NCBI GenBank assembly: GCA_903940225.1
Contig: CAJAKC010000022.1
Location: 62,001-126,000 of the forward strand
Origin: an uncultured Microbacteriaceae bacterium
Lineage (GTDB): Bacteria > Actinomycetota > Actinomycetes > Actinomycetales > Microbacteriaceae
Length of the DNA: 64,000 nt
Direction of reading: 5' to 3'
This document shows positions 1-64,000 of the stretch, in pieces (the stretch's first letter is position 1; each line of letters begins with the position of its first letter). The position numbers and the translations under genes were made by a program. Under the pieces are notes generated by a model, which made no database searches, was not told the origin of the DNA, and was given only the letters and a program-made list of their open reading frames with translations.

Positions 1-35
1 CGAGCGACCCGTTATGCCAATAATGGCACGTGACC

Positions 36-41
36 TAGTCT
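36..41 (+). promoter_or_regulatory. -10 element of senX3, leaderless arrangement
   Basis: TAGTCT lies exactly 6 nt before the ATG at 48 and no Shine-Dalgarno sequence separates them. This fits transcription starting at or next to the start codon. Seen directly; leaderless translation is inferred from actinobacterial practice. Confidence 0.65.
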
Positions 42-47
42 AAAAGC

Positions 48-1187
48 ATGACATCCGAGAGCACCGTGGTGCTTGCCGTGCTCGGTGCGACAGTCGCATC
101 CGGTGTCGTTGTTGCCCTCTTCACCTGGCTGTTGACGCGGCGAGCGATGTCCAGTCGCATGGTCGACAGCAATGTGCTCGAGGTCGGCGAGAAGCTGATC
201 GACGTTCTCGCAACCGCAGGCTTGGTCATCGACCACTCCAACTCGGTCGTCCGCTATTCGGCCAGTGCCACGGCAATGGGGTTGATTCGCAACCGCGGTC
301 TTGCGGTCCCTGAACTTCGCGCAATCGTCGACGAGGTTCGGCGCAGCGGCGAGCCCGTGTATCAGGAGCTCGAACTCGCCCGAAAATCGGGTGACTATTA
401 CTGGGTTGATGTCCGCGCCGCGCTGGCGGGTAACGGAAACGTGGTGTTGCTTCTCGAAGACAACACCGAGGGCCACCGACTCGACGACGCTCGTCGCGAC
501 TTCATCGCGAACATTTCGCATGAGCTGAAGACGCCCATTGGCGCAATCGGTCTGCTCGCCGAGGCGCTGGTTGGCGCTACCGACGACCCCGAGACGGTTC
601 GGAAGTTTTCCAAGAACCTCCTCAAAGAATCGCGGCGCCTCGCGGATCTTGTTCAAGACATCATTCAGCTGTCGCGCGTGCAATCCAATGAGGTGCTCCG
701 GAAGGCAACACCTGTCCGGATCTCCGACATCATCGCCGAGGCGACGGAACGATGCGCAATCCTCGCTGAGTCACAGTCAATCTCCATCACGGTGGAGTGT
801 CCCGAGTCGGAATACGTCGTCGGTGATTCCGAATTGCTCATCGTGGCCGTCAAAAACCTCATCGATAACGCCATTCAATACTCCGAACCGAAAAAGCGTG
901 TTGGTATTGGAGTAAAAGCCGCCGACAATTCGGTGCAGATTGCCGTGGCGGACGCGGGCATGGGGATTCCGCAGGACGAACAGGCGCGCATCTTTGAACG
1001 GTTCTATCGGGTTGACGCCTCGCGCTCGCGCCAAACCGGTGGCACCGGCTTAGGGCTCAGCCTGGTGAAGCACATCGCGTTGAGTCACGGCGGCGAGGTT
1101 ACGCTGTTCTCGCAAGTCGGAATCGGCTCGACGTTCACTATTCGACTTCCCCGCTTCGACCCCGCTCAATTGGAGGCACTGTCATGA
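48..1187 (+). CDS. senX3: Sensor histidine kinase, SenX3-like
   Basis: A 379-aa membrane histidine kinase with one N-terminal membrane segment (about residues 8-30), a PAS-like region (about 45-140), and a HisKA domain with phospho-acceptor His158 in ISHELKTP. The C-terminal ATPase domain has the N-box NLIDNAIQYS, DAGMGIP and GTGLGL. The short single-pass N-terminus followed by PAS, and the OmpR-type regulator overlapping by ATGA, match SenX3-RegX3, which senses phosphate limitation through PhoU and the Pst transporter in mycobacteria and corynebacteria. phoU is not in the window but may lie just upstream. The ATG start is supported by the -10 at 36-41. The phosphate role is family inference. 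Confidence 0.85.
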   Translation: MTSESTVVLAVLGATVASGVVVALFTWLLTRRAMSSRMVDSNVLEVGEKLIDVLATAGLVIDHSNSVVRYSASATAMGLIRNRGLAVPELRAIVDEVRRSGEPVYQELELARKSGDYYWVDVRAALAGNGNVVLLLEDNTEGHRLDDARRDFIANISHELKTPIGAIGLLAEALVGATDDPETVRKFSKNLLKESRRLADLVQDIIQLSRVQSNEVLRKATPVRISDIIAEATERCAILAESQSISITVECPESEYVVGDSELLIVAVKNLIDNAIQYSEPKKRVGIGVKAADNSVQIAVADAGMGIPQDEQARIFERFYRVDASRSRQTGGTGLGLSLVKHIALSHGGEVTLFSQVGIGSTFTIRLPRFDPAQLEALS

Positions 1188-1867
1188 CCACGGTTCTCGT
1201 CGTCGAAGATGAAAAGTCCCTGCGCGAACCCCTCGTGTTCTTGCTGGAGAAAGAGGGATTCACGGTCCACTCGGCCGAAGATGGCAAGGCGGCGCTGGAG
1301 AAGTTCCGTGCGGTGCAACCGGACATCGTGCTGCTCGATCTCATGCTTCCCGGAATCAGCGGAACCGAGGTTTGTCGGGAGATTCGCGCAACGTCGGCGG
1401 TGCCCATCATCATGGTCACCGCGAAGGATGGCGAAATCGACAAGGTCGTCGGGTTGGAAATCGGGGCGGACGATTACGTCACCAAACCCTATTCGACCCG
1501 CGAACTGCTCGCACGAATGAAGGCGGTCTTGCGCCGCGGAAGTTCGACCGGCGGCTCTGGACCGTCCTCCATCTTGGAAGCAGGACCCATCCGGCTCGAC
1601 GCCGAACGCCACAAGGTGTTCGTCGACGATAAACCCGTCTCTCTTCCCCTCAAAGAGTTTGAACTGCTCGAGTACCTCATGGAGAACGTGAATCGCGTTC
1701 TCACACGGGGGCAAATCATCGACCGCGTGTGGGGGTCGAACTATTACGGTGACACCAAGACGCTCGACGTTCACGTCAAGCGGATTCGGTCAAAAATCGA
1801 GACCGATCCAAAAAACCCGACACTCATCGTGACGGTTCGCGGACTGGGCTACAAGTTCGAACTCTGA
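1184..1867 (+). CDS. regX3: OmpR-family response regulator, RegX3-like
   Basis: A 227-aa regulator with a receiver domain (about 1-120, phospho-acceptor Asp52 in LLDLMLPG, conserved Lys in the VTKPYS loop) and a C-terminal winged-helix DNA-binding domain (about 130-227). It overlaps the kinase stop by ATGA, so the two are translationally coupled. Its own stop lies 1 nt from the stop of the convergent lipoate ligase. As a RegX3 orthologue it would control phosphate-scavenging genes; no target site was recognised in this window. Confidence 0.87.
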   Translation: MTTVLVVEDEKSLREPLVFLLEKEGFTVHSAEDGKAALEKFRAVQPDIVLLDLMLPGISGTEVCREIRATSAVPIIMVTAKDGEIDKVVGLEIGADDYVTKPYSTRELLARMKAVLRRGSSTGGSGPSSILEAGPIRLDAERHKVFVDDKPVSLPLKEFELLEYLMENVNRVLTRGQIIDRVWGSNYYGDTKTLDVHVKRIRSKIETDPKNPTLIVTVRGLGYKFEL

Positions 1868-1868
1868 G

Positions 1869-2924
1869 TCACGGAACGCGGCGAAGCCACTCGTCGCTCG
1901 AATACTTCGTTTCGACGAGTTCGCGCATCCGGTGTGTCTCCGCTTCGGTGATCGAGCCCTCGCGCAGACCGTACAGGGAGCGGAACGTGGACACCATCAC
2001 GTCGATAACCTCCTCACGACTCAGTCCAGACTGAGATTTGATGGGATCGACGCGTTTACCGGCACTCGCGACACCCTTGTCGCTCAATTTCTCGCGCCCG
2101 ATGCGCAGCACGCGCATCATCGCATCGGCGTCGATGTCGTAGGCCATTGTGACGTGGTGAAGGACCGCGCCATTGCCGAGACGTTTTTGCGCCGCACCGC
2201 CGATCTTTCCCTCGGGACTAGCGATGTCATTAAGTGGCTTGTATTCGGCGGCAATACCGATGGACTGCAACGCCTGAAGCACCCAATCGTCAAGGAACGC
2301 GTAACTGTCGGCGAACGACATGCCGCGAAGGAGTTCGCCGGGCGCGTAGATCGAATACGTGATGGTGTTGCCCGGTTCGATGAACATCGTCCCGCCACCG
2401 CTGATGCGGCGGTGAACACCGATTCCCCGTGCAACGGCTTCCTCCGAGTCGACTTCATTGAGGAGTGACTGGAAGGAGCCGATGATGATCGCCGGTTCAG
2501 CCCACTCCCAGATTCGCAGTGTCGGACCGCGGCGACCCTCGCCGAGCTCTTCGGCGAGAACCTGATCGAGGGCCATGTGTTCGGCCGCTGTCATTGGCGT
2601 TGGAGCGAGGTATTCCCAGTCGTACTCGGTAAATGAACGTGCGTGGGCGATTGCCCTCCGCACCGCGGTGGCAACGGCCTCGGGGTGGAACCCCAGCATG
2701 ACGACGTCGTCGGGGAGAGCGGTGCGGACTCGGCGCGCAATTTCACCGGCATCAGCCGTCACCGGCAACCCCTCGATAGCTGAGGTCAAAGCGTCCAGTG
2801 CTTCATCCGGCTCGAGAAAAAAGTCACCGGAGACCGCAACATTGACGAGATGCCCGTCGACTTCGTCGGCGTGGACGACAACGAGTTTGCCCCCGGGTAC
2901 CTTGTATTCGCCCTTCATAGTCAC
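1869..2924 (-). CDS. lplA: Lipoate-protein ligase with N-terminal accessory domain
   Basis: A 351-aa protein of the LplA/LipB/BirA fold, expected to activate lipoate (or move octanoate) onto the lipoyl domains of 2-oxoacid dehydrogenases and GcvH. The catalytic domain (about 105-351) shows IIIGSFQS, RRISGGGTMF and GKIGGAAQKR with the conserved lysine. The first ~95 residues (KVPGGKLVVV, SGDFFLEPDEAL) resemble the accessory domain that follows the catalytic domain in E. coli LplA, so the domain order is swapped. The GTG start overlaps the hydrolase stop (GTGA). Ligase rather than octanoyl-transferase activity is likely but not certain. Confidence 0.82.
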   Translation of the reverse strand: MTMKGEYKVPGGKLVVVHADEVDGHLVNVAVSGDFFLEPDEALDALTSAIEGLPVTADAGEIARRVRTALPDDVVMLGFHPEAVATAVRRAIAHARSFTEYDWEYLAPTPMTAAEHMALDQVLAEELGEGRRGPTLRIWEWAEPAIIIGSFQSLLNEVDSEEAVARGIGVHRRISGGGTMFIEPGNTITYSIYAPGELLRGMSFADSYAFLDDWVLQALQSIGIAAEYKPLNDIASPEGKIGGAAQKRLGNGAVLHHVTMAYDIDADAMMRVLRIGREKLSDKGVASAGKRVDPIKSQSGLSREEVIDVMVSTFRSLYGLREGSITEAETHRMRELVETKYSSDEWLRRVP

Positions 2925-3778
2925 GACTTCAGTCGCGCGTCAATCCAGGAAAACAGGTCTTTCCACACCTCGTCGCGGTTCGTTTCGAAATAGATTTCGT
3001 GACGGGCGCCGGCGTAGACGATCAGCTCAACATCGGAATATCCGGCCTTGACATAGCGGGCCGCGAGTGCTGCCACGCTCTTTTCGTTCCCGAGCGAATC
3101 TGCGCCGCCCTGCACGATGAGGATGGGGATGTCACGCTGAGCCGGCTTAGGCAGGCCGATGAGCTGCAGGGCTCCACCCACGCCAAGCTGTGCCAGCGCG
3201 TTCGCCTTAAAGGTCAATGGGTCCGCGGCAAACGCGTGGTGGGCGGAGACGTCGCGATTGAGCCACTCGTGTCCCGTCTGGCCGGTGTTCTTGAACTTGG
3301 CATTAAGGTCGCCCGCGTTCATCGTGAACGGGGTGCGCAAAGCCGTACCGGACCACACCACGAGGTCGACGTCAAGAATTCCGCGGTCGAGCGCGATCTG
3401 CCCGAAGAGCGATCCCATCGAATGGCCCGCGAAAACGACGGGCAGCCCCGGATTCTCTGTGCGCGCGATTCGCGTCAGCTCGTTGATTTGATCGATGGTG
3501 CCGTCGATGTTTCGCGGTCCGAGGTGTCCGAACTTCGACTGATCCCCCTGCCACTGTTCGCGCCAGGTTTCGCCGTGTCCGCGGTGGTCATCGGCGTAAA
3601 CGACAAAGCCGTTTCGGTTGAAAGCCTCGGCGAGGGCGGCGTAGCGCTGCGAGTGGTCACCCTGTCCGTGAGAGATTTGAACAATTGCGCGAGGTTTCGC
3701 CACGGGCCACACCGTGAAGTGGATGGTGACTCCGTCGGCGTCGACGAAGGTGCGGTGGGTCGAAGTGTTTGTGCTCAT
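2921..3778 (-). CDS. Alpha/beta hydrolase, monoacylglycerol lipase-like
   Basis: A 285-aa serine hydrolase of the Hydrolase_4 (lysophospholipase/monoglyceride lipase) type. Visible features are the HG motif in ISHGQGDHS, DDHRGHGET, the nucleophile elbow GHSMGS with Ser120, an acid in GGADSLGN and the C-terminal His of GARHEIYFE. There is no signal peptide, so it is cytosolic. The ATG at 3778 is chosen over longer readings because TACACT sits exactly 6 nt upstream on the minus strand and the longer version would run into the divergent transporter. It is the first gene of a two-gene operon with lplA. The natural substrate is not deducible. Confidence 0.82.
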   Translation of the reverse strand: MSTNTSTHRTFVDADGVTIHFTVWPVAKPRAIVQISHGQGDHSQRYAALAEAFNRNGFVVYADDHRGHGETWREQWQGDQSKFGHLGPRNIDGTIDQINELTRIARTENPGLPVVFAGHSMGSLFGQIALDRGILDVDLVVWSGTALRTPFTMNAGDLNAKFKNTGQTGHEWLNRDVSAHHAFAADPLTFKANALAQLGVGGALQLIGLPKPAQRDIPILIVQGGADSLGNEKSVAALAARYVKAGYSDVELIVYAGARHEIYFETNRDEVWKDLFSWIDARLKS

Positions 3779-3784
3779 AGGGCA

Positions 3785-3790
3785 AGTGTA
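3785..3790 (-). promoter_or_regulatory. -10 element of the hydrolase-lplA operon
   Basis: On the minus strand TACACT is followed by 6 nt and the ATG at 3778, with no Shine-Dalgarno: a leaderless arrangement. It lies 26 nt from the -10 of the divergent MFS gene. Confidence 0.6.
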
Positions 3791-3816
3791 GGAGGTAGCC
3801 CCCGCGGTGACGAGCG

Positions 3817-3822
3817 TAGGAT
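3817..3822 (+). promoter_or_regulatory. -10 element of the MFS gene
   Basis: TAGGAT is followed by 6 nt and the GTG at 3829. This spacing decides the GTG start and indicates a leaderless mRNA. Confidence 0.6.
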
Positions 3823-3828
3823 GAAGAC

Positions 3829-5163
3829 GTGGTTGGCCGTCGGAAGTCCTCTCCGCGCGAATCCCGCCCGGCACTGTTTCGAGCACTCGCCACACGCAAC
3901 TTCCGAATTTGGATTATCGGTGCGCTTATCGCGAACATCGGCTCGTGGGCACAACGCACCGCGCAGGACTGGCTCGTTCTCACCGAACTGACCAACAACG
4001 ACGCCGTTGCGGTCGGAGTTTCGCTGTCGCTCCAGTTCGGTCCCATTTTTGTCCTCGGCCCGTTCATCGGACCGCTCATCGACAGGGTGAACGGTCGCAC
4101 AATAATCCTCATCACGACGATCGCCGAGCTGGTTCTGGGACTCGTGCTCGGCATCGCCGTTGTCCTCGGAATTGCGACACTCCCGCTCGTCTACGTTCTC
4201 GCCCTGTCACTCGGTATCAGTCAAGCGTTTGAGGCGCCGGCACGAATGGCATTTGTGAGCGAGCTTGTGGGCAAATCCCACATTTCCAACGCTGTGGGGA
4301 TGAATTCGATGATGTTCAACACATCCCGCTTAGTCGGACCCGCAATCGCGGGTGTGGCCATCACCACGGCGGGCACGGGATGGACGCTGACAATTTCCGC
4401 GGCGGCTTATGCTGCAGCGGTCATCGCAATCCTCAGTCTGCGCGTTCGCGAACTCAATCCCGTCACAAAGGTGGCGAAGGCGCGCGGGCAATTCCGTGAG
4501 GGCCTTCGCTACATCCGGTCGCGCACCGATATCGTCATCGTTTTGTCGATGGCGTTCGTCGTCGGTGCGCTCGTCTTCAACTTCGGCATCTTCTCGGCGA
4601 CGATGGCGGTCGTGGAGTTTGGGCTCGGCGCCCACGATTACGGCTTCATCACGTCCGCGCTGGCCGTCGGATCGTTGATTGGTGCGCTCATCGTCGCGCG
4701 ATCGACTCGGCCCCGATTGTCTGTCATCATCGTCGCCGCTGCGACGATTGCCGTCGGTGCGACTCTCGCCGCTCTTGCGCCGACCGTGACAATATTTGTC
4801 GTCCTTTATCCGATTCTTGGGCTCGGCGCGATTTTGCTGGTCGCAACTGCGAACTCCTATCTCCAGGTGTCCACGGACGATAAGTTTCGGGGGCGCGTCT
4901 TGGCGATTTATTCGACCGTCGTCATCGGCGGCACTCCGTTCGGCTCGCCGCTCGTCGGTTTCGTGTCGAACACACTCGGTCCTCGCTGGGCAATCGGTGT
5001 CGCGGCGATCGGCGGTTTGGCCGCGGCGCTCATCGGTTTCATTTGGATGCGCGCCGGTCACCACATCGGCACAACCGAAACAATCCGGTCCGCTTTTCGT
5101 CACAGCGAAGTGGGCGACACCACTGCGACGCAGCTCATCACCATCATTCACAAGTCGCCCTAA
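3829..5163 (+). CDS. MFS transporter, enterobactin-exporter type
   Basis: A 444-aa major facilitator protein with about 12 hydrophobic segments. The N-terminal signature (ALATRNFRIWIIG, NIGSWAQRTAQDWLV) and the following FGPIFVLGPFIGPLIDR loop are typical of the MFS_3 (EntS-like) exporter family. These drug/H+ antiporters export siderophores or toxic compounds; the substrate cannot be read from sequence. It is divergent from the hydrolase operon and probably a single transcription unit, since lrp downstream has its own -10. The GTG start is chosen from the -10 spacing. Confidence 0.82.
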   Translation: MVGRRKSSPRESRPALFRALATRNFRIWIIGALIANIGSWAQRTAQDWLVLTELTNNDAVAVGVSLSLQFGPIFVLGPFIGPLIDRVNGRTIILITTIAELVLGLVLGIAVVLGIATLPLVYVLALSLGISQAFEAPARMAFVSELVGKSHISNAVGMNSMMFNTSRLVGPAIAGVAITTAGTGWTLTISAAAYAAAVIAILSLRVRELNPVTKVAKARGQFREGLRYIRSRTDIVIVLSMAFVVGALVFNFGIFSATMAVVEFGLGAHDYGFITSALAVGSLIGALIVARSTRPRLSVIIVAAATIAVGATLAALAPTVTIFVVLYPILGLGAILLVATANSYLQVSTDDKFRGRVLAIYSTVVIGGTPFGSPLVGFVSNTLGPRWAIGVAAIGGLAAALIGFIWMRAGHHIGTTETIRSAFRHSEVGDTTATQLITIIHKSP

Positions 5164-5209
5164 ACGCATGATTCCTGCGCGACGGTCGTTTCTGACGCGG
5201 GAGACCTTT

Positions 5210-5215
5210 TAGAAT
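5210..5215 (+). promoter_or_regulatory. -10 element of the Lrp-family gene
   Basis: TAGAAT, 6 nt, then ATG at 5222, with no Shine-Dalgarno between: leaderless arrangement. Confidence 0.6.
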
Positions 5216-5221
5216 AAGGTC

Positions 5222-5659
5222 ATGGACGCAACTGACCGCCGCATCATCGAACAGCTCCGCGATAACGCGCGGGCCGGGTATGCCGACATCGGGGACGTCG
5301 TTGGGCTTTCCGCGAGCGCCGTAAAGCGACGCATCGACCGGCTCGTTGATTCCGGCGCTATTCGCGGATTTACCGTTCAAGTCGACCCCGCTGCCGAGGG
5401 CGTCGGGGTCGAAGCCTACGTCGAACTGTATTGCCGAGGCACTGTCGGACCGGAAGAACTGCGAACGATTCTGCAAGCCGTTCCCGAAGTCGTCTACGCG
5501 GGAACCGTCTCCGGTCAAGCGGACGCAATTCTGCACATGCGTGCTCATTCCATCCCCGCGTTGGAGGCTGCGTTGGAAAAGGTGCGTCAGGCTCCCAACG
5601 TTGACCACACCCGATCGTCGATTCTGCTGTCGCGATTGGTGCATCGCCGCATTCTCTAA
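5222..5659 (+). CDS. Lrp/AsnC-family transcriptional regulator
   Basis: A 145-aa protein with an N-terminal winged helix (about 1-55: RIIEQLRDNARAGYADI, then the recognition helix in SASAVKRRIDRL) and a C-terminal RAM ligand-binding domain (about 65-140). Single-domain-pair Lrp proteins sense amino acids and control amino-acid metabolism or export as dimers or octamers. Neither neighbour (MFS upstream, phosphofructokinase downstream) identifies the target, although regulation of the MFS exporter is possible. Start supported by the -10 at 5210-5215. Confidence 0.85.
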   Translation: MDATDRRIIEQLRDNARAGYADIGDVVGLSASAVKRRIDRLVDSGAIRGFTVQVDPAAEGVGVEAYVELYCRGTVGPEELRTILQAVPEVVYAGTVSGQADAILHMRAHSIPALEAALEKVRQAPNVDHTRSSILLSRLVHRRIL

Positions 5660-5712
5660 CTTTTTGTCCTGACATGGCGTGCGGTGAGTTCCTGAACCGC
5701 GAGAATAGGGAC

Positions 5713-6738
5713 ATGCGAATTGGTGTTTTGACATCGGGCGGGGACGCTCCCGGCCTCAACGCCGTCATCCGGAGTGCGGTCCTTAACGGCGAGCGCCAAT
5801 ACGGTCTCGAATTCGTCGGCATCCGCGACGGTTGGCGCGGACTCGTCGAGGCTGACTTCCAGCCACTCAAGCGTGCTGACGTCAAGGGCATTGCGAAGCT
5901 CGGTGGAACCATCCTCGGTTCATCACGGACAAACCCTTTTGAAGGCAACGGCGGAATCGACCGCATCAACGCGGTAATGTCCGAAGCGGGAATGGACGCA
6001 CTTCTTGTCATCGGTGGTGAAGGTTCGCTGGCGGCCGCAAATCGTCTTTCCGAGGCGGGAATGAAAATCATCGGAGTTCCCAAGACGATCGATAATGACC
6101 TCTCGGGAACGGATTACACGTTTGGGTTCGACACCGCGGTCAACGTCGCGACGGACGCTATGGATCGGTTGCGCACGACCGGTGATTCCCACCACCGATG
6201 CATGGTGGCCGAGGTGATGGGTCGCCACGTCGGATGGATTGCACTCCACTCCGGGATGGCGGCCGGCGCGCACGCGATTCTTATCCCCGAACGTAAGACG
6301 TCACTCGACGAAATCGTCTCTTGGGTGAAGTCCGCCGCTTCCCGCGGCCGCGCACCGCTCGTGTGTGTTGCCGAAGGCTTTTTGCTCGACACGATGGATG
6401 ACGCGCATTCCGAGCGCGGCCTCGATGCGTTCGGGCGGCCGCGACTGGGCGGCATCGGTGACAAACTCGCCCCGCTCATCGAAGAGGCCACGGGGATTGA
6501 AACCCGGGCAACCACCCTCGGACACATCCAGCGCGGCGGTACCCCGTCAGCTTTTGACCGGGTTCTCGCAACTCGATTCGGAATGAATGCCGCCCGGATG
6601 ATCGCGGAGGAAGACTGGGGTCACATGGTTGCCCTGCGAGGAACCGACATTGTTCGACTGCCATTCGAGGCCGCACTGGACCAACTCAAGCAGGTGCCGC
6701 TGGACCGCTGGGATGAAGCAGCCCTGCTGTTCGGTTAA
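5713..6738 (+). CDS. pfkA: 6-phosphofructokinase
   Basis: A 341-aa group III phosphofructokinase, phosphorylating fructose 6-phosphate in glycolysis. Motifs: GVLTSGGDAPGLN at the N-terminus, IGGEGSLAAA, PKTIDNDLSGTDYTFGFDTA, and VAEVMGRHVGW. The Gly in GGEGS is typical of ATP enzymes, while the Lys in PKTIDND is typical of PPi enzymes. This mixed signature is seen in actinobacterial ATP-PFKs, so the phosphoryl donor is not settled here. The ATG at 5713 is favoured because the protein begins at the first beta strand and GAGAAT lies 6 nt upstream. Its stop overlaps that of convergent hemD by 4 nt (TTAA). Confidence 0.9.
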   Translation: MRIGVLTSGGDAPGLNAVIRSAVLNGERQYGLEFVGIRDGWRGLVEADFQPLKRADVKGIAKLGGTILGSSRTNPFEGNGGIDRINAVMSEAGMDALLVIGGEGSLAAANRLSEAGMKIIGVPKTIDNDLSGTDYTFGFDTAVNVATDAMDRLRTTGDSHHRCMVAEVMGRHVGWIALHSGMAAGAHAILIPERKTSLDEIVSWVKSAASRGRAPLVCVAEGFLLDTMDDAHSERGLDAFGRPRLGGIGDKLAPLIEEATGIETRATTLGHIQRGGTPSAFDRVLATRFGMNAARMIAEEDWGHMVALRGTDIVRLPFEAALDQLKQVPLDRWDEAALLFG

Positions 6739-7532
6739 GCGTCGAGGTAATCGAGTAGCGCGTCGATGAGCGCTTCGTTCGTTCGCTCCGCCGCCGTGGC
6801 GGAAACCGCCAGGCCGACGCTGCTCGCGTCAAATGCAGTTCGGGGACCAATGCAGACAATGGCCGTCGAATCGGGTATCGGTTGCAGCTGCTCGGCCAAA
6901 TACCGTGCGACGCTGCCCGATGAAACAAGAATCGACGTGATTTTCCCGTCGCGAACTCCATCGATGACGTCTGCAGGCAGTGCGACGCCCACCGTGCGGT
7001 ATGCCGAAACAAAGCGTGCGTCGGTGTCCAGCTCAGCCAGTCCGGCTTCGAGGACGGGCTCCGACGTCTCGGCGTGTGGCACGAGAACCTTCGCGGCTCC
7101 AAACCCTTCGGGAAGGTTGGCGAGGAACCCGCGGGGAGAGTTGTCGTTTCCGGGTACGAAATCGACGCGGAATCCCGCAAACGTCAGCGCCTGTTCGGTG
7201 GTTTCACCGATAGCGGCAATCTTGGTGTTATCAGGGATGCAAATACGCAAGTGGTGCAACACATCCACTGCGGTCGCGCTAGTGAGGACGACCCAGTCGT
7301 AGCTGCCGTTCTGAAGATCCGTAAAGGCCTCATCAAGTGCGGTCGAGTCGTCAGCGGAAGCGAAATTGATGACCGGTGCCACGACAGCCCGTGCGCCCAG
7401 TACCGTCAGTCGAGTGGTGATGTCCTGAGCGAAGTCTCCACCGCGCGGGATGAGAACTGTTTGCCCAGCGAGTCGCTTGACAATCGGGATGCTCGCCGTC
7501 GGCGACACTTCCCGAATGGCGAAATCACTCAT
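6735..7532 (-). CDS. hemD: Uroporphyrinogen-III synthase-like protein
   Basis: A 265-aa two-lobed HemD-fold protein, predicted to cyclise hydroxymethylbilane to uroporphyrinogen III in haem and sirohaem synthesis. Visible family features are LAGQTVLIPRGGD at the N-terminus, WVVLTSATAVDVL, IAAIGETTEQAL near the hinge, ILVSSGSVARYL and IVCIGPRTA near the C-terminus. HemD is weakly conserved, so the call is by pattern. It is the last gene of an operon with three small membrane-protein genes, overlapping the DUF3618 stop by 8 nt; no other haem gene is nearby. The ATG at 7532 is preferred over one 21 nt upstream. Confidence 0.78.
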   Translation of the reverse strand: MSDFAIREVSPTASIPIVKRLAGQTVLIPRGGDFAQDITTRLTVLGARAVVAPVINFASADDSTALDEAFTDLQNGSYDWVVLTSATAVDVLHHLRICIPDNTKIAAIGETTEQALTFAGFRVDFVPGNDNSPRGFLANLPEGFGAAKVLVPHAETSEPVLEAGLAELDTDARFVSAYRTVGVALPADVIDGVRDGKITSILVSSGSVARYLAEQLQPIPDSTAIVCIGPRTAFDASSVGLAVSATAAERTNEALIDALLDYLDA

Positions 7533-7755
7533 CCCCGAACACCGCCCAGGCAATTGTGCTGACGACGATGACGCCGAGTGCCCCGACGCCGATCCACCAC
7601 GGAACGGGGTTGCCCTGATACGAGGCGGTGACTCGCTCGGTCAGAATCTTTCGCTGTGCGTCAACGTCCAACTTGTGTTCGAGCTCTTCGAAGCTGCTCG
7701 CGAGTTTGGCCCGCTTGGCGGTGATCTCGGCGGCGATGCGGTCGCGCTCACTCAT
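7525..7755 (-). CDS. DUF3618-like small membrane protein
   Basis: A 76-aa protein with an N-terminal charged helix (RDRIAAEITAKRAKLASSFEELEHKL), a short linker, and one C-terminal membrane segment (WWIGVGALGVIVVSTIAWAV). This matches the DUF3618 family common in Actinobacteria beside holin-X and YtxH-like genes. Function unknown; the trio is generally regarded as membrane-stress associated. It overlaps the preceding gene by 8 nt and hemD by 8 nt. Confidence 0.72.
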   Translation of the reverse strand: MSERDRIAAEITAKRAKLASSFEELEHKLDVDAQRKILTERVTASYQGNPVPWWIGVGALGVIVVSTIAWAVFGDE

Positions 7756-8143
7756 TGATGTTCCGCTTTCCGAGGTTCTTGAAGTCTTTCGCAATTTGGT
7801 CGACCGACTCGAACGGGGTAAACCCCTTCTTGATCGAGCCGATTCCCGCGGCGATCAAGATGAGACCGGTGATGAGCGCAGAACCCGCGACAACCAGCGC
7901 CGCAGCCCACGCTGGCATGACCAGCGATAGAGCAAGGATTCCGGCAACGACGAGCATGAGCAGGAACGCCGAGAGCAGCGTCACTCCGAGAGTGACGAGA
8001 CCGAGACCGACGCCCGCGGCGCGCAACTTCGACGCGAGTTCCGTCTGCAGCAGTCGAATCTCGGCGCGAACCAGGTCGCTCAATTCGCGGGGCAAATCAG
8101 CAATGAGCCGAAAGAATCCGCGACGGTTGGTGTCCTCGGACAT
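7748..8143 (-). CDS. Phage holin/Holin-X family membrane protein
   Basis: A 131-aa protein with the opening LIADLPRELSDLVRAEIRLLQTELASKLR and two membrane segments (about 45-70 and 75-100). This is the actinobacterial putative Holin-X superfamily (PF07332 type). Despite the name there is no phage context here; members occur in housekeeping operons. It begins 3 nt after the YtxH-like gene stop. Biochemical function unknown. Confidence 0.75.
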   Translation of the reverse strand: MSEDTNRRGFFRLIADLPRELSDLVRAEIRLLQTELASKLRAAGVGLGLVTLGVTLLSAFLLMLVVAGILALSLVMPAWAAALVVAGSALITGLILIAAGIGSIKKGFTPFESVDQIAKDFKNLGKRNINE

Positions 8144-8146
8144 GTA

Positions 8147-8512
8147 CTACTTTCCTGCCGACTCCGATGTGGATGCGGTGGTCGTCTTCGTTGACGCCTT
8201 GGGCTTTGTGGTTGTAGCGGGTTTTGTGGCGGCGGTCTTGGTAGCCGCGGGCTTCTTTGCCGCCGGCTTGATTCCGCGCGCTTCGTCGACCTTTGCTGCG
8301 ACCTTGCGTGCGTTGGCGCTGACAAAATCAGCGACCTCGGGGGCCTTGTCCTTCACGAACTCGGTGGCAACGGAGACCTGTTCCTGGACTCGAGGGTCGT
8401 TCCAGACCTTAAGAGCAGCGGATTTGATCTGGTTGTACCGCGCACGACCGGCACGGGTACCGAAAATGTAACCGACTCCAAGTCCTAGCGCAAAGAGAAC
8501 TTTGCCTCGCAT
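8147..8512 (-). CDS. YtxH-like membrane-anchored protein with Ala/Lys/Thr-rich tail
   Basis: A 121-aa protein with a glycine-rich membrane segment at the N-terminus (KVLFALGLGVGYIFGTRAG), an amphipathic region (about 25-75), and a C-terminal tail made almost only of Ala, Lys, Thr and Pro (about 78-121), resembling a histone-H1-like basic tail. It is the first gene of the 8512-6735 operon. AGGAGG 4 nt before the ATG at 8512 decides the start. Such proteins are conserved in Actinobacteria without an assigned role; the basic tail may bind nucleic acid or the inner leaflet (inference). Confidence 0.72.
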   Translation of the reverse strand: MRGKVLFALGLGVGYIFGTRAGRARYNQIKSAALKVWNDPRVQEQVSVATEFVKDKAPEVADFVSANARKVAAKVDEARGIKPAAKKPAATKTAATKPATTTKPKASTKTTTASTSESAGK

Positions 8513-8610
8513 GATGCCTCCTGTATATGCCGTACAAGGTATTAACACTAACGCGGATTTGTTTTGCCCAAAACTCGGGCCGACAATGTTTGTTGGTTAG
8601 CGGTGAACCC

Positions 8611-10560
8611 CTACCAAATCGTCACGCGCTCAGAGGGGTCCATCCACATGGGGTCACCTTCCGTGACCCCGAACGTCTCGTGGAACAAGTCAAGGTTGCG
8701 CGCGATTTGGTTGCAGCGGAATTCCGTCGGCGAATGTGGGTCGATCGTGAGGAGGCGCAAAGCCTCTTCGTCACGCGCCGATTGACGCCAGACCTGCGCC
8801 CAGGACAACAAGAATCGCTCGGCTCCGGTAAGCCCATCGATAACGGGAGGCTCATTTCCGTCCAGCGACAACTGGTAGGCCTTCCACGCAATAGACAGCC
8901 CTCCGAGGTCACCGATGTTCTCTCCGATGGTCAATTCTCCGTTGACGTGGTGGCCGGGAAGAGCGGCGGGTTCGAGCGCGTTGTACTGGTCGATTAGTGC
9001 GCGAGTGAGTTCGGTGAACCGCTCGCGGTCTTCATCGGTCCACCAGTTTGACAAACGTCCGTCCCCGTCGAATTCACTGCCCTGGTCATCAAAACCGTGG
9101 CCAATTTCGTGGCCGATGACCCCTCCGATTCCGCCGTAGTTCGCGGCCGGGTCGGCATTCACATCGAAGAACGGCCACTGCAGAATCGCTGCGGGGAAAA
9201 CAATCTCGTTGAAGCCAGGGTTGTAATACGCATTGACCGTTTGCGGGAGCATGAACCATTCGTCACGATCGAGTGGCTTGCCGACCTTGCCCAACTCCCG
9301 AGCGAATTCGAATTCGGCCACCGCAGTGACGTTTGCGACGAGGTCATCCGCGTGCACGGTCACCGATGAGTAATCCCGCCACTTCGCGGGATAACCAATC
9401 TTCGGGGTGAACTTGTCCAGTTTCTCGAGCGCGCGAACCTTTGTCTCAGGGCTCATCCACTCGAGGTTCGTGATGGAATCGCGATATGCCTCGGTGAGGT
9501 TCGCAATGAGCACATCCATCGCCGCCTTAGCCGCGGGCGGGTAGTGGCGTTCGACGTAGATTTTGCCGATTGCCTCGCCCATCGACCCCTCGGTAAAGGA
9601 CACTCCGCGCTTCCAGCGCGCGCGCTGTTGCGGGGTTCCCGTGAGTGTTTTGCCGTAAAAATCGAAGTTCGCTGCTGACACATCATCGGACAGGTAAGGG
9701 GCAAGCCCGTTGATAACCTGCCAGCGCAACCAATCGGCGAGCTCGTCGAGCGACGCCGATTCAATGACGGCGCGAACGTCCTCAATAAACGATGGCTGTC
9801 GCACAACGACTTCGTCGAACACGGCGTCGGCCACATCGAGCGCATCGCGCCACGGTAAGGCGATTGGTCCGAGCGCCGAGGCGAACTCGGTCCACGGCGT
9901 GAGGTTGTAGGTCGCGTGGGTGTCGCGGCAGCGAACGTTGTCCCAGTGCGACGCCGCGATGCGGTTTTCCACGCCGAAAACGCGGGCAGCGCGATCGGCG
10001 GCATCCGTAAGACCCGCGAGGCTGAACATGCGCTCGAGGTGCGCGAGATACGCCGTCCTAATTTCGGCGAACGTGTCCTCGCGATAGTACGACTCGTCGG
10101 GTAGCCCGATTCCGCCTTGTTCAATGAACAACAGGTAGCGCTCCGGGTTGCCGGGGTCGTTGTCAACCCACATCGACACGAACGAGCCAATCCCGCACCG
10201 TTCGAGGCGACCCAGCAGCGCCACCAGTGCGCTGAGCGAATCCGCCTCGTCGATTTGGGCCAGCAACGGACGCAGCGGTTCTGCGCCCAGTTCATTGGCG
10301 CGTGACTCGTTCATGAAGGATGTGTAAAGGTCCCCGACTTTGCGCGCCTCGGTTCCGGGCGCTGCACTCTGGCATTCCTCGATGATCGTTCGCACCGCCT
10401 TCTCGGCCTCTTCGGCGAGGATGAGGAATGAACCGTAACGGGCGCGGTCCTCGGGGATTGGGTTGGCATCAATCCATTTTTGGTTCATGTGCCGGTACAG
10501 GTCCTCCGACGGCAGAATTCCGTCGTGGCGGTTGGCAAGTTCGATTCCTGAATGAGTCAT
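8611..10560 (-). CDS. pepO: M13 family zinc metallopeptidase
   Basis: A 649-aa neprilysin-family endopeptidase. The zinc site is HEIGHGFDDQG (about residue 481), with the third ligand and partner Asp in GENIGDLGG (about residue 543). The substrate-binding VNAYYNP motif is at about 440, and the usual C-terminal CxxW of eukaryotic members is absent. There is no signal peptide, so it is probably cytosolic, as bacterial PepO is. It degrades oligopeptides. The ATG at 10560 is supported by TAGGCT 6 nt upstream on the minus strand; its promoter overlaps that of the divergent SDR gene. Confidence 0.9.
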   Translation of the reverse strand: MTHSGIELANRHDGILPSEDLYRHMNQKWIDANPIPEDRARYGSFLILAEEAEKAVRTIIEECQSAAPGTEARKVGDLYTSFMNESRANELGAEPLRPLLAQIDEADSLSALVALLGRLERCGIGSFVSMWVDNDPGNPERYLLFIEQGGIGLPDESYYREDTFAEIRTAYLAHLERMFSLAGLTDAADRAARVFGVENRIAASHWDNVRCRDTHATYNLTPWTEFASALGPIALPWRDALDVADAVFDEVVVRQPSFIEDVRAVIESASLDELADWLRWQVINGLAPYLSDDVSAANFDFYGKTLTGTPQQRARWKRGVSFTEGSMGEAIGKIYVERHYPPAAKAAMDVLIANLTEAYRDSITNLEWMSPETKVRALEKLDKFTPKIGYPAKWRDYSSVTVHADDLVANVTAVAEFEFARELGKVGKPLDRDEWFMLPQTVNAYYNPGFNEIVFPAAILQWPFFDVNADPAANYGGIGGVIGHEIGHGFDDQGSEFDGDGRLSNWWTDEDRERFTELTRALIDQYNALEPAALPGHHVNGELTIGENIGDLGGLSIAWKAYQLSLDGNEPPVIDGLTGAERFLLSWAQVWRQSARDEEALRLLTIDPHSPTEFRCNQIARNLDLFHETFGVTEGDPMWMDPSERVTIW

Positions 10561-10566
10561 GGTTCC

Positions 10567-10576
10567 AGCCTACGAT
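10567..10576. promoter_or_regulatory. Overlapping divergent -10 elements (pepO / SDR)
   Basis: On the minus strand TAGGCT (10572-10567) stands 6 nt from the pepO ATG. On the plus strand TACGAT (10571-10576) stands 6 nt from the SDR GTG. The two hexamers share the TA at 10571-10572, so the two start codons are only 22 nt apart. No Shine-Dalgarno sequence is present on either side. Confidence 0.65.
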
Positions 10577-10582
10577 GTAGAG

Positions 10583-11386
10583 GTGAGTAAAGTACCTGCC
10601 GAATTCGACCTGACCGGTCGCACCGCTCTCGTCACCGGTTCGGGCAGCGCGGAGGGGATTGGTTTCGCAACGGCTCGCATTCTCGGGTCTCTCGGTGCTC
10701 GCGTTGTCATCACGTCCACCACTGCACGAATTGATGAGCGCGTTGCAGAACTTCGCGAGCAGGGCATCGCGGCAGACGGTATCGTCGCTCGACTGGAATC
10801 CCCCGCACTCGTCGACGCACTCATCGCCGAGCTGCAGGTTCGCGGTATTTCGCCGGACATTGTTGTCAATAACGCCGGGATGATTGCGACCGGTGAGGGC
10901 TGGGCGCGTGGAGACATGGCCATGCCCGCTGACGACTGGCAGGCCACCATCGACGCCAACCTGTCCTCCACGTTTTATGTTTCGCGAGCACTTTTGCCCG
11001 CGATGCTCGAGCGCGGCTGGGGTCGCGTCATCAATATTGCCTCCACAACCGGGGGCGTCGGCGCTGTGCGCGACGATATCGCCTATGCCACCGCTAAGGC
11101 GGGAATTGTCGGGCTCACTCGTGCGCTCGCGGTGGACACGGCTGCCTCTGGTGTCACCATCAACGCGGTCGCACCCGGATGGATCGCCACCGCGTCCCAA
11201 CTCGACTCTGAGGTCACCGAAGGAACACTCGGTCCGACCGGCCGCAGTGGCGACCCCGGTGAGGTCGGCTCGGTCATCGCCTCGCTCTCAACCCCGGGGG
11301 CGGGCTACATCACCGGTCAGCTCATCGTCGTCGACGGTGGAAATGCGATCGCCGAGGAACGTCGATTCGCCCGAGGAGACTCGTGA
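10583..11386 (+). CDS. Short-chain dehydrogenase/reductase
   Basis: A 267-aa classical SDR: cofactor motif [10 protein letters not shown] (residues 19-28), NNAG (96-99), catalytic Ser154, Tyr168 and Lys172 in the YxxxK pattern, and the C-terminal substrate/cofactor segment [11 protein letters not shown]. Closest in pattern to FabG-like 3-oxoacyl reductases, but the substrate is not determinable. GTG at 10583 is chosen over ATG at 10559 because the longer form would contain the -10 element and the leaderless spacing points to 10583. It overlaps nucS by GTGA. Confidence 0.82.
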
Positions 11387-12078
11387 GAGTGGTCGTCGCC
11401 ACGTGCTCTGTCGCCTACTCGGGCCGACTGAACGCCCACCTTCCGCTCGCCACTCGACTGCTCATGTTCAAAGAGGACGGGAGTGTTCTCATCCACTCCG
11501 ACGGTGGTTCGTACAAACCGTTGAACTGGATGAGCCCGCCGTGCGTCACGGACGCGATCGAGGTCGACGACGAGCAGCGCGAAGCGGGAGTCATCGAACA
11601 GTGGCGGGTCACGCACGCCAAAACGGCGGACATTCTGGTGATCTCTGTGCACGACATCCACCACGATTCGTCCCACGAATTGGGAATCGACCCCGGTCTC
11701 ATCAAGGACGGGGTCGAAGCCGATCTGCAAAAACTTTCGGCCGCGCATATCGAGGTCTACGGTGATGGCTTTTCGCTTATTCGCCGCGAATATTTCACGG
11801 CAATCGGACCGGTCGACATCCTCGCTCGGGATGCGAACGGTGAGACCGTCGCCATCGAGATAAAGCGTCGCGGCGACATCGACGGCGTCGAACAGCTGAC
11901 GCGCTACCTGGACCTTCTCAATCGTGATTCGACCCTCGCCCCCGTTCACGGTATCTTTGCCGCCCAGGAAATCAAACCTCAAGCGCGGACACTCGCCGAG
12001 GATCGCGGAATTCGCTGTGTCGTTCTCGACCTCGACGACCTCCGCGGGCTTGACACCTCGCAGGACAAGCTGTTCTGA
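11383..12078 (+). CDS. nucS: Mismatch endonuclease NucS/EndoMS
   Basis: A 231-aa NucS protein, which cuts both strands at G-T, G-G and T-T mismatches and provides mismatch repair in Actinobacteria that lack MutS/MutL. The N-terminal dimerisation/DNA-binding domain begins [15 protein letters not shown]. The C-terminal RecB-like nuclease core shows [17 protein letters not shown] and QLTRYLDLL, carrying the catalytic Asp, Glu and Lys. The C-terminus (LDTSQDKLF) may hold a sliding-clamp-interacting segment, as in archaeal and corynebacterial NucS; DnaN is encoded elsewhere in this window. GTG start overlapping the SDR stop. Confidence 0.9.
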
Positions 12079-12731
12079 TGCGCCCCTACGACATCGTCCT
12101 GTGGGATCTCGACGGAACCATCATGGATTCGGCCCAGGGGATCTTTCTCTCGTTCGAGCACGCCTTCGTGGAGATGGGCCGCGTCACGCCCGATCGGGCA
12201 GAACTGCAACGCTATTTAGGGCCGCCGCTGCTGGCGACGTTTGGTGAGCATTTGGGGTTTTCACCCGAGGACACCACGCGAGCGATTGAGAGGTATCGCG
12301 AGCATTATCACGCGATTGGGGCGTTCGCGGCGGAGCCGTTTGCTGGTGTCATCGACCTGATTCACGACGTTCGCGCTGCTGGAATGACGACGGCGCTGGC
12401 GACGTCAAAAGCATTCACTGCCGCGAAACTCGTTACGGAACACTTCCAACTCGACGGTCTATTCGACATCTACGGAACGGCAACCGATGACGACGTTCGC
12501 AAAACGAAGGCCGATGTTCTCGGGGCAATCGTCGACGAGCTCGGCGAACACGGAGCGCAGCGCGACCGAATCGTCCTGATCGGCGATCGAATTCACGACG
12601 TGGAAGGCGCCGAGGAATTTGATATTGACTGCGTGCTCGTCGAGTGGGGATATGGGACTCCCGAGGAATTCGCCGCTGCAACGGCGAGCGTTGCAACCGT
12701 TGCCGACCTGAGGAGCTTCCTCGGTATCTAG
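12078..12731 (+). CDS. HAD-family phosphatase, phosphoglycolate phosphatase-like
   Basis: A 217-aa HAD hydrolase: motif I WDLDGTIMDS (nucleophile Asp10, acid/base Asp12), helical cap (about 20-90), motif II in ALATSK, motif III lysine in RKTKADVLG and motif IV in LIGDRIHDVEGA. Such Gph/PgmB-type enzymes dephosphorylate small phosphometabolites; phosphoglycolate is only one possibility. It overlaps nucS by 1 nt (TGATG). Its TAG overlaps the convergent copA stop by 4 nt (CTAG). Confidence 0.8.
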   Translation: MRPYDIVLWDLDGTIMDSAQGIFLSFEHAFVEMGRVTPDRAELQRYLGPPLLATFGEHLGFSPEDTTRAIERYREHYHAIGAFAAEPFAGVIDLIHDVRAAGMTTALATSKAFTAAKLVTEHFQLDGLFDIYGTATDDDVRKTKADVLGAIVDELGEHGAQRDRIVLIGDRIHDVEGAEEFDIDCVLVEWGYGTPEEFAAATASVATVADLRSFLGI

Positions 12732-14932
12732 CGGCCAAGCCGGAAAAGAGCAAGTCGGCCCGAGTTGAGGACGACGAACACCGACGAAAACGCCATGGCA
12801 AGACCCGCAATTGCCGGTCCGACGACACCGAGCATGGCGACCGGAATTGCCAGCGCGTTGTAGCCGAACGCCCACCACAGGTTGCCCTTGATGGTGCCGA
12901 GGGTGGATCGCGACAGCCGAATGGCGTCGGCGACTCGTCGGATATCGGCAGAGACGATGACAATATCGCTGGCCTCGATTGCCACGTCCGTCCCGCCGCC
13001 CATTGCGATTCCACAATCGGCTTGTGCCAGAGCAGCGGCGTCATTGATTCCATCACCGACCATCGCAACAATTCGACCCTGATTCTGAAGCTCCGCGATG
13101 AGGTCGCGCTTGTCGGCGGGAGTCATGGGGGCGTGAATTTCGTCGACACCGACCTGCCCTCCGATTCGGCGCGCAACGACCTCCGCGTCTCCCGAAGCCA
13201 GAATCGTTCGAAGCCCGAGCTTCTCCAATGCCTCGACCGCCGCCTGCGAGGACGGTCGAATCGGGTCGCTGACGGCGATAGCGCCCACGACTCGGTCATC
13301 GTGCGAAAGAACTGAAACGGTGTGGCCATCGCTCGCCCAACCCGCAATAGTGGCGCGGAGCTTCTCGCTGATGGTCGAGCCCTCGGCAATCAACCACTTT
13401 TCGGTTCCGACCCTGACCCGGGTGCTGCCCAAATTACCCACGACTCCGTCGCCGGGAACTGCGGTGATGTCCGAACCCGCTGGAATATCGAGCCCTCGGG
13501 CGGTGGCCTCGGCGACAATGGCGCGGGCGATGGGGTGATCGGTTCCGATATCGATGCGCGCAGCGTCGGTCACGACCATTTCGTCGGTGATGCCGTCCCC
13601 CGCGACACCAACGACGGCCGGTCGACCGGCAGTCAGTGTTCCCGTCTTGTCAAAAATGATCGTGTCGATGCGGCGCGTGCTTTCGAGCACATCCGTGCCA
13701 CGAATGATAATTCCACTGCGTGCTCCTCGGCCCGTTCCCACGAGAAGCGCCATCGGTGTGGCGAGCCCCAGCGCACACGGGCATGCGACCACCAGGGTGG
13801 CAACCGCCACCGATACCGCACGGGTCAGATCCCCCTCCTGGAGGTACCACCACACTCCGGCGCCAAAAGCAAGAACGATCACGACGGGAACGAAAATCGC
13901 AGAGACCCGATCGACAAGTTTCTGAACGGGCGCCTTCCCCGCTTGCGCCTCTTCCACCATTCGGGTGAGGCGAGCGAGTTCGGTCGCCGACCCAACCGCC
14001 GTGGCTTCGACGACCAGTCGACCGCCCGCGTTAATGATTCCGCCCGTCACCCGTGTTCCCGGGCCAACGGCAACCGGCATGCTTTCACCCGTCACCGAAC
14101 TCGCGTCCACGCTGGAGGACCCTTCGACGATGACTCCGTCCGTCGCAACAATTCCGCCGGCGAGAACGACGAACAGGTCACCGACCTGAATCGCCCCCGC
14201 GGGCACCGTGACTTCGCGCCCGTCGATCAGCAGGATGGCATGTTTTGCGGCCAAATCGAGCAGGGACGTCAAGGACTGGCGAGCCGTTCGCTTCGCATTT
14301 GCTTCGAGGTATCTCCCGAGCAAAACAAACACCGTGACCACTGTGGCCGATTCAAAATACAGCGCGTGGGCGGTGTCGCCAAAAAGTGAGAACGTCATTT
14401 TCATGCCGATCATCCCCGCGTGCGTGAACGCCACGGCGTACACCGACCACAGAAAGGCGACAAGCACGCCGAGTGAGACGAGGGTATCCATCGTCGTCGC
14501 ACCGTGACGCAAATTCATCCAGGCCGCGCGGTGGAACGGCCACGCCACCCAGGTTGCAATCGGCGTGGTCAGCACCGCGAGCGCCCACTGGTATCCGTCA
14601 AACTGCAGGACGGGGATCATCGAGATTACAAGGACCGGAATCGCCAGGGCGCTGCCCACCAAAACGCGCCACAGAAGCAAACGGTCGACCGGTGTCACGG
14701 GTTGGCGTTCGGCGTTCGGGTCAATCGCGCGAGCGCCGTAACCCACCTTCTCCACCGCGGCGATGAGTGCCGTTGCTTCGACAACGCCCTCGACATCAAC
14801 AGACGCACGTTCCGTTGCGAAGTTAACCGTCGCCGTCACACCGGGAACGGTGCTCAGCGCGCCCTCGATCCGACCCGCACAGGTCGCGCACGTCATCCCC
14901 TCGAGGGCAAGATCAACGTGGGTGGTGGTCAC
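12728..14932 (-). CDS. copA: Copper-translocating P1B-type ATPase
   Basis: A 734-aa heavy-metal pump. It has an N-terminal metal-binding domain with MTCATC (Cys15, Cys18), eight membrane segments, and the transmembrane metal site CPC in VACPCALGLATP (about residue 384). The phosphorylation motif DKTGTLTAG (about 428), HP dipeptide in GTDHPIARA and hinge GDGINDAAAL follow. The CPC motif points to monovalent Cu/Ag export. GTG start; it overlaps copZ by 1 nt, so the two form an operon. No CsoR- or CueR-type regulator is in the window. Confidence 0.93.
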   Translation of the reverse strand: MTTTHVDLALEGMTCATCAGRIEGALSTVPGVTATVNFATERASVDVEGVVEATALIAAVEKVGYGARAIDPNAERQPVTPVDRLLLWRVLVGSALAIPVLVISMIPVLQFDGYQWALAVLTTPIATWVAWPFHRAAWMNLRHGATTMDTLVSLGVLVAFLWSVYAVAFTHAGMIGMKMTFSLFGDTAHALYFESATVVTVFVLLGRYLEANAKRTARQSLTSLLDLAAKHAILLIDGREVTVPAGAIQVGDLFVVLAGGIVATDGVIVEGSSSVDASSVTGESMPVAVGPGTRVTGGIINAGGRLVVEATAVGSATELARLTRMVEEAQAGKAPVQKLVDRVSAIFVPVVIVLAFGAGVWWYLQEGDLTRAVSVAVATLVVACPCALGLATPMALLVGTGRGARSGIIIRGTDVLESTRRIDTIIFDKTGTLTAGRPAVVGVAGDGITDEMVVTDAARIDIGTDHPIARAIVAEATARGLDIPAGSDITAVPGDGVVGNLGSTRVRVGTEKWLIAEGSTISEKLRATIAGWASDGHTVSVLSHDDRVVGAIAVSDPIRPSSQAAVEALEKLGLRTILASGDAEVVARRIGGQVGVDEIHAPMTPADKRDLIAELQNQGRIVAMVGDGINDAAALAQADCGIAMGGGTDVAIEASDIVIVSADIRRVADAIRLSRSTLGTIKGNLWWAFGYNALAIPVAMLGVVGPAIAGLAMAFSSVFVVLNSGRLALFRLGR

Positions 14933-15147
14933 TAGCGAACGACGTGGTAGCCAGCCGCTTCGACTGCTGTTTCAACAGCAGTTGCGTCGACCGCCTCGCC
15001 GGACTCAACGTGAAGAGTCGATTCCCCGTTCGCGACGAGGTCAATGCTGACCCCGGCGACTCCCGGAACGATCGCGACGGCCCGGGATACGGTCATCACG
15101 CAGTGGTTGCACGTCAATCCAGTGACAGTGTAATCAGTAGTGCTCAT
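14932..15147 (-). CDS. copZ: Copper chaperone, HMA domain protein
   Basis: A 71-aa single heavy-metal-associated domain with the metal-binding loop LTCNHC (Cys13, Cys16) and the full beta-alpha-beta-beta-alpha-beta length. As an Atx1/CopZ homologue it carries Cu(I) in the cytosol to the CopA N-terminal domain. First gene of the copZ-copA operon. GAGAGG upstream of the ATG could serve as a ribosome-binding site. Confidence 0.9.
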   Translation of the reverse strand: MSTTDYTVTGLTCNHCVMTVSRAVAIVPGVAGVSIDLVANGESTLHVESGEAVDATAVETAVEAAGYHVVR

Positions 15148-15204
15148 AGGTTCATCCTCTCACTGATTACCAATTGACCAGCGAGGGACTTATTCCCGAG
15201 ATTG

Positions 15205-15290
15205 TGGTGCGCAAGAGGGGACTTGAACCCCTACGCCCTTACGGGCACTGGCACCTGAAGCCAGCGCGTCTGCCATTCCGCCACTTGCGC
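15205..15290 (-). tRNA. tRNA-Leu (CAG)
   Basis: The minus strand folds as a class II tRNA. The acceptor stem is GCGCAAG/CTTGCGC, the D arm includes TGGCGGAATGGCAGACGC, and the anticodon stem CTGGC/GCCAG frames the loop TTCAGGT (anticodon CAG). A variable arm (TGCCCGTAAGGGCG) and the T loop GGTTCAAGTCC follow. The 3' CCA is encoded (15205-15207). Leu tRNA beside fhaA is conserved in the mycobacterial origin region too. Confidence 0.95.
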
Positions 15291-15376
15291 CCGTCGTTTA
15301 ACGAACGTGACAACGCTATCACGCAGAAAACAGGCGCTGAAGCCCTGTCGCGACCAGCTTGGGCTAGTCCAAAGAA

Positions 15377-15402
15377 TAGACTTGACGCAACGCCGTAGGG
15401 GG
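15377..15402 (+). promoter_or_regulatory. fhaA promoter -10 and ribosome-binding site
   Basis: TAGACT at 15377-15382 is a good -10. AGGGGG at 15397-15402 lies 7 nt before the ATG at 15410, so this gene, unlike many here, has a leader of about 20 nt. It would drive the fhaA-to-pknB operon. Confidence 0.5.
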
Positions 15403-15409
15403 TCTTTCG

Positions 15410-16081
15410 ATGGGTTTGCTCGACAACGTTGAACGTGGTCTGGAGAAGTTCGTCGGTGGCGCGTTCGCAAAGTCTTTTCGAGGAGGAGTTCAACCCATTG
15501 AGATTGTCGCCGCACTCAAGCGCGAACTCGACTCGCGCGCTGTCGTAGTCCAGCGCGACCGCATTCTCGCCCCACACTCCTTCACGGTGGGACTCTCGGC
15601 GCAGGACTTCAGTCAACTTAACGCTCACGGGGCTGTTCTCATCGCGGAACTCGTTGATGCTGTGCGGGACTACGCAAACCGCCAGCACTATTCGTTTGCA
15701 GCCCCGGTCACGGTCGACCTCGCTGCGGCCGTTGACATTCCCAACGGAGTCGTCCGCGTGATGTCACAGTCTCTCGACGCCGTCAACCAATGGCAGCCAG
15801 CTCTGGAAGTGAATGGCGAGACGGTGTATCTGACCGAAACGGAATCCATAATCGGCCGCGGGGCAACAGCCACAATCGTCATCCCCGACGGAGGAGCTTC
15901 GCGCAACCACGCCCGAATCGTATGGAACGGTAAATCCGCCGGTCTCGAAGATCTGCAATCGACCAACGGAACGCTCCTCAACGGGCGGCGCGTGACCAGC
16001 TCACCGCTCGAACAGGGTGACGTGATAGAAATCGGGGCGACCCGAATCGTTTTCCGAATCGTGCCGGGGGCCGCCGCATGA
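15410..16081 (+). CDS. fhaA: FhaA: DUF3662 and FHA domain protein
   Basis: A 223-aa protein with an N-terminal DUF3662 domain (about 1-115: MGLLDNVERGLEKFVGG opening) and a C-terminal FHA phosphothreonine-binding domain (about 145-220: IGRGATATI, SRNHARI, STNGTLLNG). In mycobacteria FhaA binds phosphorylated MurJ and PknB products and tunes peptidoglycan synthesis. Here it is much shorter than the mycobacterial form because the linker is brief. First gene of the signalling operon; it overlaps fhaB by ATGA. Confidence 0.9.
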   Translation: MGLLDNVERGLEKFVGGAFAKSFRGGVQPIEIVAALKRELDSRAVVVQRDRILAPHSFTVGLSAQDFSQLNAHGAVLIAELVDAVRDYANRQHYSFAAPVTVDLAAAVDIPNGVVRVMSQSLDAVNQWQPALEVNGETVYLTETESIIGRGATATIVIPDGGASRNHARIVWNGKSAGLEDLQSTNGTLLNGRRVTSSPLEQGDVIEIGATRIVFRIVPGAAA

Positions 16082-16575
16082 GTGAGCTGACACTCTTCAT
16101 ACTCCGCTTCGGATTCCTCGCCATCCTGTGGATTTTCGTCTTCGCCGTTGTCTTCGCCCTTCGCAGCGACCTGTTTGGTCACTACACCCGCCGCAGCGAC
16201 CGAGCAGTTCCCGACATCACCGTCAACCCTGCAGCGCAGGCCCCGACGTTTATCCCGCCGCTGGACGCCCCGGTGAACGCTGATCCTGCACGGACTCTGA
16301 CAATCACCGCCGGAGCTCGCGAAGGACTCGAGATTCCGCTCGATGCCGACCAACTCACGATTGGCCGCAGCGCACAGTCGGGACTCGTGATTCGTGATGA
16401 ATACACGTCGACCCATCACGCACGATTGCAGTTGTGGAACGGGGACTGGGTCATTCAAGACCTCAGCTCGACGAACGGCACATTCGTCAACAACCAGCGC
16501 GTCAGCGTTCCGACCCCGGTTCCGCTCTATACGCCTGTATCAATCGGCTCAACGATCTTCGAACTGAGACCATAA
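16078..16575 (+). CDS. fhaB: FhaB/FipA: membrane-anchored FHA protein
   Basis: A 165-aa protein with one N-terminal membrane helix (about 5-28), a linker, and a C-terminal FHA domain (about 82-160: IGRSAQSGL, THHARL, SSTNGTFVNN). The orthologue in mycobacteria (FipA) links Ser/Thr kinase signalling to FtsZ/FtsQ at the division site. It overlaps fhaA (ATGA) and pstP (TAATG), so all three are co-translated. Confidence 0.88.
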   Translation: MSELTLFILRFGFLAILWIFVFAVVFALRSDLFGHYTRRSDRAVPDITVNPAAQAPTFIPPLDAPVNADPARTLTITAGAREGLEIPLDADQLTIGRSAQSGLVIRDEYTSTHHARLQLWNGDWVIQDLSSTNGTFVNNQRVSVPTPVPLYTPVSIGSTIFELRP

Positions 16576-17810
16576 TGGACGCGCGCGTTCTCACGGCGGC
16601 GGTGAGCCACGTCGGGCTTATCCGAGCCAGCAATCAGGACTCGGGTTACGCGGGAACGCACCTGTTTATGGTTGCCGACGGGATGGGTGGTCACGCTGGG
16701 GGTGATGTCGCCAGTTCCCTCGCTACTCAAGCTGTCACCGCCGTCGCAGACGAACGATTTGATTCGATTACCGTCGCGCAAGAAACCCTCGTCGAGGCGG
16801 TCAAGAACAGTGCGCAAGAACTATCCGACGCGGTCCGCAGTCACCCCGATCTGCAGGGCATGGGAACTACCGTCAGTGCGCTGATCCGTTACGACGACAA
16901 GGTCGTGATTGCTCACATCGGTGATTCGCGCATCTATTTGTTCCGCAAAAAGAAACTGGAACAGATCACCACCGACCACACCTTCGTGCAGAAACTCGTC
17001 GAAACCGGTCGCATCACGGCGGAAGAGGCGATCGTGCATCCTCGACGCAACGTCCTGATGCGCGTGCTCGGTGACTTCGATACCAACCCCGACGTGGACA
17101 CGGTGATCCTGGAGACCGAGCCGGGGGACCGTTGGGTTTTGTGTTCGGACGGTCTGTGCGGATACGTTTCGGATGATGCTGTTTCGCAAATTCTGCGTGA
17201 AACAACCGATGCCGCGGAGGCGAGCGCCCTGCTGGTTGAGGCCGCGTTGGATCGGGGAGCACCCGACAACGTGACCGTCGTCATTGCCGGCGTCAATGAA
17301 ACCAACGTCAGCGCGGCGTCCCGCCCGATTCTCGTCGGCGCGGCCGCGGAACCGCTCATCTTCGACACCGTCACCAAACGGATCCCCGCAATCGGGGGCC
17401 GCTTTGGCTCCGGAACAGGTCTCGGGGAAGCGGAAACCTTTGCCACCCCCGACTTTCTTGAAACGATCATTGCTGAGGATAAAGAACGCGCCTCCCGGCG
17501 ACGGCGACGCTGGGCGGCGTATCTTGCTATTCCCATAACCCTCATCGCGGGATTCGCACTGTGGGGATATTTCTGGACACAATCCCAGTTTTACGTCGGC
17601 TCAGACGGAAACACTGTTGTCATTTACCGCGGTGTGGCCGGTGAAGTCGCCGGCTTGAACCTCAACTCGGTCGAGCAAGACACGGATATTCGTGTCACGC
17701 AACTGCCGCAATATCTGCAGCACGCGGTAGAAAATAACATTCCCGTTGGGAGTTACAACGCGGCTCTCGAGGTCGTGTCAAGGATTCGAAATGTCAGCGC
17801 CACTCAGTAA
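16575..17810 (+). CDS. pstP: PP2C-family Ser/Thr phosphatase
   Basis: A 411-aa phosphatase that reverses PknA/PknB phosphorylation. The PPM catalytic domain spans about residues 5-238, with metal-binding Asp residues in NQDSGY, VADGMGGHAGG, VLCSDGL and GAPDNVTVV. A linker, a membrane segment (about 315-335) and a short extracellular domain follow. The Mtb orthologue has the same layout. It overlaps rodA by 20 nt, an unusually long same-strand overlap. Confidence 0.92.
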   Translation: MDARVLTAAVSHVGLIRASNQDSGYAGTHLFMVADGMGGHAGGDVASSLATQAVTAVADERFDSITVAQETLVEAVKNSAQELSDAVRSHPDLQGMGTTVSALIRYDDKVVIAHIGDSRIYLFRKKKLEQITTDHTFVQKLVETGRITAEEAIVHPRRNVLMRVLGDFDTNPDVDTVILETEPGDRWVLCSDGLCGYVSDDAVSQILRETTDAAEASALLVEAALDRGAPDNVTVVIAGVNETNVSAASRPILVGAAAEPLIFDTVTKRIPAIGGRFGSGTGLGEAETFATPDFLETIIAEDKERASRRRRRWAAYLAIPITLIAGFALWGYFWTQSQFYVGSDGNTVVIYRGVAGEVAGLNLNSVEQDTDIRVTQLPQYLQHAVENNIPVGSYNAALEVVSRIRNVSATQ

Positions 17811-19185
17811 CCTCGAAAACACAACAATCACCGAACAGTTGCTGCTTCGGTTGAAAATTCCGACCAAACTTCGCAACCTCGAAGCTGTCTTGATTCTCTT
17901 CGCGATGGTCATCACGTCGTTCGCTCTCGCGCTCGTGGATTTGGGCGCAACGGGGAAACTCAACGTCGCGATCATCGGGCTTTCTCTCGGGCTCGGAGTA
18001 ATCGTTCTCGCACTGCACCTCGCCTTGCGTTTCGTCGCGCGCGACGCCGACCCGCTCATCCTCCCGATCGTCACGTTGCTGAACGGACTCGGAATCGCCA
18101 TGATTCACCGCCTGGACATAGCAAACGGACTCACGGGTTGGCAATCACAGGCCACGCGCCAAATGGTGTGGACTGCCATCGCCATCGTCGTCGCGATCGC
18201 GGTCATCGTCATTGTTCGCAATCACCGCGTCCTGCAGCGCTACCGGTATCTGTGGATGGCGGCCGGCATATTCCTGCTCCTACTCCCGTTGGTTCCGTTC
18301 ATCGGTGTAACAATCAACGGTGCCCGGCTATGGGTCAACCTTGGAATCGTGTCGTTTCAGCCCGGTGAAATCGGAAAAATAGCTCTCGCACTCTTCTTCG
18401 CCGGGTATCTCGTCACTGCGCGCGATTCTCTGTCGATGGTCGGGAAAAAGTTCCTGGGCGTTCGGTGGCCTCAGCTCAAGGACCTCGGACCGATATTCGT
18501 CGTCTGGATGGTGGCGATGATGGTGCTCATTTTCCAGCGAGATATGGGCACCTCGCTTCTTTACTTCGGGCTTTTCCTCGTTCTCATGTACGTCGCGACG
18601 GGGCGAGCGATCTGGTTTGTTGTCGGCGGTGGACTGTTCGGCGCTGGCGCGTTCGTCGCCAGCCGATTCCTCACGTATGTCGAAGGGCGATTTACCGCGT
18701 GGCTGGACTCTTTCAACCCCGCTGTGTACGAAGCGATCGGTGGCTCCTATCAGCTTGTCCAGGGATTGTTTGGTTTTGCTTCGGGCGGTGTTATCGGTAC
18801 AGGATTCGGGGCCGGACACCCCGGTATCGTCCCACTCGCCGAATCGGACTACATCGTTGCCAGCCTCGGAGAAGAGCTCGGGCTTGTCGGAATTTTTGCC
18901 ATCCTCAGCCTCTACCTACTCTTCATATCGCGCGGAATGCGGATCGGAATCAACGGTGCCGATGACTTTGGCAGGCTCCTCGCCGTCGGGCTCACGTTTG
19001 TCATCGCCCTCCAGGTCTTCATCGTGATTGGTGGCGTCACCCGAGTTATCCCGGTCACTGGGCTGACCACCCCATTCCTCGCGGCTGGTGGCTCCTCGCT
19101 CGTTGCAAACTGGATAATTGTCGCTCTGCTGCTGCGCCTCAGTGACACGGTCCGTCACCAACGCGACGGAGGTGATGCCGCGTGA
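17791..19185 (+). CDS. rodA: RodA/FtsW-family peptidoglycan polymerase
   Basis: A 464-aa SEDS polytopic membrane protein with about ten or more membrane segments. Signature pieces include INGARLWVNLG followed by FQPGEIGKIALALFFAGYL, RDMGTSLLYFG, and the C-terminal GGVTRVIPVTGLTTPFLAAGGSS. SEDS proteins polymerise lipid II into glycan strands and pair with the class B PBP encoded next (pbpA). ATG at 17791 is chosen because a start 45 nt upstream would add a non-homologous extension inside pstP. Confidence 0.92.
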   Translation: MSAPLSNLENTTITEQLLLRLKIPTKLRNLEAVLILFAMVITSFALALVDLGATGKLNVAIIGLSLGLGVIVLALHLALRFVARDADPLILPIVTLLNGLGIAMIHRLDIANGLTGWQSQATRQMVWTAIAIVVAIAVIVIVRNHRVLQRYRYLWMAAGIFLLLLPLVPFIGVTINGARLWVNLGIVSFQPGEIGKIALALFFAGYLVTARDSLSMVGKKFLGVRWPQLKDLGPIFVVWMVAMMVLIFQRDMGTSLLYFGLFLVLMYVATGRAIWFVVGGGLFGAGAFVASRFLTYVEGRFTAWLDSFNPAVYEAIGGSYQLVQGLFGFASGGVIGTGFGAGHPGIVPLAESDYIVASLGEELGLVGIFAILSLYLLFISRGMRIGINGADDFGRLLAVGLTFVIALQVFIVIGGVTRVIPVTGLTTPFLAAGGSSLVANWIIVALLLRLSDTVRHQRDGGDAA

Positions 19186-20636
19186 TGAAGGAACTTCGCC
19201 GGGTCAGCCTCGGCATCCTTGTCCTTTTTGGAACACTCTTTGCATCCACAACCGTGATTCAGGTTTTTCAAGTCGATAATTTGCGCGTCGACCCACGAAA
19301 CGTTCGGACCCTGTATGACAGCTACTCAGCCGAACGCGGGTCGATTATTGTCGGAACAACCAGCATCGCGGAATCACTCCCTTCGGACGATGTGTACACC
19401 TACCAGCGTTCATATCTCGGTGGCGGACTGTACGCCCCCGTCACCGGTTTTTACTCCATCAACCACGGACTGAGTGGCCTCGAGTCGGCAATGAACGACC
19501 AACTCAGCGGTCAGTCAAACGCCCAGTTCTTTGACCAAGTTCTTGCTCTCGTCACCGGCACAAACCCGCGCGGCGCGTCAATCAAATTGACGGTCAATGC
19601 GGCAATCCAGCAGGCAGCGCGCGACGCCTTAGGGGATCTCACCGGAGCGGCAATCGCCCTCGACCCGAAGACGGGGAGAATCCTTGCCTTGGTCAGCACT
19701 CCGTCCTATGACCCGAACGACCTGGCCTCGCACGACGCCGATGCAACAGCAGCGACCTATCAGAGCCTGCTCGACTCAAGCAATTCACCGCTCGATAATC
19801 GCGCTATCGCGTCGACCCTGTACCACCCCGGATCGGTCTTCAAGCTGGTGGTGGCTGCGGCTGCGCTGGACTCCGGCGCGATGACGGTGAACACAATCGT
19901 CCCTAATCCCGCAAAGTTGCTCTTGCCTCAAAGCGCGTCGAGTATCAGCAACTCGGGCGGGGGTAAATGCGGGAAGGGGGACACCGTCACTCTTGCCGAG
20001 GCCTTGCAGCGCTCGTGCAACATTCCCTTTGCGGAAATTGGCCTTCAACTGGGTGAAAGCACAATCCGTGACTACGCCGAGAAGTTTGGGTTCGGCGCAA
20101 CCGTTGAGATCCCGATGGCCGCCACCCCCTCGGTGTATCCGTCAGGAATGGATGACGCTCAGTTGATGTTGTCGTCGTTTGGGCAGTTTGATGTCCGCGT
20201 TTCGCCGTTGCAAATTGCCATGGTCACCTCGGCGATTGCAAACGGCGGGAAGTTAATGAAGCCGACCGTAATCGACTCTGTCCTCGCGCCCGATCTATCA
20301 CCATTGACAACGTTCGAGGCCTCGGAATACAGCGTTCCCATCAGCGCCGAGACGGCGCAAGCGATGGTGCAGATGATGGTTAACAATGTGAAGTCCGGTG
20401 TCGCATCCAACGCGGCCATCCGCGGAGTCGCCGTCGCGGGTAAAACAGGGACGGCCGAAAACGGGGACGGTCAGCCATACACGCTCTGGTTCACCGGGTT
20501 TGCCCCCGCCGAGGACCCACGAGTCGTCGTCGTCGTCGTGGTCGAAAATGGTGGCGGGTTGGGGCTGCGAGGGACCGGAAATGGAGTCGCGGCGCCGATC
20601 GCGCGCACAATCATGAAGGCGGTGTTGTCACAATGA
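19182..20636 (+). CDS. pbpA: Class B penicillin-binding protein (transpeptidase)
   Basis: A 484-aa class B PBP: N-terminal membrane anchor (about 7-28), short dimerisation region, transpeptidase domain (about 155-484). Active-site motifs are SVFK (nucleophile Ser about 218) in YHPGSVFKLVV, SCN in QRSCNIPF, and KTG in AGKTGTAEN. It cross-links the strands made by RodA. GTG at 19182 and ATG at 19185 are both possible; the first overlaps the rodA stop. It is phosphorylated by PknB in mycobacteria. Confidence 0.92.
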   Translation: MMKELRRVSLGILVLFGTLFASTTVIQVFQVDNLRVDPRNVRTLYDSYSAERGSIIVGTTSIAESLPSDDVYTYQRSYLGGGLYAPVTGFYSINHGLSGLESAMNDQLSGQSNAQFFDQVLALVTGTNPRGASIKLTVNAAIQQAARDALGDLTGAAIALDPKTGRILALVSTPSYDPNDLASHDADATAATYQSLLDSSNSPLDNRAIASTLYHPGSVFKLVVAAAALDSGAMTVNTIVPNPAKLLLPQSASSISNSGGGKCGKGDTVTLAEALQRSCNIPFAEIGLQLGESTIRDYAEKFGFGATVEIPMAATPSVYPSGMDDAQLMLSSFGQFDVRVSPLQIAMVTSAIANGGKLMKPTVIDSVLAPDLSPLTTFEASEYSVPISAETAQAMVQMMVNNVKSGVASNAAIRGVAVAGKTGTAENGDGQPYTLWFTGFAPAEDPRVVVVVVVENGGGLGLRGTGNGVAAPIARTIMKAVLSQ

Positions 20637-22261
20637 GGCCTGCGGTCGGACAAACTTTCGGTGGTCGATACGAACTCAAGAGTCGACTCGCGATTGGTGG
20701 CATGGGTGAGGTGTGGCACGCCGTCGACACCGTGATCGACCGCAGCGTCGCAATCAAAATCTTGAAGGAAGAGTACGTTGCCGACAAAGCCTTCCGCGAA
20801 CGATTCCGTGCCGAAGCGCGCCACGCAGCACTCGTCAACCACGAAGGCATCGCGGGAATCTACGACTTTGGTGAGGAAGAGGGAAGCGCCTACCTCGTCA
20901 TGGAGCTCGTTCCCGGTGAAGCTCTCTCCGTTATTTTGGAGCGAGAGCGAATACTATCCGCCGATCGTGTTCTTGACATTGTTGCCCAGACTGCGGCGGC
21001 TCTACACGCCGCGCACGGGGCAGGACTCGTGCACCGCGACATTAAACCAGGGAACCTGCTCATCACTCCCGACGGGCGCGTAAAAATTACGGACTTTGGA
21101 ATCGCGCGTGCCGCCGACCAGGTTCCCCTCACCGCGACCGGACAGGTGATGGGAACCGTTCAGTACCTGTCCCCCGAGCAAGCATCCGGGAAGACCGCGA
21201 GTCCGCAAACGGACATCTACTCTCTGGGAATTGTTGCCTACGAAGCACTTGCTGGTCGTCGACCATTTACGGGCGAATCACAAGTATCGATTGCGATGGC
21301 CCACATCAAGAACGCTCCACCACCGCTACCTGAGAGCATCCCGCTTCCTGTCCGCAACTTGGTGCTCAGTTGCATCGCCAAAAAGCCGGACCTTCGTCCC
21401 GCGTCGGCTCAACACCTCGCGCGCGCCGCAATTGCAATTTCACGGGGTCGGTTTGGCGAAGCACTTGCTCTCGTCCCCACCGTCGATCGCAACGCTGACA
21501 TCGTCGACGATAACGACACCGATATGACGACACGTGTCATTCCCGTGACGATTGCGCCGGAAGATATGCCGAGGCCAATTCGCGCAGCGCGACGAAAGAT
21601 TCCGTGGCAAGTCATCGCCCTGACCGCGGTGCTTGGTCTCGTCATCGTCGGAACGGCAATCGGACTGATCGGGCGGCTCGTACTCCAGCCGTCACCGTCC
21701 GCAACCCCGTCAGTGAGCACATCCGTGGTGGCTCCGAGCGAAACGCCCACCACCAACGACCGTGTCACGGTGGTCGAGGCCGATTTCCTCGGATTGACCG
21801 AGAACCAGGTCCGTGATGTGCTCGACAGCCAGGGCCTGCGCCTCGATGCCGTCATCGGAACCATTCCCGAATCCGCCGAGCTCGTCGGTACTGCTTATCG
21901 AGTGAATCCAACGGGCTCACTACCGCTCAACACCCTCGTCGCAGTGTATTTCTATGACTCCATCCCCACACCCCCCGCTCCCGGTGCCCTCACGGTCAGC
22001 ACCGGTCCCTACACGGGCGATTCCACAATTACGGTCACCTGGCCGAGCTATGCTCAGTGCCCTACTGGGTTTGAGTTGAAGAACTACGTCATCACCGCAA
22101 CCGGCGGTACAGTCTCGGACGGCGGTGTTTTCGAACCCGCTGCGACGAGCGCGTCGATCGTCATTGACATCAACACTAGCGAAGTGCGAGTTTCGTATGT
22201 CGTCAAGTGTGGATCGTTGTCATCAAACCCTTCCGAAGATTTGGTAGTTCCCATTGACTGA
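20633..22261 (+). CDS. pknA: Ser/Thr protein kinase PknA-like, with extracellular PASTA-like domain
   Basis: A 542-aa receptor kinase. The catalytic domain (about 12-265) has GGMGEVW, Lys42 in VAIKIL, HRDIKPGN, DFGIA, and activation-loop threonines in TATGQVMGTVQYLSPEQ. A single membrane segment lies at about 325-345. Outside the membrane lie one PASTA-like repeat (about 375-440, LGLTENQVRDVLDSQGL) and a further beta-rich domain (about 445-540) resembling an Ig/fibronectin fold with two cysteines. Mycobacterial PknA lacks a PASTA domain, so this is a richer sensor. It overlaps pbpA by ATGA. Confidence 0.88.
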   Translation: MRPAVGQTFGGRYELKSRLAIGGMGEVWHAVDTVIDRSVAIKILKEEYVADKAFRERFRAEARHAALVNHEGIAGIYDFGEEEGSAYLVMELVPGEALSVILERERILSADRVLDIVAQTAAALHAAHGAGLVHRDIKPGNLLITPDGRVKITDFGIARAADQVPLTATGQVMGTVQYLSPEQASGKTASPQTDIYSLGIVAYEALAGRRPFTGESQVSIAMAHIKNAPPPLPESIPLPVRNLVLSCIAKKPDLRPASAQHLARAAIAISRGRFGEALALVPTVDRNADIVDDNDTDMTTRVIPVTIAPEDMPRPIRAARRKIPWQVIALTAVLGLVIVGTAIGLIGRLVLQPSPSATPSVSTSVVAPSETPTTNDRVTVVEADFLGLTENQVRDVLDSQGLRLDAVIGTIPESAELVGTAYRVNPTGSLPLNTLVAVYFYDSIPTPPAPGALTVSTGPYTGDSTITVTWPSYAQCPTGFELKNYVITATGGTVSDGGVFEPAATSASIVIDINTSEVRVSYVVKCGSLSSNPSEDLVVPID

Positions 22262-24017
22262 TAATCCAACTCCGTCCCGCAGCGGTCTCGATAGTGTTCT
22301 CACATCGGGTTTCCAGTTCGCTGGGCGTTATCGCCCGGAACATCTCATCGGCCGTGGCGGAATGGCGAACGTTTATCTGGGCACCGACACTCGACTTCAA
22401 CGGCGCGTCGCCATCAAGGCTCTTCGCCCTGAGGTGGCAATCGACAAGGAGTCCCGCAAGAGGTTTCAACGAGAAGCGCACGCCGTCAGCACAATGGGAC
22501 ACCCGAGCATCGTCCGTGTCTATGACACCGGCGAAGAGTTGATTCCTGCCGCGTCGACGGAGACGCCGATCCCATTCATCGTGATGGAGTACATCGATGG
22601 AAAGGTTCTCCGCAAGCTCATGGACAACGGACCTTTTGAGCCCAAGGTCGCCGTGCACATCACACTCGGAATTCTCGACGCACTCGACGAATCACACCGT
22701 GCGGGGATTATTCATCGAGATATCAAGCCCGGAAATGTCATGGTCACTCCCACGGGGCTCGTCAAGGTTTGCGACTTCGGAATTGCCCAAGCAATCGAAG
22801 ACCCGACCAACGACCCCAGTGCAATCGTCGGAACCGCGCAGTATTTCTCGCCGGAGCAAGCGAAGGGCGAACTCATCGACGGCCGCAGTGATCTGTATTC
22901 GACTGCCGTCGTCCTCTTCGAAATGGTCACGGGATCGCCCGTGTTCACGGGGGATAGTTCGGTCGCGGTTGCTTTTCAGCACGTCACACAAACAGCACCC
23001 CGGGCGCGAAGCCGACGTCCGGAACTTTCGCCCGAACTGGATTTCGTCATCGCGAAAGCCTTGGAAAAGGATCGGACGCTGCGATTCGGGTCTGCGTCGG
23101 AGTTCGCTGTCGCGTTGCGATCAATCACCACTCTCTGGGCGGATGCGTCAACGCCGCGACGTGAGGCGACCTCGGAAAGCCTAGAATTGCAATTGGAACG
23201 CTCCGCGATTTCTGCTTCTGAATCCCACTACGAACAAGAAAAGTCCCCGTCCATGGATTTGTCCGAACTCCGAGACTCACTCAATAGCGACACCCCGCCG
23301 AAATCAAAAACAATCAAGTGGGTTGTATTGGCGTCGGCCGCTATTGCGGTTGTCGCGAGTGTTGTGGCTGGAATGATGATCTGGGTGCTCACACTCGGTG
23401 GCTCACCCGGTGTGACGAGCTTGGCGGTCGAAATTCCCGCGGTAGCGCTGAAACAGTATTCCGAGGCGGAGACAATAATGGTCGATCTCGGGCTGGTTGT
23501 GAAACGAACCCGCGCATCGAGCGACAGTGTTCCCGCCGGGCTCGTTATCTCAACATCGCCCGAACCGGGAATACGCGTAGCGACGGGTGAAGTCGTCACC
23601 GTCGTCGAATCCACGGGACCCGTGCTGAAGGTAGTCCCCGACCTCAATCTCACGACCCTCGCCAAGGCGACGGCCCTCATCGAGGATGCCGGGTTCGTAC
23701 TCGGCAAAGTGACAAAGGATTATTCGGCGACCGTTTCCAAAAACTCAATCATCGCGGCAACACCCACTTCCGGAACTCCACTGGTAGCGGGCCAACCCGT
23801 TGATCTGATCATCTCAACCGGATTAGTCAAGGTTCCGAACGTCGTCGGCAGTTCTATTCAAAAAGCGAAGGCAATGCTGGAGGCCGTGACCGTTCAATAC
23901 GGGGTTGTCGTAACGACCGACCTTTCGTGCACAGGTTCCGTCGTAAAGTCTCAGTCGATTCGTGCGGGGGACGGTCCGCAGAACCAGACCATCACGCTCG
24001 TCTACTGCGCGGGCTAA
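22254..24017 (+). CDS. pknB: Ser/Thr protein kinase PknB with PASTA repeats
   Basis: A 587-aa kinase controlling cell-wall synthesis and division. The catalytic domain (about 25-290) has GRGGMANVY, Lys55 in VAIKAL, HRDIKPGN, DFGIA and GTAQYFSPEQ. A juxtamembrane linker leads to a membrane helix (about 349-372) and three extracellular PASTA repeats (about 380-587) that bind muropeptides or lipid II. The last repeat carries a cysteine pair. The TTG start at 22254 overlaps pknA by 8 nt; a later GTG is possible. The TAA shares CTAA with the convergent trpG stop. Confidence 0.92.
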   Translation: MTDNPTPSRSGLDSVLTSGFQFAGRYRPEHLIGRGGMANVYLGTDTRLQRRVAIKALRPEVAIDKESRKRFQREAHAVSTMGHPSIVRVYDTGEELIPAASTETPIPFIVMEYIDGKVLRKLMDNGPFEPKVAVHITLGILDALDESHRAGIIHRDIKPGNVMVTPTGLVKVCDFGIAQAIEDPTNDPSAIVGTAQYFSPEQAKGELIDGRSDLYSTAVVLFEMVTGSPVFTGDSSVAVAFQHVTQTAPRARSRRPELSPELDFVIAKALEKDRTLRFGSASEFAVALRSITTLWADASTPRREATSESLELQLERSAISASESHYEQEKSPSMDLSELRDSLNSDTPPKSKTIKWVVLASAAIAVVASVVAGMMIWVLTLGGSPGVTSLAVEIPAVALKQYSEAETIMVDLGLVVKRTRASSDSVPAGLVISTSPEPGIRVATGEVVTVVESTGPVLKVVPDLNLTTLAKATALIEDAGFVLGKVTKDYSATVSKNSIIAATPTSGTPLVAGQPVDLIISTGLVKVPNVVGSSIQKAKAMLEAVTVQYGVVVTTDLSCTGSVVKSQSIRAGDGPQNQTITLVYCAG

Positions 24018-24652
24018 TCCAACGCGACAAGCGGACTGAGGGTTCGAGCAATCGCGCTGATACCGACCATTCCCGTCGTTTCAAGCCAATTGCCCAACAT
24101 CGTGTACCCGCCTTCGGTGAGGACCGATTCCGGGTGGAACTGGACACCCCACAGGGGTTCCGAGACATGCTCGAGTGCCATAATCACACCACCCTCGGTG
24201 CGCGCAGTGATTCGAAGTTCCTCGGGAACCGTTCCGTCCACGACGGCTAGTGAATGGTACCTCGTGGCAGTAAAGGGATTGGGAACTCCGTCAAACAGTG
24301 GGGAATCGACGTGAGTCACCCGACTCGTCTTTCCGTGCATGAGTTCCTCGGCGTGCGTGACGATTCCGCCCAAAGCCTCGGCGATTGCCTGATGACCGAG
24401 ACAAACTCCAATCAGCGGAATTGTGTGCGCCCGCGCATGATGAATCAACGGTATTGAGAGGCCTGCTTGGCGCGGGTTTCCCGGCCCCGGTGAGATGAGA
24501 ATGCCGTCATACCCGTCCACGTTGGCCGCAATACCCGATTCGGGGAAAGCATCATTGCGAGCTACGTCGACTTCGGCACCGAGCTGCCGGAGATACCCGA
24601 CCAGTGTGTAGACAAATGAGTCGTAATTGTCGAGGACAAAGATTCGAGTCAC
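24014..24652 (-). CDS. trpG: Anthranilate/aminodeoxychorismate synthase glutamine amidotransferase
   Basis: A 212-aa class I glutamine amidotransferase, supplying ammonia to chorismate-using synthases for tryptophan or folate. Catalytic Cys84 is in GVCLGHQAIAE, and the His-Glu pair is in FHPESVLTE; the oxyanion segment is SPGPGNP. The partner TrpE/PabB is not in the window, so trpG versus pabA cannot be separated. The location next to pknB is conserved in Actinobacteria (trpG of M. tuberculosis). The GTG start overlaps the stop of the small membrane gene (GTGA). Confidence 0.9.
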   Translation of the reverse strand: MTRIFVLDNYDSFVYTLVGYLRQLGAEVDVARNDAFPESGIAANVDGYDGILISPGPGNPRQAGLSIPLIHHARAHTIPLIGVCLGHQAIAEALGGIVTHAEELMHGKTSRVTHVDSPLFDGVPNPFTATRYHSLAVVDGTVPEELRITARTEGGVIMALEHVSEPLWGVQFHPESVLTEGGYTMLGNWLETTGMVGISAIARTLSPLVALD

Positions 24653-24807
24653 GGCTCGACTGAAGTTTCGGGTTGAATGAAGGTCGCAGCGACCCAGGGG
24701 AACACCCATTCCACTGCGACGGACAAAATCACCCCAGCAAGAACAACAATCTGAATGATCTTGATCCATCGGGCCCCCGGAAGGATTCGCCACAGTGCTG
24801 CGTACAT
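24649..24807 (-). CDS. 52-aa conserved small membrane protein
   Basis: A short gene reading MYAALWRILPG then a single hydrophobic helix (about 17-42, containing IQIVVLAGVILSVAVEW) and a polar tail ending SVEP. The start is 3 nt after the sortase stop and the end overlaps trpG by GTGA, so it sits in a tight operon sortase - this gene - trpG. Similar small proteins occupy this position in other Actinobacteria. No function is known. A role in anchoring or coupling is speculation. Confidence 0.72.
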   Translation of the reverse strand: MYAALWRILPGARWIKIIQIVVLAGVILSVAVEWVFPWVAATFIQPETSVEP

Positions 24808-24810
24808 CCG

Positions 24811-25677
24811 CTAACCCGCTGCCTTGATTGCCGCTACTTCGGCTGGAGCGCCGCGGTCGCGGGGGACGAACGTTTCAAAAACCGAATACGCGATGATGCG
24901 TTCGGCCGATGAAAGCTTGGGGTGGCAACTTGTCAGGGTCAGAATTCGCCCCTTCGCTTTTGCCGATGACTCGGGAACGCGCTTGAGTACCGAGGTGTTG
25001 TTGGGCCACACATACTCGAGGTTGCGAAAACGATAGACATACCATCCGGCATTGGTCTCGATATAGAGGCGGTCCCCCACTCGAAGTTCAGCGATGTTTC
25101 CGAACGGAGCCCCGTAGGTCGTTCTGTGTCCGGCGACGGCAAAGTTTCCGATTTCACCGAGATCGTCCGTCTGCGAATAGTGGCCGATTCCCGCGCTGCG
25201 ATCATTGAGAACCGTCTCAGGGTCGATTCCCCCAGCGATTGCACGCTCAAAAGTCGCTCCAAAACGTGGGACCAGCATGGTGGCGAAACGCTCACCGGCA
25301 GCACCTGACCGCGTAACCGGGGGCTCGGGCGAGTTGGCTACGCCGCTCGATGTTCCCTCGGATCGGTCGAACTCCGGGACTGTAATGGGAACGGTGTTCC
25401 ATTCCTCAGTCAGCGCGGCTCCGGCATTATCCTGTGCAATTCCCGAAATTATGTCGTTGTACCAGACGTGCCACCCCAAGAACAACAAGACAAAGACTCC
25501 CGCGGTCATTAGTAATTCACCTGTGACACCTATGACGTTGTCAACGGCACGGCGAGTGAAGCCAAATTGGCTATTCTTTGCGAAGAACTTTCGAAACCTG
25601 ATGTTCAGCGGCACACGGTTGCCTCGAGCCCCTTTACGAGGTGCTCGGAATCGAGGAAGTTTGTTGCGAACAGGCAC
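24811..25677 (-). CDS. Class E sortase
   Basis: A 288-aa sortase with a membrane segment (about 48-70) and an extracellular catalytic domain. The triad is His in AGHRTTYGAPF (about 178), Cys in TLTSCHP (about 251) and Arg in SAERIIAYS. The layout matches class E sortases, which attach LAXTG proteins to the actinobacterial wall. No sorting-signal protein was seen in the window. The GTG at 25677 has TACAAT 7 nt upstream on the minus strand, a near-leaderless arrangement. The mycobacterial counterpart of this position is not a sortase. Confidence 0.88.
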   Translation of the reverse strand: MPVRNKLPRFRAPRKGARGNRVPLNIRFRKFFAKNSQFGFTRRAVDNVIGVTGELLMTAGVFVLLFLGWHVWYNDIISGIAQDNAGAALTEEWNTVPITVPEFDRSEGTSSGVANSPEPPVTRSGAAGERFATMLVPRFGATFERAIAGGIDPETVLNDRSAGIGHYSQTDDLGEIGNFAVAGHRTTYGAPFGNIAELRVGDRLYIETNAGWYVYRFRNLEYVWPNNTSVLKRVPESSAKAKGRILTLTSCHPKLSSAERIIAYSVFETFVPRDRGAPAEVAAIKAAG

Positions 25678-25684
25678 GACCTCG

Positions 25685-25690
25685 ATTGTA
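25685..25690 (-). promoter_or_regulatory. -10 element of the sortase operon
   Basis: TACAAT on the minus strand, 7 nt before the GTG at 25677. Confidence 0.5.
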
Positions 25691-25721
25691 CCGAGAGTTT
25701 CTGTGGGGCACCGACCATCGG

Positions 25722-25727
25722 TATGCT
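25722..25727 (+). promoter_or_regulatory. -10 element of crgA
   Basis: TATGCT, 7 nt before the ATG at 25735; no ribosome-binding site intervenes. Confidence 0.5.
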
Positions 25728-25734
25728 GGGCAAC

Positions 25735-25980
25735 ATGGCAAAAAAGGACCGCGATACCCGTGCATCGCTCGGCGATGCTGAAACCAACCGTAACGACAGT
25801 CCGAACCCCGTGTGGTTTAAGCCCATCATGTTCGGATTCATGCTCATCGGACTCTTGTGGATCATCACGTTCTACGTCAGCGCGTCCGCCTTCCCGATTC
25901 CGGGCATCGGAGCCTCAAACATCCTCATCGGGTTCGGCCTGATGTTTGTAGGGTTTCTGATGACGACTCGCTGGCGATAA
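25735..25980 (+). CDS. crgA: Cell division protein CrgA
   Basis: An 81-aa protein with a charged N-terminus (MAKKDRDTR), the conserved NPVWFKPIMFGFMLIGLLWI first membrane helix, the linker SASAFPIPGIGASN and a second helix ending MTTRWR. This is the CrgA family, which bridges FtsZ, FtsI/FtsQ and CwsA at the actinobacterial septum. The ATG at 25735 fits the -10 spacing and the family's length. Followed immediately by a large inverted repeat. Confidence 0.93.
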   Translation: MAKKDRDTRASLGDAETNRNDSPNPVWFKPIMFGFMLIGLLWIITFYVSASAFPIPGIGASNILIGFGLMFVGFLMTTRWR

Positions 25981-26040
25981 ACAGACTTACAATATTGTAA
26001 TTATCCACGCCTGTGGATAATTAGGTGCATAAGTCTGTTA
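25979..26040. terminator. Nested inverted repeat between convergent crgA and rhomboid, containing DnaA boxes
   Basis: Outer arms AACAGACTTA (25980-25989) and TAAGTCTGTT (26030-26039) enclose inner arms TAATTATCCAC (25998-26008) and GTGGATAATTA (26013-26023) around a 4-nt GCCT loop. As RNA it folds on either strand and probably acts as a bidirectional terminator. The inner arms are also DnaA boxes: TGTGGATAA at 26012-26020 is a perfect match to TTATCCACA in reverse and TTATCCACG at 26001-26009 has one mismatch. Confidence 0.65.
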
Positions 26041-26760
26041 CGAACGGAAACGTTGCAACAGCGTCGTTACGGCAAACCCGGCGACTAGGCCGCCCACGTG
26101 AGCTTCCCAAGCGACATTGGGCACGATAAAGCCCAGTGCAAGGTTGATGCCAATGATCACCAGAAGTGAAACATTGTTTCCGCCGAATCCTCGGTTGACG
26201 ACGAAAAGGGCCGCAAAAAGCCCAAAAATGCCGCCGGATGCGCCGACGACAAAGCTCGATGATCCGAGTAGCAGAACGGCCAAACTGCCCGCGATCGAGG
26301 ACGCGAAAAAGACGGTAAGGAATCGTGCCGAACCAAGCCCACGCTCCAAAAGATTCCCCATGACCCAGAGCGAATAGCCGTTAAACAGGATGTGCATAAG
26401 TCCGCCGTGGACGAACGCCGTGGTGACGAGTCGCCACGGTTCGCTCCAGGTCATTTCGGGAATGTACGCAAGGAAATACGTAATGTAATCCTGCGACAGA
26501 AATTGCCCGACGTAGGTCAGCACCATCACGGCGAGCAAAGCGATGGTGGCGGGAGTCCTCCCGCGGACCACGCTGCGCAGTCTGGAACCGCTGACAATCT
26601 TTGCCGTCGCCGGGGCGGCACTCTTCACGCAATCGGGGCAGTGAAAACCAACCGCTGCGGTTCGTTGGCAATCACCGCAGATCGTGTTTCCGCACCGTTG
26701 GCACAAGACCCACGACTCGCGGTCGCGGTGTCGATAACAGACGTTGGCGGGTGTCGTCAT
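26038..26760 (-). CDS. Rhomboid intramembrane serine protease with N-terminal zinc finger
   Basis: A 240-aa protein. Residues 1-45 hold a B-box-like cysteine/histidine cluster (CYRHRD, CQRCGNTICGDCQ, HCPDCV). The rest is a six-helix rhomboid domain with the HGGLMHILFN motif on helix 2, catalytic Ser in VVGASGGIFGLF and catalytic His in AHVGGLVAGF. Rhomboids cut substrate membrane helices; the substrate is unknown. It follows ppiA with an ATGA overlap. The rhomboid next to crgA and ppiA is conserved synteny in Actinobacteria. Confidence 0.88.
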   Translation of the reverse strand: MTTPANVCYRHRDRESWVLCQRCGNTICGDCQRTAAVGFHCPDCVKSAAPATAKIVSGSRLRSVVRGRTPATIALLAVMVLTYVGQFLSQDYITYFLAYIPEMTWSEPWRLVTTAFVHGGLMHILFNGYSLWVMGNLLERGLGSARFLTVFFASSIAGSLAVLLLGSSSFVVGASGGIFGLFAALFVVNRGFGGNNVSLLVIIGINLALGFIVPNVAWEAHVGGLVAGFAVTTLLQRFRS

Positions 26761-27278
26761 TCGATCGTGATGGACGAGATGACGACGGGCTCGACGGGTC
26801 GGTCCTGCGCCCCGGTCGGGACACCCTCAATCGCGCGGACAACCGTTTGCGATGCGTCATCAGCGACCTCGCCGAAAATTGTGTGGCGGCCCTGCAGGTG
26901 CGGCGTCTCTACGGTGGTGATAAAAAACTGCGACCCGTTTGTTCCCGGTCCGGCATTCGCCATCGCAAGCAGGAAGGGCTTCGTAAACGCGAGTTCTGGG
27001 TGAATTTCATCGCCAAATTGATAGCCAGGGCCGCCGTAACCCATTCCCAGCGGGTCGCCGCCTTGAATCATAAAATTCGGGATGATGCGGTGGAAGACTA
27101 CGTCCGTGTAGAGGGGCGTAGAGAGTTTCTCCCCCGTGTTCGGATGAGTCCATTCCTTTGCGCCGGTTGCGAGGCCAATGAAGTTCTCGACGGTCACAGG
27201 AGCGTGGTTCCCAAAAAGGTTCACCCGGATATTTCCGTGGTTTGTGTGGATGGTTGCAACGTTGGTATGAATCGACAT
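26757..27278 (-). CDS. ppiA: Cyclophilin-type peptidyl-prolyl isomerase
   Basis: A 173-aa cyclophilin: VENFIGLATG, FHRIIPNFMIQGGDP (catalytic Arg and surrounding residues), AMANAGPGTNGSQFFIT and HTIFGEV. It catalyses proline cis-trans isomerisation. No signal peptide, so cytosolic. The ATG at 27278 has GAGAAT exactly 6 nt upstream, the same hexamer and spacing as pfkA. Operon ppiA-rhomboid. Confidence 0.93.
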   Translation of the reverse strand: MSIHTNVATIHTNHGNIRVNLFGNHAPVTVENFIGLATGAKEWTHPNTGEKLSTPLYTDVVFHRIIPNFMIQGGDPLGMGYGGPGYQFGDEIHPELAFTKPFLLAMANAGPGTNGSQFFITTVETPHLQGRHTIFGEVADDASQTVVRAIEGVPTGAQDRPVEPVVISSITIE

Positions 27279-27351
27279 GGTTCCATTCTCCCACTTCTCA
27301 AGTTGTATCCGAACCGTGAACGGGGCGATAATGAAACCCTAAGGAGACGTC

Positions 27352-27720
27352 ATGGCTAAGAAGTATTCGCGTGAACTCGCCGAGCTGGGCTCGGCCGGTG
27401 GAGACGCATTGAACAACGCGGGTCGAATCCTCGCGGACGCCGCGCGCCTTGCAGCGCGGTACTCGCGTGACGAGATTGCACCGAGAGCCCGTAGCGAATA
27501 CGCCGAACACCTCGCGCCATTACTCGCAACGGGCCTTGCCGCTGGTCGCCGCTATCTTCGGAACACTCCTCTTCCGGTGGTCAAAAAGAAGTCCGGGCTT
27601 GGATCGTTCATTGCCGCAGGATTTGCCATCGCACTTGTTGCTGGTGTTGCCTATGTTGCGTGGCAGACACTTCGCACCGACGATGAGGCGTGGGTAGACG
27701 ACGAGACCGACGTCGACTAA
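27352..27720 (+). CDS. Small membrane protein of unknown function
   Basis: A 122-aa protein with an Ala/Arg-rich N-terminal helical part (about 1-75), one membrane segment (about 83-106: SFIAAGFAIALVAGVAYVAW) and an acidic C-terminus (DDEAWVDDETDVD). AAGGAG lies 5 nt upstream of the ATG. Comparable proteins (cytosolic helix, single helix, acid tail) occur next to ppiA in related bacteria. No function assigned. It shares CTAA with the convergent flavocytochrome stop. Confidence 0.7.
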   Translation: MAKKYSRELAELGSAGGDALNNAGRILADAARLAARYSRDEIAPRARSEYAEHLAPLLATGLAAGRRYLRNTPLPVVKKKSGLGSFIAAGFAIALVAGVAYVAWQTLRTDDEAWVDDETDVD

Positions 27721-29291
27721 GCGTCGACTGTTAGTTCTGCAGATACTGCTCGGGATACGCACGGGTAGAACACGTGCATTTCGTCCTTGAGCGCATCGGG
27801 CATGACACTGTCGAGGTGAGCGGGCTGCCCTTCGAGGACTCGTACCTCGCACGTGCCACAAACCCCTCGACCACACGATGAATCGATTCGGACGCCCGCC
27901 TGCTCGAGAGCGTCGAGCGCGCTTTGGTTTGCGGCCACCGGAATCGCTGTGCCGGTCGACGCGAGCCGGATAACAAACGGCCGTGCCCCGCCCTCGATGT
28001 CGCGAGTGACGGGACTGAAGCGCTCGACGTGCGCATTCGGGCTGGCGACAGTTTCTTCAATCTCGTTCATCAGGCTTTCAGGGCCACAACAGAAAACGTC
28101 AGCAGTGGTTTTCGTCAGAACCGGTTTCAGGTCAAATCGTCCTGAGACGTCCGACTCGTGGACCGTGACGCGCTTGGGGTGCATTCGAGCAAGCTCCGAA
28201 ACGTAGCCCATTCCCTCCTTGTTTTTGCCCAGATAGATCAGTGACCACGGCCGGTTTGTGGGGACGGATTCGATCATCGCGCGGATGGGAGTGATCCCGA
28301 TACCGCCTGCAATAAAGAGGTATTCGCGCGACGGAACGAGCGGGAAGTGGTTTCGAGGCCCGCTAACGGTGATGACCATTCCGGCGCGAACGTTGGCGTG
28401 AATCCACGATGAAGCTGCGGCCGCGCCGTGAGTATCAAGCACGGCGATATCGTAGCCGCGGCGATCGGTGGGGTCTCCGCACAGTGAGTACTGCCGTTCA
28501 CGGCCGTCGGGTAAGTGAAGAGTGATGTGGGACCCTGCATCCCACCAGGCAACGCGACCACCACCAACTGGAATCAGGCGAATCGCCATCACATCGTTGG
28601 CGATGACTGTGGCGGTGTGGACGACCATCGCTCGCTTTTCGCGACTGTCCTCATCGGCGGTGACGAGCACGGTTGCGTCACGTTCCGCGTCTCGCACCAT
28701 CTTCGCGGCTTTGACTTCAGCGTCACGTTCCGCGCGGCGACCGGCAAGGGCTACGACCGTGAGTCGAATGATGAGGGCGAGCATGCCCAAGACGATGACG
28801 GAAATGCTAATCGCGCCGTACCACCATGTGCCGACATCGGTGCCCGAGAACGCCGCGTGCACTCCCACGGCAAAGAAAATGCCGTAGGCGAGGTAGTGGA
28901 TGGACTTCCACAGCCAGCGCGGAAGCTTATCCATGAACATGCTGGTGACATAGACAACGCTTAGCGCCCAAAATGTGATGACACCAATAGCGAGTGATAT
29001 CTCCATCAAGGGGGTTGCGCCTTCATAGGTCGCGAGACCGGGCACAACAAGATCAAGAGCGGTGAATTGCACGTAAGGGTCGAGCATGAGTGCACCAGTA
29101 TGAATTGACGCCATCACCACAGTCAGGGTGCTCATGTATTTGTGGAGGTCCTTGAGCCAGCTCGGGTTGTCAAGTCCGCGAAAAACGCGCGACGAGAGGA
29201 GCACGCCCCACACCATCGAAAAAGCCATCAGCCCCCACGCGACCATCGCACTAATGCGGGAGAGGTACCACCAAACGTGCGGATCGTTCAC
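27717..29291 (-). CDS. Membrane flavocytochrome: ferric-reductase-like domain, FAD/NAD-binding, 2Fe-2S
   Basis: A 524-aa multidomain oxidoreductase. Residues about 1-190 form a six-helix ferric-reductase-like haem domain with candidate haem ligands in HKYMS, ASIHTGAL, SIHYLAYG and GVHAAFSG. The FAD domain (RQYSLCGDP) and NAD(P) domain (IAGGIGITPIRAM, FCCGPESLM) follow. The C-terminal 2Fe-2S ferredoxin domain has the pattern C-x4-C-x2-C in SSCGRGVCGTCE and a fourth Cys near the end. It would move electrons from NAD(P)H through FAD and iron-sulfur to haem and out of the cytosol. GTG start overlapping the ApbE stop (GTGA). Confidence 0.87.
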   Translation of the reverse strand: MNDPHVWWYLSRISAMVAWGLMAFSMVWGVLLSSRVFRGLDNPSWLKDLHKYMSTLTVVMASIHTGALMLDPYVQFTALDLVVPGLATYEGATPLMEISLAIGVITFWALSVVYVTSMFMDKLPRWLWKSIHYLAYGIFFAVGVHAAFSGTDVGTWWYGAISISVIVLGMLALIIRLTVVALAGRRAERDAEVKAAKMVRDAERDATVLVTADEDSREKRAMVVHTATVIANDVMAIRLIPVGGGRVAWWDAGSHITLHLPDGRERQYSLCGDPTDRRGYDIAVLDTHGAAAASSWIHANVRAGMVITVSGPRNHFPLVPSREYLFIAGGIGITPIRAMIESVPTNRPWSLIYLGKNKEGMGYVSELARMHPKRVTVHESDVSGRFDLKPVLTKTTADVFCCGPESLMNEIEETVASPNAHVERFSPVTRDIEGGARPFVIRLASTGTAIPVAANQSALDALEQAGVRIDSSCGRGVCGTCEVRVLEGQPAHLDSVMPDALKDEMHVFYPCVSRAVSAELTVDA

Positions 29292-30256
29292 GCGTAATCC
29301 TTCCAATTGTCGGATTCGGACATCGAGCCGTCGCGATGAACAACTAGGGCCGCAGTTCCGAGACTAGGTGCCCATTCGAGAAAATCGGTGCGCAGGAAGC
29401 CACATTTCGCCACGACTTCTGCGATTGCCGCCGACACGGCAATGACCGAAACGGAAACAACATCGGATTGCATGGGGATCCCGGTTTCTGCATCAATGAG
29501 ATGGTGCCGAGTTTCACCGTCGTGCTCCCAGGTCCTCGTGAGAGTTGATGATGTCGCGACAGCCCCATCCACAAGATTCACGCGAGCACAGTGCTGTCCG
29601 GGATTGTGTGGGTCCTCAATACCGATGTGCCACGTCGTTCCGTCGGGCGCAGTGCCCGAAATCCGAAGGTCGCCACCAATCTCAACGAGGGCGCCCAGGG
29701 CGCCCAACTCCAGTGCCCGTGTCACCAGAATGTCGGCCGCGAACCCTTTACCGATGCCGCCCGGATCCAGCGTCATTCCGCGCGGGAGCGTTACGGTGTT
29801 CCCCATCACCGTTGTTCCCGCGGTGTCGATCGGCCAGCGCGCGGACTGGGGAAGTGTGGTGATCAGCTGTTGATCGACGCGCGAACGGTCATATCCTTCG
29901 GCGATGAGTCGGGGAAGAATTGTCGGATCGTATTGCCCGTCAGTCAACCGGCGTGCAGCCAACATTTCCATGACCAGCGGGACAGTAACGGGATCAACTT
30001 CGACGGGATCCCCTTCGGCAGAGTTCAATCGGGAGATGTCACTGGTGTGAAGGAATCGGCTCCACTTGTCGTTGAGAAACTGCGCCGAATCGCCGAGGTC
30101 ATCAAGCATGGCAGAGGTGCCGGCGACGAGCACAATATGTGCCGTTGTGCCCATGACCTTAAACTCGCGCGTGACGACAACGCTGCCGCCAGGGGTGTGA
30201 GCTGCTCGAAGCGCGTCGGCGGCGATGTTCGATGCCCAACTGTTATCGGGAACCAC
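29288..30256 (-). CDS. apbE: FAD:protein FMN transferase (ApbE)
   Basis: A 322-aa ApbE-family protein, which uses FAD to attach FMN covalently to a Thr/Ser of target flavoproteins (NqrC, RnfG, FMN-binding domain proteins). Visible motifs: FKVMGTTAHIVL at the N-terminus, DPGGIGKGFAADI, VEIGGDLRISG, and the Mg-binding HHLIDAETG region. No signal peptide or lipobox is seen, whereas many bacterial ApbE proteins are exported. GTG at 30256 is the first in-frame start that does not run far into the upstream gene and gives a 14-nt overlap with it. No acceptor protein with an FMN-binding domain was found in the window. Confidence 0.85.
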   Translation of the reverse strand: MVPDNSWASNIAADALRAAHTPGGSVVVTREFKVMGTTAHIVLVAGTSAMLDDLGDSAQFLNDKWSRFLHTSDISRLNSAEGDPVEVDPVTVPLVMEMLAARRLTDGQYDPTILPRLIAEGYDRSRVDQQLITTLPQSARWPIDTAGTTVMGNTVTLPRGMTLDPGGIGKGFAADILVTRALELGALGALVEIGGDLRISGTAPDGTTWHIGIEDPHNPGQHCARVNLVDGAVATSSTLTRTWEHDGETRHHLIDAETGIPMQSDVVSVSVIAVSAAIAEVVAKCGFLRTDFLEWAPSLGTAALVVHRDGSMSESDNWKDYA

Positions 30257-30653
30257 TCGACGTTCCGTTGGAGGTCGAGGAAGAACTCGAACTCGAACTC
30301 GAGGATGAGGATGAGGATGAGCTCGAACTGGATGAACGGGAAGGCTTCGACGTTGCGGAGGGTGCCCGTGATGACGACGCTTTGGCCTTGGCTTTGGCTT
30401 TAGCAGCTTTCGCTGCGGCTTTAGCCGCTGCCGCGGAAGCAGCATCCGATGCCGCTTTAGCAGCAGCAGCAGCCTGTGCGTCTGCTATTGCTTGCGCTTC
30501 AGCTTCCGCCTTGGCAATTTCTGCTGCGGCAACAGCTGCTTGGTGGGCTTCCTCAGCTGCTTGTGCTTGCATCGACGCAACCCCGCCGACGAGTGCGGCT
30601 ACAGTCACGACAGTAGTGAAGATGCGCGCCTTAGGCGCAATGAAAATTCCCAT
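30243..30653 (-). CDS. Exported Ala-rich protein with poly-Ser tail
   Basis: A 136-aa protein of extreme composition. Residues 1-32 look like a signal sequence (hydrophobic TTVVTVAALVGGVA then AQAAEE). Residues about 33-95 are an Ala/Lys/Glu helix (AAKAAAKAAKAKAKAKA). The C-terminal third is Ser-rich with an uninterrupted Ser run of about 20, ending TSNGTSSGSR. No family recognised. It starts 2 nt after the acidic-protein stop and overlaps ApbE, so it belongs to the same operon. Confidence 0.72.
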   Translation of the reverse strand: MGIFIAPKARIFTTVVTVAALVGGVASMQAQAAEEAHQAAVAAAEIAKAEAEAQAIADAQAAAAAKAASDAASAAAAKAAAKAAKAKAKAKASSSRAPSATSKPSRSSSSSSSSSSSSSSSSSSSSTSNGTSSGSR

Positions 30654-30655
30654 GA

Positions 30656-31177
30656 TTAGTCATCCTCTTCGTCTTCGTCTTCGTCTTCGTCTTCATCTTC
30701 ATCTTCATCTTCATCTTCATCTTCATCTTCATCTTCATCTTCGTCTTCATCTTCGTCTTCGTCTTCATCTTCGTCTTCATCTTCGTCTTCATAGTCTCCC
30801 GATGATGTTCCGCCCGAAGCTGATCCACCACTCGTACCGTGTGTAGTCGTCGTTGTACTTGTTCCCGTCGTGTTCGAAGCGGAAGTTCCTCGTGACGAGC
30901 TGGCCGAATCTTCCGAACCTGTCTCTGCCCCCGATGTGGCAGTGTCGCCCGGTGTTGTCGGAGTCGGCGCCGGGGCGCCGGGTGCCTCTGGTACTTCGGG
31001 TGCCACGAGAACAGGGACCTGAATGTCGACCGGGGTTTGGACAGTGGTCGAGACGCCACTAGTCAGCGCGTTGAGGTCGTCGATGGTGAAACCACCGGTG
31101 TTGGCAGCAATTGTCCCGACGCCCGCGCCTGTAGTGGCGGTGATGCCGATGATGAGAAGCGGTACTTGTATGTTCAT
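30656..31177 (-). CDS. Exported protein ending in 44 Asp/Glu residues
   Basis: A 173-aa protein. The N-terminus (MNIQVPLLIIGITATTGAGV) is a signal or anchor segment; residues about 25-60 may be folded (GGFTIDDLNALTSG). Then come a Val/Pro/Ala region, a Ser/Thr/Gly-rich stretch, and a C-terminal run of 44 acidic residues (30659-30790), almost perfectly alternating Glu and Asp. Such a tail would be fully extended and could bind Ca2+, Fe or basic polymers (inference). First gene of the operon with the Ser-rich protein, ApbE and flavocytochrome. The ATG has CACACT 6 nt upstream. Confidence 0.75.
   Translation of the reverse strand: MNIQVPLLIIGITATTGAGVGTIAANTGGFTIDDLNALTSGVSTTVQTPVDIQVPVLVAPEVPEAPGAPAPTPTTPGDTATSGAETGSEDSASSSRGTSASNTTGTSTTTTTHGTSGGSASGGTSSGDYEDEDEDEDEDEDEDEDEDEDEDEDEDEDEDEDEDEDEDEDEEDD
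30659..30790 (-). repeat. Trinucleotide/hexanucleotide tract encoding poly(Glu-Asp)
   Basis: 132 nt made of GAA/GAG and GAT/GAC codons on the minus strand, mostly as the 6-mer GAAGAT or GAAGAC. The third base varies between T and C, so it is not a perfect microsatellite. Each codon change is synonymous or keeps the charge. Confidence 0.85.
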
Positions 31178-31221
31178 GTTTTCAGTGTGACCTACCTCAC
31201 CACCGCCCCACAACGAGGTTT

Positions 31222-31243
31222 GTCCAAGAAACGTCAAAGAAAA
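31222..31243. promoter_or_regulatory. 11-bp direct repeat, candidate response-regulator site
   Basis: GTCCAAGAAAC (31222-31232) followed directly by GTCAAAGAAAA (31233-31243). Tandem 11-bp half-sites are the usual form of OmpR/PhoB-type binding sites. It lies in the 123-bp divergent region between the acidic-protein operon and the two-component genes. Confidence 0.5.
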
Positions 31244-31300
31244 CTTGTCGACCTATTCCGCAGGGATGCGTGAGGGGTGCATTCATGGCACAGTCATAAC

Positions 31301-31969
31301 ATGACCATTTTGCTTGTCGAAGACGATCGCGCGATCGCTGATGCGCTGCTCGACGGATTGCGCGACAACGGCTACATTGTCGACCATGTCGTTTCCGGTG
31401 CCGAAGCGGTCGCAAAGGTTAAGCGTGGCGGAATCACGACGGTCATCCTGGATCTTGGACTTCCCGACCTTGACGGGACCGAGGTGTGCCGTCGGATTCG
31501 AGCGTTTTCCCACGTGCCGATCATTGTGGCGAGCGCCCGAGAAACAGAGATGGATCGCGTTACGGTGCTGGAAATCGGGGCGGACGACTATCTCGTTAAG
31601 CCCTTTGGAATAAAGGAGCTTGTCGCACGAATCAACGCGGTCATGCGTCGTGCTCTCGGCACAACTTCACCCATCACGCATTTCGCCGTCGGATCACTCG
31701 TAATTGACTCGAAGACTCGAACCGTCTCACTCGATGGACTGGATATCGCCTTCACGCCCAAAGAGTTCGATTTTCTCGAGTATCTGGCACACGAACCGGG
31801 GACAGTCTTTCGTCGTGCGGACATCCTTCGCGATGTGTGGAAAACGACCTGGTACGGAACCACCAAAACTCTCGACGCGCACGTCGCGTCTATCCGCAAA
31901 AAGCTGGGAAGTCCCGACTGGGTCGAATCGGTTCGAGGCGTTGGGTTCGCTCTGCGGCAGGTTCGATGA
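31301..31969 (+). CDS. OmpR-family response regulator
   Basis: A 222-aa response regulator: receiver (about 1-115, phospho-acceptor Asp in VILDLGLPDLDG, switch Lys in VKPFG) and winged-helix DNA-binding domain (about 125-222, with KEFDFLEYL and TKTLDAHVASIRKKLG). The ATG at 31301 has CACAGT exactly 6 nt upstream, matching the divergent gene's arrangement. It is coupled to the kinase by ATGA. Its position suggests it controls the acidic-protein/ApbE/flavocytochrome operon (inference). Confidence 0.87.
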   Translation: MTILLVEDDRAIADALLDGLRDNGYIVDHVVSGAEAVAKVKRGGITTVILDLGLPDLDGTEVCRRIRAFSHVPIIVASARETEMDRVTVLEIGADDYLVKPFGIKELVARINAVMRRALGTTSPITHFAVGSLVIDSKTRTVSLDGLDIAFTPKEFDFLEYLAHEPGTVFRRADILRDVWKTTWYGTTKTLDAHVASIRKKLGSPDWVESVRGVGFALRQVR

Positions 31970-33363
31970 GAAAGCTCTTTCTCGCCTCACTCCTGGGCCT
32001 TAGCGCGACTATTGCGCTGGGGCAGGGGTTTGTGACATATGACTACGTGGTAAACACTGAGCAGCGAAACGTGATCACCGAGTTCGAGCGTGATGCTTTC
32101 GTATTGGGTGGCCGCGTGGAAGAATTCCTCTCCGATCCGGCACCGCTTGACTCGGCCAGAACGGCGCTGACTACGTTGATTACAAAATACGCGGACTCAA
32201 AGGAAACAGAGGTCATCATCACTGATGCCCAGGGGATCGCGGTGTTGACCAGCAACGCGGTCGAACTGGCTGTCGGCGACGATTTCACCAATCGCCCGGA
32301 GATTGCCGCCGCTCTCGTCGGTAATGTTTCCTCCGGTGAACGGTGGTCCGACACTCTGCAATCTAACCTCGTCTATGTGGCGGTCCCCATCATCAGTGGG
32401 TCCAGTGTTTACGGGGCGGTTCGACTGAGCTTTCCCCACGGAGGGATCGACGCTGCCGTGGCCGCGCAGACACAGTTTTTGTGGTGGGTTGCGGGCGCCG
32501 CAATCGTTCTATCGCTCATCGTTTCATGGCTGTTGTCGGGCGTGGTTATTCGACCACTGCGCCGAATCGAGCAGCAGACGAATGCTCTCGCGGCGGGCGA
32601 TTTTTCCGCGCGCCTGCCTGACACCAAGGGAACCACGGAAATCGCCACACTCACCGCCGCGTTCAACGGGATGGCGGACAAGCTGCAGTCGTTGATTCGT
32701 CAGCAACGCGCATTCGCATCCGACGCCTCCCATCAACTCCGGACACCGTTGACGGCGCTGTTGTTACGTCTCGAGCGAGCGCGTGACGCCCTGCCGAAAA
32801 CGGCATCGGTGGCGCGTGAGCGGATCGCCGACGCGGAATCGGAAGTAGAGCGATTGAACTCGATTGTTGAAGGGCTTCTTGCGATTGCTCGATCCGAGGG
32901 ACGTGCCGGCACAATCGAGCCGGTCGATGTTGCGGTCGTTGCGCGCGATCGAGTGGAATCCTGGCGCCCACTCGCCGAGGAACGGGGAATCACGATGGCG
33001 TTTGACGGTTTGGAATCGGCGGTTGCTCGTGCAATTCCCTCTGCCCCTGAACACATCATCGACAACTACATCGACAACGCTCTCGCTCACAGCCCCTCGG
33101 GAACCGCCGTGCTCGTTCGTGTTCGACGCACCGGGTCCGACGTCATCGTCGAGGTTATCGACGCGGGCTCCGGACTCACGGCGGAGCAGTGCGAACGCGC
33201 GTTTGACCGCTTCTGGCGTGCGGATTCGACGACAGAGGGAACGGGTTTGGGTTTGGCCATCGTCAAACACCTCGCCGAACTCGGTGGGGCGACCGTGTCT
33301 CTCGCGCCGCGTTCGCGTGACAGCGGAGTCGTCGCCTCGGTGAGTTTCCCCTCCGCGACCTAG
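31966..33363 (+). CDS. Sensor histidine kinase with extracellular sensor domain
   Basis: A 465-aa kinase: membrane helix (about 3-25), extracellular sensor (about 26-170) with Cache-like features (LTSNAVELAVGDDFTNRPE, AVPIISGSSVYGAV), second helix (about 178-200), HAMP (about 200-250), HisKA with His in DASHQLRTPLTALLL, and ATPase domain with N-box NYIDNALAH and GTGLGLAIV. Hybrid layout of PrrB/TcrY-type kinases. The signal is unknown. Its TAG shares CTAG with the convergent gene. Confidence 0.88.
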   Translation: MRKLFLASLLGLSATIALGQGFVTYDYVVNTEQRNVITEFERDAFVLGGRVEEFLSDPAPLDSARTALTTLITKYADSKETEVIITDAQGIAVLTSNAVELAVGDDFTNRPEIAAALVGNVSSGERWSDTLQSNLVYVAVPIISGSSVYGAVRLSFPHGGIDAAVAAQTQFLWWVAGAAIVLSLIVSWLLSGVVIRPLRRIEQQTNALAAGDFSARLPDTKGTTEIATLTAAFNGMADKLQSLIRQQRAFASDASHQLRTPLTALLLRLERARDALPKTASVARERIADAESEVERLNSIVEGLLAIARSEGRAGTIEPVDVAVVARDRVESWRPLAEERGITMAFDGLESAVARAIPSAPEHIIDNYIDNALAHSPSGTAVLVRVRRTGSDVIVEVIDAGSGLTAEQCERAFDRFWRADSTTEGTGLGLAIVKHLAELGGATVSLAPRSRDSGVVASVSFPSAT

Positions 33364-34733
33364 TCGATTATGGCCGGCTCGATCGGCATTGGCTCGGGTA
33401 GTTCGATGATTCCCTCGATTAGCGAAATGACCGCCATCGGCCAACCCTCACTCCCCGACATCACAAAACCGGGAACCAACCACACGCCGCCCGATTTGTC
33501 CCACACAATCAACAATTGGGGCTTCGCCTTGTTGATGATCAGGTCCATGACTGTCGGGGTGGGAAGCGGTTCGGGCGTCAGCCCTGGATCAAAAGTTTCC
33601 GTTGGCATCGGTTCACTAGTGACATCGGGTGCGGGTTCTGCCGTCGGGTCCACCGAGGGCTCGGAGGTCGGTTCAACAGCCGGCTCTGATTCCGTGGCGG
33701 CGACGGCATCGCCTTCGACACCGTACGAGCGAGACGACATCCACGGCATCCCGTCCATTGGCGCTGAACCGTACCAGCGCCAATCACTCATTCGGGCAAC
33801 CGCGTCGACAGCCGACACGGTGGGGAAATTTCCCGCCGCCGCGGCCCGCGCCGAGTGGCCCGACATGTAGGCAATTTCGCCATCTCCGCTCCACGAAATT
33901 GACCAATCGACTGCTACTCGCTGGCCCGCAACGGACTGCGCTGCAGTAACGGTGGTTCCCCATTCGTCGCGATATGTCGTCAGTGAATCCGCCGAGCCGT
34001 CGAACCCGAGTGCAGAGAAGATCGCAAGGGCGGTGTCTTCCGCCTCTGATTGCGAAGGGTTCTTTCCCGAGGGGGGAGCGGCGTATTCGTTGCACGTCTC
34101 GGGTGTATCGCTCCCTGATTGCGCGGGGTCGATGCACTCTTGCGCCGGATAGGCCGCGGGGTTGTTGTACCACCACGATCCCGTTCCAGACCAATAGACC
34201 GTGAGGTTCGCTGCTGACCCGTCCTCGGGGCCAACCACCCAGCTGGGGTAATTCTTATCGAAATACGAGGACTTGGTGACGGTTCCATCGAGCCCGAGTT
34301 CGTCCGCGATTGCCCTGGCGCGCGATTGCACGTCGCCAACGAGTTCGAAGCGATAAACGGTTCCCGAACCGGCGGCGGTCGAGAGGTCGGCACCCGCAAT
34401 GTAGTTGTAGGTGATGAACGGCATCATCATCTTGGAATCACTCGTGGACAGCCCCTCGGCATCTCCCACCGCAGAGGCATTCGGTGCCCCCTCGGCAAGA
34501 GAGAACAGCGCCTGTTGCGACGGGAAGAGCATGGGAACGGCGATCGCGAGTGCGGCCGCACCCGCGACGGTACCGATAGCGTTGCGGCGCGTGGCCGGGC
34601 TGCTCGTGCTCATCAAGTCCCGGATGGGGCGGCGTCGCGCGTGAACTGCACGATTGAGAACGTCGGGCGAGGCCGAAACATCTGGGGTGTGCGACGCGGA
34701 CCGGAGCCGGGCGTCGAGTTCATCATTGTTCAT
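33360..34733 (-). CDS. Membrane protein co-encoded with ECF sigma factor, possible anti-sigma
   Basis: A 457-aa protein with a cytosolic N-terminus (about 1-45), one membrane segment (about 52-75), and a large extracellular domain rich in Trp, Tyr, Ser and Pro. The latter includes a Pro/Glu/Ser/Thr stretch (about 345-400) and a final segment (LLIVWDKSGGVWLVPGF) resembling a calcium-stabilised or beta-propeller strand. It follows the sigma gene by 32 nt. The layout is that of an anti-sigma factor, but no zinc-binding HxxxCxxC motif is present. Function otherwise unknown. Confidence 0.62.
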   Translation of the reverse strand: MNNDELDARLRSASHTPDVSASPDVLNRAVHARRRPIRDLMSTSSPATRRNAIGTVAGAAALAIAVPMLFPSQQALFSLAEGAPNASAVGDAEGLSTSDSKMMMPFITYNYIAGADLSTAAGSGTVYRFELVGDVQSRARAIADELGLDGTVTKSSYFDKNYPSWVVGPEDGSAANLTVYWSGTGSWWYNNPAAYPAQECIDPAQSGSDTPETCNEYAAPPSGKNPSQSEAEDTALAIFSALGFDGSADSLTTYRDEWGTTVTAAQSVAGQRVAVDWSISWSGDGEIAYMSGHSARAAAAGNFPTVSAVDAVARMSDWRWYGSAPMDGMPWMSSRSYGVEGDAVAATESEPAVEPTSEPSVDPTAEPAPDVTSEPMPTETFDPGLTPEPLPTPTVMDLIINKAKPQLLIVWDKSGGVWLVPGFVMSGSEGWPMAVISLIEGIIELPEPMPIEPAIID

Positions 34734-34765
34734 ATCTTGTTTATGTCCTCTCGACCACGAATCTT

Positions 34766-35248
34766 TCAGTTCTGTTTGGCTAATTCACCACTCAGTTGCG
34801 TTCGAGCCCGGTTGAGGCGAACACTCACGGCATTGGGGGTGATTCCCAGCGTCAACGCAGTTTCCGTAACGGACAGTCCGTCAATGGCCGTCAACGCGAG
34901 GATCTCGCGATACGACGGCGACAATTGTGACCACGCCGCCGCCAACGACATGTCGGCGATCGCGATTGATTCAGCGGACGGTGCCGAATCGCGGACGACG
35001 AGAGAGGCGATGAGTCGTGATTGTCGGGAAACCGTCCGGCGGTGGTTGGCGATGACATTAGTGCCGATTCGATATAGCCACGGCAGTTCTTCGCCCTCGG
35101 TTACGGTCGAATGCTTGCGCCACGCGACAGAGAAAATGTCTGCGACCACATCGTCCACTTCGCTTCGCTCGACGCGGCGGCCAACGAATCGTGTTATGGG
35201 CGCGACGAACTCCGCGTAGCGCGTGCTGAACTCGTTGGGGCTCATCAT
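34766..35248 (-). CDS. ECF-family RNA polymerase sigma factor
   Basis: A 160-aa sigma-70 factor lacking regions 1 and 3. Region 2 spans about 5-75 (FVGRRVERSEVDDVVADIFSVAWRK, LPWLYRIGTNVIANHRR), and region 4 about 105-155 (LSPSYREILALTAIDGLSVTETALTLGITPNAVSVRLNRAR). ATG at 35248 is chosen over more upstream in-frame starts; a second ATG follows at 35245. Its neighbour likely controls its activity. The target promoter is not recognised. Confidence 0.85.
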   Translation of the reverse strand: MMSPNEFSTRYAEFVAPITRFVGRRVERSEVDDVVADIFSVAWRKHSTVTEGEELPWLYRIGTNVIANHRRTVSRQSRLIASLVVRDSAPSAESIAIADMSLAAAWSQLSPSYREILALTAIDGLSVTETALTLGITPNAVSVRLNRARTQLSGELAKQN

Positions 35249-35306
35249 GGTTCCTGCCTCTTCACAATGATTATGTCTACTCGCGGGCGAATCTTTCATC
35301 TCAAAC

Positions 35307-35312
35307 TACGCT
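35307..35312 (+). promoter_or_regulatory. -10 element of the SRPBCC gene
   Basis: TACGCT, exactly 6 nt before the ATG at 35319. Confidence 0.55.
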
Positions 35313-35318
35313 GAAGTT

Positions 35319-35783
35319 ATGCCAACCGTTTCTCTCCGCGTCGATGTCCCTCTCGGGGCCCCAGAAATGTGGTCAGCGGTTACCTCCCCCGCAGGATTCC
35401 GATTCGTTTCTCGGTGGCTCATTCGGTGGCCCATCGTCGCACACCGCGTCGAGCGCTGGCGCGAAGGCGAAACAGTAACGGGCTGGATGTTTCTTCTCGG
35501 TTTCCTCCCCATGTCGCACCATTCGCTGACGTTTCAGCGGCTGGACGCGGTCACGCGGGAATTTTCAACGAACGAGCACGGTGGGCCCATTCGGAGCTGG
35601 AATCACCGAATCACAGTGACGCCCATATCCGACATGGCCTCTCACATCCACGACCGCGTCACGTTCGATGGTGGCGCGCTCACTCCCGCGCTGTGGGTTT
35701 TGGTGCGCCTGTTTTATCTAATTCGGCGACCGCGGTGGATCGCACTCGCTCGTGCTGTCGGGAGCGGCAAACTCGTCGTCTAG
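35319..35783 (+). CDS. SRPBCC/START-fold protein
   Basis: A 154-aa protein with the layout of polyketide-cyclase/START-like small ligand-binding proteins: N-terminal strand (TVSLRVDVPLGAPEMWSAVTSP), repeated amphipathic strands and a C-terminal helix (ALWVLVRLFYLIRRPRW). Members bind hydrophobic ligands; no ligand or reaction is predicted. Leaderless-type start. Its TAG shares CTAG with the convergent GNAT gene. Confidence 0.68.
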   Translation: MPTVSLRVDVPLGAPEMWSAVTSPAGFRFVSRWLIRWPIVAHRVERWREGETVTGWMFLLGFLPMSHHSLTFQRLDAVTREFSTNEHGGPIRSWNHRITVTPISDMASHIHDRVTFDGGALTPALWVLVRLFYLIRRPRWIALARAVGSGKLVV

Positions 35784-36682
35784 GTTCGTGCGTACAGATG
35801 GAACTCGGACAGGGTTCTGAACCCGACGCGTTCGTAAAGGGCGAGTGCGCCCGATTCGTTCCCGGTGTCAACGGTGAGGTCCACATCGGTGAAGCCGCGT
35901 CCCGCGCAATACGCGAAAGCCCACCGCAATAGAAGCTCACCATACCCTTTGCCTTGATACTCATGCCGAACTCCCAAGACATCGACGAACCCGCCGTTTT
36001 CATGTTCGTTGTCGTTGGTGCATGAAACGAATCCCGCAACGACACCGTCAACGCGTAACAAAAAACGTCCGTTCGGATCGGCTCCGTCGTACTCCTTGAA
36101 GTGCGGTATCCACTTGTCGGCGGGCCGAGGTGTAAAGCCGAAGTGTTGTGAAAAAGCGTCTTGATGTGCTGCGTGCCATTCGACAAAATCGTCATCGCTG
36201 GAGATCAACTCCACCGCGGCCCCGTCGGGTAATGCTGGGTACTCCATTTCCTGAAGCGGTCTCGTCACAATGTGGTACTTCCGCAGCAGGGAAAAACCGG
36301 TCTCGCGAAAGATTGTCGCGATTTCCTCGTCACGGAAGTTACTGGTTGGCCACAGTGTCCAGCCCGTGAAATCCTCTTTACCCGTGACCAGGCACCAATC
36401 CCAGACTTCTCGAAGCTTCGGGAATCCCGGGGCACGAAAGAACTCTATTTCCACACGGTGGCGGTGTTCATCCGGTTGCATGCTTGCCCAGGCATGTATC
36501 GTGCCAGAATCATCAACCCACACCAAATTTCGTGGTGAATCATTGTGGCCACGGAGCAGCTCAATAGGCCATGATTCGCTCGCCGGTTTGTGGTTGGGGT
36601 CTAGGTTGCTTTCTTGCGCGTCAATGAGTCCGCGCAGTTCTGTGCAATCTGCCTCGGTGGGAATGCGTGTCGACCAGTTCAC
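35780..36682 (-). CDS. GNAT-family N-acetyltransferase with two acetyltransferase-like halves
   Basis: A 300-aa protein with a degenerate N-terminal GNAT half (about 1-150) and a complete C-terminal half (about 155-300). The latter has the acetyl-CoA motif in DVLGVRHEYQGKGYGELLLRWA and a C-terminal NESGALALYERVGF. Related to MshD-like dual-GNAT enzymes by architecture, but mycothiol synthesis cannot be claimed from sequence alone. The GTG start overlaps the transporter stop (GTGA), forming an operon. Confidence 0.78.
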   Translation of the reverse strand: MNWSTRIPTEADCTELRGLIDAQESNLDPNHKPASESWPIELLRGHNDSPRNLVWVDDSGTIHAWASMQPDEHRHRVEIEFFRAPGFPKLREVWDWCLVTGKEDFTGWTLWPTSNFRDEEIATIFRETGFSLLRKYHIVTRPLQEMEYPALPDGAAVELISSDDDFVEWHAAHQDAFSQHFGFTPRPADKWIPHFKEYDGADPNGRFLLRVDGVVAGFVSCTNDNEHENGGFVDVLGVRHEYQGKGYGELLLRWAFAYCAGRGFTDVDLTVDTGNESGALALYERVGFRTLSEFHLYART

Positions 36683-37584
36683 GCGACAATTCTGTCACGC
36701 TTGCGCACGTAAGCGTCTCGGTCACGACCCGCCAGATAAGAGCCAACCACAATCAGCGGCAATCCCACCAGAATCCCCGGTGTGATTGGCTCGGCCAGGA
36801 ACAAAACCCCCAGTAACGCGGCGACGAGCAAGTTGAGGTACGTGATGAGGGTTGACCGTCGCGGTCCCACCTCCTTGATCAGCGCAAAGTAGAGGACGAA
36901 AGCTAGGGCGGAACAGACGATTCCGAGCACCAGGATGGACGCCCACGATTCGACGCTCGGGCCGGCGGCGATGTCCGCGGGAAGGCTTGTGATTACGAAC
37001 GGTGTGTAGATGACCGCGACCATAGCCATTGAAACAGCAATGACTCCCAGGGTTGACGTCGTCGGCATTTTGCGGTTCGCGACGATTGGCGCGATCGAGT
37101 AACACACGGCGGTCGCGACCAGAAGCAGCGTAGGGCCGACTTCGATGTGCCCGCTCAGTGCGTCAATTCCAATTAGCGAAATGACACCGGCAAAACCGAC
37201 AACCAGTCCCACGATGGTGACCGGGTGCCCTGCGGCTTTGTCCCCCAAGAAAACTCCCATGATGGCCGCCGAGATGAAGGGGATGGTCGTCATCATCAGG
37301 CCAACGAGACTCGTCGAAACATAGCGCTCGGCTTCCGTAATGAAGTACCACGGACCGACCATCTCGACGACCGCGAAAAATAGCACCCATGGCCAGTTCT
37401 TCAGTGTTTCGCGCAACACCCCCCGCTTAATCGCAAGGGGTAAAAGGAACAGCGTCCCGATAACGACTCTCATCCACACAACGGACGGAGTCGAAAAGCT
37501 TTGGGAGGCAATGGCGATAAAGAAATAGGGAATTCCCCACACTATGCCGACAGCGGCATATAAGAATAGACTTCGTCGGGTCAC
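36679..37584 (-). CDS. EamA/DMT-family transporter
   Basis: A 301-aa drug/metabolite transporter with ten hydrophobic segments in two homologous EamA halves (about 1-140 and 150-290). Typical signature WGIPYFFIAIA near the N-terminus and PRRSTLITYLNLLVAALLGVLFL in the second half. These proteins export amino acids, nucleosides or drugs; substrate unknown. The GTG start is 9 nt after the preceding gene's stop. Confidence 0.85.
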   Translation of the reverse strand: MTRRSLFLYAAVGIVWGIPYFFIAIASQSFSTPSVVWMRVVIGTLFLLPLAIKRGVLRETLKNWPWVLFFAVVEMVGPWYFITEAERYVSTSLVGLMMTTIPFISAAIMGVFLGDKAAGHPVTIVGLVVGFAGVISLIGIDALSGHIEVGPTLLLVATAVCYSIAPIVANRKMPTTSTLGVIAVSMAMVAVIYTPFVITSLPADIAAGPSVESWASILVLGIVCSALAFVLYFALIKEVGPRRSTLITYLNLLVAALLGVLFLAEPITPGILVGLPLIVVGSYLAGRDRDAYVRKRDRIVA

Positions 37585-37593
37585 AGGGTGCGC

Positions 37594-37944
37594 TTACTTG
37601 CTTCCGCGAGCGTGTAGCTCGCGCAAAATTTCTTGCGTCTCCCGGTGTGCGGCCATGACCGCGCTATGCGTTTCGTTGTCCCGTCGCTCCGTTTGACGAC
37701 TGTGAACATTTTGCCCAACCATAATGATGGGCAGCAAGACTAGTTGCAGGAACGTTTGCGCGATCCACGCGACGATAACGACAACATTTCCGGAGGCAAG
37801 CGCACCGGGAAGTGAAATCAGCGCAAGGAGCGCGAAAGCAATTGCCGTCCACATCGTGCCGACGGCCGACGTTATGCTTTCTCCCCAACGCTCTAGGGTG
37901 CGGCTGCAACGGTTTGCGATACTTGGTTTTGTTGTGTCTTTCAC
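37594..37944 (-). CDS. Small two-helix membrane protein (DUF1003-like)
   Basis: A 116-aa protein with two membrane segments (about 28-48 and 53-75: VIVAWIAQTFLQLVLLPIIMVGQNV) followed by a cytosolic helix (ETHSAVMAAHRETQEILREL). The VGQN segment after the second helix resembles small membrane proteins of the DUF1003 / low-affinity iron permease-like type. Role unknown. It lies directly upstream of the DMT transporter in an operon. Confidence 0.6.
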   Translation of the reverse strand: MKDTTKPSIANRCSRTLERWGESITSAVGTMWTAIAFALLALISLPGALASGNVVVIVAWIAQTFLQLVLLPIIMVGQNVHSRQTERRDNETHSAVMAAHRETQEILRELHARGSK

Positions 37945-37990
37945 GGTTGAAGTCTATGGCGCGAGCCCCCGAAAAAGTTTGGGGCGACCG

Positions 37991-38539
37991 CTAGATGTCT
38001 CTCTCGCGCCAGGCCAGAATCATCGACGGTGCTGACGCGAACGCGAAGAGCGCTGCAATCATCAGATAACTTCCGTCGTTTCCCTCCGGTTGGAACAACT
38101 CAAGTTCCGGCCCGAAGAACATGAGAATGAGCAGCGCGATCACCAGGTACCCCATCGCCAGATAGGCAAATCTAAAGGATGTGTCCCGTATTGTGATCTG
38201 TCGCTCATCCAGCAATTCATCCGGGGCATCCGCGATCCCTCGAACTGAAATCCGCAAGAGTGAGTAGGCAACAAGTGTCAGCAGAATCACCAAAATCGCC
38301 GTCACGGAGTAAATGATGATGTCAGCCTCTCGTGAAAGTTGAAAGCCGCCAATTGTCAACGTCGGGAGGTAGCTACCCGACGCGATGAGCGCAATTCCCA
38401 GCAACTCGAGCAACACCACCACTCGCCGGTTTCGCTGCGATCGGAGCCACGCGAATTTTGAATTCTCATCCGTCAGGAGTGCTCTTGTGCCCTTCTCGGT
38501 CACACCAAGCGACCAATATATTTTGTTCTTCTGCGACAT
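37991..38539 (-). CDS. Four-helix membrane protein paired with an XRE regulator
   Basis: A 182-aa protein with four membrane segments in two pairs (about 40-65 and 72-95; 128-150 and 158-175) and a charged N-terminus. It overlaps the preceding XRE gene by 1 nt (TAATG), a common two-gene cassette of HTH regulator plus small membrane protein. The membrane partner may sequester or signal to the regulator (inference). No enzymatic motif is seen. Confidence 0.68.
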   Translation of the reverse strand: MSQKNKIYWSLGVTEKGTRALLTDENSKFAWLRSQRNRRVVVLLELLGIALIASGSYLPTLTIGGFQLSREADIIIYSVTAILVILLTLVAYSLLRISVRGIADAPDELLDERQITIRDTSFRFAYLAMGYLVIALLILMFFGPELELFQPEGNDGSYLMIAALFAFASAPSMILAWRERDI

Positions 38540-38775
38540 TATTTTTCTCCTTCTTTTGGTTGGGTAAGCGAAAACAGTTCCGAAACTTCCTTGCCCAGTG
38601 CGCTTGCTATGCGGAGTGCGAGGACGAGAGAGGGACTGTATTCGCCTCGCTCGAGGTACCCAATCGTTTGGTAGTGGACTCCCACCAGATCGGCCAGTTG
38701 TTGTCTACTCAGCCCCGCCGTCGCGCGGGCTTCTTCTATCCGGTTGAATACGGGTTCTTCGGGGTTTCTGCTCAT
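38539..38775 (-). CDS. XRE-family transcriptional regulator
   Basis: A 78-aa single-domain Cro/C1-type helix-turn-helix protein: RIEEARATAGLSRQQLADLVGVHYQTIGYLERGEYSPSLVLALRIASALG. The ATG at 38775 fits exactly with TATACT 6 nt upstream; longer readings would run through tRNA-Ala. A perfect 16-bp palindrome covers its own -10, so it is probably autoregulated. Confidence 0.85.
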   Translation of the reverse strand: MSRNPEEPVFNRIEEARATAGLSRQQLADLVGVHYQTIGYLERGEYSPSLVLALRIASALGKEVSELFSLTQPKEGEK

Positions 38776-38779
38776 GTTT

Positions 38780-38795
38780 GTAGTATAGATACTAC
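38780..38795. promoter_or_regulatory. Operator palindrome over the XRE promoter
   Basis: GTAGTATAGATACTAC is two 7-bp arms with a 2-bp centre, a perfect palindrome apart from the centre. The minus-strand -10 TATACT (38787-38782) is inside it, so repressor binding would block RNA polymerase. Confidence 0.7.
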
Positions 38796-38870
38796 ATAGC
38801 ATTAATGCAACAATAGTCTCCAAATGTCGACAGGGTCCGATTGGTTGCCGCTGATCGACTCGGGGGAAAC

Positions 38871-38903
38871 AAAAAACTCCCCCTATTTCTAGAGGGAGTT
38901 TTC
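38871..38903 (-). terminator. Terminator of the tRNA-Ile/tRNA-Ala transcript
   Basis: On the minus strand AAAACTCCC pairs with GGGAGTTTT after an A/T-rich loop and is followed by a T run. It lies 7 nt past tRNA-Ala. Confidence 0.75.
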
Positions 38904-38909
38904 GTGTTG

Positions 38910-38982
38910 TGGAGGCTAGGGGAATCGAACCCCTGACCTCCTGCTTGCAAAGCAGGCGCTCTACCAATTGAGCTAAGCCCCC
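38910..38982 (-). tRNA. tRNA-Ala (TGC)
   Basis: The minus strand reads a standard 73-nt cloverleaf: acceptor GGGGGCT/AGCCTCC (one G-U), D arm TAGCTCAATTGGTAGAGC, anticodon loop TTTGCAA (TGC), T arm GGTTCGATTCC. The 3' CCA is not encoded. It follows tRNA-Ile. Confidence 0.95.
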
Positions 38983-39007
38983 AACATACGATTCCAACGG
39001 AATCGAG

Positions 39008-39081
39008 TGGGGCTACCAGGACTTGAACCTGGGACCTCTTCGTTATCAGCGAAGCGCTCTAACCGCCTGAGCTATAGCCCC
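39008..39081 (-). tRNA. tRNA-Ile (GAT)
   Basis: The minus strand is a 74-nt cloverleaf: acceptor GGGGCTA/TAGCCCC, anticodon loop CTGATAA (GAT), T arm GGTTCAAGTCC. No encoded CCA. TAGGCT upstream (about 39095-39100, minus) is a plausible -10. The tRNA-Ile/tRNA-Ala pair downstream of gyrA is typical for Actinobacteria. Confidence 0.95.
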
Positions 39082-39130
39082 GAAACCTCACCGAGCCTAT
39101 CAAAGATTGGTCGGTGCGAAAAATCGCGCC

Positions 39131-39505
39131 TTAATCGTTGGTGAACGCCACGCGTAAACCGCCGGTGATGCGGGCGATGAAGTTGAAGGCGATGGCGCCG
39201 AGCGCACCAAGCGCGGTTCCGCAGATGATGTTGACGACGGCGGTCAAAAGGGTGAACACCATCATCGACGGGAATGACATGAGGTCGGTCAGGCCGAGGA
39301 AGTCGACGCCGATGATGTCGCTGATCGTGCTGTTGACGATGTCAACGACACCGAGAACGGTGAGAAGTAACCACGCGAGCAAGTTGAAGACGAGCAAAAT
39401 GAGGGAGAGGGAGAGTGCGACCACGAAAGAGTTTCGCACCGCCGACCAGAAGTCGATGTGGACGAGGCGCAGGCGGACCTGTTTTGCGGGAGGCGTCTTA
39501 GTCAT
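39131..39505 (-). CDS. DUF3566 membrane protein
   Basis: A 124-aa protein with a basic N-terminus ([18 protein letters not shown]), a first membrane segment (about 25-52) and a second one (about 82-110), matching DUF3566 proteins encoded after gyrA throughout Actinobacteria. Function unknown. ATG at 39505 overlaps the gyrA stop by 8 nt, so translation is coupled to gyrase. Confidence 0.85.
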
Positions 39506-42080
39506 TGGCGGGAGTTTCCGTTTCTGTGATTGCATCGTCCCCCTCGGGGGCTTCTGCGTCGTCTTCGTCTGACGATGAGTCTAGATTACGCTCCGAATTG
39601 CGCGCGATGGCAAGAATCTTGTCACCTTCGTCTGGTCGGGCAAAAACGACGCCCATGGTGTCGCGGCCTTTGGCGGGAACGCCGTCGACATTCGAACGAA
39701 CAACCTTGCCGCCCTCCATGATGACAAGCACTTCGTCGCCGTCGTCAACGATGAGTCCGCCGGTCAAACCACCGCGCTCGTCGGTGAGTTTGGCCACCTT
39801 GATTCCGATTCCGCCACGGTTCTGAACGCGGTACTGACTGACGTCGGTTCGCTTCGCGTATCCGCTCTCGGTGACGACAAAAACGTACCCGGTGTCAGAG
39901 ACGACGGCTGCGGAAAGAAGCTCGTCTCCGGCCCGCAGGGCAATTCCTTTTACTCCACCGGTCTTTCGCCCCATGGGCCTCAGCGTGGTGTCGTCGGCGG
40001 CGAATCTGATGGACATTCCCGCCTTAGACACAAGCAGGATCTCGGAGTCTTTGTTGACGAGCATCGCCGAAACAACGGTATCCAGATAGTTGGGCTGCCC
40101 TGTTTCGTCCAACACGGGTTTGCCGTCCTTGCCCTTTTCGACGGCAAGGTCAATGGCGAATACGCCGCCCGTGCGGTTGGTGTTGTATTCCTGCAATTTC
40201 GACTTTTTGATGATTCCCTTGCGCGTCGCGAGAACGAGGTACTCGGCGACGTCGTAGTTGGGAATGTCAACGATTTGTTCAACGGATTCGCCCGGCAAGA
40301 GGGCGAGAAGGTTGGCGATGTGCTGGCCTTTCGCGTCGCGCGCGGACTCCATGACCTGGTGGGTCTTCGTGCGATAGACACGGCCCTTGTCGGTAAAGAA
40401 GAGCAACCAGTGGTGCGTCGTGGTGACGAAGAAGTGCTGCACGACATCGTCGGCGCGAAGTGTCGCCCCCCTGATTCCCTTTCCGCCTCGCTTTTGCGAA
40501 CGGTAGTTGTCACTGCGCGTGCGCTTGATGTACCCGCCACGAGTGACGGTGACGACCATTTCCTCCACCGGAATCAGGTCCTCGTTGGTCAGGTCGCCTT
40601 CGCTGGGGACAATCGCGGTTCGACGGTCATCGCCAAACTTGTCGACAATGTCCGTGAGTTCGGTTGATACGATTTCGCGCTGGAGGTCGGGGCTGGAAAG
40701 AATCTTCTTGAACCCTGCGATGAGTTTTTCGATTTCCGCTGCCTGGTCGAGAATCTTTTGACGTTCGAGTGCCGCGAGGCGTCGCAACTGCAGATTGAGG
40801 ATTGCAGTTGCTTGAATCTCGTCAATCTTCAACAACTTGATCAAGCCGTCTCGGGCGTCCTCAACGGTTGGGGACTTGCGGATAAGAGCAATGACGGCGT
40901 CGAGTGCATCAAGCGCCTTCAGGTACCCGCGCAAAATGTGAGCGTCGGCCTCGGCCTTATTGAGTCGGAACTGTGTACGGCGAACGATGACTTCAATCTG
41001 GTGCGCCACCCAGTAGGTGATGAACTGGTCGATCGTGAGGTTGCGCGGCACGCCGTCGACGATCGCGAGCATGTTGGCGCCGAAGTTTTCCTGCAGCTGG
41101 GTTTGGCGGTACAGGTTATTGAGTACGACCTTGGCGACGGCGTCACGCTTGAGGACGATGACGAGTCGCTGACCGGTTCGGCCGGATGATTCATCGCGGA
41201 TGTCGGCGATCCCTTGAATCTTGCCTTCCTTGACAAGATCGGCGATGCGAATAGCAAGGTTGTCGGGGTTGACCTGGTAGGGCAATTGACTGACGACGAG
41301 GCACGTGCGGTCGTGAATCTCTTCGGTTTCGACGACGGCACGCATGGTGATGCTGCCGTGTCCCGTCCGATAAGCGTCTTGGATTCCGCGCGTTCCCAGA
41401 ATCTGGGCACCGGTAGGGAAATCGGGTCCCTTGACGTGTTCCAGAATTGCGTTGAGAAGTTCTTCGCCGGCCACAGTGGGGTTGGCGAGATGCCACAGGG
41501 CTGCCGCCGATACCTCGCGAAGGTTGTGCGGCGGGATGTTCGTCGCCATTCCCACGGCAATACCAACGGATCCGTTGACGAGGAGGTTGGGGAAACGGCT
41601 GGGCAGAATGGACGGTTCCTGCGTGCGTCCGTCATAGTTGTCCTGGAAATCGACGGTGTCTTCGTCGATGTCGCGCACCATCTCCATCGCAAGCTGGGAC
41701 ATACGCGTTTCGGTGTATCGGGGGGCGGCGGCGCCATCGTTGCCGGGTGAACCAAAGTTCCCCTGTCCAGAGGCCAGCGGGTACCTGAGGCTCCAGGGCT
41801 GAACAAGTCGAACGAGCGCGTCGTAGATTGCCGAGTCGCCGTGCGGGTGGAATTGCCCCATGACGTCGCCGACAACGCGGGAACATTTTGAGAAGGCTTT
41901 GTCGGGACGATATCCGCCGTCAAACATTGCGTAAATCACGCGGCGGTGGACGGGCTTCAGCCCGTCTCGAACATCCGGAAGTGCTCGTCCAACGATGACG
42001 CTCATTGCGTAGTCGAGGTAGGACCGCTGCATCTCCATCTGGAGATCGACGGGTTGAATTCGGTCTGTCTGGTCGCTCAT
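39498..42080 (-). CDS. gyrA: DNA gyrase subunit A
   Basis: An 860-aa type II topoisomerase subunit. The breakage-reunion domain has catalytic Tyr122 in APRYTETRM. The quinolone-determining region [10 protein letters not shown] carries Ser83 and Asp87, the usual susceptible residues. The C-terminal beta-pinwheel contains the GyrA box QKRGGKG. The acidic C-terminal tail is typical. Encoded 21 nt after gyrB, in the standard dnaA-dnaN-recF-gyrB-gyrA order. Confidence 0.97.
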
Positions 42081-42101
42081 AGTGTTGTTCCCGCCCGTCG
42101 A

Positions 42102-44186
<2,085 letters not shown>

Positions 44187-44660
44187 CTATCCGTAAGTAT
44201 CGCGAGGACCGCGCCATTTCACGCTACGAGGACCGCGAATTACCGGGGGTACACCCGGCCCCAAAACCTCAACTCGGTCGATCCCGTTGTCGGGGAAGCG
44301 AACCTCGATCTCACGCAGGATGTCGTGGCGCAACATTCGCAGCTGCGTTGCCCACGCCGAGGAGTCACACGAGACCACCAGTGTGTCGTCAACCAGTTCG
44401 GCGTTGGTGTGCCCCGCGACATCAGCGCCGACGATGTCCTCCCACTGGGCGAGGACGGACGCGCGCGCAAGAAACGGGGTCCAACCCCTGTCTTCGATAC
44501 TCGCCCCGACTATCGCGGCGATGCTGCGGGGGTCCCGGCCGGGCTCGAAGGGGAGGGACTGGTCGAGGTCTAATTCCCGAGCTTTCCTTCTCCGTTTCGC
44601 TCCGGAAAAAACCCCGACAATGTGCTCGAAGAATCGAAGGGCCTCTGCGTGACTACCCAT
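44187..44660 (-). CDS. dciA: DciA-like (DUF721) protein
   Basis: A 157-aa protein whose C-terminal part (about 60-150) shows the DUF721/DciA pattern: W-x-x-IVGADVAGHT, LVVSCDSSAWATQLRMLRHDIL, IEVLGP. DciA loads the replicative helicase DnaB in bacteria lacking DnaC/DnaI; dnaB lies about 17 kb away in this window. The gene is in the usual recF-dciA-gyrB position and overlaps recF by 8 nt. Confidence 0.85.
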   Translation of the reverse strand: MGSHAEALRFFEHIVGVFSGAKRRRKARELDLDQSLPFEPGRDPRSIAAIVGASIEDRGWTPFLARASVLAQWEDIVGADVAGHTNAELVDDTLVVSCDSSAWATQLRMLRHDILREIEVRFPDNGIDRVEVLGPGVPPVIRGPRSVKWRGPRDTYG

Positions 44661-45759
44661 CGATCGCTCCCCCCGTCACCGTAAAGCGTTCGCCCGCCAG
44701 CGCCTCTGGGATGGTGGTTTCGTCCGCAGCGGTGATGATGAGGTGTTCAATTCCCGTGAGGTGTGCCGCGAGCCGTGTTCGTCGACCCTCGTCCAGTTCG
44801 GAAAAAACGTCGTCGAGAATGACCACCGGGTCACCGACGGTTGACTGTTGAGTGACGACATCGACCATCGCCAAGCGCAAACTCAGGGCGGTCGACCACG
44901 CTTCCCCTTGGCTTGAGTGCGTGCGCGCAGGAAGGGTGTTCAGCTCAATCAACAGATCATCTCTATGAGGGCCGACCAGTGTGGACCCTCGCTCAATTTC
45001 GTCCCGATGTTTCACGTGAAACTTTTCACGAAGGGCCTGGCCAACTTCGTGATCAGGTACGTCCTCGCCCACGGTTTCTGTGAGCGCAATTGTTGCGGTG
45101 TTCCCTGCACCGGCGATAGCGGAATAGTGCTCCGAAAATCTGGGTGACAGGGTGGCGACGGCCCGTCGGCGCGAGACGATAATGCGCGCGGCGACATCAA
45201 TGAGTGACTCCGTCCAGGTAGCCAGTGTGGCGGCTTCCGATTCACCGGCTCGGTTCGACATGGATTTAAGTAGGGTGTTTCGCTGGCGGAGGATTCGTTC
45301 AAAATCAACCCGGTCCGCCTCCGCTCCGTTGACCGTCTCTGCAAGGACTTCGTCAATGAACGTTCGCCGCACCTCGGGTTCGCCGCGAACAAGGCCCATG
45401 TCCTCCGGCGCAAATATGACGAGGGGGAGCAGCCGCGCTAACTCGCGGCGCTTCGTCGGATTACCATTTACCCGAACCGTGTTGGTGCCTGTTGCCGTTA
45501 CCGCGATGTCGACATCGATAGATCGAGCCCCGTGCTCGACTCGCATTCGAATTACTGCTTGCTGGTCACCCGCGCGGACAAGGGTCGCGTCCGATCGCGT
45601 TCGGTGTGAACGCCCCAGCGCCGCATAGACGATGGCCTCAACGAAGTTGGTCTTCCCCTGGCCGTTTTCCCCCACCAACACCGTCGGGGATAAAACCATG
45701 TCGAGGCGTTGCCCCGGATAATTCCTCCACGCAGTGAGTTCGATCGAGGCGATCCTCAT
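44653..45759 (-). CDS. recF: DNA replication and repair protein RecF
   Basis: A 368-aa ABC-type SMC-like ATPase: Walker A GENGQGKT (residues 30-37), signature and Walker B near VVILDDVFSELDEGRR. RecF with RecO/RecR loads RecA at gaps and helps restart stalled forks. A parS-like sequence lies inside its coding region at 45008-45023. It ends 8 nt inside dciA and starts 3 nt after dnaN. Confidence 0.95.
   Translation of the reverse strand: MRIASIELTAWRNYPGQRLDMVLSPTVLVGENGQGKTNFVEAIVYAALGRSHRTRSDATLVRAGDQQAVIRMRVEHGARSIDVDIAVTATGTNTVRVNGNPTKRRELARLLPLVIFAPEDMGLVRGEPEVRRTFIDEVLAETVNGAEADRVDFERILRQRNTLLKSMSNRAGESEAATLATWTESLIDVAARIIVSRRRAVATLSPRFSEHYSAIAGAGNTATIALTETVGEDVPDHEVGQALREKFHVKHRDEIERGSTLVGPHRDDLLIELNTLPARTHSSQGEAWSTALSLRLAMVDVVTQQSTVGDPVVILDDVFSELDEGRRTRLAAHLTGIEHLIITAADETTIPEALAGERFTVTGGAIDG
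45008..45023. promoter_or_regulatory. parS site inside recF
   Basis: TGTTTCACGTGAAACT differs from the parS consensus TGTTTCACGTGAAACA only at the last base. Recognised by ParB. Confidence 0.85.
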
Positions 45760-45762
45760 GAA

Positions 45763-46914
45763 CTACCGTGCGAGGAAGTTCGGCTGCATGAGGTAGCGGT
45801 AATCCTTCTGTACGTCGGTCGAATCCTTGGACGAGTGAGCCGTGAAGAGAACGGGTCCCGCTTTTCCCACCTCAGACGAGGACGTAAACCCGAGCCGGAT
45901 GAATTGGCTGTGTGCTCCGGTGATTCCGTCGATGACGAGTTTTGGCTTGAGCCAGACAACGACCTCATCGCCAACCAGGTGGGAGTCGACCGTTTCAGAA
46001 GCGGATGCGCTCTCTCCCGTTTGAGTTTCAAGCATGATTCCCTCGCTGGAGAACGTGTATTTCAAGACCGATTCGCGTTCAACAACCAGTGACACGCGAC
46101 GGGTTGCGTCGATCAAGTCGGATGCGAGGACGATGGCATATCCGTCTCCGGCCCCCTTGTCATCGAGCAACGCGCGAACGCGGGGGAACTGCCCCTTGGC
46201 GAGCGATGAGGTTACGACGCGTGTGCCGACGGAAAGAGCGAGAATTTCCCTCTCGCCGCCGTTAAGGAGGGACAGCTCGACTTTGTCAGAGGTCTGAAAC
46301 ATCTTGCCGGCCTCCATCAGGACTCGGGCAGGAACCAAGACCTGAATCACATCGCTAACGTTGTTCGCTTTCCACGCGATGTCCCTGGAGGCAATGCGGT
46401 AGCGGTCGGTGGCGGTGAACGACACAGAGTCGCCGGTGATCTCGACGGAAATATTCATCATGGCGGGCAACCCATCGTCACGAAGTGCAGCGACTCCGAC
46501 TTGCGCGATGGCCTCGGCAAAAATCTCCCCGTCGAATGATCCGATGGTGGGGGGAATTTCGGGAAGGTTGGGATATTCATTAATTGCCATGAGGCTGAGT
46601 TGAAACTTTGACGAGCCCGACATGACGACCAGCTTCGAATCCTGGACAGCTACTGTCACACTGTCTCCGGGGAGGCGGGTAACAATTTCTGACAACAAGC
46701 GTCCTGAAACCAACACCGATCCTGGTTCCGCTACATCGACGGAGATTGTGGTTCGCGTTGAAACGTCGTGATCGTAGGAAGCAAACGTGACTCCGGCCGC
46801 ATCGGCGTCAATGCGGACGCCCGAGAGTGCAGCAGTAGCGGGCTTCGCTGCGAGAAGTTTGGTGACAAAGATGACTGCCTGTGACAACACGTCTTTGTTG
46901 GACTGGAATTTCAC
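45763..46914 (-). CDS. dnaN: DNA polymerase III beta sliding clamp
   Basis: A 383-aa three-domain clamp. GTG start with GGAAGG 7 nt upstream. Typical features: MKFQSNKDVLSQAV opening, ATDRYRIASRDI, LKYTFSSEGIMLETQ and the C-terminal YLMQPNFLAR. The clamp tethers polymerase and recruits mismatch and repair partners. gnd, often inserted between dnaN and recF in other Actinobacteria, is absent here. Confidence 0.97.
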   Translation of the reverse strand: MKFQSNKDVLSQAVIFVTKLLAAKPATAALSGVRIDADAAGVTFASYDHDVSTRTTISVDVAEPGSVLVSGRLLSEIVTRLPGDSVTVAVQDSKLVVMSGSSKFQLSLMAINEYPNLPEIPPTIGSFDGEIFAEAIAQVGVAALRDDGLPAMMNISVEITGDSVSFTATDRYRIASRDIAWKANNVSDVIQVLVPARVLMEAGKMFQTSDKVELSLLNGGEREILALSVGTRVVTSSLAKGQFPRVRALLDDKGAGDGYAIVLASDLIDATRRVSLVVERESVLKYTFSSEGIMLETQTGESASASETVDSHLVGDEVVVWLKPKLVIDGITGAHSQFIRLGFTSSSEVGKAGPVLFTAHSSKDSTDVQKDYRYLMQPNFLAR

Positions 46915-47233
46915 GATAAACCTTCCACTTTCGTGCGGTCTCTCATTGTGTCACAATCGTTCCGCGTTTGCTCAATGGGTTTCGTTAACGAAATCTAGTC
47001 ATCATCTTCATATAGCTCAGTAATCGCATTAACCGTTGTGGATATGTGGATAACCCTGTGGCAACGCCACGAACAGTGAAAACTACAACCGTGAAAGTTG
47101 TGAACAGCCTGTGCAGGAGCGGAGAAAACAAGGGAGCCGGCCGATCTAATTTAAACGTTGTGCACAACCAGGACATATTTCGAACAAGTAATCCACAAGA
47201 AAAGAACCCTAATTGTGCATAAATAGCGACTAC
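46915..47233. other. oriC: origin of replication between dnaN and dnaA
   Basis: No gene lies here. DnaA boxes include a perfect TGTGGATAA (47045-47053, reverse) and near matches TGTGGATAT (47038-47046), TAATCCACA (47189-47197) and TGTGCATAA (47214-47222, reverse); TTGTGCACA-type sequence sits at about 47158-47167. An A/T-rich stretch (about 46981-47035: GTTAACGAAATC, CATCTTCATATAG) could be the unwinding element. Position between dnaA and dnaN is the actinobacterial norm. Confidence 0.85.
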
Positions 47234-48604
47234 TTATTGAGAACCTTTTTTGATGATTTGGGTGAGGTCCGTGACCTGATTGTAGATTGACCGGCGTTCC
47301 TTCATTAAGTCAGCAATCTTTTTGTTCGCGTACATCACGGTCGTGTGATCTCGGCCGAGCAGTTGTCCAATTTTAGGAAGGGACATAGACGTGAGTTCCC
47401 TGCACAGGTACATTGCAATTTGTCGGGCGGTAGCGATTGACGCAGCTCGTGATGTGCCGTACAGGTCGTCGAGTGAGAGCTCAAAGTATCGGGCAACCTG
47501 TTCGATGATGTCCGAGGGCGAGACGTCTCCGTCTTCGAGCGTGATCATGTCTTTCAGAATTGTCTGAACGAGCGCAAGTTCGACCGGGACACGGTTGAGA
47601 CTCGCAAAAGCGGTCACGCGAATTAGGGTTCCCTCGAGCTCCCGGATATTGGACGCGACTTTCGAGGCAATGTATTCCAAGACATCATCGTCAATACCAA
47701 GACTTTCGGCCGCCGCCTTTTTCCGCAGGATTGCGATTCGCGTCTCGAGATCCGGAATTTGAATATCGGTGATGAGACCCCAACCGAACCTGCTGCGCAT
47801 TCGTTCTTCGAACCCCACCAATTGCTTGGGGGGAACATCGGACGTGATGACAACCTGTTTGCCGTGTTCGTGCAGGGTGTTAAAGGTATGGAAGAACGTG
47901 TCCTGGGTCGCATCTTTGCCGCCGAGGAATTGGATGTCGTCAATGAGGAGAACATCGACTTCACGGTAACGCTGGTTGAACGACACGATTTGGTTCGTGG
48001 CCAGGGAGTTGATGTAGTCATTCGTGAATTCTTCACTCGAGACGTAGCGGACTTTGACCCCGGGAAAAAGTCCCTGTGCGTAGTGGCCGATTGCGTGAAG
48101 AAGGTGGGTCTTGCCGAGTCCCGAACCCCCGTAAATGAAGAGCGGGTTGTAGGCCTTCGCGGGTGATTCGCCCACCGCGAGCGCGGCGGCGTGGGCAAAG
48201 CGATTCGAGGGTCCGATAACGAAGTTGTCGAATGTGTACTTCGGATTGAGTCGCGCTTCCCCGGCAGTAATTGCCATTGCGACGGGGTTAGGGGGGAGGG
48301 TGGGAATGTCGGCGGTGATGTTGTCAATATCGTCAGCGTCTCGAAGTGCGGGGTTGACGACGATCGAAAAGTTCGAAATTGGTTCGTCGGAAAGCCTCAC
48401 CAAGGCTGACACGATGTTGTCGCGAGCTCGTTGCTCAATCATGTCGCGCGCAAAGTCAGATTCGACCTCCACATACAGCGTCTCTTGCATGATCCCTTGA
48501 GGAACCGCCATTTCAATGACAGCCACGAGCCGGGGAGTCATCTGCGCGTCACCGGAAACCTCGTTGACGACTTTGTTCCAGAGGGACTCGAGTGGGTTGG
48601 CCAT
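47234..48604 (-). CDS. dnaA: Chromosomal replication initiator DnaA
   Basis: A 456-aa protein with N-terminal DnaB-interaction domain (about 1-85), AAA+ domain (Walker A GGSGLGKTHLL at about 158-168, Walker B LLIDDIQFLGG) and C-terminal box-binding helix-turn-helix with the signature GRDHTTVMYA. Domain II is short. Upstream region has three DnaA-box-like sites, consistent with autoregulation. Confidence 0.97.
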   Translation of the reverse strand: MANPLESLWNKVVNEVSGDAQMTPRLVAVIEMAVPQGIMQETLYVEVESDFARDMIEQRARDNIVSALVRLSDEPISNFSIVVNPALRDADDIDNITADIPTLPPNPVAMAITAGEARLNPKYTFDNFVIGPSNRFAHAAALAVGESPAKAYNPLFIYGGSGLGKTHLLHAIGHYAQGLFPGVKVRYVSSEEFTNDYINSLATNQIVSFNQRYREVDVLLIDDIQFLGGKDATQDTFFHTFNTLHEHGKQVVITSDVPPKQLVGFEERMRSRFGWGLITDIQIPDLETRIAILRKKAAAESLGIDDDVLEYIASKVASNIRELEGTLIRVTAFASLNRVPVELALVQTILKDMITLEDGDVSPSDIIEQVARYFELSLDDLYGTSRAASIATARQIAMYLCRELTSMSLPKIGQLLGRDHTTVMYANKKIADLMKERRSIYNQVTDLTQIIKKGSQ

Positions 48605-48808
48605 GAGACTTTCACTTTGGGGGCTTGTAGATAAATCACTATCTTATCCATAATTCGTTTTCCACAACAAAGGACCGCCTCCCTGTGGAAAACCCCTGAA
48701 GTACCAACGGGCCCAGTTTGACTCGGTCCACCATTTCGCTTATTCTTGTGAGGTTGCGCTCTGGGCGCAGCACCAACCAAGCGTCCGGCTCACAGCCGAG
48801 GAGATTCC
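48605..48808. promoter_or_regulatory. dnaA-rpmH divergent promoter region with DnaA boxes
   Basis: DnaA-box-like sequences TTATCCATA (48644-48652), TTTTCCACA (48658-48666) and TGTGGAAAA (48684-48692, reverse). For rpmH a textbook promoter: TTGACT (48718-48723), 17-nt spacer, TATTCT (48741-48746). GATAAGAT-like sequence near 48640-48650 on the minus strand may be the dnaA -10. Confidence 0.75.
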
Positions 48809-48946
48809 ATGTCAAAGCGTACTTTCCAGCCGAACAACCGTCGCCGTGCGAAGGTTCACGGTTTCCGTCTTCGTATGCGTACCCGCGCCGGCCGCTCCAT
48901 CCTCGCCGCCCGCCGTCGCAAGGGTCGCACCGAACTCAGCGTCTAA
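48809..48946 (+). CDS. rpmH: 50S ribosomal protein L34
   Basis: A 45-aa protein beginning [20 protein letters not shown] and ending GRTELSV, the complete and highly basic L34. GAGGAG 6 nt before the ATG decides the start. It begins the operon rpmH-rnpA-yidD-yidC-jag-rsmG, divergent from dnaA. Confidence 0.97.
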
Positions 48947-48955
48947 CCAGGCGTA

Positions 48956-49288
48956 GTGCTCCCTCGCCGCAACAGGCTTGTTGAACCAGCGGACTTCCGC
49001 TCGGTCGTTCGTCGAGGAGATAAGTGTGTAACCGCGCACCTGATCGGTTATCGTCTCCCCGCGGGGGAAGCTCGAGTGGGCATCATCGTGACCGTGAAAA
49101 CGGGAAACGCTATCGTCCGCAACACGGTTCGGCGCAGAACCCGCGCCATCGCGCGCGAACTCATCAGCGCCGGTCGGCTGGACGGCGATATTGTCTTTCG
49201 ACTCCGAGGCGAGGGAGCCGTTCCGGGGTTTACCGAACTCGAGTCCGAACTCAGTGAGTGCGCAACGCAGTGGTCACGCAATGTGTGA
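48956..49288 (+). CDS. rnpA: Ribonuclease P protein component
   Basis: A 110-aa RNase P protein with the RNR motif region NTVRRRTRAIAREL. It binds the M1 RNA to cut tRNA 5' leaders. GTG start 9 nt after rpmH. It overlaps yidD by 8 nt. Confidence 0.93.
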   Translation: MLPRRNRLVEPADFRSVVRRGDKCVTAHLIGYRLPAGEARVGIIVTVKTGNAIVRNTVRRRTRAIARELISAGRLDGDIVFRLRGEGAVPGFTELESELSECATQWSRNV

Positions 49289-49580
49289 CCACCTGTTTCT
49301 CGTTCCACGGAACCTCTTCGTCGGCTTCATTCTGGGGTGGCGCAGGGCAATCTCTCCGATCTACGGAAACGTGTGTCGGTATTACCCGAGCTGCTCCGCC
49401 TACGGGCTCGGAGCGGTGCAACAGTTCGGAGTGCTGCGTGGCGGTGTCATGACCGGATGGCGCATCATCCGGTGCAATCCGTGGGCGCGTGGCGGAATCG
49501 ACGATGTACCTGCGAGAATGGACGGTAACTTCCCTCTCTCTCGTCACGGCTTTGTCCTACCCAAGAAGAAAGAACACTAA
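49281..49580 (+). CDS. yidD: Membrane protein insertion efficiency factor YidD
   Basis: A 99-aa protein with the YidD pattern: YGNVCRYYPSCSAYGLGAVQQFG and WRIIRCNPWARGG. It helps YidC in membrane protein insertion. ATG at 49281 overlaps the rnpA stop by 8 nt; stop overlaps yidC by TAATG. Confidence 0.93.
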   Translation: MCDHLFLVPRNLFVGFILGWRRAISPIYGNVCRYYPSCSAYGLGAVQQFGVLRGGVMTGWRIIRCNPWARGGIDDVPARMDGNFPLSRHGFVLPKKKEH

Positions 49581-50533
49581 TGCCCGATATTCTCGGAATC
49601 ATCCTTTGGCCCTTCCGCTGGGTCATCGAGGCGCTACTCGTCGGTTTTCACACGGCCCTTACTGCACTGGGAATGAATCCCGGCGACGGGTGGACCTGGG
49701 TCCTGTCGATCGTGGGGCTCGTGCTCGTAGTGCGCGCGGCGCTCATTCCCATCTTCGTTCGCCAGATCAAGTCGCAGCGCAAGATGCTTGAGGTCGCACC
49801 CGAGCTGCAACGAATTCAAGCGAAATACAAGGGCAAGCGCGACCAGTTTTCCCGAGAGGCGATGACCCGGGAGACGATGGCGTTATACGGCAAGCACGGA
49901 ACATCGCCGTTCTCGTCGTGCATCCCCCTCATCGCACAGATGCCCGTCTTCTTTGGATTGTTCACCACGTTGTCGAACGCCGCGATGGGTCTCAAGGGAA
50001 TCGGACTCATGGACCTCGATCTCGCGACTAACTTCGGTAAGGCGACCATCTTCGGATCAGCCCCGCTCCACTCAGCCATGTCGACCGCCAACGGGAACAT
50101 GGCCGTCATTTGGGTCGCCGGTGTCATGGTTGTCGCGATGACCGCATCCCAGTTCTTCACCCAGCGCCAGATCATGGCCAAGAACATCTCGCAAGCCACG
50201 AAAGAGAGCGCGACCTACCGTCAGCAGCAAGTGCTGTTGTACATCCTTCCGCTCGTCTTCCTTTTCTCAGGTTTCGCGTTCCCACTCGGAGTCATGATGT
50301 ACTGGTTGGTGTCGAACTTCTGGACAATGGGGCAGCAGTTCGTCGTCATTCGCAACATGCCCACGCCGGGCTCTGAGGCCTACGCCGCCTGGGAAGCCCG
50401 TCAACTCAAGCGCAACGAGCGCAAGGGGATCTCCGCTCCCGTGGTTGAGGAAGCTCCCGAAGAACCAAAACAAGCTCAGCGCCAGCAGCCCGTTGGGAAA
50501 AACCGCGCGAAGCGCGGAAAGGGAAAGAAATAA
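49580..50533 (+). CDS. yidC: Membrane protein insertase YidC
   Basis: A 317-aa insertase with five or six membrane segments; the conserved Arg in LRAALIPIFVRQIKSQRK lies in the hydrophilic groove, and the YidC signature region GTSPFSSCIPLIAQMPVFFGL follows. The C-terminus is basic (RAKRGKGKK), for ribosome contact. No lipobox. Central to inserting small and N-terminal membrane proteins. Confidence 0.95.
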   Translation: MPDILGIILWPFRWVIEALLVGFHTALTALGMNPGDGWTWVLSIVGLVLVVRAALIPIFVRQIKSQRKMLEVAPELQRIQAKYKGKRDQFSREAMTRETMALYGKHGTSPFSSCIPLIAQMPVFFGLFTTLSNAAMGLKGIGLMDLDLATNFGKATIFGSAPLHSAMSTANGNMAVIWVAGVMVVAMTASQFFTQRQIMAKNISQATKESATYRQQQVLLYILPLVFLFSGFAFPLGVMMYWLVSNFWTMGQQFVVIRNMPTPGSEAYAAWEARQLKRNERKGISAPVVEEAPEEPKQAQRQQPVGKNRAKRGKGKK

Positions 50534-50994
50534 TGACTGAAACCACCAAGGACCCAGCGGACATTGCCGCGGATTTCATCGAGAGGTTTCTCGACATCGC
50601 CGATCTCGACGGTGACCTTGAGATTTCTCAGGCGAACGGCCGTGACTACGTCTCGATCGTGGCCGGCGAAAATGACGACCTCGGTGTTCTCTCAAAGTCC
50701 GACTCTGTCGCGGCACTTCAGGAACTCACTCGGCTTTCCGTTCACACAGCAACGGGGGAGTTTTCTCGGTTGATTCTCGATGTCGCCGGTTCGCGCGACG
50801 CGCGCTCGAAAGAACTCGAGCGTCTCGTCGATCGAGCGGTAGAGCGTATCGAGGGTGGCGCTCAGTCGGCCGCCCTCCCTCCCATGTCGTCCTACGAGCG
50901 CAAGTTGGTTCACGACTTTGTCTCCGAGCGCGGCTTTTCATCGCACTCTGAGGGCGAAGGCGCAGACCGCCACACGGTTATCAGCCGCGCATAG
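50533..50994 (+). CDS. jag: R3H-domain RNA-binding protein (Jag/KhpB-like)
   Basis: A 153-aa protein with a KH-type region (about 15-75) and R3H domain (about 85-150: ERRVHDF is read here as SYERKLVHDFVSE, the R3H signature). The N-terminal Jag-N domain of Firmicutes is missing. KhpB with KhpA binds small RNAs and affects division and cell-wall genes. Overlaps yidC by TAATG. Confidence 0.88.
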   Translation: MTETTKDPADIAADFIERFLDIADLDGDLEISQANGRDYVSIVAGENDDLGVLSKSDSVAALQELTRLSVHTATGEFSRLILDVAGSRDARSKELERLVDRAVERIEGGAQSAALPPMSSYERKLVHDFVSERGFSSHSEGEGADRHTVISRA

Positions 50995-51008
50995 TTTCAC
51001 GTGAAACA
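50993..51008. promoter_or_regulatory. parS site overlapping the rsmG start codon
   Basis: AGTTTCACGTGAAACA differs from the consensus only at the first base. The GTG at 51001 is the predicted rsmG start codon, so the parS right arm encodes its first residues. Confidence 0.88.
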
Positions 51009-51663
51009 TTCCGCCATCGAACCGGAGCCACCCGAAGCTGTTGCGCTGTGTGGCACCGGAATCGACCTGGTGCGACGTTTTGCCCAGAACCTCGGGGAGC
51101 ACGGCGAGGAATGGGGTCTGATTGGGCCGGACGAAGCGGCACGGTTGTGGAGCCGGCACATCGTGAATTGCGCGTTGCTTGCTACCGAGCTTGACCGCGA
51201 CACCAGCCACTCCCCCCCGACGAGGCTCCGTGTTGCCGACGTTGGCAGTGGCGCCGGACTACCCGGGCTTGTCCTGGCGATGATCCGCCCCGACTGCGAT
51301 TTTGTGCTCATCGAAGCACTTGAACGTCGTGCACGGTGGTTGCACGAACAGGTCACCGCATTGGGGCTAACCAACGTCGACGTATTCACGGGACGAGCCG
51401 AAGAGTATCCCGCAAAACGCTCGTTTGATGTTGTGACGGCCCGCGCCGTGAAGTCACTCAAGGGACTAATACCCTGGGTCGAACCGCTCGTCGTGAATGG
51501 CGGTCGCGTCCTGTTGCTGAAGGGTCAGCGCGTAGACGACGAGATTAGCGAAGCGCGCACAATCCTCGTCAAACACAAGATGGTGAACGCTCATTCGGAG
51601 ACTCTCGGACTGGGGATTGTGGAGGAACCGACCCGACTTTTCGCCGCTACAGTAGAACGGTGA
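51001..51663 (+). CDS. rsmG: 16S rRNA (guanine(527)-N7)-methyltransferase
   Basis: A 220-aa SAM-dependent methyltransferase: motif I VADVGSGAGLPGLVLA, ERRARWLHEQ, TARAVKSLKGL. It makes m7G527 in 16S rRNA, and loss gives low-level streptomycin resistance. The GTG start lies in the centre of a parS site, only 6 nt after the jag stop, with no Shine-Dalgarno of its own. Confidence 0.93.
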   Translation: MKHSAIEPEPPEAVALCGTGIDLVRRFAQNLGEHGEEWGLIGPDEAARLWSRHIVNCALLATELDRDTSHSPPTRLRVADVGSGAGLPGLVLAMIRPDCDFVLIEALERRARWLHEQVTALGLTNVDVFTGRAEEYPAKRSFDVVTARAVKSLKGLIPWVEPLVVNGGRVLLLKGQRVDDEISEARTILVKHKMVNAHSETLGLGIVEEPTRLFAATVER

Positions 51664-51672
51664 TGCGCTAAT

Positions 51673-51688
51673 TGTTTCACGTGAAACA
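51673..51688. promoter_or_regulatory. Perfect parS site upstream of parA
   Basis: TGTTTCACGTGAAACA, an exact match to the parS consensus, in the gap between rsmG and parA. ParB binding spreads from here and loads SMC. Confidence 0.95.
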
Positions 51689-51745
51689 TTCCGTCATGCA
51701 GCCCATGCTGCAAATCAATTCATTTCTAGTTCCGAGGAGGTGCGA

Positions 51746-52627
51746 GTGACCGACAACCTCGACCCGTCCCCGCTCGCATCAGAGTTGATGGACCTCTCTC
51801 GCCGCCGAGCAGCACTCGAAACGGCAACTGTCCCGCTTCCACCGGACACTCGAATCGTCGCGGTCTCTAACCAAAAAGGCGGGGTCGGCAAGACCACGAC
51901 GACGGTTAACCTGGCCGCCGCACTCGCCCATACGGGAGCCCGAGTTCTCGTTATCGACCTCGATCCCCAAGGCAATGCGTCGACGGCGTTGGGTATCGAA
52001 CATCACGCGAAGGTGCACGGAACCTACGAAGTTCTGCTCGGCGAGGAACCTCTTTCATCAATAGTTCAGGTGAGCCCGGAAAGCCTCAACCTCTGGTGTG
52101 CTCCCGCAACCATCAACCTCGCTGGAGCAGAAATCGAGCTCGTCTCGGCGTCGGCTCGTGAAGGCCGACTCAAGCGCGCCATCGAAGGATACCTTGGGTC
52201 GATTGAGAACAAACCCCACTACATCCTCATTGATTGCCCCCCTTCGCTCGGGCTTCTCACCATCAACGCACTCACCGCAGCGAATGAAGTTTTTGTTCCC
52301 ATTCAGGCCGAGTACTACGCGCTGGAGGGTGTGACGATGCTCTGGGACAACATTGCGATGGTTCGGCAGTACCTCAACCCCCGCGTGAGCATCACGGGAG
52401 TATTGCTCACGATGTACGACTACCGCACCAACCTGTCGAAAGATGTCGCGGACGAAGTCCGACGCCACTTCCCCGACCTAGTCTTTTCATCGGTCATCCC
52501 ACGCTCGGTGCGGGTGTCCGAAGCCCCGAGTTTCCACAAGACCGTGATTGATTATGACCGAAACTCGGTCGGGGCCATCGCTTATCGCGAAGCCGCGCTC
52601 GAATTCGCTGAACGAGGAGTTTACTGA
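51746..52627 (+). CDS. parA: Chromosome partitioning ATPase ParA
   Basis: A 293-aa Walker-type ATPase: deviant Walker A KGGVGKT (44-50), switch motifs in DLDPQGNAS and IDCPPSLG. It drives origin segregation with ParB. GAGGAGG 6 nt before 51746 favours that GTG over the GTG at 51740. parB follows by 1 nt. Confidence 0.95.
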   Translation: MTDNLDPSPLASELMDLSRRRAALETATVPLPPDTRIVAVSNQKGGVGKTTTTVNLAAALAHTGARVLVIDLDPQGNASTALGIEHHAKVHGTYEVLLGEEPLSSIVQVSPESLNLWCAPATINLAGAEIELVSASAREGRLKRAIEGYLGSIENKPHYILIDCPPSLGLLTINALTAANEVFVPIQAEYYALEGVTMLWDNIAMVRQYLNPRVSITGVLLTMYDYRTNLSKDVADEVRRHFPDLVFSSVIPRSVRVSEAPSFHKTVIDYDRNSVGAIAYREAALEFAERGVY

Positions 52628-52628
52628 A

Positions 52629-53579
52629 ATGGCAGAAAAGCGAACCGGTTTAGGTCGAGGCATCGGCGCACTCATCCCTACTCAGGGGGGTGAAGTCACC
52701 GAACGGGGTATCGACGTATTCTTCCCGCAGGACGGATCCCAAGGGGGTCGCGACGTCCCGGGCGCTCGACTGCAACTCATTGACCCCAACAAGGTTGTCC
52801 CGAACGCCCAACAACCGCGAACCGAGTTTAAGCCGGAAGAGTTGGCGGAGCTCGAGCACTCAATCCGCGAATTCGGTGTGCTTCAACCGATCGTGGTCCG
52901 ACCACTGGCCGGCAAGGGCGCTGACGCGACGTTTGAGCTGGTAATGGGAGAACGGCGACTGCGCGCTGCCAAGGCCGTCGGGCTGGCAGCAATTCCCGCG
53001 GTTGTTCGCGATACCAAGGATGCGGACATGCTCCGCGATGCCCTGGTCGAGAACATCCATCGTGCACAACTCAATGCGCTCGAAGAGGCGTCGGCGTATC
53101 AGCAACTCATCTCTGATTTCGGAATCACCCAGGACGAACTTGCTAAGCGCATTGGGCGTTCGCGTCCCCAAGTGACCAATACACTGCGATTGCTCAAACT
53201 GCCGATGAAGGTTCAGCAACGAGTGGCAGCAGGGGTTCTCTCCGCCGGGCACGCCCGTGCGATCCTCTCCGTTGCCACCGCCGAGATGCAAGAGAAGCTC
53301 GCGGACAAAATCATCAACGAGGACCTCTCTGTCCGAGCGGCCGAGGCGGTTGCCGGGACAATGGGCGGAACCTCCGGCACGTCGACGAAGAAGGCGAAGG
53401 CGAAAGCAGGCAGCCGCTCCGAACACTTCACGGCAATTGCGGCAAAGCTCGGCGACAAACTGAACACACGAGTGACGGTGGCGATTGGAAAATCCAAGGG
53501 GTCAATCACCATCGACTTCGCCACGATCGGCGACCTCAACAGAATTGCCGCAGAGCTCGGCGTTGGCGCTGACGACTAG
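52629..53579 (+). CDS. parB: Chromosome partitioning protein ParB
   Basis: A 316-aa ParB: N-terminal ParA-interaction segment (RTGLGRGIGALIP), CTP-binding ParB/Srx domain with the GERRLRAAK motif, helix-turn-helix (LAKRIGRSRPQVTNTLRLL) and C-terminal dimerisation domain. The linker (about 235-265) is rich in Lys and Ala. It binds the three parS sites in this window. Confidence 0.96.
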   Translation: MAEKRTGLGRGIGALIPTQGGEVTERGIDVFFPQDGSQGGRDVPGARLQLIDPNKVVPNAQQPRTEFKPEELAELEHSIREFGVLQPIVVRPLAGKGADATFELVMGERRLRAAKAVGLAAIPAVVRDTKDADMLRDALVENIHRAQLNALEEASAYQQLISDFGITQDELAKRIGRSRPQVTNTLRLLKLPMKVQQRVAAGVLSAGHARAILSVATAEMQEKLADKIINEDLSVRAAEAVAGTMGGTSGTSTKKAKAKAGSRSEHFTAIAAKLGDKLNTRVTVAIGKSKGSITIDFATIGDLNRIAAELGVGADD

Positions 53580-53639
53580 AGCCTTACTCGCGACCGTTTC
53601 CCACGCCACTGAGGGCGGTCGAGAAAGCGATGACGCGAT

Positions 53640-53966
53640 TTAGCCGAGGAACTCGGCGAGGTCTTGCTCGAGTGCTGGGCGTGGTTTGGCGCCGACCACA
53701 GTTTTGACGACCACTCCGCCCTTGAAAACCTTCATCGCGGGAATGTTGAGAATGTTGTACTCAGCAGCAAGGTCGGGGTACTCGTCGACGTTGACCTTGA
53801 CGATGTCGAGCTTGTCTGCGTGGGCCTCGGCGATCGCGTCGAGAATCGGCGAGACAGCTCGACACGGGCCACACCACGGAGCCCAAAAGTCAACCATGAC
53901 GGTTTTATCGTTGTTGAGAACCTCGGCGGCGAAAGTTGCGTCGGTTACGTCGCGGGCGGCGCTCAT
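53640..53966 (-). CDS. trxA: Thioredoxin
   Basis: A 108-aa thioredoxin with the active site WCGPC (Cys32, Cys35) and cis-Pro in IPAMKVFKGG. It is reduced by TrxB encoded just upstream. It may have its own promoter: TAGAAT (54000-53995, minus) and a ribosome-binding site GAGAGGA lie in the 41-nt gap. Confidence 0.96.
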   Translation of the reverse strand: MSAARDVTDATFAAEVLNNDKTVMVDFWAPWCGPCRAVSPILDAIAEAHADKLDIVKVNVDEYPDLAAEYNILNIPAMKVFKGGVVVKTVVGAKPRPALEQDLAEFLG

Positions 53967-54007
53967 GGTTGTCCTCTCAACAGCATTAATTGCGATTCTA
54001 TCGTGAC

Positions 54008-54931
54008 TCAGTGTGTGTTGGACTCAAGGTAGTGCTGAGCGTCGAGAGCGGCGACCGCCCCCGAACCCGCGGCGACAACAGCCTGTCGATACGTGGGGTC
54101 GATGATGTCACCGGCGGCAAACACTCCAGGAATCGACGTCACGGATGACCGTCCCGCGACGGCGATGTTACCTTCAGGTGTCAATTCCACCTGGTCGGCA
54201 ACGAGCGACGTGCGGGGGTCCGACCCGATCGCGATGAACAATCCTTCGATGTCGAGGACGCGCGTGGAGCCATCCGTATTCGTCAGAGAGATCCCGGCGA
54301 CTGTTTCTGCGCCGAGGATTCCATCAACCACGGCCCCCGTTATGAATTGAATCTTGGGGTCTGCTTTTGCGCGGGAGAGCATCGCGGCGGATGCACGGAA
54401 CTGATCAGAGCGGTGGACGATATAAACGGTCTCGGCGAAGCGAGTGAGGAAGGTCGCTTCCTCCATGGCGGAGTCACCGCCGCCGATAACGGCAACCGCG
54501 CGGTTTCGGAAAAAGGCGCCGTCGCACGTAGCGCACCAGGAAACCCCGAAACCGGAGAGTCGCGTCTCGTCCTCGAGGCCCAACTTCCGATATTCACTGC
54601 CCATCGAAAGCACGACCGTCTTTGCCTCAATTACGTCGCCGTTTCCCACGGTAATTCTCTTGACGGGACCGCTCAGCTCAAGCTTGGTTGCGTCGTCGAA
54701 AAGGAGCTCGGCGCCGAAGCGTTCTGCTTGCGCCTGCATCCCCATCATGAGGTCCGGCCCCATAACACCCTCCGGAAAACCGGGGAAGTTGTCCACGTCG
54801 GTGGTCGTCATGAGGTCGCCCCCCATTGCCACACTCGATGCGATGACGAGCGGCTTGAGATCCGCGCGGGCACCGTATATCGCGGCGGTGTAACCGGCTG
54901 GTCCTGAACCGATGATGACAAGGTCGCGCAC
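54008..54931 (-). CDS. trxB: Thioredoxin reductase
   Basis: A 307-aa FAD/NADPH disulfide reductase: GSGPAGYTAA at the N-terminus, redox pair CATC in WCATCDGAF, NADPH site GGGDSAMEEA, and GVFAAGDIID. GTG at 54931 is preferred over GTG at 54946 because AAGGA lies 6 nt upstream of the former. Confidence 0.95.
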   Translation of the reverse strand: MRDLVIIGSGPAGYTAAIYGARADLKPLVIASSVAMGGDLMTTTDVDNFPGFPEGVMGPDLMMGMQAQAERFGAELLFDDATKLELSGPVKRITVGNGDVIEAKTVVLSMGSEYRKLGLEDETRLSGFGVSWCATCDGAFFRNRAVAVIGGGDSAMEEATFLTRFAETVYIVHRSDQFRASAAMLSRAKADPKIQFITGAVVDGILGAETVAGISLTNTDGSTRVLDIEGLFIAIGSDPRTSLVADQVELTPEGNIAVAGRSSVTSIPGVFAAGDIIDPTYRQAVVAAGSGAVAALDAQHYLESNTH

Positions 54932-54965
54932 GGTGAATCCTTCCACAGACGGTTAGGGCTTCAGT

Positions 54966-56585
54966 CTACGCGCGGTTACCGCCGCGATTTCGGAAGGGCG
55001 CGAGGACCTTCGCGGCGGTGTCGTTCCGAAGCACCAACAGACCGGCGAAATAGGTGACGCTCATGACTACCGCGACAAAAACCGCACTCACGAGCGACTC
55101 AAGAATGCCGGGTCCCCACTGGTTGAGTAGTGCACCGTGGGCGAAGGAAGCCACGAATAAGCCGAGGGCGATTGACGGTACGACGGCAAGGACGAAAGCA
55201 CCGAACGAGCTTATCTCCGTCCTGTCGAAGGTTTTTCCGAGACGGCGGTGGAGGCTCACACCCATGACCACCGCCTGAACCCAGGTCGAAACGCTCAGCG
55301 CGGTAGCGAGCCCGGTGGCGACATTTTCGGTGCCACCCGTTCCGACCCACAGAGCTAATCCGGAGAAAACTCCCGCTTGGACAAGTTGAATGACGAACGG
55401 CGTTCGCGTATCTCCCAGCGCGTAAAACACCCGCTGAAGCACAAAGACGACCCCGAACGGCACAAGCCCCACGGCATAGAGCGAGATCACCGGCGCCAGT
55501 CCGCTGGAGGCGGATCCATCGAACACCTGAGCGACGAAGGGCGCCGTAACCCACAGACCAGCACTCGCAAGAACCATAAACAGACCCACGCGGGCAAGCG
55601 ATTCTCGGATGTCGTGCGAGAGTGCCGAGCGGTTTTCGTCCCGGACGTACGTGCTCATCCTGGTGAAATAAGCGGTTGCGAGGGAGACGGTGACAACGGA
55701 ATGCGGGAGCATGAAGACCAGCCAGCCGAATCTCAAAACGGCCAACCCCGGGTCACCATTCGTTGTTGCAAGTGATGCAATGTTGCTCTGCAGAATTCCC
55801 GCGACCTGCGTCACGAGTATCATCCCCAACGTCCACGCAGCGACCCTGCTCGTCTCACCCAGACCAACACCACGGAAGCGGAAGTCGGGGCGAAAACGAA
55901 TGCCCGCCCGACCCAGGAACACGAAAAGAATGAGGGCTTGTGCCGCTACTCCCGCCGTGGCCGAACCCGCAAGGATAGCGATTTCACCGCCCGACCAATC
56001 CGTTGCGAGCGAAACGGAACCGGAGAAAACCGCACCGAGCCAGACCATCCCGGAGATCGCGACGATGTTATTGAGAACTGGAGCCCACGTGAACGGACCA
56101 AAGAGTCCTTTCGCGTTGAGTACCTCGCCAAGCAGACTGTAAACCGCATAGAAGAATACTTGTGGCAAACACCACCACGCAAAGGCAATCGCAAGGCTGA
56201 TATCGGCGGCGCTGAAACCGAGGTCACCAGCGCCTGCACTCTGTTGGGCGTAGAGACCGACAAAGAGCGGCGCGGCGATGGTCGCAAGAATGGCCACCAC
56301 AGCAAAGACGGCGATTCCGAGGGTGAGGAGTTTGTTGATGTAGTTCGCACCACCATCCGAGTCGAGACCCGACTTAACGATGTGCGGGACGAGGACAGCG
56401 GAAAGCACTCCGCCCGCGACGATGGCATAAATGTTGTTGGGCAATTGATTAGCAAGCGCGAAGGCGTCTGCACCGGATCCGACAAGACCGAGCGTGCGGG
56501 CCAGGACCACAGCATTGATGAAACCAAGAATGCGCGAGACGACCGTGCCGGAAGCGAGGAGCAGACTCGACCTGCCCACGCTCAT
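54966..56585 (-). CDS. murJ: Lipid II flippase MurJ
   Basis: A 539-aa MOP-superfamily protein with 14 predicted membrane segments and the conserved N-terminal half (VSRILGFINAVVLARTLG). It flips lipid II outward for RodA and PbpA. No C-terminal pseudokinase extension as in mycobacteria. Overlaps the DUF6049 gene by ATGA. Confidence 0.92.
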   Translation of the reverse strand: MSVGRSSLLLASGTVVSRILGFINAVVLARTLGLVGSGADAFALANQLPNNIYAIVAGGVLSAVLVPHIVKSGLDSDGGANYINKLLTLGIAVFAVVAILATIAAPLFVGLYAQQSAGAGDLGFSAADISLAIAFAWWCLPQVFFYAVYSLLGEVLNAKGLFGPFTWAPVLNNIVAISGMVWLGAVFSGSVSLATDWSGGEIAILAGSATAGVAAQALILFVFLGRAGIRFRPDFRFRGVGLGETSRVAAWTLGMILVTQVAGILQSNIASLATTNGDPGLAVLRFGWLVFMLPHSVVTVSLATAYFTRMSTYVRDENRSALSHDIRESLARVGLFMVLASAGLWVTAPFVAQVFDGSASSGLAPVISLYAVGLVPFGVVFVLQRVFYALGDTRTPFVIQLVQAGVFSGLALWVGTGGTENVATGLATALSVSTWVQAVVMGVSLHRRLGKTFDRTEISSFGAFVLAVVPSIALGLFVASFAHGALLNQWGPGILESLVSAVFVAVVMSVTYFAGLLVLRNDTAAKVLAPFRNRGGNRA

Positions 56586-58006
56586 GCGACTGCCCGGCGT
56601 CGACGAATCGTGCGCATAATTCCGATGGTCATGATGACGATGACGCTACCGAAGAAGACGACCACGGTCAGGATTTCCCACTGTGCCTGGACTTCGATGG
56701 GGAACGAAACCGGTGCGCCGATGGTCTCACCAGTGGGGTCAAGGAGTGTCGCAATGAGGGCGGTCCGTCCGTTTGCCACCGCGGTCATGGGTACCGTGAT
56801 TCGGACGTTCGACCGCGGTTCTATCGTTACCGATTGACCACTGTCGTTGACCTGCACGATGCCGGACGTCGAACGGACCGCGACGGTAACTGTGACCGTT
56901 GCGTCGGAGGAATTGCTGATGCTTATCGGGATGTCCGCCGTGTTGGATAGGACCGTGTATTCCGTCGCCAGCGCAATGGAAACGAGGTCCGTGAGCCAGT
57001 GTGTGTCGCTCATAAACACCCGGGCCGACGGTTCGAAAATGTCGGGGTTGAGGTTTCGGGTAACAACGGCCAGAGTGCGAATTCGATTGGCGATGAGTGA
57101 AACCGGGTCGTCGGTCAGGGTTGATGCCCGTTCCTCGTCGTGCGCCACGGCGTCAAGAACCTCACCGAGGAGGTCGGGCCCGGCCGCCGTGATTCGAGGC
57201 ACGCGTGCCGTATTTGTGGACAGCGGCACGACATTCGTCGTCTCGAGTTCGGAACCGATGACAAGGTCGAGCACGGCAACGGCGGCAGACGCGTCTAACT
57301 CACTTGGTTCCGCGGGCAGAACAATCGTCGATCGAGTGCCCAGCGCGAGCCGAACAGTCCGCGCTGCGTCCTCGGCGGACAGTGCCGAATCGGGTGCCAC
57401 GGCCGCTGCGAGCGCGGCACTTGCGGTGGAGTTGAAGCCACCCGCAAACACTGCATCACCGACGATCATGTTCGTGAAACCCCGCACCGCCGAATCAGCG
57501 ACGGAATCCTTAGTGATTACATCACCGCTCGGCCACAGAACGAGTGACTGAGGGTTCACCGAGGCCAGGGATGCAAAGTTTTCGGCGGTGAACGGGTTTG
57601 TTGCCCCGGGCTCCAACGCCCACAGATCGGCGTTTCCCCAGGGAAGCAAAATCGGATCGAGCGCGGTTACGTCGGCAAGCCACTGAGTCGCGGAGACGGG
57701 GGCGTCGGCGCCGAGCGCGTCGATGCTCGCACTGATGCGGGTGTCTAGCGCTACGGTTAGCCCGTGTCTTTTCGCGACATCGAGGAGAATCGACCAGTCG
57801 CCGGTCGGCCCGGTTTCCGCAGAAAGAGCCGGCGCATCAAGAAACAAACCGTCTCCCGCATCGGCGACGAAGGGAACGAGCACTGCGATTGACCGCGGGG
57901 GTGTGGCGCTCGATCCGGTTCCACCCGCAAGTGCAACGACCACGGACGCCAGTCCCGCACCGAGAATTCGCAGCGCGAGCGCGCGCAGTTTCTCGGGCGA
58001 CGACAT
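56582..58006 (-). CDS. DUF6049-family secreted/membrane protein
   Basis: A 474-aa protein with a signal or anchor segment at the N-terminus (ALALRILGAGLASVVVALAGG), a large extracellular domain and one C-terminal membrane helix (about 447-468) with a basic tail RTIRRRRAVA. This is the protein that sits before murJ in Actinobacteria and is assigned to DUF6049. No enzymatic motif. The middle domain is Ala/Val/Thr-rich, probably beta sandwich. The ATG at 58006 is preferred because TAGACT lies 7 nt upstream. Confidence 0.8.
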   Translation of the reverse strand: MSSPEKLRALALRILGAGLASVVVALAGGTGSSATPPRSIAVLVPFVADAGDGLFLDAPALSAETGPTGDWSILLDVAKRHGLTVALDTRISASIDALGADAPVSATQWLADVTALDPILLPWGNADLWALEPGATNPFTAENFASLASVNPQSLVLWPSGDVITKDSVADSAVRGFTNMIVGDAVFAGGFNSTASAALAAAVAPDSALSAEDAARTVRLALGTRSTIVLPAEPSELDASAAVAVLDLVIGSELETTNVVPLSTNTARVPRITAAGPDLLGEVLDAVAHDEERASTLTDDPVSLIANRIRTLAVVTRNLNPDIFEPSARVFMSDTHWLTDLVSIALATEYTVLSNTADIPISISNSSDATVTVTVAVRSTSGIVQVNDSGQSVTIEPRSNVRITVPMTAVANGRTALIATLLDPTGETIGAPVSFPIEVQAQWEILTVVVFFGSVIVIMTIGIMRTIRRRRAVA

Positions 58007-58013
58007 GCCCCTC

Positions 58014-58023
58014 AGTCTAGACT
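58014..58023. promoter_or_regulatory. Palindromic divergent -10 pair (DUF6049 / pcnA)
   Basis: AGTCTAGACT is a perfect palindrome that gives TAGACT on both strands (58018-58023 plus, 58019-58014 minus), overlapping at the central TA. It is 7 nt from the DUF6049 ATG and 8 nt from the pcnA ATG. Confidence 0.6.
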
Positions 58024-58031
58024 TTGTACTC

Positions 58032-59468
58032 ATGGAGAGCGTGGTGGAGGCCATGGCAAGACTCACGGCTCTGGCCGCGAGTCCCGCAGTCAACCGCTTG
58101 TCCGCCGCATTCGACGCGGTCGGCAAAGAGTTGGCCCTTGTCGGCGGTCCTGTTCGGGACGCATTCCTTGGCAGACCGGTGAACGACCTCGATTTCACAA
58201 CCAACGCCACCCCCGACGAGATGCTGACAATTTGCGCACCCATCGCGACAGCGACCTGGGATGTCGGTCGCGATTTTGGAACCATCGGGGCGATGGTCGA
58301 CGGCGAGCGGGTAGAGATTACGACCTATCGCGCGGACAAATACGACCGTGAGTCGCGCAAGCCAACGGTGGCATTCGGGGAGCGCATCGAAGACGACCTG
58401 ATCCGACGCGACTTCACGGTAAACGCAATGGCATTGACCCTGCCGGGCCTTCAACTTATTGATCCGAGTAACGGTTTTGCGGATTTGACGGCAGGGATTT
58501 TGCGAACACCGAGTGCGCCCGAGGTGTCCTTTGCAGACGACCCGTTGCGCATGATGCGCGCGGCACGATTTGTCGCGCAGTTGGGCATGGCGCTCGCGCC
58601 CGAAGTCGAGTCGGCTCTGCGAGCGTCCGTTGAGTCCATTCGCATGATTTCTGCCGAACGAGTTCGTGACGAGTTCGTGAAGACCCTGTCCGCCGATGAC
58701 CCAATTCCCGGGATTCGACTACTCGTGGAGTCGGGGCTGTGCGACATCGTTATTCCGGAGCTTCCCGCGCTGGTTCGTGAACATGACGAGCACGGTCGAC
58801 ACAAGGACGTGTACGAACACTCCCTCAAGGTATTGACTCAGTCCATTGCCTTGGAAAAGGATCGTTCTCCCGGCGCAGAACCGGATCTCATCGGACGCCT
58901 CGCGGCGCTGCTGCACGACATTGGTAAGCCAGCGACGCGTTCGTTCGACAAGCCATCGAAGGCGGTCACCTTTTATGGGCATGACATGGTCGGTGCGCGA
59001 ATGGCGAAAAAGAGGTTGACGGAACTGCGATTCGATAACGAGACAGTCGCGCGCACCTCAAACCTCATCAGGCTTCACTTGAGGTTTTTTGGGTATAGCG
59101 AAGGCGCATGGACTGACTCGGCGATTCGACGGTATGTCAGGGATGCCGGCGAGGAATTGCAGCGACTTCACATCCTCGTCCGCAGTGATGTGACTACGCG
59201 AAACGAACGCCGTCTTGCCGCGATGGGCAACGCGTACGACGATCTCGAGCGGCGCATTGACGAGATTCGCGAGCGGGAAGAGATTGACTCGATTCGACCC
59301 GATCTTGATGGTGAACAGATCATGGAATTGCTCGGCATCGGCCCGAGCCGTGTGGTTGGTGAAGCGTGGAGTTTTCTGCTCGAGCTGAGACTTGATGAGG
59401 GACCGCTTGGCGAAGCCGAGGCCGAGAAGCGTCTTCGCGCCTGGGCGCAGTCCCGCGACTTGGCTTAA
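58032..59468 (+). CDS. pcnA: CCA tRNA nucleotidyltransferase / poly(A) polymerase family
   Basis: A 478-aa class II nucleotidyltransferase: LVGGPVRDAFLGRPVNDLDFTT with the DxD metal site, then the RRDFTVNAMA motif, the neck, and an HD domain (LLHDIGKPAT). It adds CCA to tRNAs; two of the three tRNA genes here lack encoded CCA. ATG at 58032 or 58053 possible. Divergent from DUF6049. Confidence 0.92.
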   Translation: MESVVEAMARLTALAASPAVNRLSAAFDAVGKELALVGGPVRDAFLGRPVNDLDFTTNATPDEMLTICAPIATATWDVGRDFGTIGAMVDGERVEITTYRADKYDRESRKPTVAFGERIEDDLIRRDFTVNAMALTLPGLQLIDPSNGFADLTAGILRTPSAPEVSFADDPLRMMRAARFVAQLGMALAPEVESALRASVESIRMISAERVRDEFVKTLSADDPIPGIRLLVESGLCDIVIPELPALVREHDEHGRHKDVYEHSLKVLTQSIALEKDRSPGAEPDLIGRLAALLHDIGKPATRSFDKPSKAVTFYGHDMVGARMAKKRLTELRFDNETVARTSNLIRLHLRFFGYSEGAWTDSAIRRYVRDAGEELQRLHILVRSDVTTRNERRLAAMGNAYDDLERRIDEIREREEIDSIRPDLDGEQIMELLGIGPSRVVGEAWSFLLELRLDEGPLGEAEAEKRLRAWAQSRDLA

Positions 59469-59488
59469 CCGCACTCCTGGGCTATTCT
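59460..59488 (+). promoter_or_regulatory. rpsF operon promoter
   Basis: TTGGCT (59460-59465), 17-nt spacer, TATTCT (59483-59488). The -35 overlaps the pcnA 3' end. The same -10 and spacing as rpmH. Confidence 0.7.
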
Positions 59489-59525
59489 TGACAGGTTGCC
59501 CTCGTGGCAACGAACGGAAGCAATA

Positions 59526-59569
59526 CCCTCCTGCTGCAGAAAGTCTGTAGCCGCTGAGTCCAGAGGAGG
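59526..59569 (+). ncRNA. Putative S6:S18 ribosomal protein leader
   Basis: CCTCCT (59527-59532) can pair with the Shine-Dalgarno AGGAGG (59564-59569), enclosing a hairpin GCTGCAGA-AAG-TCTGTAGC and the trinucleotide CCG (59551-59553) just after it. The position before rpsF and the CCG beside the hairpin match the known S6:S18-binding leader. Structure is read by eye. Confidence 0.6.
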
Positions 59570-59579
59570 TGGGTTATTT

Positions 59580-59897
59580 ATGCATCCTTATGAACTGATG
59601 GTGATCCTCAACCCCGAGGTTGAAGACCGCACTGTTCAACCGACGCTCGACAAGTTCCTTGGCGTCGTTACCGCAAACGGCGGAAAGATCGACAACGTTG
59701 ATATTTGGGGACGTCGTCGTCTGGCCTACGAAATTCAGAAGAAGAGCGAAGGCGTCTACGCCGTCGTCAACTTCACCGCGGAGCCCGCGACCACCGTTGA
59801 GCTGGAGCGTCAGCTCCGTCTTTCGGAATCGGTCATGCGAACCAAGGTTCTTCGCGCCGATGAAGCAGTCGCGCGCATCGAGAAGGCTGCCGAGTAG
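59580..59897 (+). CDS. rpsF: 30S ribosomal protein S6
   Basis: A 105-aa S6: [13 protein letters not shown] opening, [20 protein letters not shown]. Forms a heterodimer with S18 that probably also represses this operon. AGGAGG lies 10 nt before the ATG. Confidence 0.96.
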
Positions 59898-59902
59898 TCA
59901 AC

Positions 59903-60403
59903 ATGGCTAACGACACGATCATCACGGTAGTCGGCAACCTCACCGCTGACCCCGAACTGCGCTTCACGCAGAACGGTGTTGCCGTTGCGAACTTCACGAT
60001 CGCTTCGACCCCACGTACCTTCGACCGCGCGTCGAACGAATGGAAGGACGGCGAAGCGCTGTTCCTTCGTGCAAGTGTGTGGCGTGAATTCGCCGAACAC
60101 GTTGCCGGGTCCTTGACGAAAGGCGCCCGCGTCGTTGCGACCGGACGTCTTCGCCAGCGCTCCTACGAGACGAAAGAGGGCGAAAAGCGCACCTCGATCG
60201 AACTCGAAGTAGACGAGATCGGCCCATCGCTTCGGTATGCGACCGCATCCATCACGCGAGCCGCAGGGGGAAGCAGCGCCAGCGCTGGTTCGTCCAGCTC
60301 AGACTGGTCTCAGCCAACCGGTGGTGACCAGTGGGCAGCTCCCGCAACGGAGAAGGACCCCTGGGGACAGACCGAACCTCCCGCGGACGAAACTCCGTTC
60401 TAA
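59903..60403 (+). CDS. ssb: Single-stranded DNA-binding protein
   Basis: A 166-aa SSB with OB fold (about 1-110), Gly/Ser/Gln linker, and the acidic C-terminal tip ADETPF (DEIPF-like), the protein-interaction motif. In the usual rpsF-ssb-rpsR-rplI order. Confidence 0.95.
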
Positions 60404-60433
60404 CCACCACTCTTAAACCTAAGGACAACAAAA

Positions 60434-60694
60434 ATGGCAGGTAAGGCAACCGGCGATCGCCGTAAGCCCCGCGTCGGCAAGGGCGCCAAGGCGCTTCCCC
60501 CCGCAAAAGCAATCAGGGTCGATGTCATCGACTACAAGGACGTTGCGACTCTTCGCAAGTTCGTCTCAGAGCGCGGCAAGATTCGCTCACGCCGCATCAC
60601 GGGCGTTTCGGTTCAGGAGCAGCGGCTCATCGCTCGTGCGGTTAAGAACGCACGCGAGATGGCCCTTCTCCCCTATGCCGGCGCAGGCCGTTAG
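60434..60694 (+). CDS. rpsR: 30S ribosomal protein S18
   Basis: An 86-aa S18 ([34 protein letters not shown]). No cysteines, so the zinc-free C-minus form, common as a paralogue under zinc limitation; whether a zinc-binding S18 exists elsewhere is unknown. Confidence 0.95.
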
Positions 60695-60705
60695 GAGATA
60701 TTCAG

Positions 60706-61158
60706 ATGGCTAAGCTCATTCTCACTCACGAGGTCTCCGGCCTCGGTACCGCTGGCGACATCGTTGATGTCAAGAACGGTTACGCACGCAACTATCTCGT
60801 CCCCCAGGGACTCGCAATCGTGTGGACGCGCGGTGGCGAAAAGCAGGTGACCGACATCAAGTCGGCTCGTGCCGCTCGCGCACTGGCTTCGCACGAGGAC
60901 GCCGTTGCTCTCAAGACCAAACTCGAAAGTGTAACCATCACGGTTCCTGCTTCGGCTGGGGCAGAAGGTCGCCTCTTTGGTTCGATCAAGACCGCCGACA
61001 TCGCAGCGGCCGTCGAGGCTGCTGGTCTCGGTCAGATCGACAAGCGTTCGATTCAACTGCAGGCCGCAATCAAGGCAACCGGCGCTTATTCAGCGACGGT
61101 CAAGCTGCACGATGGCGTTGTGGCAACACTCGCACTGAAGGTCGTTTCCGCAAAGTAA
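60706..61158 (+). CDS. rplI: 50S ribosomal protein L9
   Basis: A 150-aa L9 with the N-terminal ribosome-binding domain ([34 protein letters not shown]) and C-terminal domain. AGGAGA upstream of ATG. Last gene of the rpsF operon. Confidence 0.96.
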
Positions 61159-61177
61159 CCGACCGTTCTATGCTCGA

Positions 61178-61214
61178 AAGCGCCCCCAAAACAGTGGTTT
61201 TGGGGGCGCTTTTA
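61178..61214 (+). terminator. Strong intrinsic terminator of the rpsF operon
   Basis: AGCGCCCCCAAAAC pairs perfectly with GTTTTGGGGGCGCT around an AGTG loop, followed by TTTT. Confidence 0.93.
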
Positions 61215-61552
61215 TGTCCCTCGGCCGCTCACGATGTTGTGGAAAGGTTAAAGGTTCAACCTGAACTCTAAACAACTTTCCCCACAGCCACATTTTCATC
61301 AAAACATCGGGTCAGGGGCTGTTTTGAGGAAATCGCCGAGTGTTTTATCCACAGTTCTCCACAGCCTGTCCACACCTTTATTCGGCGTGTTTCACAATTT
61401 CCCCACAGACTTATACACAGGGTGGTTTGCATTGTTTCACGGCCTTCCCTAGCGTTCAGTAGTCAGTGATGGGCGTGGCGGTGAGAAATGTCCCAGCTCA
61501 CGCTCATACTGAAAACCCGAACCCATCCGACGACAGCAAAGGAGGCGTGATC
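61215..61552. promoter_or_regulatory. DnaA-box-rich leader and promoter region of dnaB
   Basis: No gene is seen. DnaA-box-like sites: TTCCCCACA (61278-61286), perfect TTATCCACA (61345-61353), TTCTCCACA (61356-61364), CTGTCCACA (61366-61374), TTCCCCACA (61399-61407), TTATACACA (61411-61419), all in the same orientation. An open frame upstream of 61553 exists but the ribosome-binding site argues against using it. Confidence 0.7.
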
Positions 61553-62908
61553 ATGGCCGGACCGCAGCTCGAATTAGTTCCCGAAGGCACCGGTGAAAAT
61601 CGCGTTCCGCCGAACGACGTCGCCGCCGAAAAGTCCACTCTGGGCGGAATGCTTCTGTCCAAGGACATCATCGGTGAGGTCTCGGAAGTCGTCAAGGGAC
61701 GAGATTTTTACCTGCCCAAGCACGAGATCATTTTCGACGCAATCATTTCACTCTTCGCTAAAGGCGACCCCGCCGACACGATCTCGTTGGGTGACCACCT
61801 CGCCAAGCAGGGCGATCTCCAGAAAATCGGTGGGGCCTCCTACCTGCACGAACTCGCGAGCTTCGTTCCGACCGCTGCGAACGCAACGTACTACGCGTCG
61901 ATTGTCGCGGACAAGTCAATTCTGCGTGGACTCGTCACGACGGGAACTCGAATCACGCAACTCGGGTTTGCGGCCGAGGGTGAACCCATGGATCTCGTCA
62001 ACGAGGCTCAAGCAGAGGTCTTCTCGATCGGGCGCAGTGCCCGAGCCGACGAGGCCGTTCAAGTTTCAGACGCGCTCGTCGCCGCGATAGACGAAATGGA
62101 AGCAATTGCCGGGCGCAACGGTGCGCACATCGAAATCCCCACCGGCTTCCGCGAACTCGACACTCTCACCAACGGACTTCACCCGGGGCAACTAGTCCTT
62201 ATCGCCGCACGACCGGCACTGGGAAAGTCGACCCTCGCTCTCGACATCGCCCGCAGCGCGGCAATCAAGTCGAACCAGCCCACCGTGTTCTTTTCACTCG
62301 AAATGTCTCGGTCGGAAATCGCGATGCGACTTCTCTCGGCGGAAACCAGCATTTTCCTGCACAAAATGCGCAACGGAACGATTGACAGCCAAGGCTGGAA
62401 GCGAATCTCCCAGAAGCAGGCCGATCTCGCGAACGCACCGTTGTACATCGACGACAGCCCGAACCTCACGCTCGTCGAAATTCGCGCCAAGTGCCGCAGA
62501 ATGAAGCAGCAGCACGGTCTCAAGCTCATTGTTATTGACTACCTACAACTCATGTCGTCCGGCAAGCGTGTGGAAAACCGCCAGCAAGAAGTCTCCGAGT
62601 TTTCCCGTTCACTCAAGCTTCTGGCCAAGGAATTGGGAGTTCCCATCATCGCCCTGTCGCAGCTCAACCGAGGACCGGAACAGCGCCAAGACAAGCGGCC
62701 GATGCTGTCTGACCTTCGCGAATCGGGCTCACTCGAACAAGACGCCGACATCGTGGTGCTCCTTCACCGCGAACGCTATGCCGAAGACGGGGATGCCAAG
62801 AACGACGCCGAACTGATCGTCGCCAAGCATCGAAACGGTGCGACCGCGACCATCACCGTGCTCTTCGAGGGTGGCTTCTCTCGGTTCAGCGACATGGCGC
62901 CGGTGTAG
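61553..62908 (+). CDS. dnaB: Replicative DNA helicase DnaB
   Basis: A 451-aa hexameric helicase: N-terminal domain (about 20-125), linker, RecA-like motor with Walker A in AARPALGKSTLALDIARS, Walker B IVIDYLQLM, and the arginine-finger region SGSLEQDADIV. No intein, unlike many mycobacteria. ATG at 61553 chosen because AAAGGAGG lies 8 nt upstream and it gives the family's normal length. Confidence 0.95.
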   Translation: MAGPQLELVPEGTGENRVPPNDVAAEKSTLGGMLLSKDIIGEVSEVVKGRDFYLPKHEIIFDAIISLFAKGDPADTISLGDHLAKQGDLQKIGGASYLHELASFVPTAANATYYASIVADKSILRGLVTTGTRITQLGFAAEGEPMDLVNEAQAEVFSIGRSARADEAVQVSDALVAAIDEMEAIAGRNGAHIEIPTGFRELDTLTNGLHPGQLVLIAARPALGKSTLALDIARSAAIKSNQPTVFFSLEMSRSEIAMRLLSAETSIFLHKMRNGTIDSQGWKRISQKQADLANAPLYIDDSPNLTLVEIRAKCRRMKQQHGLKLIVIDYLQLMSSGKRVENRQQEVSEFSRSLKLLAKELGVPIIALSQLNRGPEQRQDKRPMLSDLRESGSLEQDADIVVLLHRERYAEDGDAKNDAELIVAKHRNGATATITVLFEGGFSRFSDMAPV

Positions 62909-62934
62909 TGAACCGGGCCAACACCCTCGCGCCG

Positions 62935-62940
62935 TAGGCT
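62935..62940 (+). promoter_or_regulatory. -10 element of the 62947 gene
   Basis: TAGGCT, exactly 6 nt before the GTG at 62947: leaderless arrangement. Confidence 0.6.
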
Positions 62941-62946
62941 AGGGGC

Positions 62947-63450
62947 GTGCAGCTTCTTCGCTCTTTCGGACGTCCCGCTGTCCTGCTTGTCATCGGATTG
63001 ATTATTCCGTTCATCGCCACCCACGGAAACGTCGTTGGTTTGCAGTGGCTGACGGCCATATCGGTAGTGTCACTCGCTCTGTGTGACGACCGCTCCACGA
63101 ACATCACCGCTGCGGTGTGGTGGATCAACGTGCTCTTCACCGGTGTGACAGTGCTGGGTCTCTTGCTGGGCACAATCGGATCCGTGTCCGCTCTCTCGCT
63201 TGCCATTCCGCTCGTGCTTTTCGAATGCGCGCGCGCGTTCATCCGGTCCGAGCAGTTTGCCGGATGGGGGTCTGCCCTTCTCGCACTCACCCTGGCTGTC
63301 CTCGTCTTTTCCAAAACAGAAGACTCCACCATTGCGACCGGAGCAATTGGCGCTTGGGCCGTCGTTCTGGGCGTCTTCGGCGCTATTCGACAATCCGAGA
63401 CCGTCATGGCCTCGGGTAGAAAGCTGGTGAACCGTGTCACAAAACGATAA
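62947..63450 (+). CDS. Polytopic membrane protein of unknown function
   Basis: A 167-aa protein with about five hydrophobic segments (VLLVIGLIIPFIATHG, WINVLFTGVTVLGLLLGTIG, LSLAIPLVLF, ALLALTLAVLVF, AIGAWAVVLGVFGAI). No family recognised. The GTG start is set by the -10 spacing. Overlaps the next gene by 17 nt, so the two are co-translated. Confidence 0.65.
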   Translation: MQLLRSFGRPAVLLVIGLIIPFIATHGNVVGLQWLTAISVVSLALCDDRSTNITAAVWWINVLFTGVTVLGLLLGTIGSVSALSLAIPLVLFECARAFIRSEQFAGWGSALLALTLAVLVFSKTEDSTIATGAIGAWAVVLGVFGAIRQSETVMASGRKLVNRVTKR

Positions 63451-63655
63451 GACAAAGCCGTTTCAGATTGTCGGGTTCTCCCTCGGGGCGGGTGTTTTCC
63501 TCGGGGGCATTGTCCTCATGGTTACCCGCGACTTTCGCATGGCCGGGATCTTCGCGGGGGGTGCTTTTGTCGTCACAATCCTCATGCTCGCGATGATCGT
63601 GTTGGCAATGAGTCCGCAGTTACCGAAACGCGATAACAACCCTCACGACATTTAG
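63434..63655 (+). CDS. Small two-helix membrane protein
   Basis: A 73-aa protein with two membrane helices (about 11-30 and 36-60) and a short hydrophilic tail. GTG start inside the preceding gene. No family recognised. Its TAG shares TTAG with the convergent purB stop. Confidence 0.65.
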   Translation: MSQNDKTKPFQIVGFSLGAGVFLGGIVLMVTRDFRMAGIFAGGAFVVTILMLAMIVLAMSPQLPKRDNNPHDI

Positions 63656-64000
63656 CGGAGAAAATCGACGAGGCCCGATGCCAGACCGGTGTAGGTCGCT
63701 GGCGTCAGGGCGAGGAGTCGCTGTTTTCCCTCGTCGGACATGTCGAGTTCCTCGATGAAGGCGCGAAGCGCATCAACCGTCAACTTCTTGCCGCGCGTGA
63801 GTTCCTTCAGCAGTTCGTAGGGGTTGTCGATTGAGGTTGTTCCGGCCGCTCGTTCGGCGCGCAGCACCGTCTGAATCGCTTCACCCAACACCTCGAGATT
63901 GTTGCCGAGATCATCGAGGAGCGCCTGGCGATTGACCGAAATCTCGCCCAGCCCCGCGATGATGTTGTGAATTGCGAGCAGGGAGTGTCCCAGCGCAACA
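63652..64000 (-). CDS. purB: Adenylosuccinate lyase, C-terminal part
   Basis: The C-terminal 115 residues of PurB, cut by the window edge: VALGHSLLAIHNIIAGLGEISVN read upstream, then NPYELLKELTRGKKLT and QRLLALTPATY. PurB makes fumarate in AMP and AICAR synthesis. Start is beyond the window. Confidence 0.85.
   Translation of the reverse strand, partial: VALGHSLLAIHNIIAGLGEISVNRQALLDDLGNNLEVLGEAIQTVLRAERAAGTTSIDNPYELLKELTRGKKLTVDALRAFIEELDMSDEGKQRLLALTPATYTGLASGLVDFLR

Follow-up and report, generated by a model that had tools for sequence, protein, structure and literature searches.

An ordered array of DnaA-box-like sites conserved upstream of dnaB in Microbacteriaceae and other Actinomycetes, a probable DnaA-dependent promoter module

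In the window (the whole stretch of DNA analysed, 64 kb from an uncultured Microbacteriaceae bacterium), the replicative helicase gene dnaB (61553-62908, + strand; identified by PF00772) is preceded by six DnaA-box-like 9-mers, all on the + strand between positions 61278 and 61419, whose layout is conserved among relatives and remains attached to dnaB. We consider that DnaA probably binds this array and thereby controls the dnaB promoter, so that dnaB transcription would be tied to the level or the ATP-state of DnaA, most likely in the form of activation.

The array and its surroundings in the window

The array is composed of TTCCCCACA (box 1, 61278-61286, two mismatches to the consensus), the perfect TTATCCACA (box 2, 61345-61353), TTCTCCACA (box 3, 61355-61363, one mismatch), CTGTCCACA (box 4, 61366-61374, two mismatches), a second TTCCCCACA (box 5, 61399-61407, two mismatches) and TTATACACA (box 6, 61411-61419, one mismatch), with box starts spaced by 67, 10, 11, 33 and 12 bp. 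Box 6 reads TTATCCACA in the family consensus and is the best conserved of the six. All the sites given in a preliminary description of this DNA were recovered, as was the position that it assigned to the array, between a strong terminator and dnaB: the rplI terminator hairpin (61177-61212; read from the sequence, and not reported by a simple terminator scanner) has a perfect 16-bp stem and a 4-nt loop. The upstream gene rplI (60706-61158, + strand; assigned by open reading frame, position and synteny with relatives) lies outside the module, and its product has tblastn matches in 106 of 111 dnaB loci (missing in L020, L042, L044, L071 and L087). A sequence scan found an inverted, two-mismatch box-like site, CTTTCCACA (61238-61246, - strand), at whose position ten loci of the genus carry TTTTCCACA. 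Furthermore, the alignments delimit three conserved motifs that are not boxes: AAGGTTCAACC (61251-61261; family consensus near AACCYTCAACC), GGTCAG (61310-61315, + strand; GCAGGTCAG in the order and class) and CGGCGTG (61383-61389, + strand; CGGCGTTTC in the family), of which GGTCAG and CGGCGTTTC may be sites of a partner protein.

Between the array and the gene we recognise a putative dnaB promoter (61427-61455, + strand), called by its conserved position relative to box 6 and consisting of TTGCAT (61427), a 17-bp spacer and TAGCGT (61450); a strict sigma-70 consensus scan found no promoter at the array. The mechanical dnaB open reading frame begins at GTG 61466, and many relatives in the genus match it from about residue 28-30. 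We propose ATG 61553 as the start codon, since these relatives and a ribosome-binding site read from the sequence (AAAGGAGG, 61538-61545, + strand) point there. A possible second dnaB promoter (61488-61520; TGTCNN...CATACT, with TAGANC in relatives) is located between the array promoter and this start; the sequences aligned for the family share a TGTCgG block there.

The density of the array greatly exceeds what the chance models yield. Across 60 first-order Markov windows of 64 kb, the maximum number of same-strand sites (at most two mismatches) per 142 bp was 2 in 46 simulations and 3 in 14, vs 6 in the array, and a local model with the composition of the surrounding 300 bp reached its maximum of 4 sites in 9 of 3000 runs. 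The window as a whole contains 121 sites with at most two mismatches, vs 92 expected (none of 100 shuffles was as high). At genome scale the sites with at most one mismatch are not enriched (121 vs 138 for a backward control pattern), so that it is the clustering which is unusual. The perfect TTATCCACA occurs five times in the 1.37-Mb assembly, three of them inside the window (downstream of crgA, in the dnaN-dnaA region and in the dnaB array); the other two are found outside it, at G000:C3:7856 and G000:C12:17845. It is very improbable, in our view, that the repeats bind another protein or reflect local composition and are unrelated to DnaA. It is true that several sites differ from the consensus at two positions, that GGTCAG and CGGCGTTTC, though conserved, are not DnaA boxes, and that the box lacks enrichment in the genome; against this, the best conserved site of the family consensus is TTATCCACA itself, the chance models fail to produce the cluster, and DnaA is reported to bind upstream of dnaB in mycobacteria (PMC7738170).

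The natural yardstick is the dnaN-dnaA intergenic region (46915-47233), the presumed oriC, the end of which lies about 14 kb from the array, as previously described. The earlier assertion that the array is denser than oriC holds when two-mismatch sites are counted and fails at one mismatch or fewer, where the array has three boxes, the dnaN-dnaA region four and the region upstream of dnaA (48605-48700) four. The latter four, in both orientations, are packed within 67 bp (48626-48692), an arrangement that fits autoregulation of dnaA.

Conservation, geometry and attachment to dnaB

The family set comprised 111 dnaB loci (30 automatic, one, and 80 more) from records labelled Microbacteriaceae or less exactly named actinobacteria, with some strains present twice across subsets and with the window itself represented by L001 and L002. 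After identical and very short sequences had been dropped, 104 distinct sequences were aligned, and their conserved core measures 217-221 bp in 83, 209-212 bp in 15 and other lengths in 6. The family consensus (alignment A1, 75 of 87 representatives) reads, 5' to 3', AACCTTCAACC, TAAACA, TTTCTnCACACA, CCTGGTCAGA, GTTnTCCACAG, TnTCCACA, TTnTnCACA, CGGCGTTTC, TTnTCCACAG, GTTATCCACAGG, TTTG and CCTAGnGT. The spacing is largely fixed: upstream of the end of the last box, other boxes end at 12 bp in 98 of the 104 sequences, at 44 bp in 84, at 55 bp in 82 and at 67 bp in 69 (12, 45, 56 and 66 bp in the window), and downstream of it a TTG/TTT begins 7 bp away in 90 sequences and the first TAnnnT 30-31 bp away in 84. 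No conserved base pairing (0 pairs) was detected in the 75 aligned sequences, by which an RNA leader or riboswitch within the array was rejected and which indicates that the array acts as DNA; the only known Rfam RNAs in the window are three tRNA matches.

For comparison with oriC we used 30 dnaA loci, three of them without a dnaN match. Within the family genomes, the best 200-column mean pairwise identity is 0.540 for the dnaB array (16 sequences) and 0.458 for oriC (11 sequences), and the best 100-column values are 0.608 and 0.577; by this measure the array is conserved at least as well as oriC. A stronger contrast, with oriC much less conserved than the array (0.32 vs 0.51), was abandoned since it came from a preselected core and the best-window gap is smaller.

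The array could on these grounds be imagined as a second initiation element or as part of a split origin, as was earlier suggested, given that its box number (two-mismatch sites included) and its conservation equal or exceed those of oriC. We regard this as very unlikely. The array is adjacent to neither dnaA nor dnaN, and in the window the AT skew turns positive near 50 kb, close to dnaA and not near dnaB (the GC skew signal in the window was too weak to be used for placing the origin). Moreover, its softest point is less AT-rich than that of the family oriC: the least GC content over 30 bp has a median of 0.35 in 16 arrays vs 0.20 in 11 oriC regions, with overlapping ranges (0.17-0.50 and 0.07-0.40), and a median of 0.27 in family oriC stretches of the same length as the array; the values in the window are 0.33 for the array and 0.27 for oriC, and a comparison restricted to the genus gives similar medians (0.30 vs 0.27). 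The array also follows dnaB and not the origin, as the following gene arrangements illustrate.

In the 15 family genomes with both genes on one contig (window included), dnaA and dnaB are separated by 13-31 kb in 13 cases, by 57 kb in G019 and by 452.5 kb in G015, and in ten order genomes the distance is 30-267 kb. The array is kept before dnaB in G015 (L015) despite this separation. In L080 and L084, where rplI is 2.5 kb away, the boxes are still found inside the last 360 bp before the dnaB match, and the candidate explanation of an rplI-linked element was rejected on this account. As the array tracks dnaB in all three loci, we conclude that the element belongs to dnaB. The same facts bear on the possibility that the array serves for DnaA titration or as a DnaA-state locus, removing or resetting DnaA once it is duplicated near oriC, with dnaB as a mere neighbour. 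The short dnaA-dnaB distance in 13 of 15 family genomes speaks for it, as do the presence of a DnaA-box cluster outside oriC, the length and order of the array, the conserved non-box motifs in it, to which a bending protein could bind, and the case of B. subtilis and S. coelicolor, where a review describes datA-analogous clusters as keeping untimely initiation in check (PMC5742627). The retention of the array with dnaB at 452.5 kb from dnaA speaks against it, together with the fixed distance to the promoter-like element in most sequences (84 to 90 of 104) and a number of boxes that, at one mismatch or fewer, does not exceed that of oriC. We hold titration to be unlikely as the main role; it may be a second effect or a by-product of the promoter module.

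Beyond the family, 89 order and class loci were reduced to 88 (L121 had no dnaB match) and then to 78 upstream regions of 650 bp, by removal of eight family members (L115, L116, L120, L125, L131-L134) and of the repeated genomes L144 and L160; of 118 class genomes, the loci of 30 came from the automatic collection and those of 40 others were retrieved manually. Boxes were defined here by at most two mismatches (at most one for crgA, below) to TTATCCACA or TTGTCCACA, with T4 and C6 fixed. The 78 regions contain on average 4.86 same-strand and 2.08 opposite-strand boxes, vs a shuffled expectation of 0.61 (full set of 88 regions); at least four same-strand boxes are present in 62 regions and fewer in 16, and the majority is same-strand in 69 and opposite-strand in 6. 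Since the opposite-strand boxes are also raised above the shuffled level (2.1 vs 0.6), the same-strand orientation is a strong tendency and no rule. Of the 78 regions, the family profile matches 53 at E <= 0.001, a number that rises to 72 at E <= 0.1, and this partial matching implies that some regions have diverged from the family form or lost the array; in a small database, 76 of 83 order and class regions match it at E <= 0.1, and 62 of these 83 passed the inclusion threshold for an order/class array alignment (five family members included). Of 20 genomes that belong to the phylum but fall outside the class, 3 have four or more same-strand boxes (means of 1.15 same-strand and 0.60 opposite-strand boxes, 0.44 in shuffles). 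Judged by these counts, the array belongs mainly to the class, and a few candidates exist beyond it. The preliminary description proposed to check its reading by asking whether relatives keep the boxes before dnaB; they do so in family, order and class.

A second array and a candidate hairpin RNA

A model built from the array sequence only (R1), with matches counted anywhere in the genome, hits 88 of 98 class genomes at E <= 0.01; its second match in the window genome is oriC. We took 20 long R1 matches that are either remote from dnaB (about 1.3 Mb away in G110) or on a different contig. All 20 of these second arrays are followed by a long hairpin, and in 13 a TTGAC/TTGCC...TAnnnT element follows the array by pattern (in the rest, an element that is off-pattern or already passed was recognised by eye). 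The array consensus at dnaB (order/class set) and that at the RNA have in common CACAG..GTGGA, CGCAGGTCAG, TCCACAG boxes and a final TTG. Such combinations of second array, promoter-like element and hairpin are collected as loci L201-L250 and L271-L288, from class genomes and one order genome. That a second copy heads an RNA gene in other genomes, in G110 so far from dnaB, argues both against titration near oriC and against a second origin.

The RNA alignment (A2) comprised 15 hairpins, with the five second-array loci of family f36 left out, and 11 of its 22 pairs are changed on both sides. The hairpin model derived from it (R2) has matches at E <= 0.001 in 57 of the 118 class genomes, including 47 with E <= 1.1e-6, and in one order genome (G040) at 6e-9; it has no match in the window genome and only weak matches in 25 family genomes (best E 0.003). 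When these 47 sequences are aligned, pairing holds in 94.5% of cells, and both sides have changed in 18 of the 22 pairs, a level reached by none of 500 shuffles; this alignment was fitted to the R2 model, which favours pairing, and slid controls pair at only 36-48%. The hairpin loop is near CGCAAGGGGAAGGCG (CGCAAGGGGAAGGCG in the first alignment). No Rfam family matched at or above the gathering score in the 13 of 20 second-array loci searched. The f36 loci show the array and, by eye, a related-looking hairpin; four of the five were searched with R2 and gave no match at 1e-4.

The RNA is preceded by three or more same-strand boxes in all 15 genomes used for training, as follows from their choice, and in 21 of the 33 independent ones; the other 12 belong to f40 (seven), f34 (four) and f24 (one). 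The f40 representatives (L272, L273, L275, L276, L279, L282 and L283) are small genomes that carry the hairpin RNA with fewer than three upstream boxes, and there either the RNA outlives the array or it is regulated otherwise.

In M. tuberculosis the small RNA MTS2975, placed between Rv3843c and Rv3844, is reported to be reduced in stationary phase (PMC3207917), and its locus lies beside a DnaA site; the DnaA site that borders the RNA annotation Rv3843c-RVnc0040 is described as having no obvious correspondence in other species (in the relevant passage of PMC7738170). We consider the second array a candidate counterpart of the latter site. When MTS2975 itself was considered as the second-array RNA, model R3 gave only weak matches in family f22 (E <= 0.05 in 10 of the 41 genomes, the best at 9e-6), which likely represent chance hairpins. 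A search of the open-licence PMC literature for DnaA boxes together with a small RNA in Actinobacteria returned no paper, and such absence is weak evidence.

Taken together, we tentatively put forward, as an idea with somewhat less than an even chance of being right, that Actinomycetes possess a portable DnaA promoter module of about 190-220 bp (same-strand boxes with GCAGGTCAG), one copy of which would drive dnaB and a second copy, present in many families of the class and absent from the window genome and the family members searched, an undescribed hairpin RNA of about 90 nt with a nearly invariant apical loop. If this is true, replication initiation would control helicase supply and a regulatory RNA together; the array placed before a structured RNA that lacks an Rfam match where searched makes a concrete case, open to test, for a DnaA-controlled RNA.

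Known DnaA regions and the proposed role of the array

DnaA binding upstream of dnaB is already known from mycobacteria and is not new in itself. It was found by pull-down in vitro with M. tuberculosis, where the site is one of five strong regions of the genome; ChIP-seq in M. smegmatis yielded homologues of the same five, and an M. tuberculosis DnaA mutant with weaker binding upstream of dnaB under-expresses dnaB (PMC7738170). The same report notes agreement with Caulobacter, a member of a distant phylum in which DnaA is likewise found at the dnaB upstream region (cited in PMC7738170). Our search of open-licence PMC for DnaA boxes upstream of dnaB in actinobacteria as such found no paper, an absence that again counts as weak evidence.

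Four notable box clusters are present in the window: in the dnaN-dnaA region, upstream of dnaA, upstream of dnaB and, as an inverted pair, downstream of crgA, the gene that we take to be Rv0011c of M. tuberculosis. The pair (TTATCCACG-CC-TGTGGATAA) spans 26001-26020 and extends, with a third, two-mismatch site, to 26032. The gene crgA is present in 59 of 60 genomes. Of 30 crgA loci, one of which is that of the window, 24 have two or more boxes with at most one mismatch in the 300 bp after the gene, the mean over the 30 loci being 2.37 boxes there vs 0.17 in the 400 bp before it. The usual form, read by eye, is TTACAnnnnTGTAATTATCCACnnnTGTGGATAA; in relatives a TTACAnnnnTGTAA-type palindrome adjoins the pair. 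As the DnaA site at Rv0010c-Rv0011c is described as a palindrome of two DnaA-box-like sequences (PMC7738170), the crgA-side pair looks, on its sequence, like the counterpart of that site. The clusters at oriC, upstream of dnaA and beside crgA would correspond to three more of the five mycobacterial regions (as given in PMC7738170), so that four of the five likely have a counterpart in the window. What distinguishes our observations is the class-wide array with its largely fixed spacing and extra motifs, since the pertinent passages of PMC7738170 note neither a box layout nor conservation outside mycobacteria; conversely, the mycobacterial site is known from binding and the array in the window from its sequence.

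Among other systems, datA of E. coli and the clusters of B. subtilis and S. coelicolor (as reviewed in PMC5742627) resemble the array in being DnaA-box clusters outside the origin, here near oriC. Unlike them, the array adjoins a promoter-like element of dnaB, accompanies that gene to other positions and is repeated before an RNA gene. The nrdAB promoter of E. coli is regulated by DnaA and has one or two boxes, with a DnaA box next to the -35 element. The array shares the adjacency of a box to the -35 element (putative in the window) and differs in having six same-strand boxes over 142 bp.

For the preferred reading, that of a DnaA-dependent dnaB promoter, we envisage that DnaA molecules would line up on the six same-oriented boxes and that the DnaA at the last one, whose centre is some 47 bp upstream of the predicted start of transcription, beside the -35 element, could contact RNA polymerase; dnaB transcription would then depend on the level or ATP-state of DnaA, most likely through activation, and helicase supply would follow the initiation cycle. 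The suggestion of the preliminary description that helicase expression responds to DnaA is well supported by the conserved boxes, by their mostly fixed distance to the promoter-like element and by the mycobacterial binding and expression effect, and those mycobacterial data are the best evidence for activation (PMC7738170). The position of the second copy, likewise in front of a promoter-like element, also speaks for a promoter module. In the window organism, DnaA binding, the promoter call and the direction of regulation are what we infer from these comparisons. The reading is tempered by the fact that half of the six window sites carry two mismatches to the consensus. The conserved stretch of roughly 200 bp is also longer than simple activation would require, so that the array may have a further function.

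The coupling of initiation to gene expression is poorly known in actinobacteria, and the array supplies a defined DNA element that is open to mutation. That a DnaA array of largely fixed geometry precedes dnaB across the class suggests a long-standing control of helicase supply by DnaA in these bacteria.
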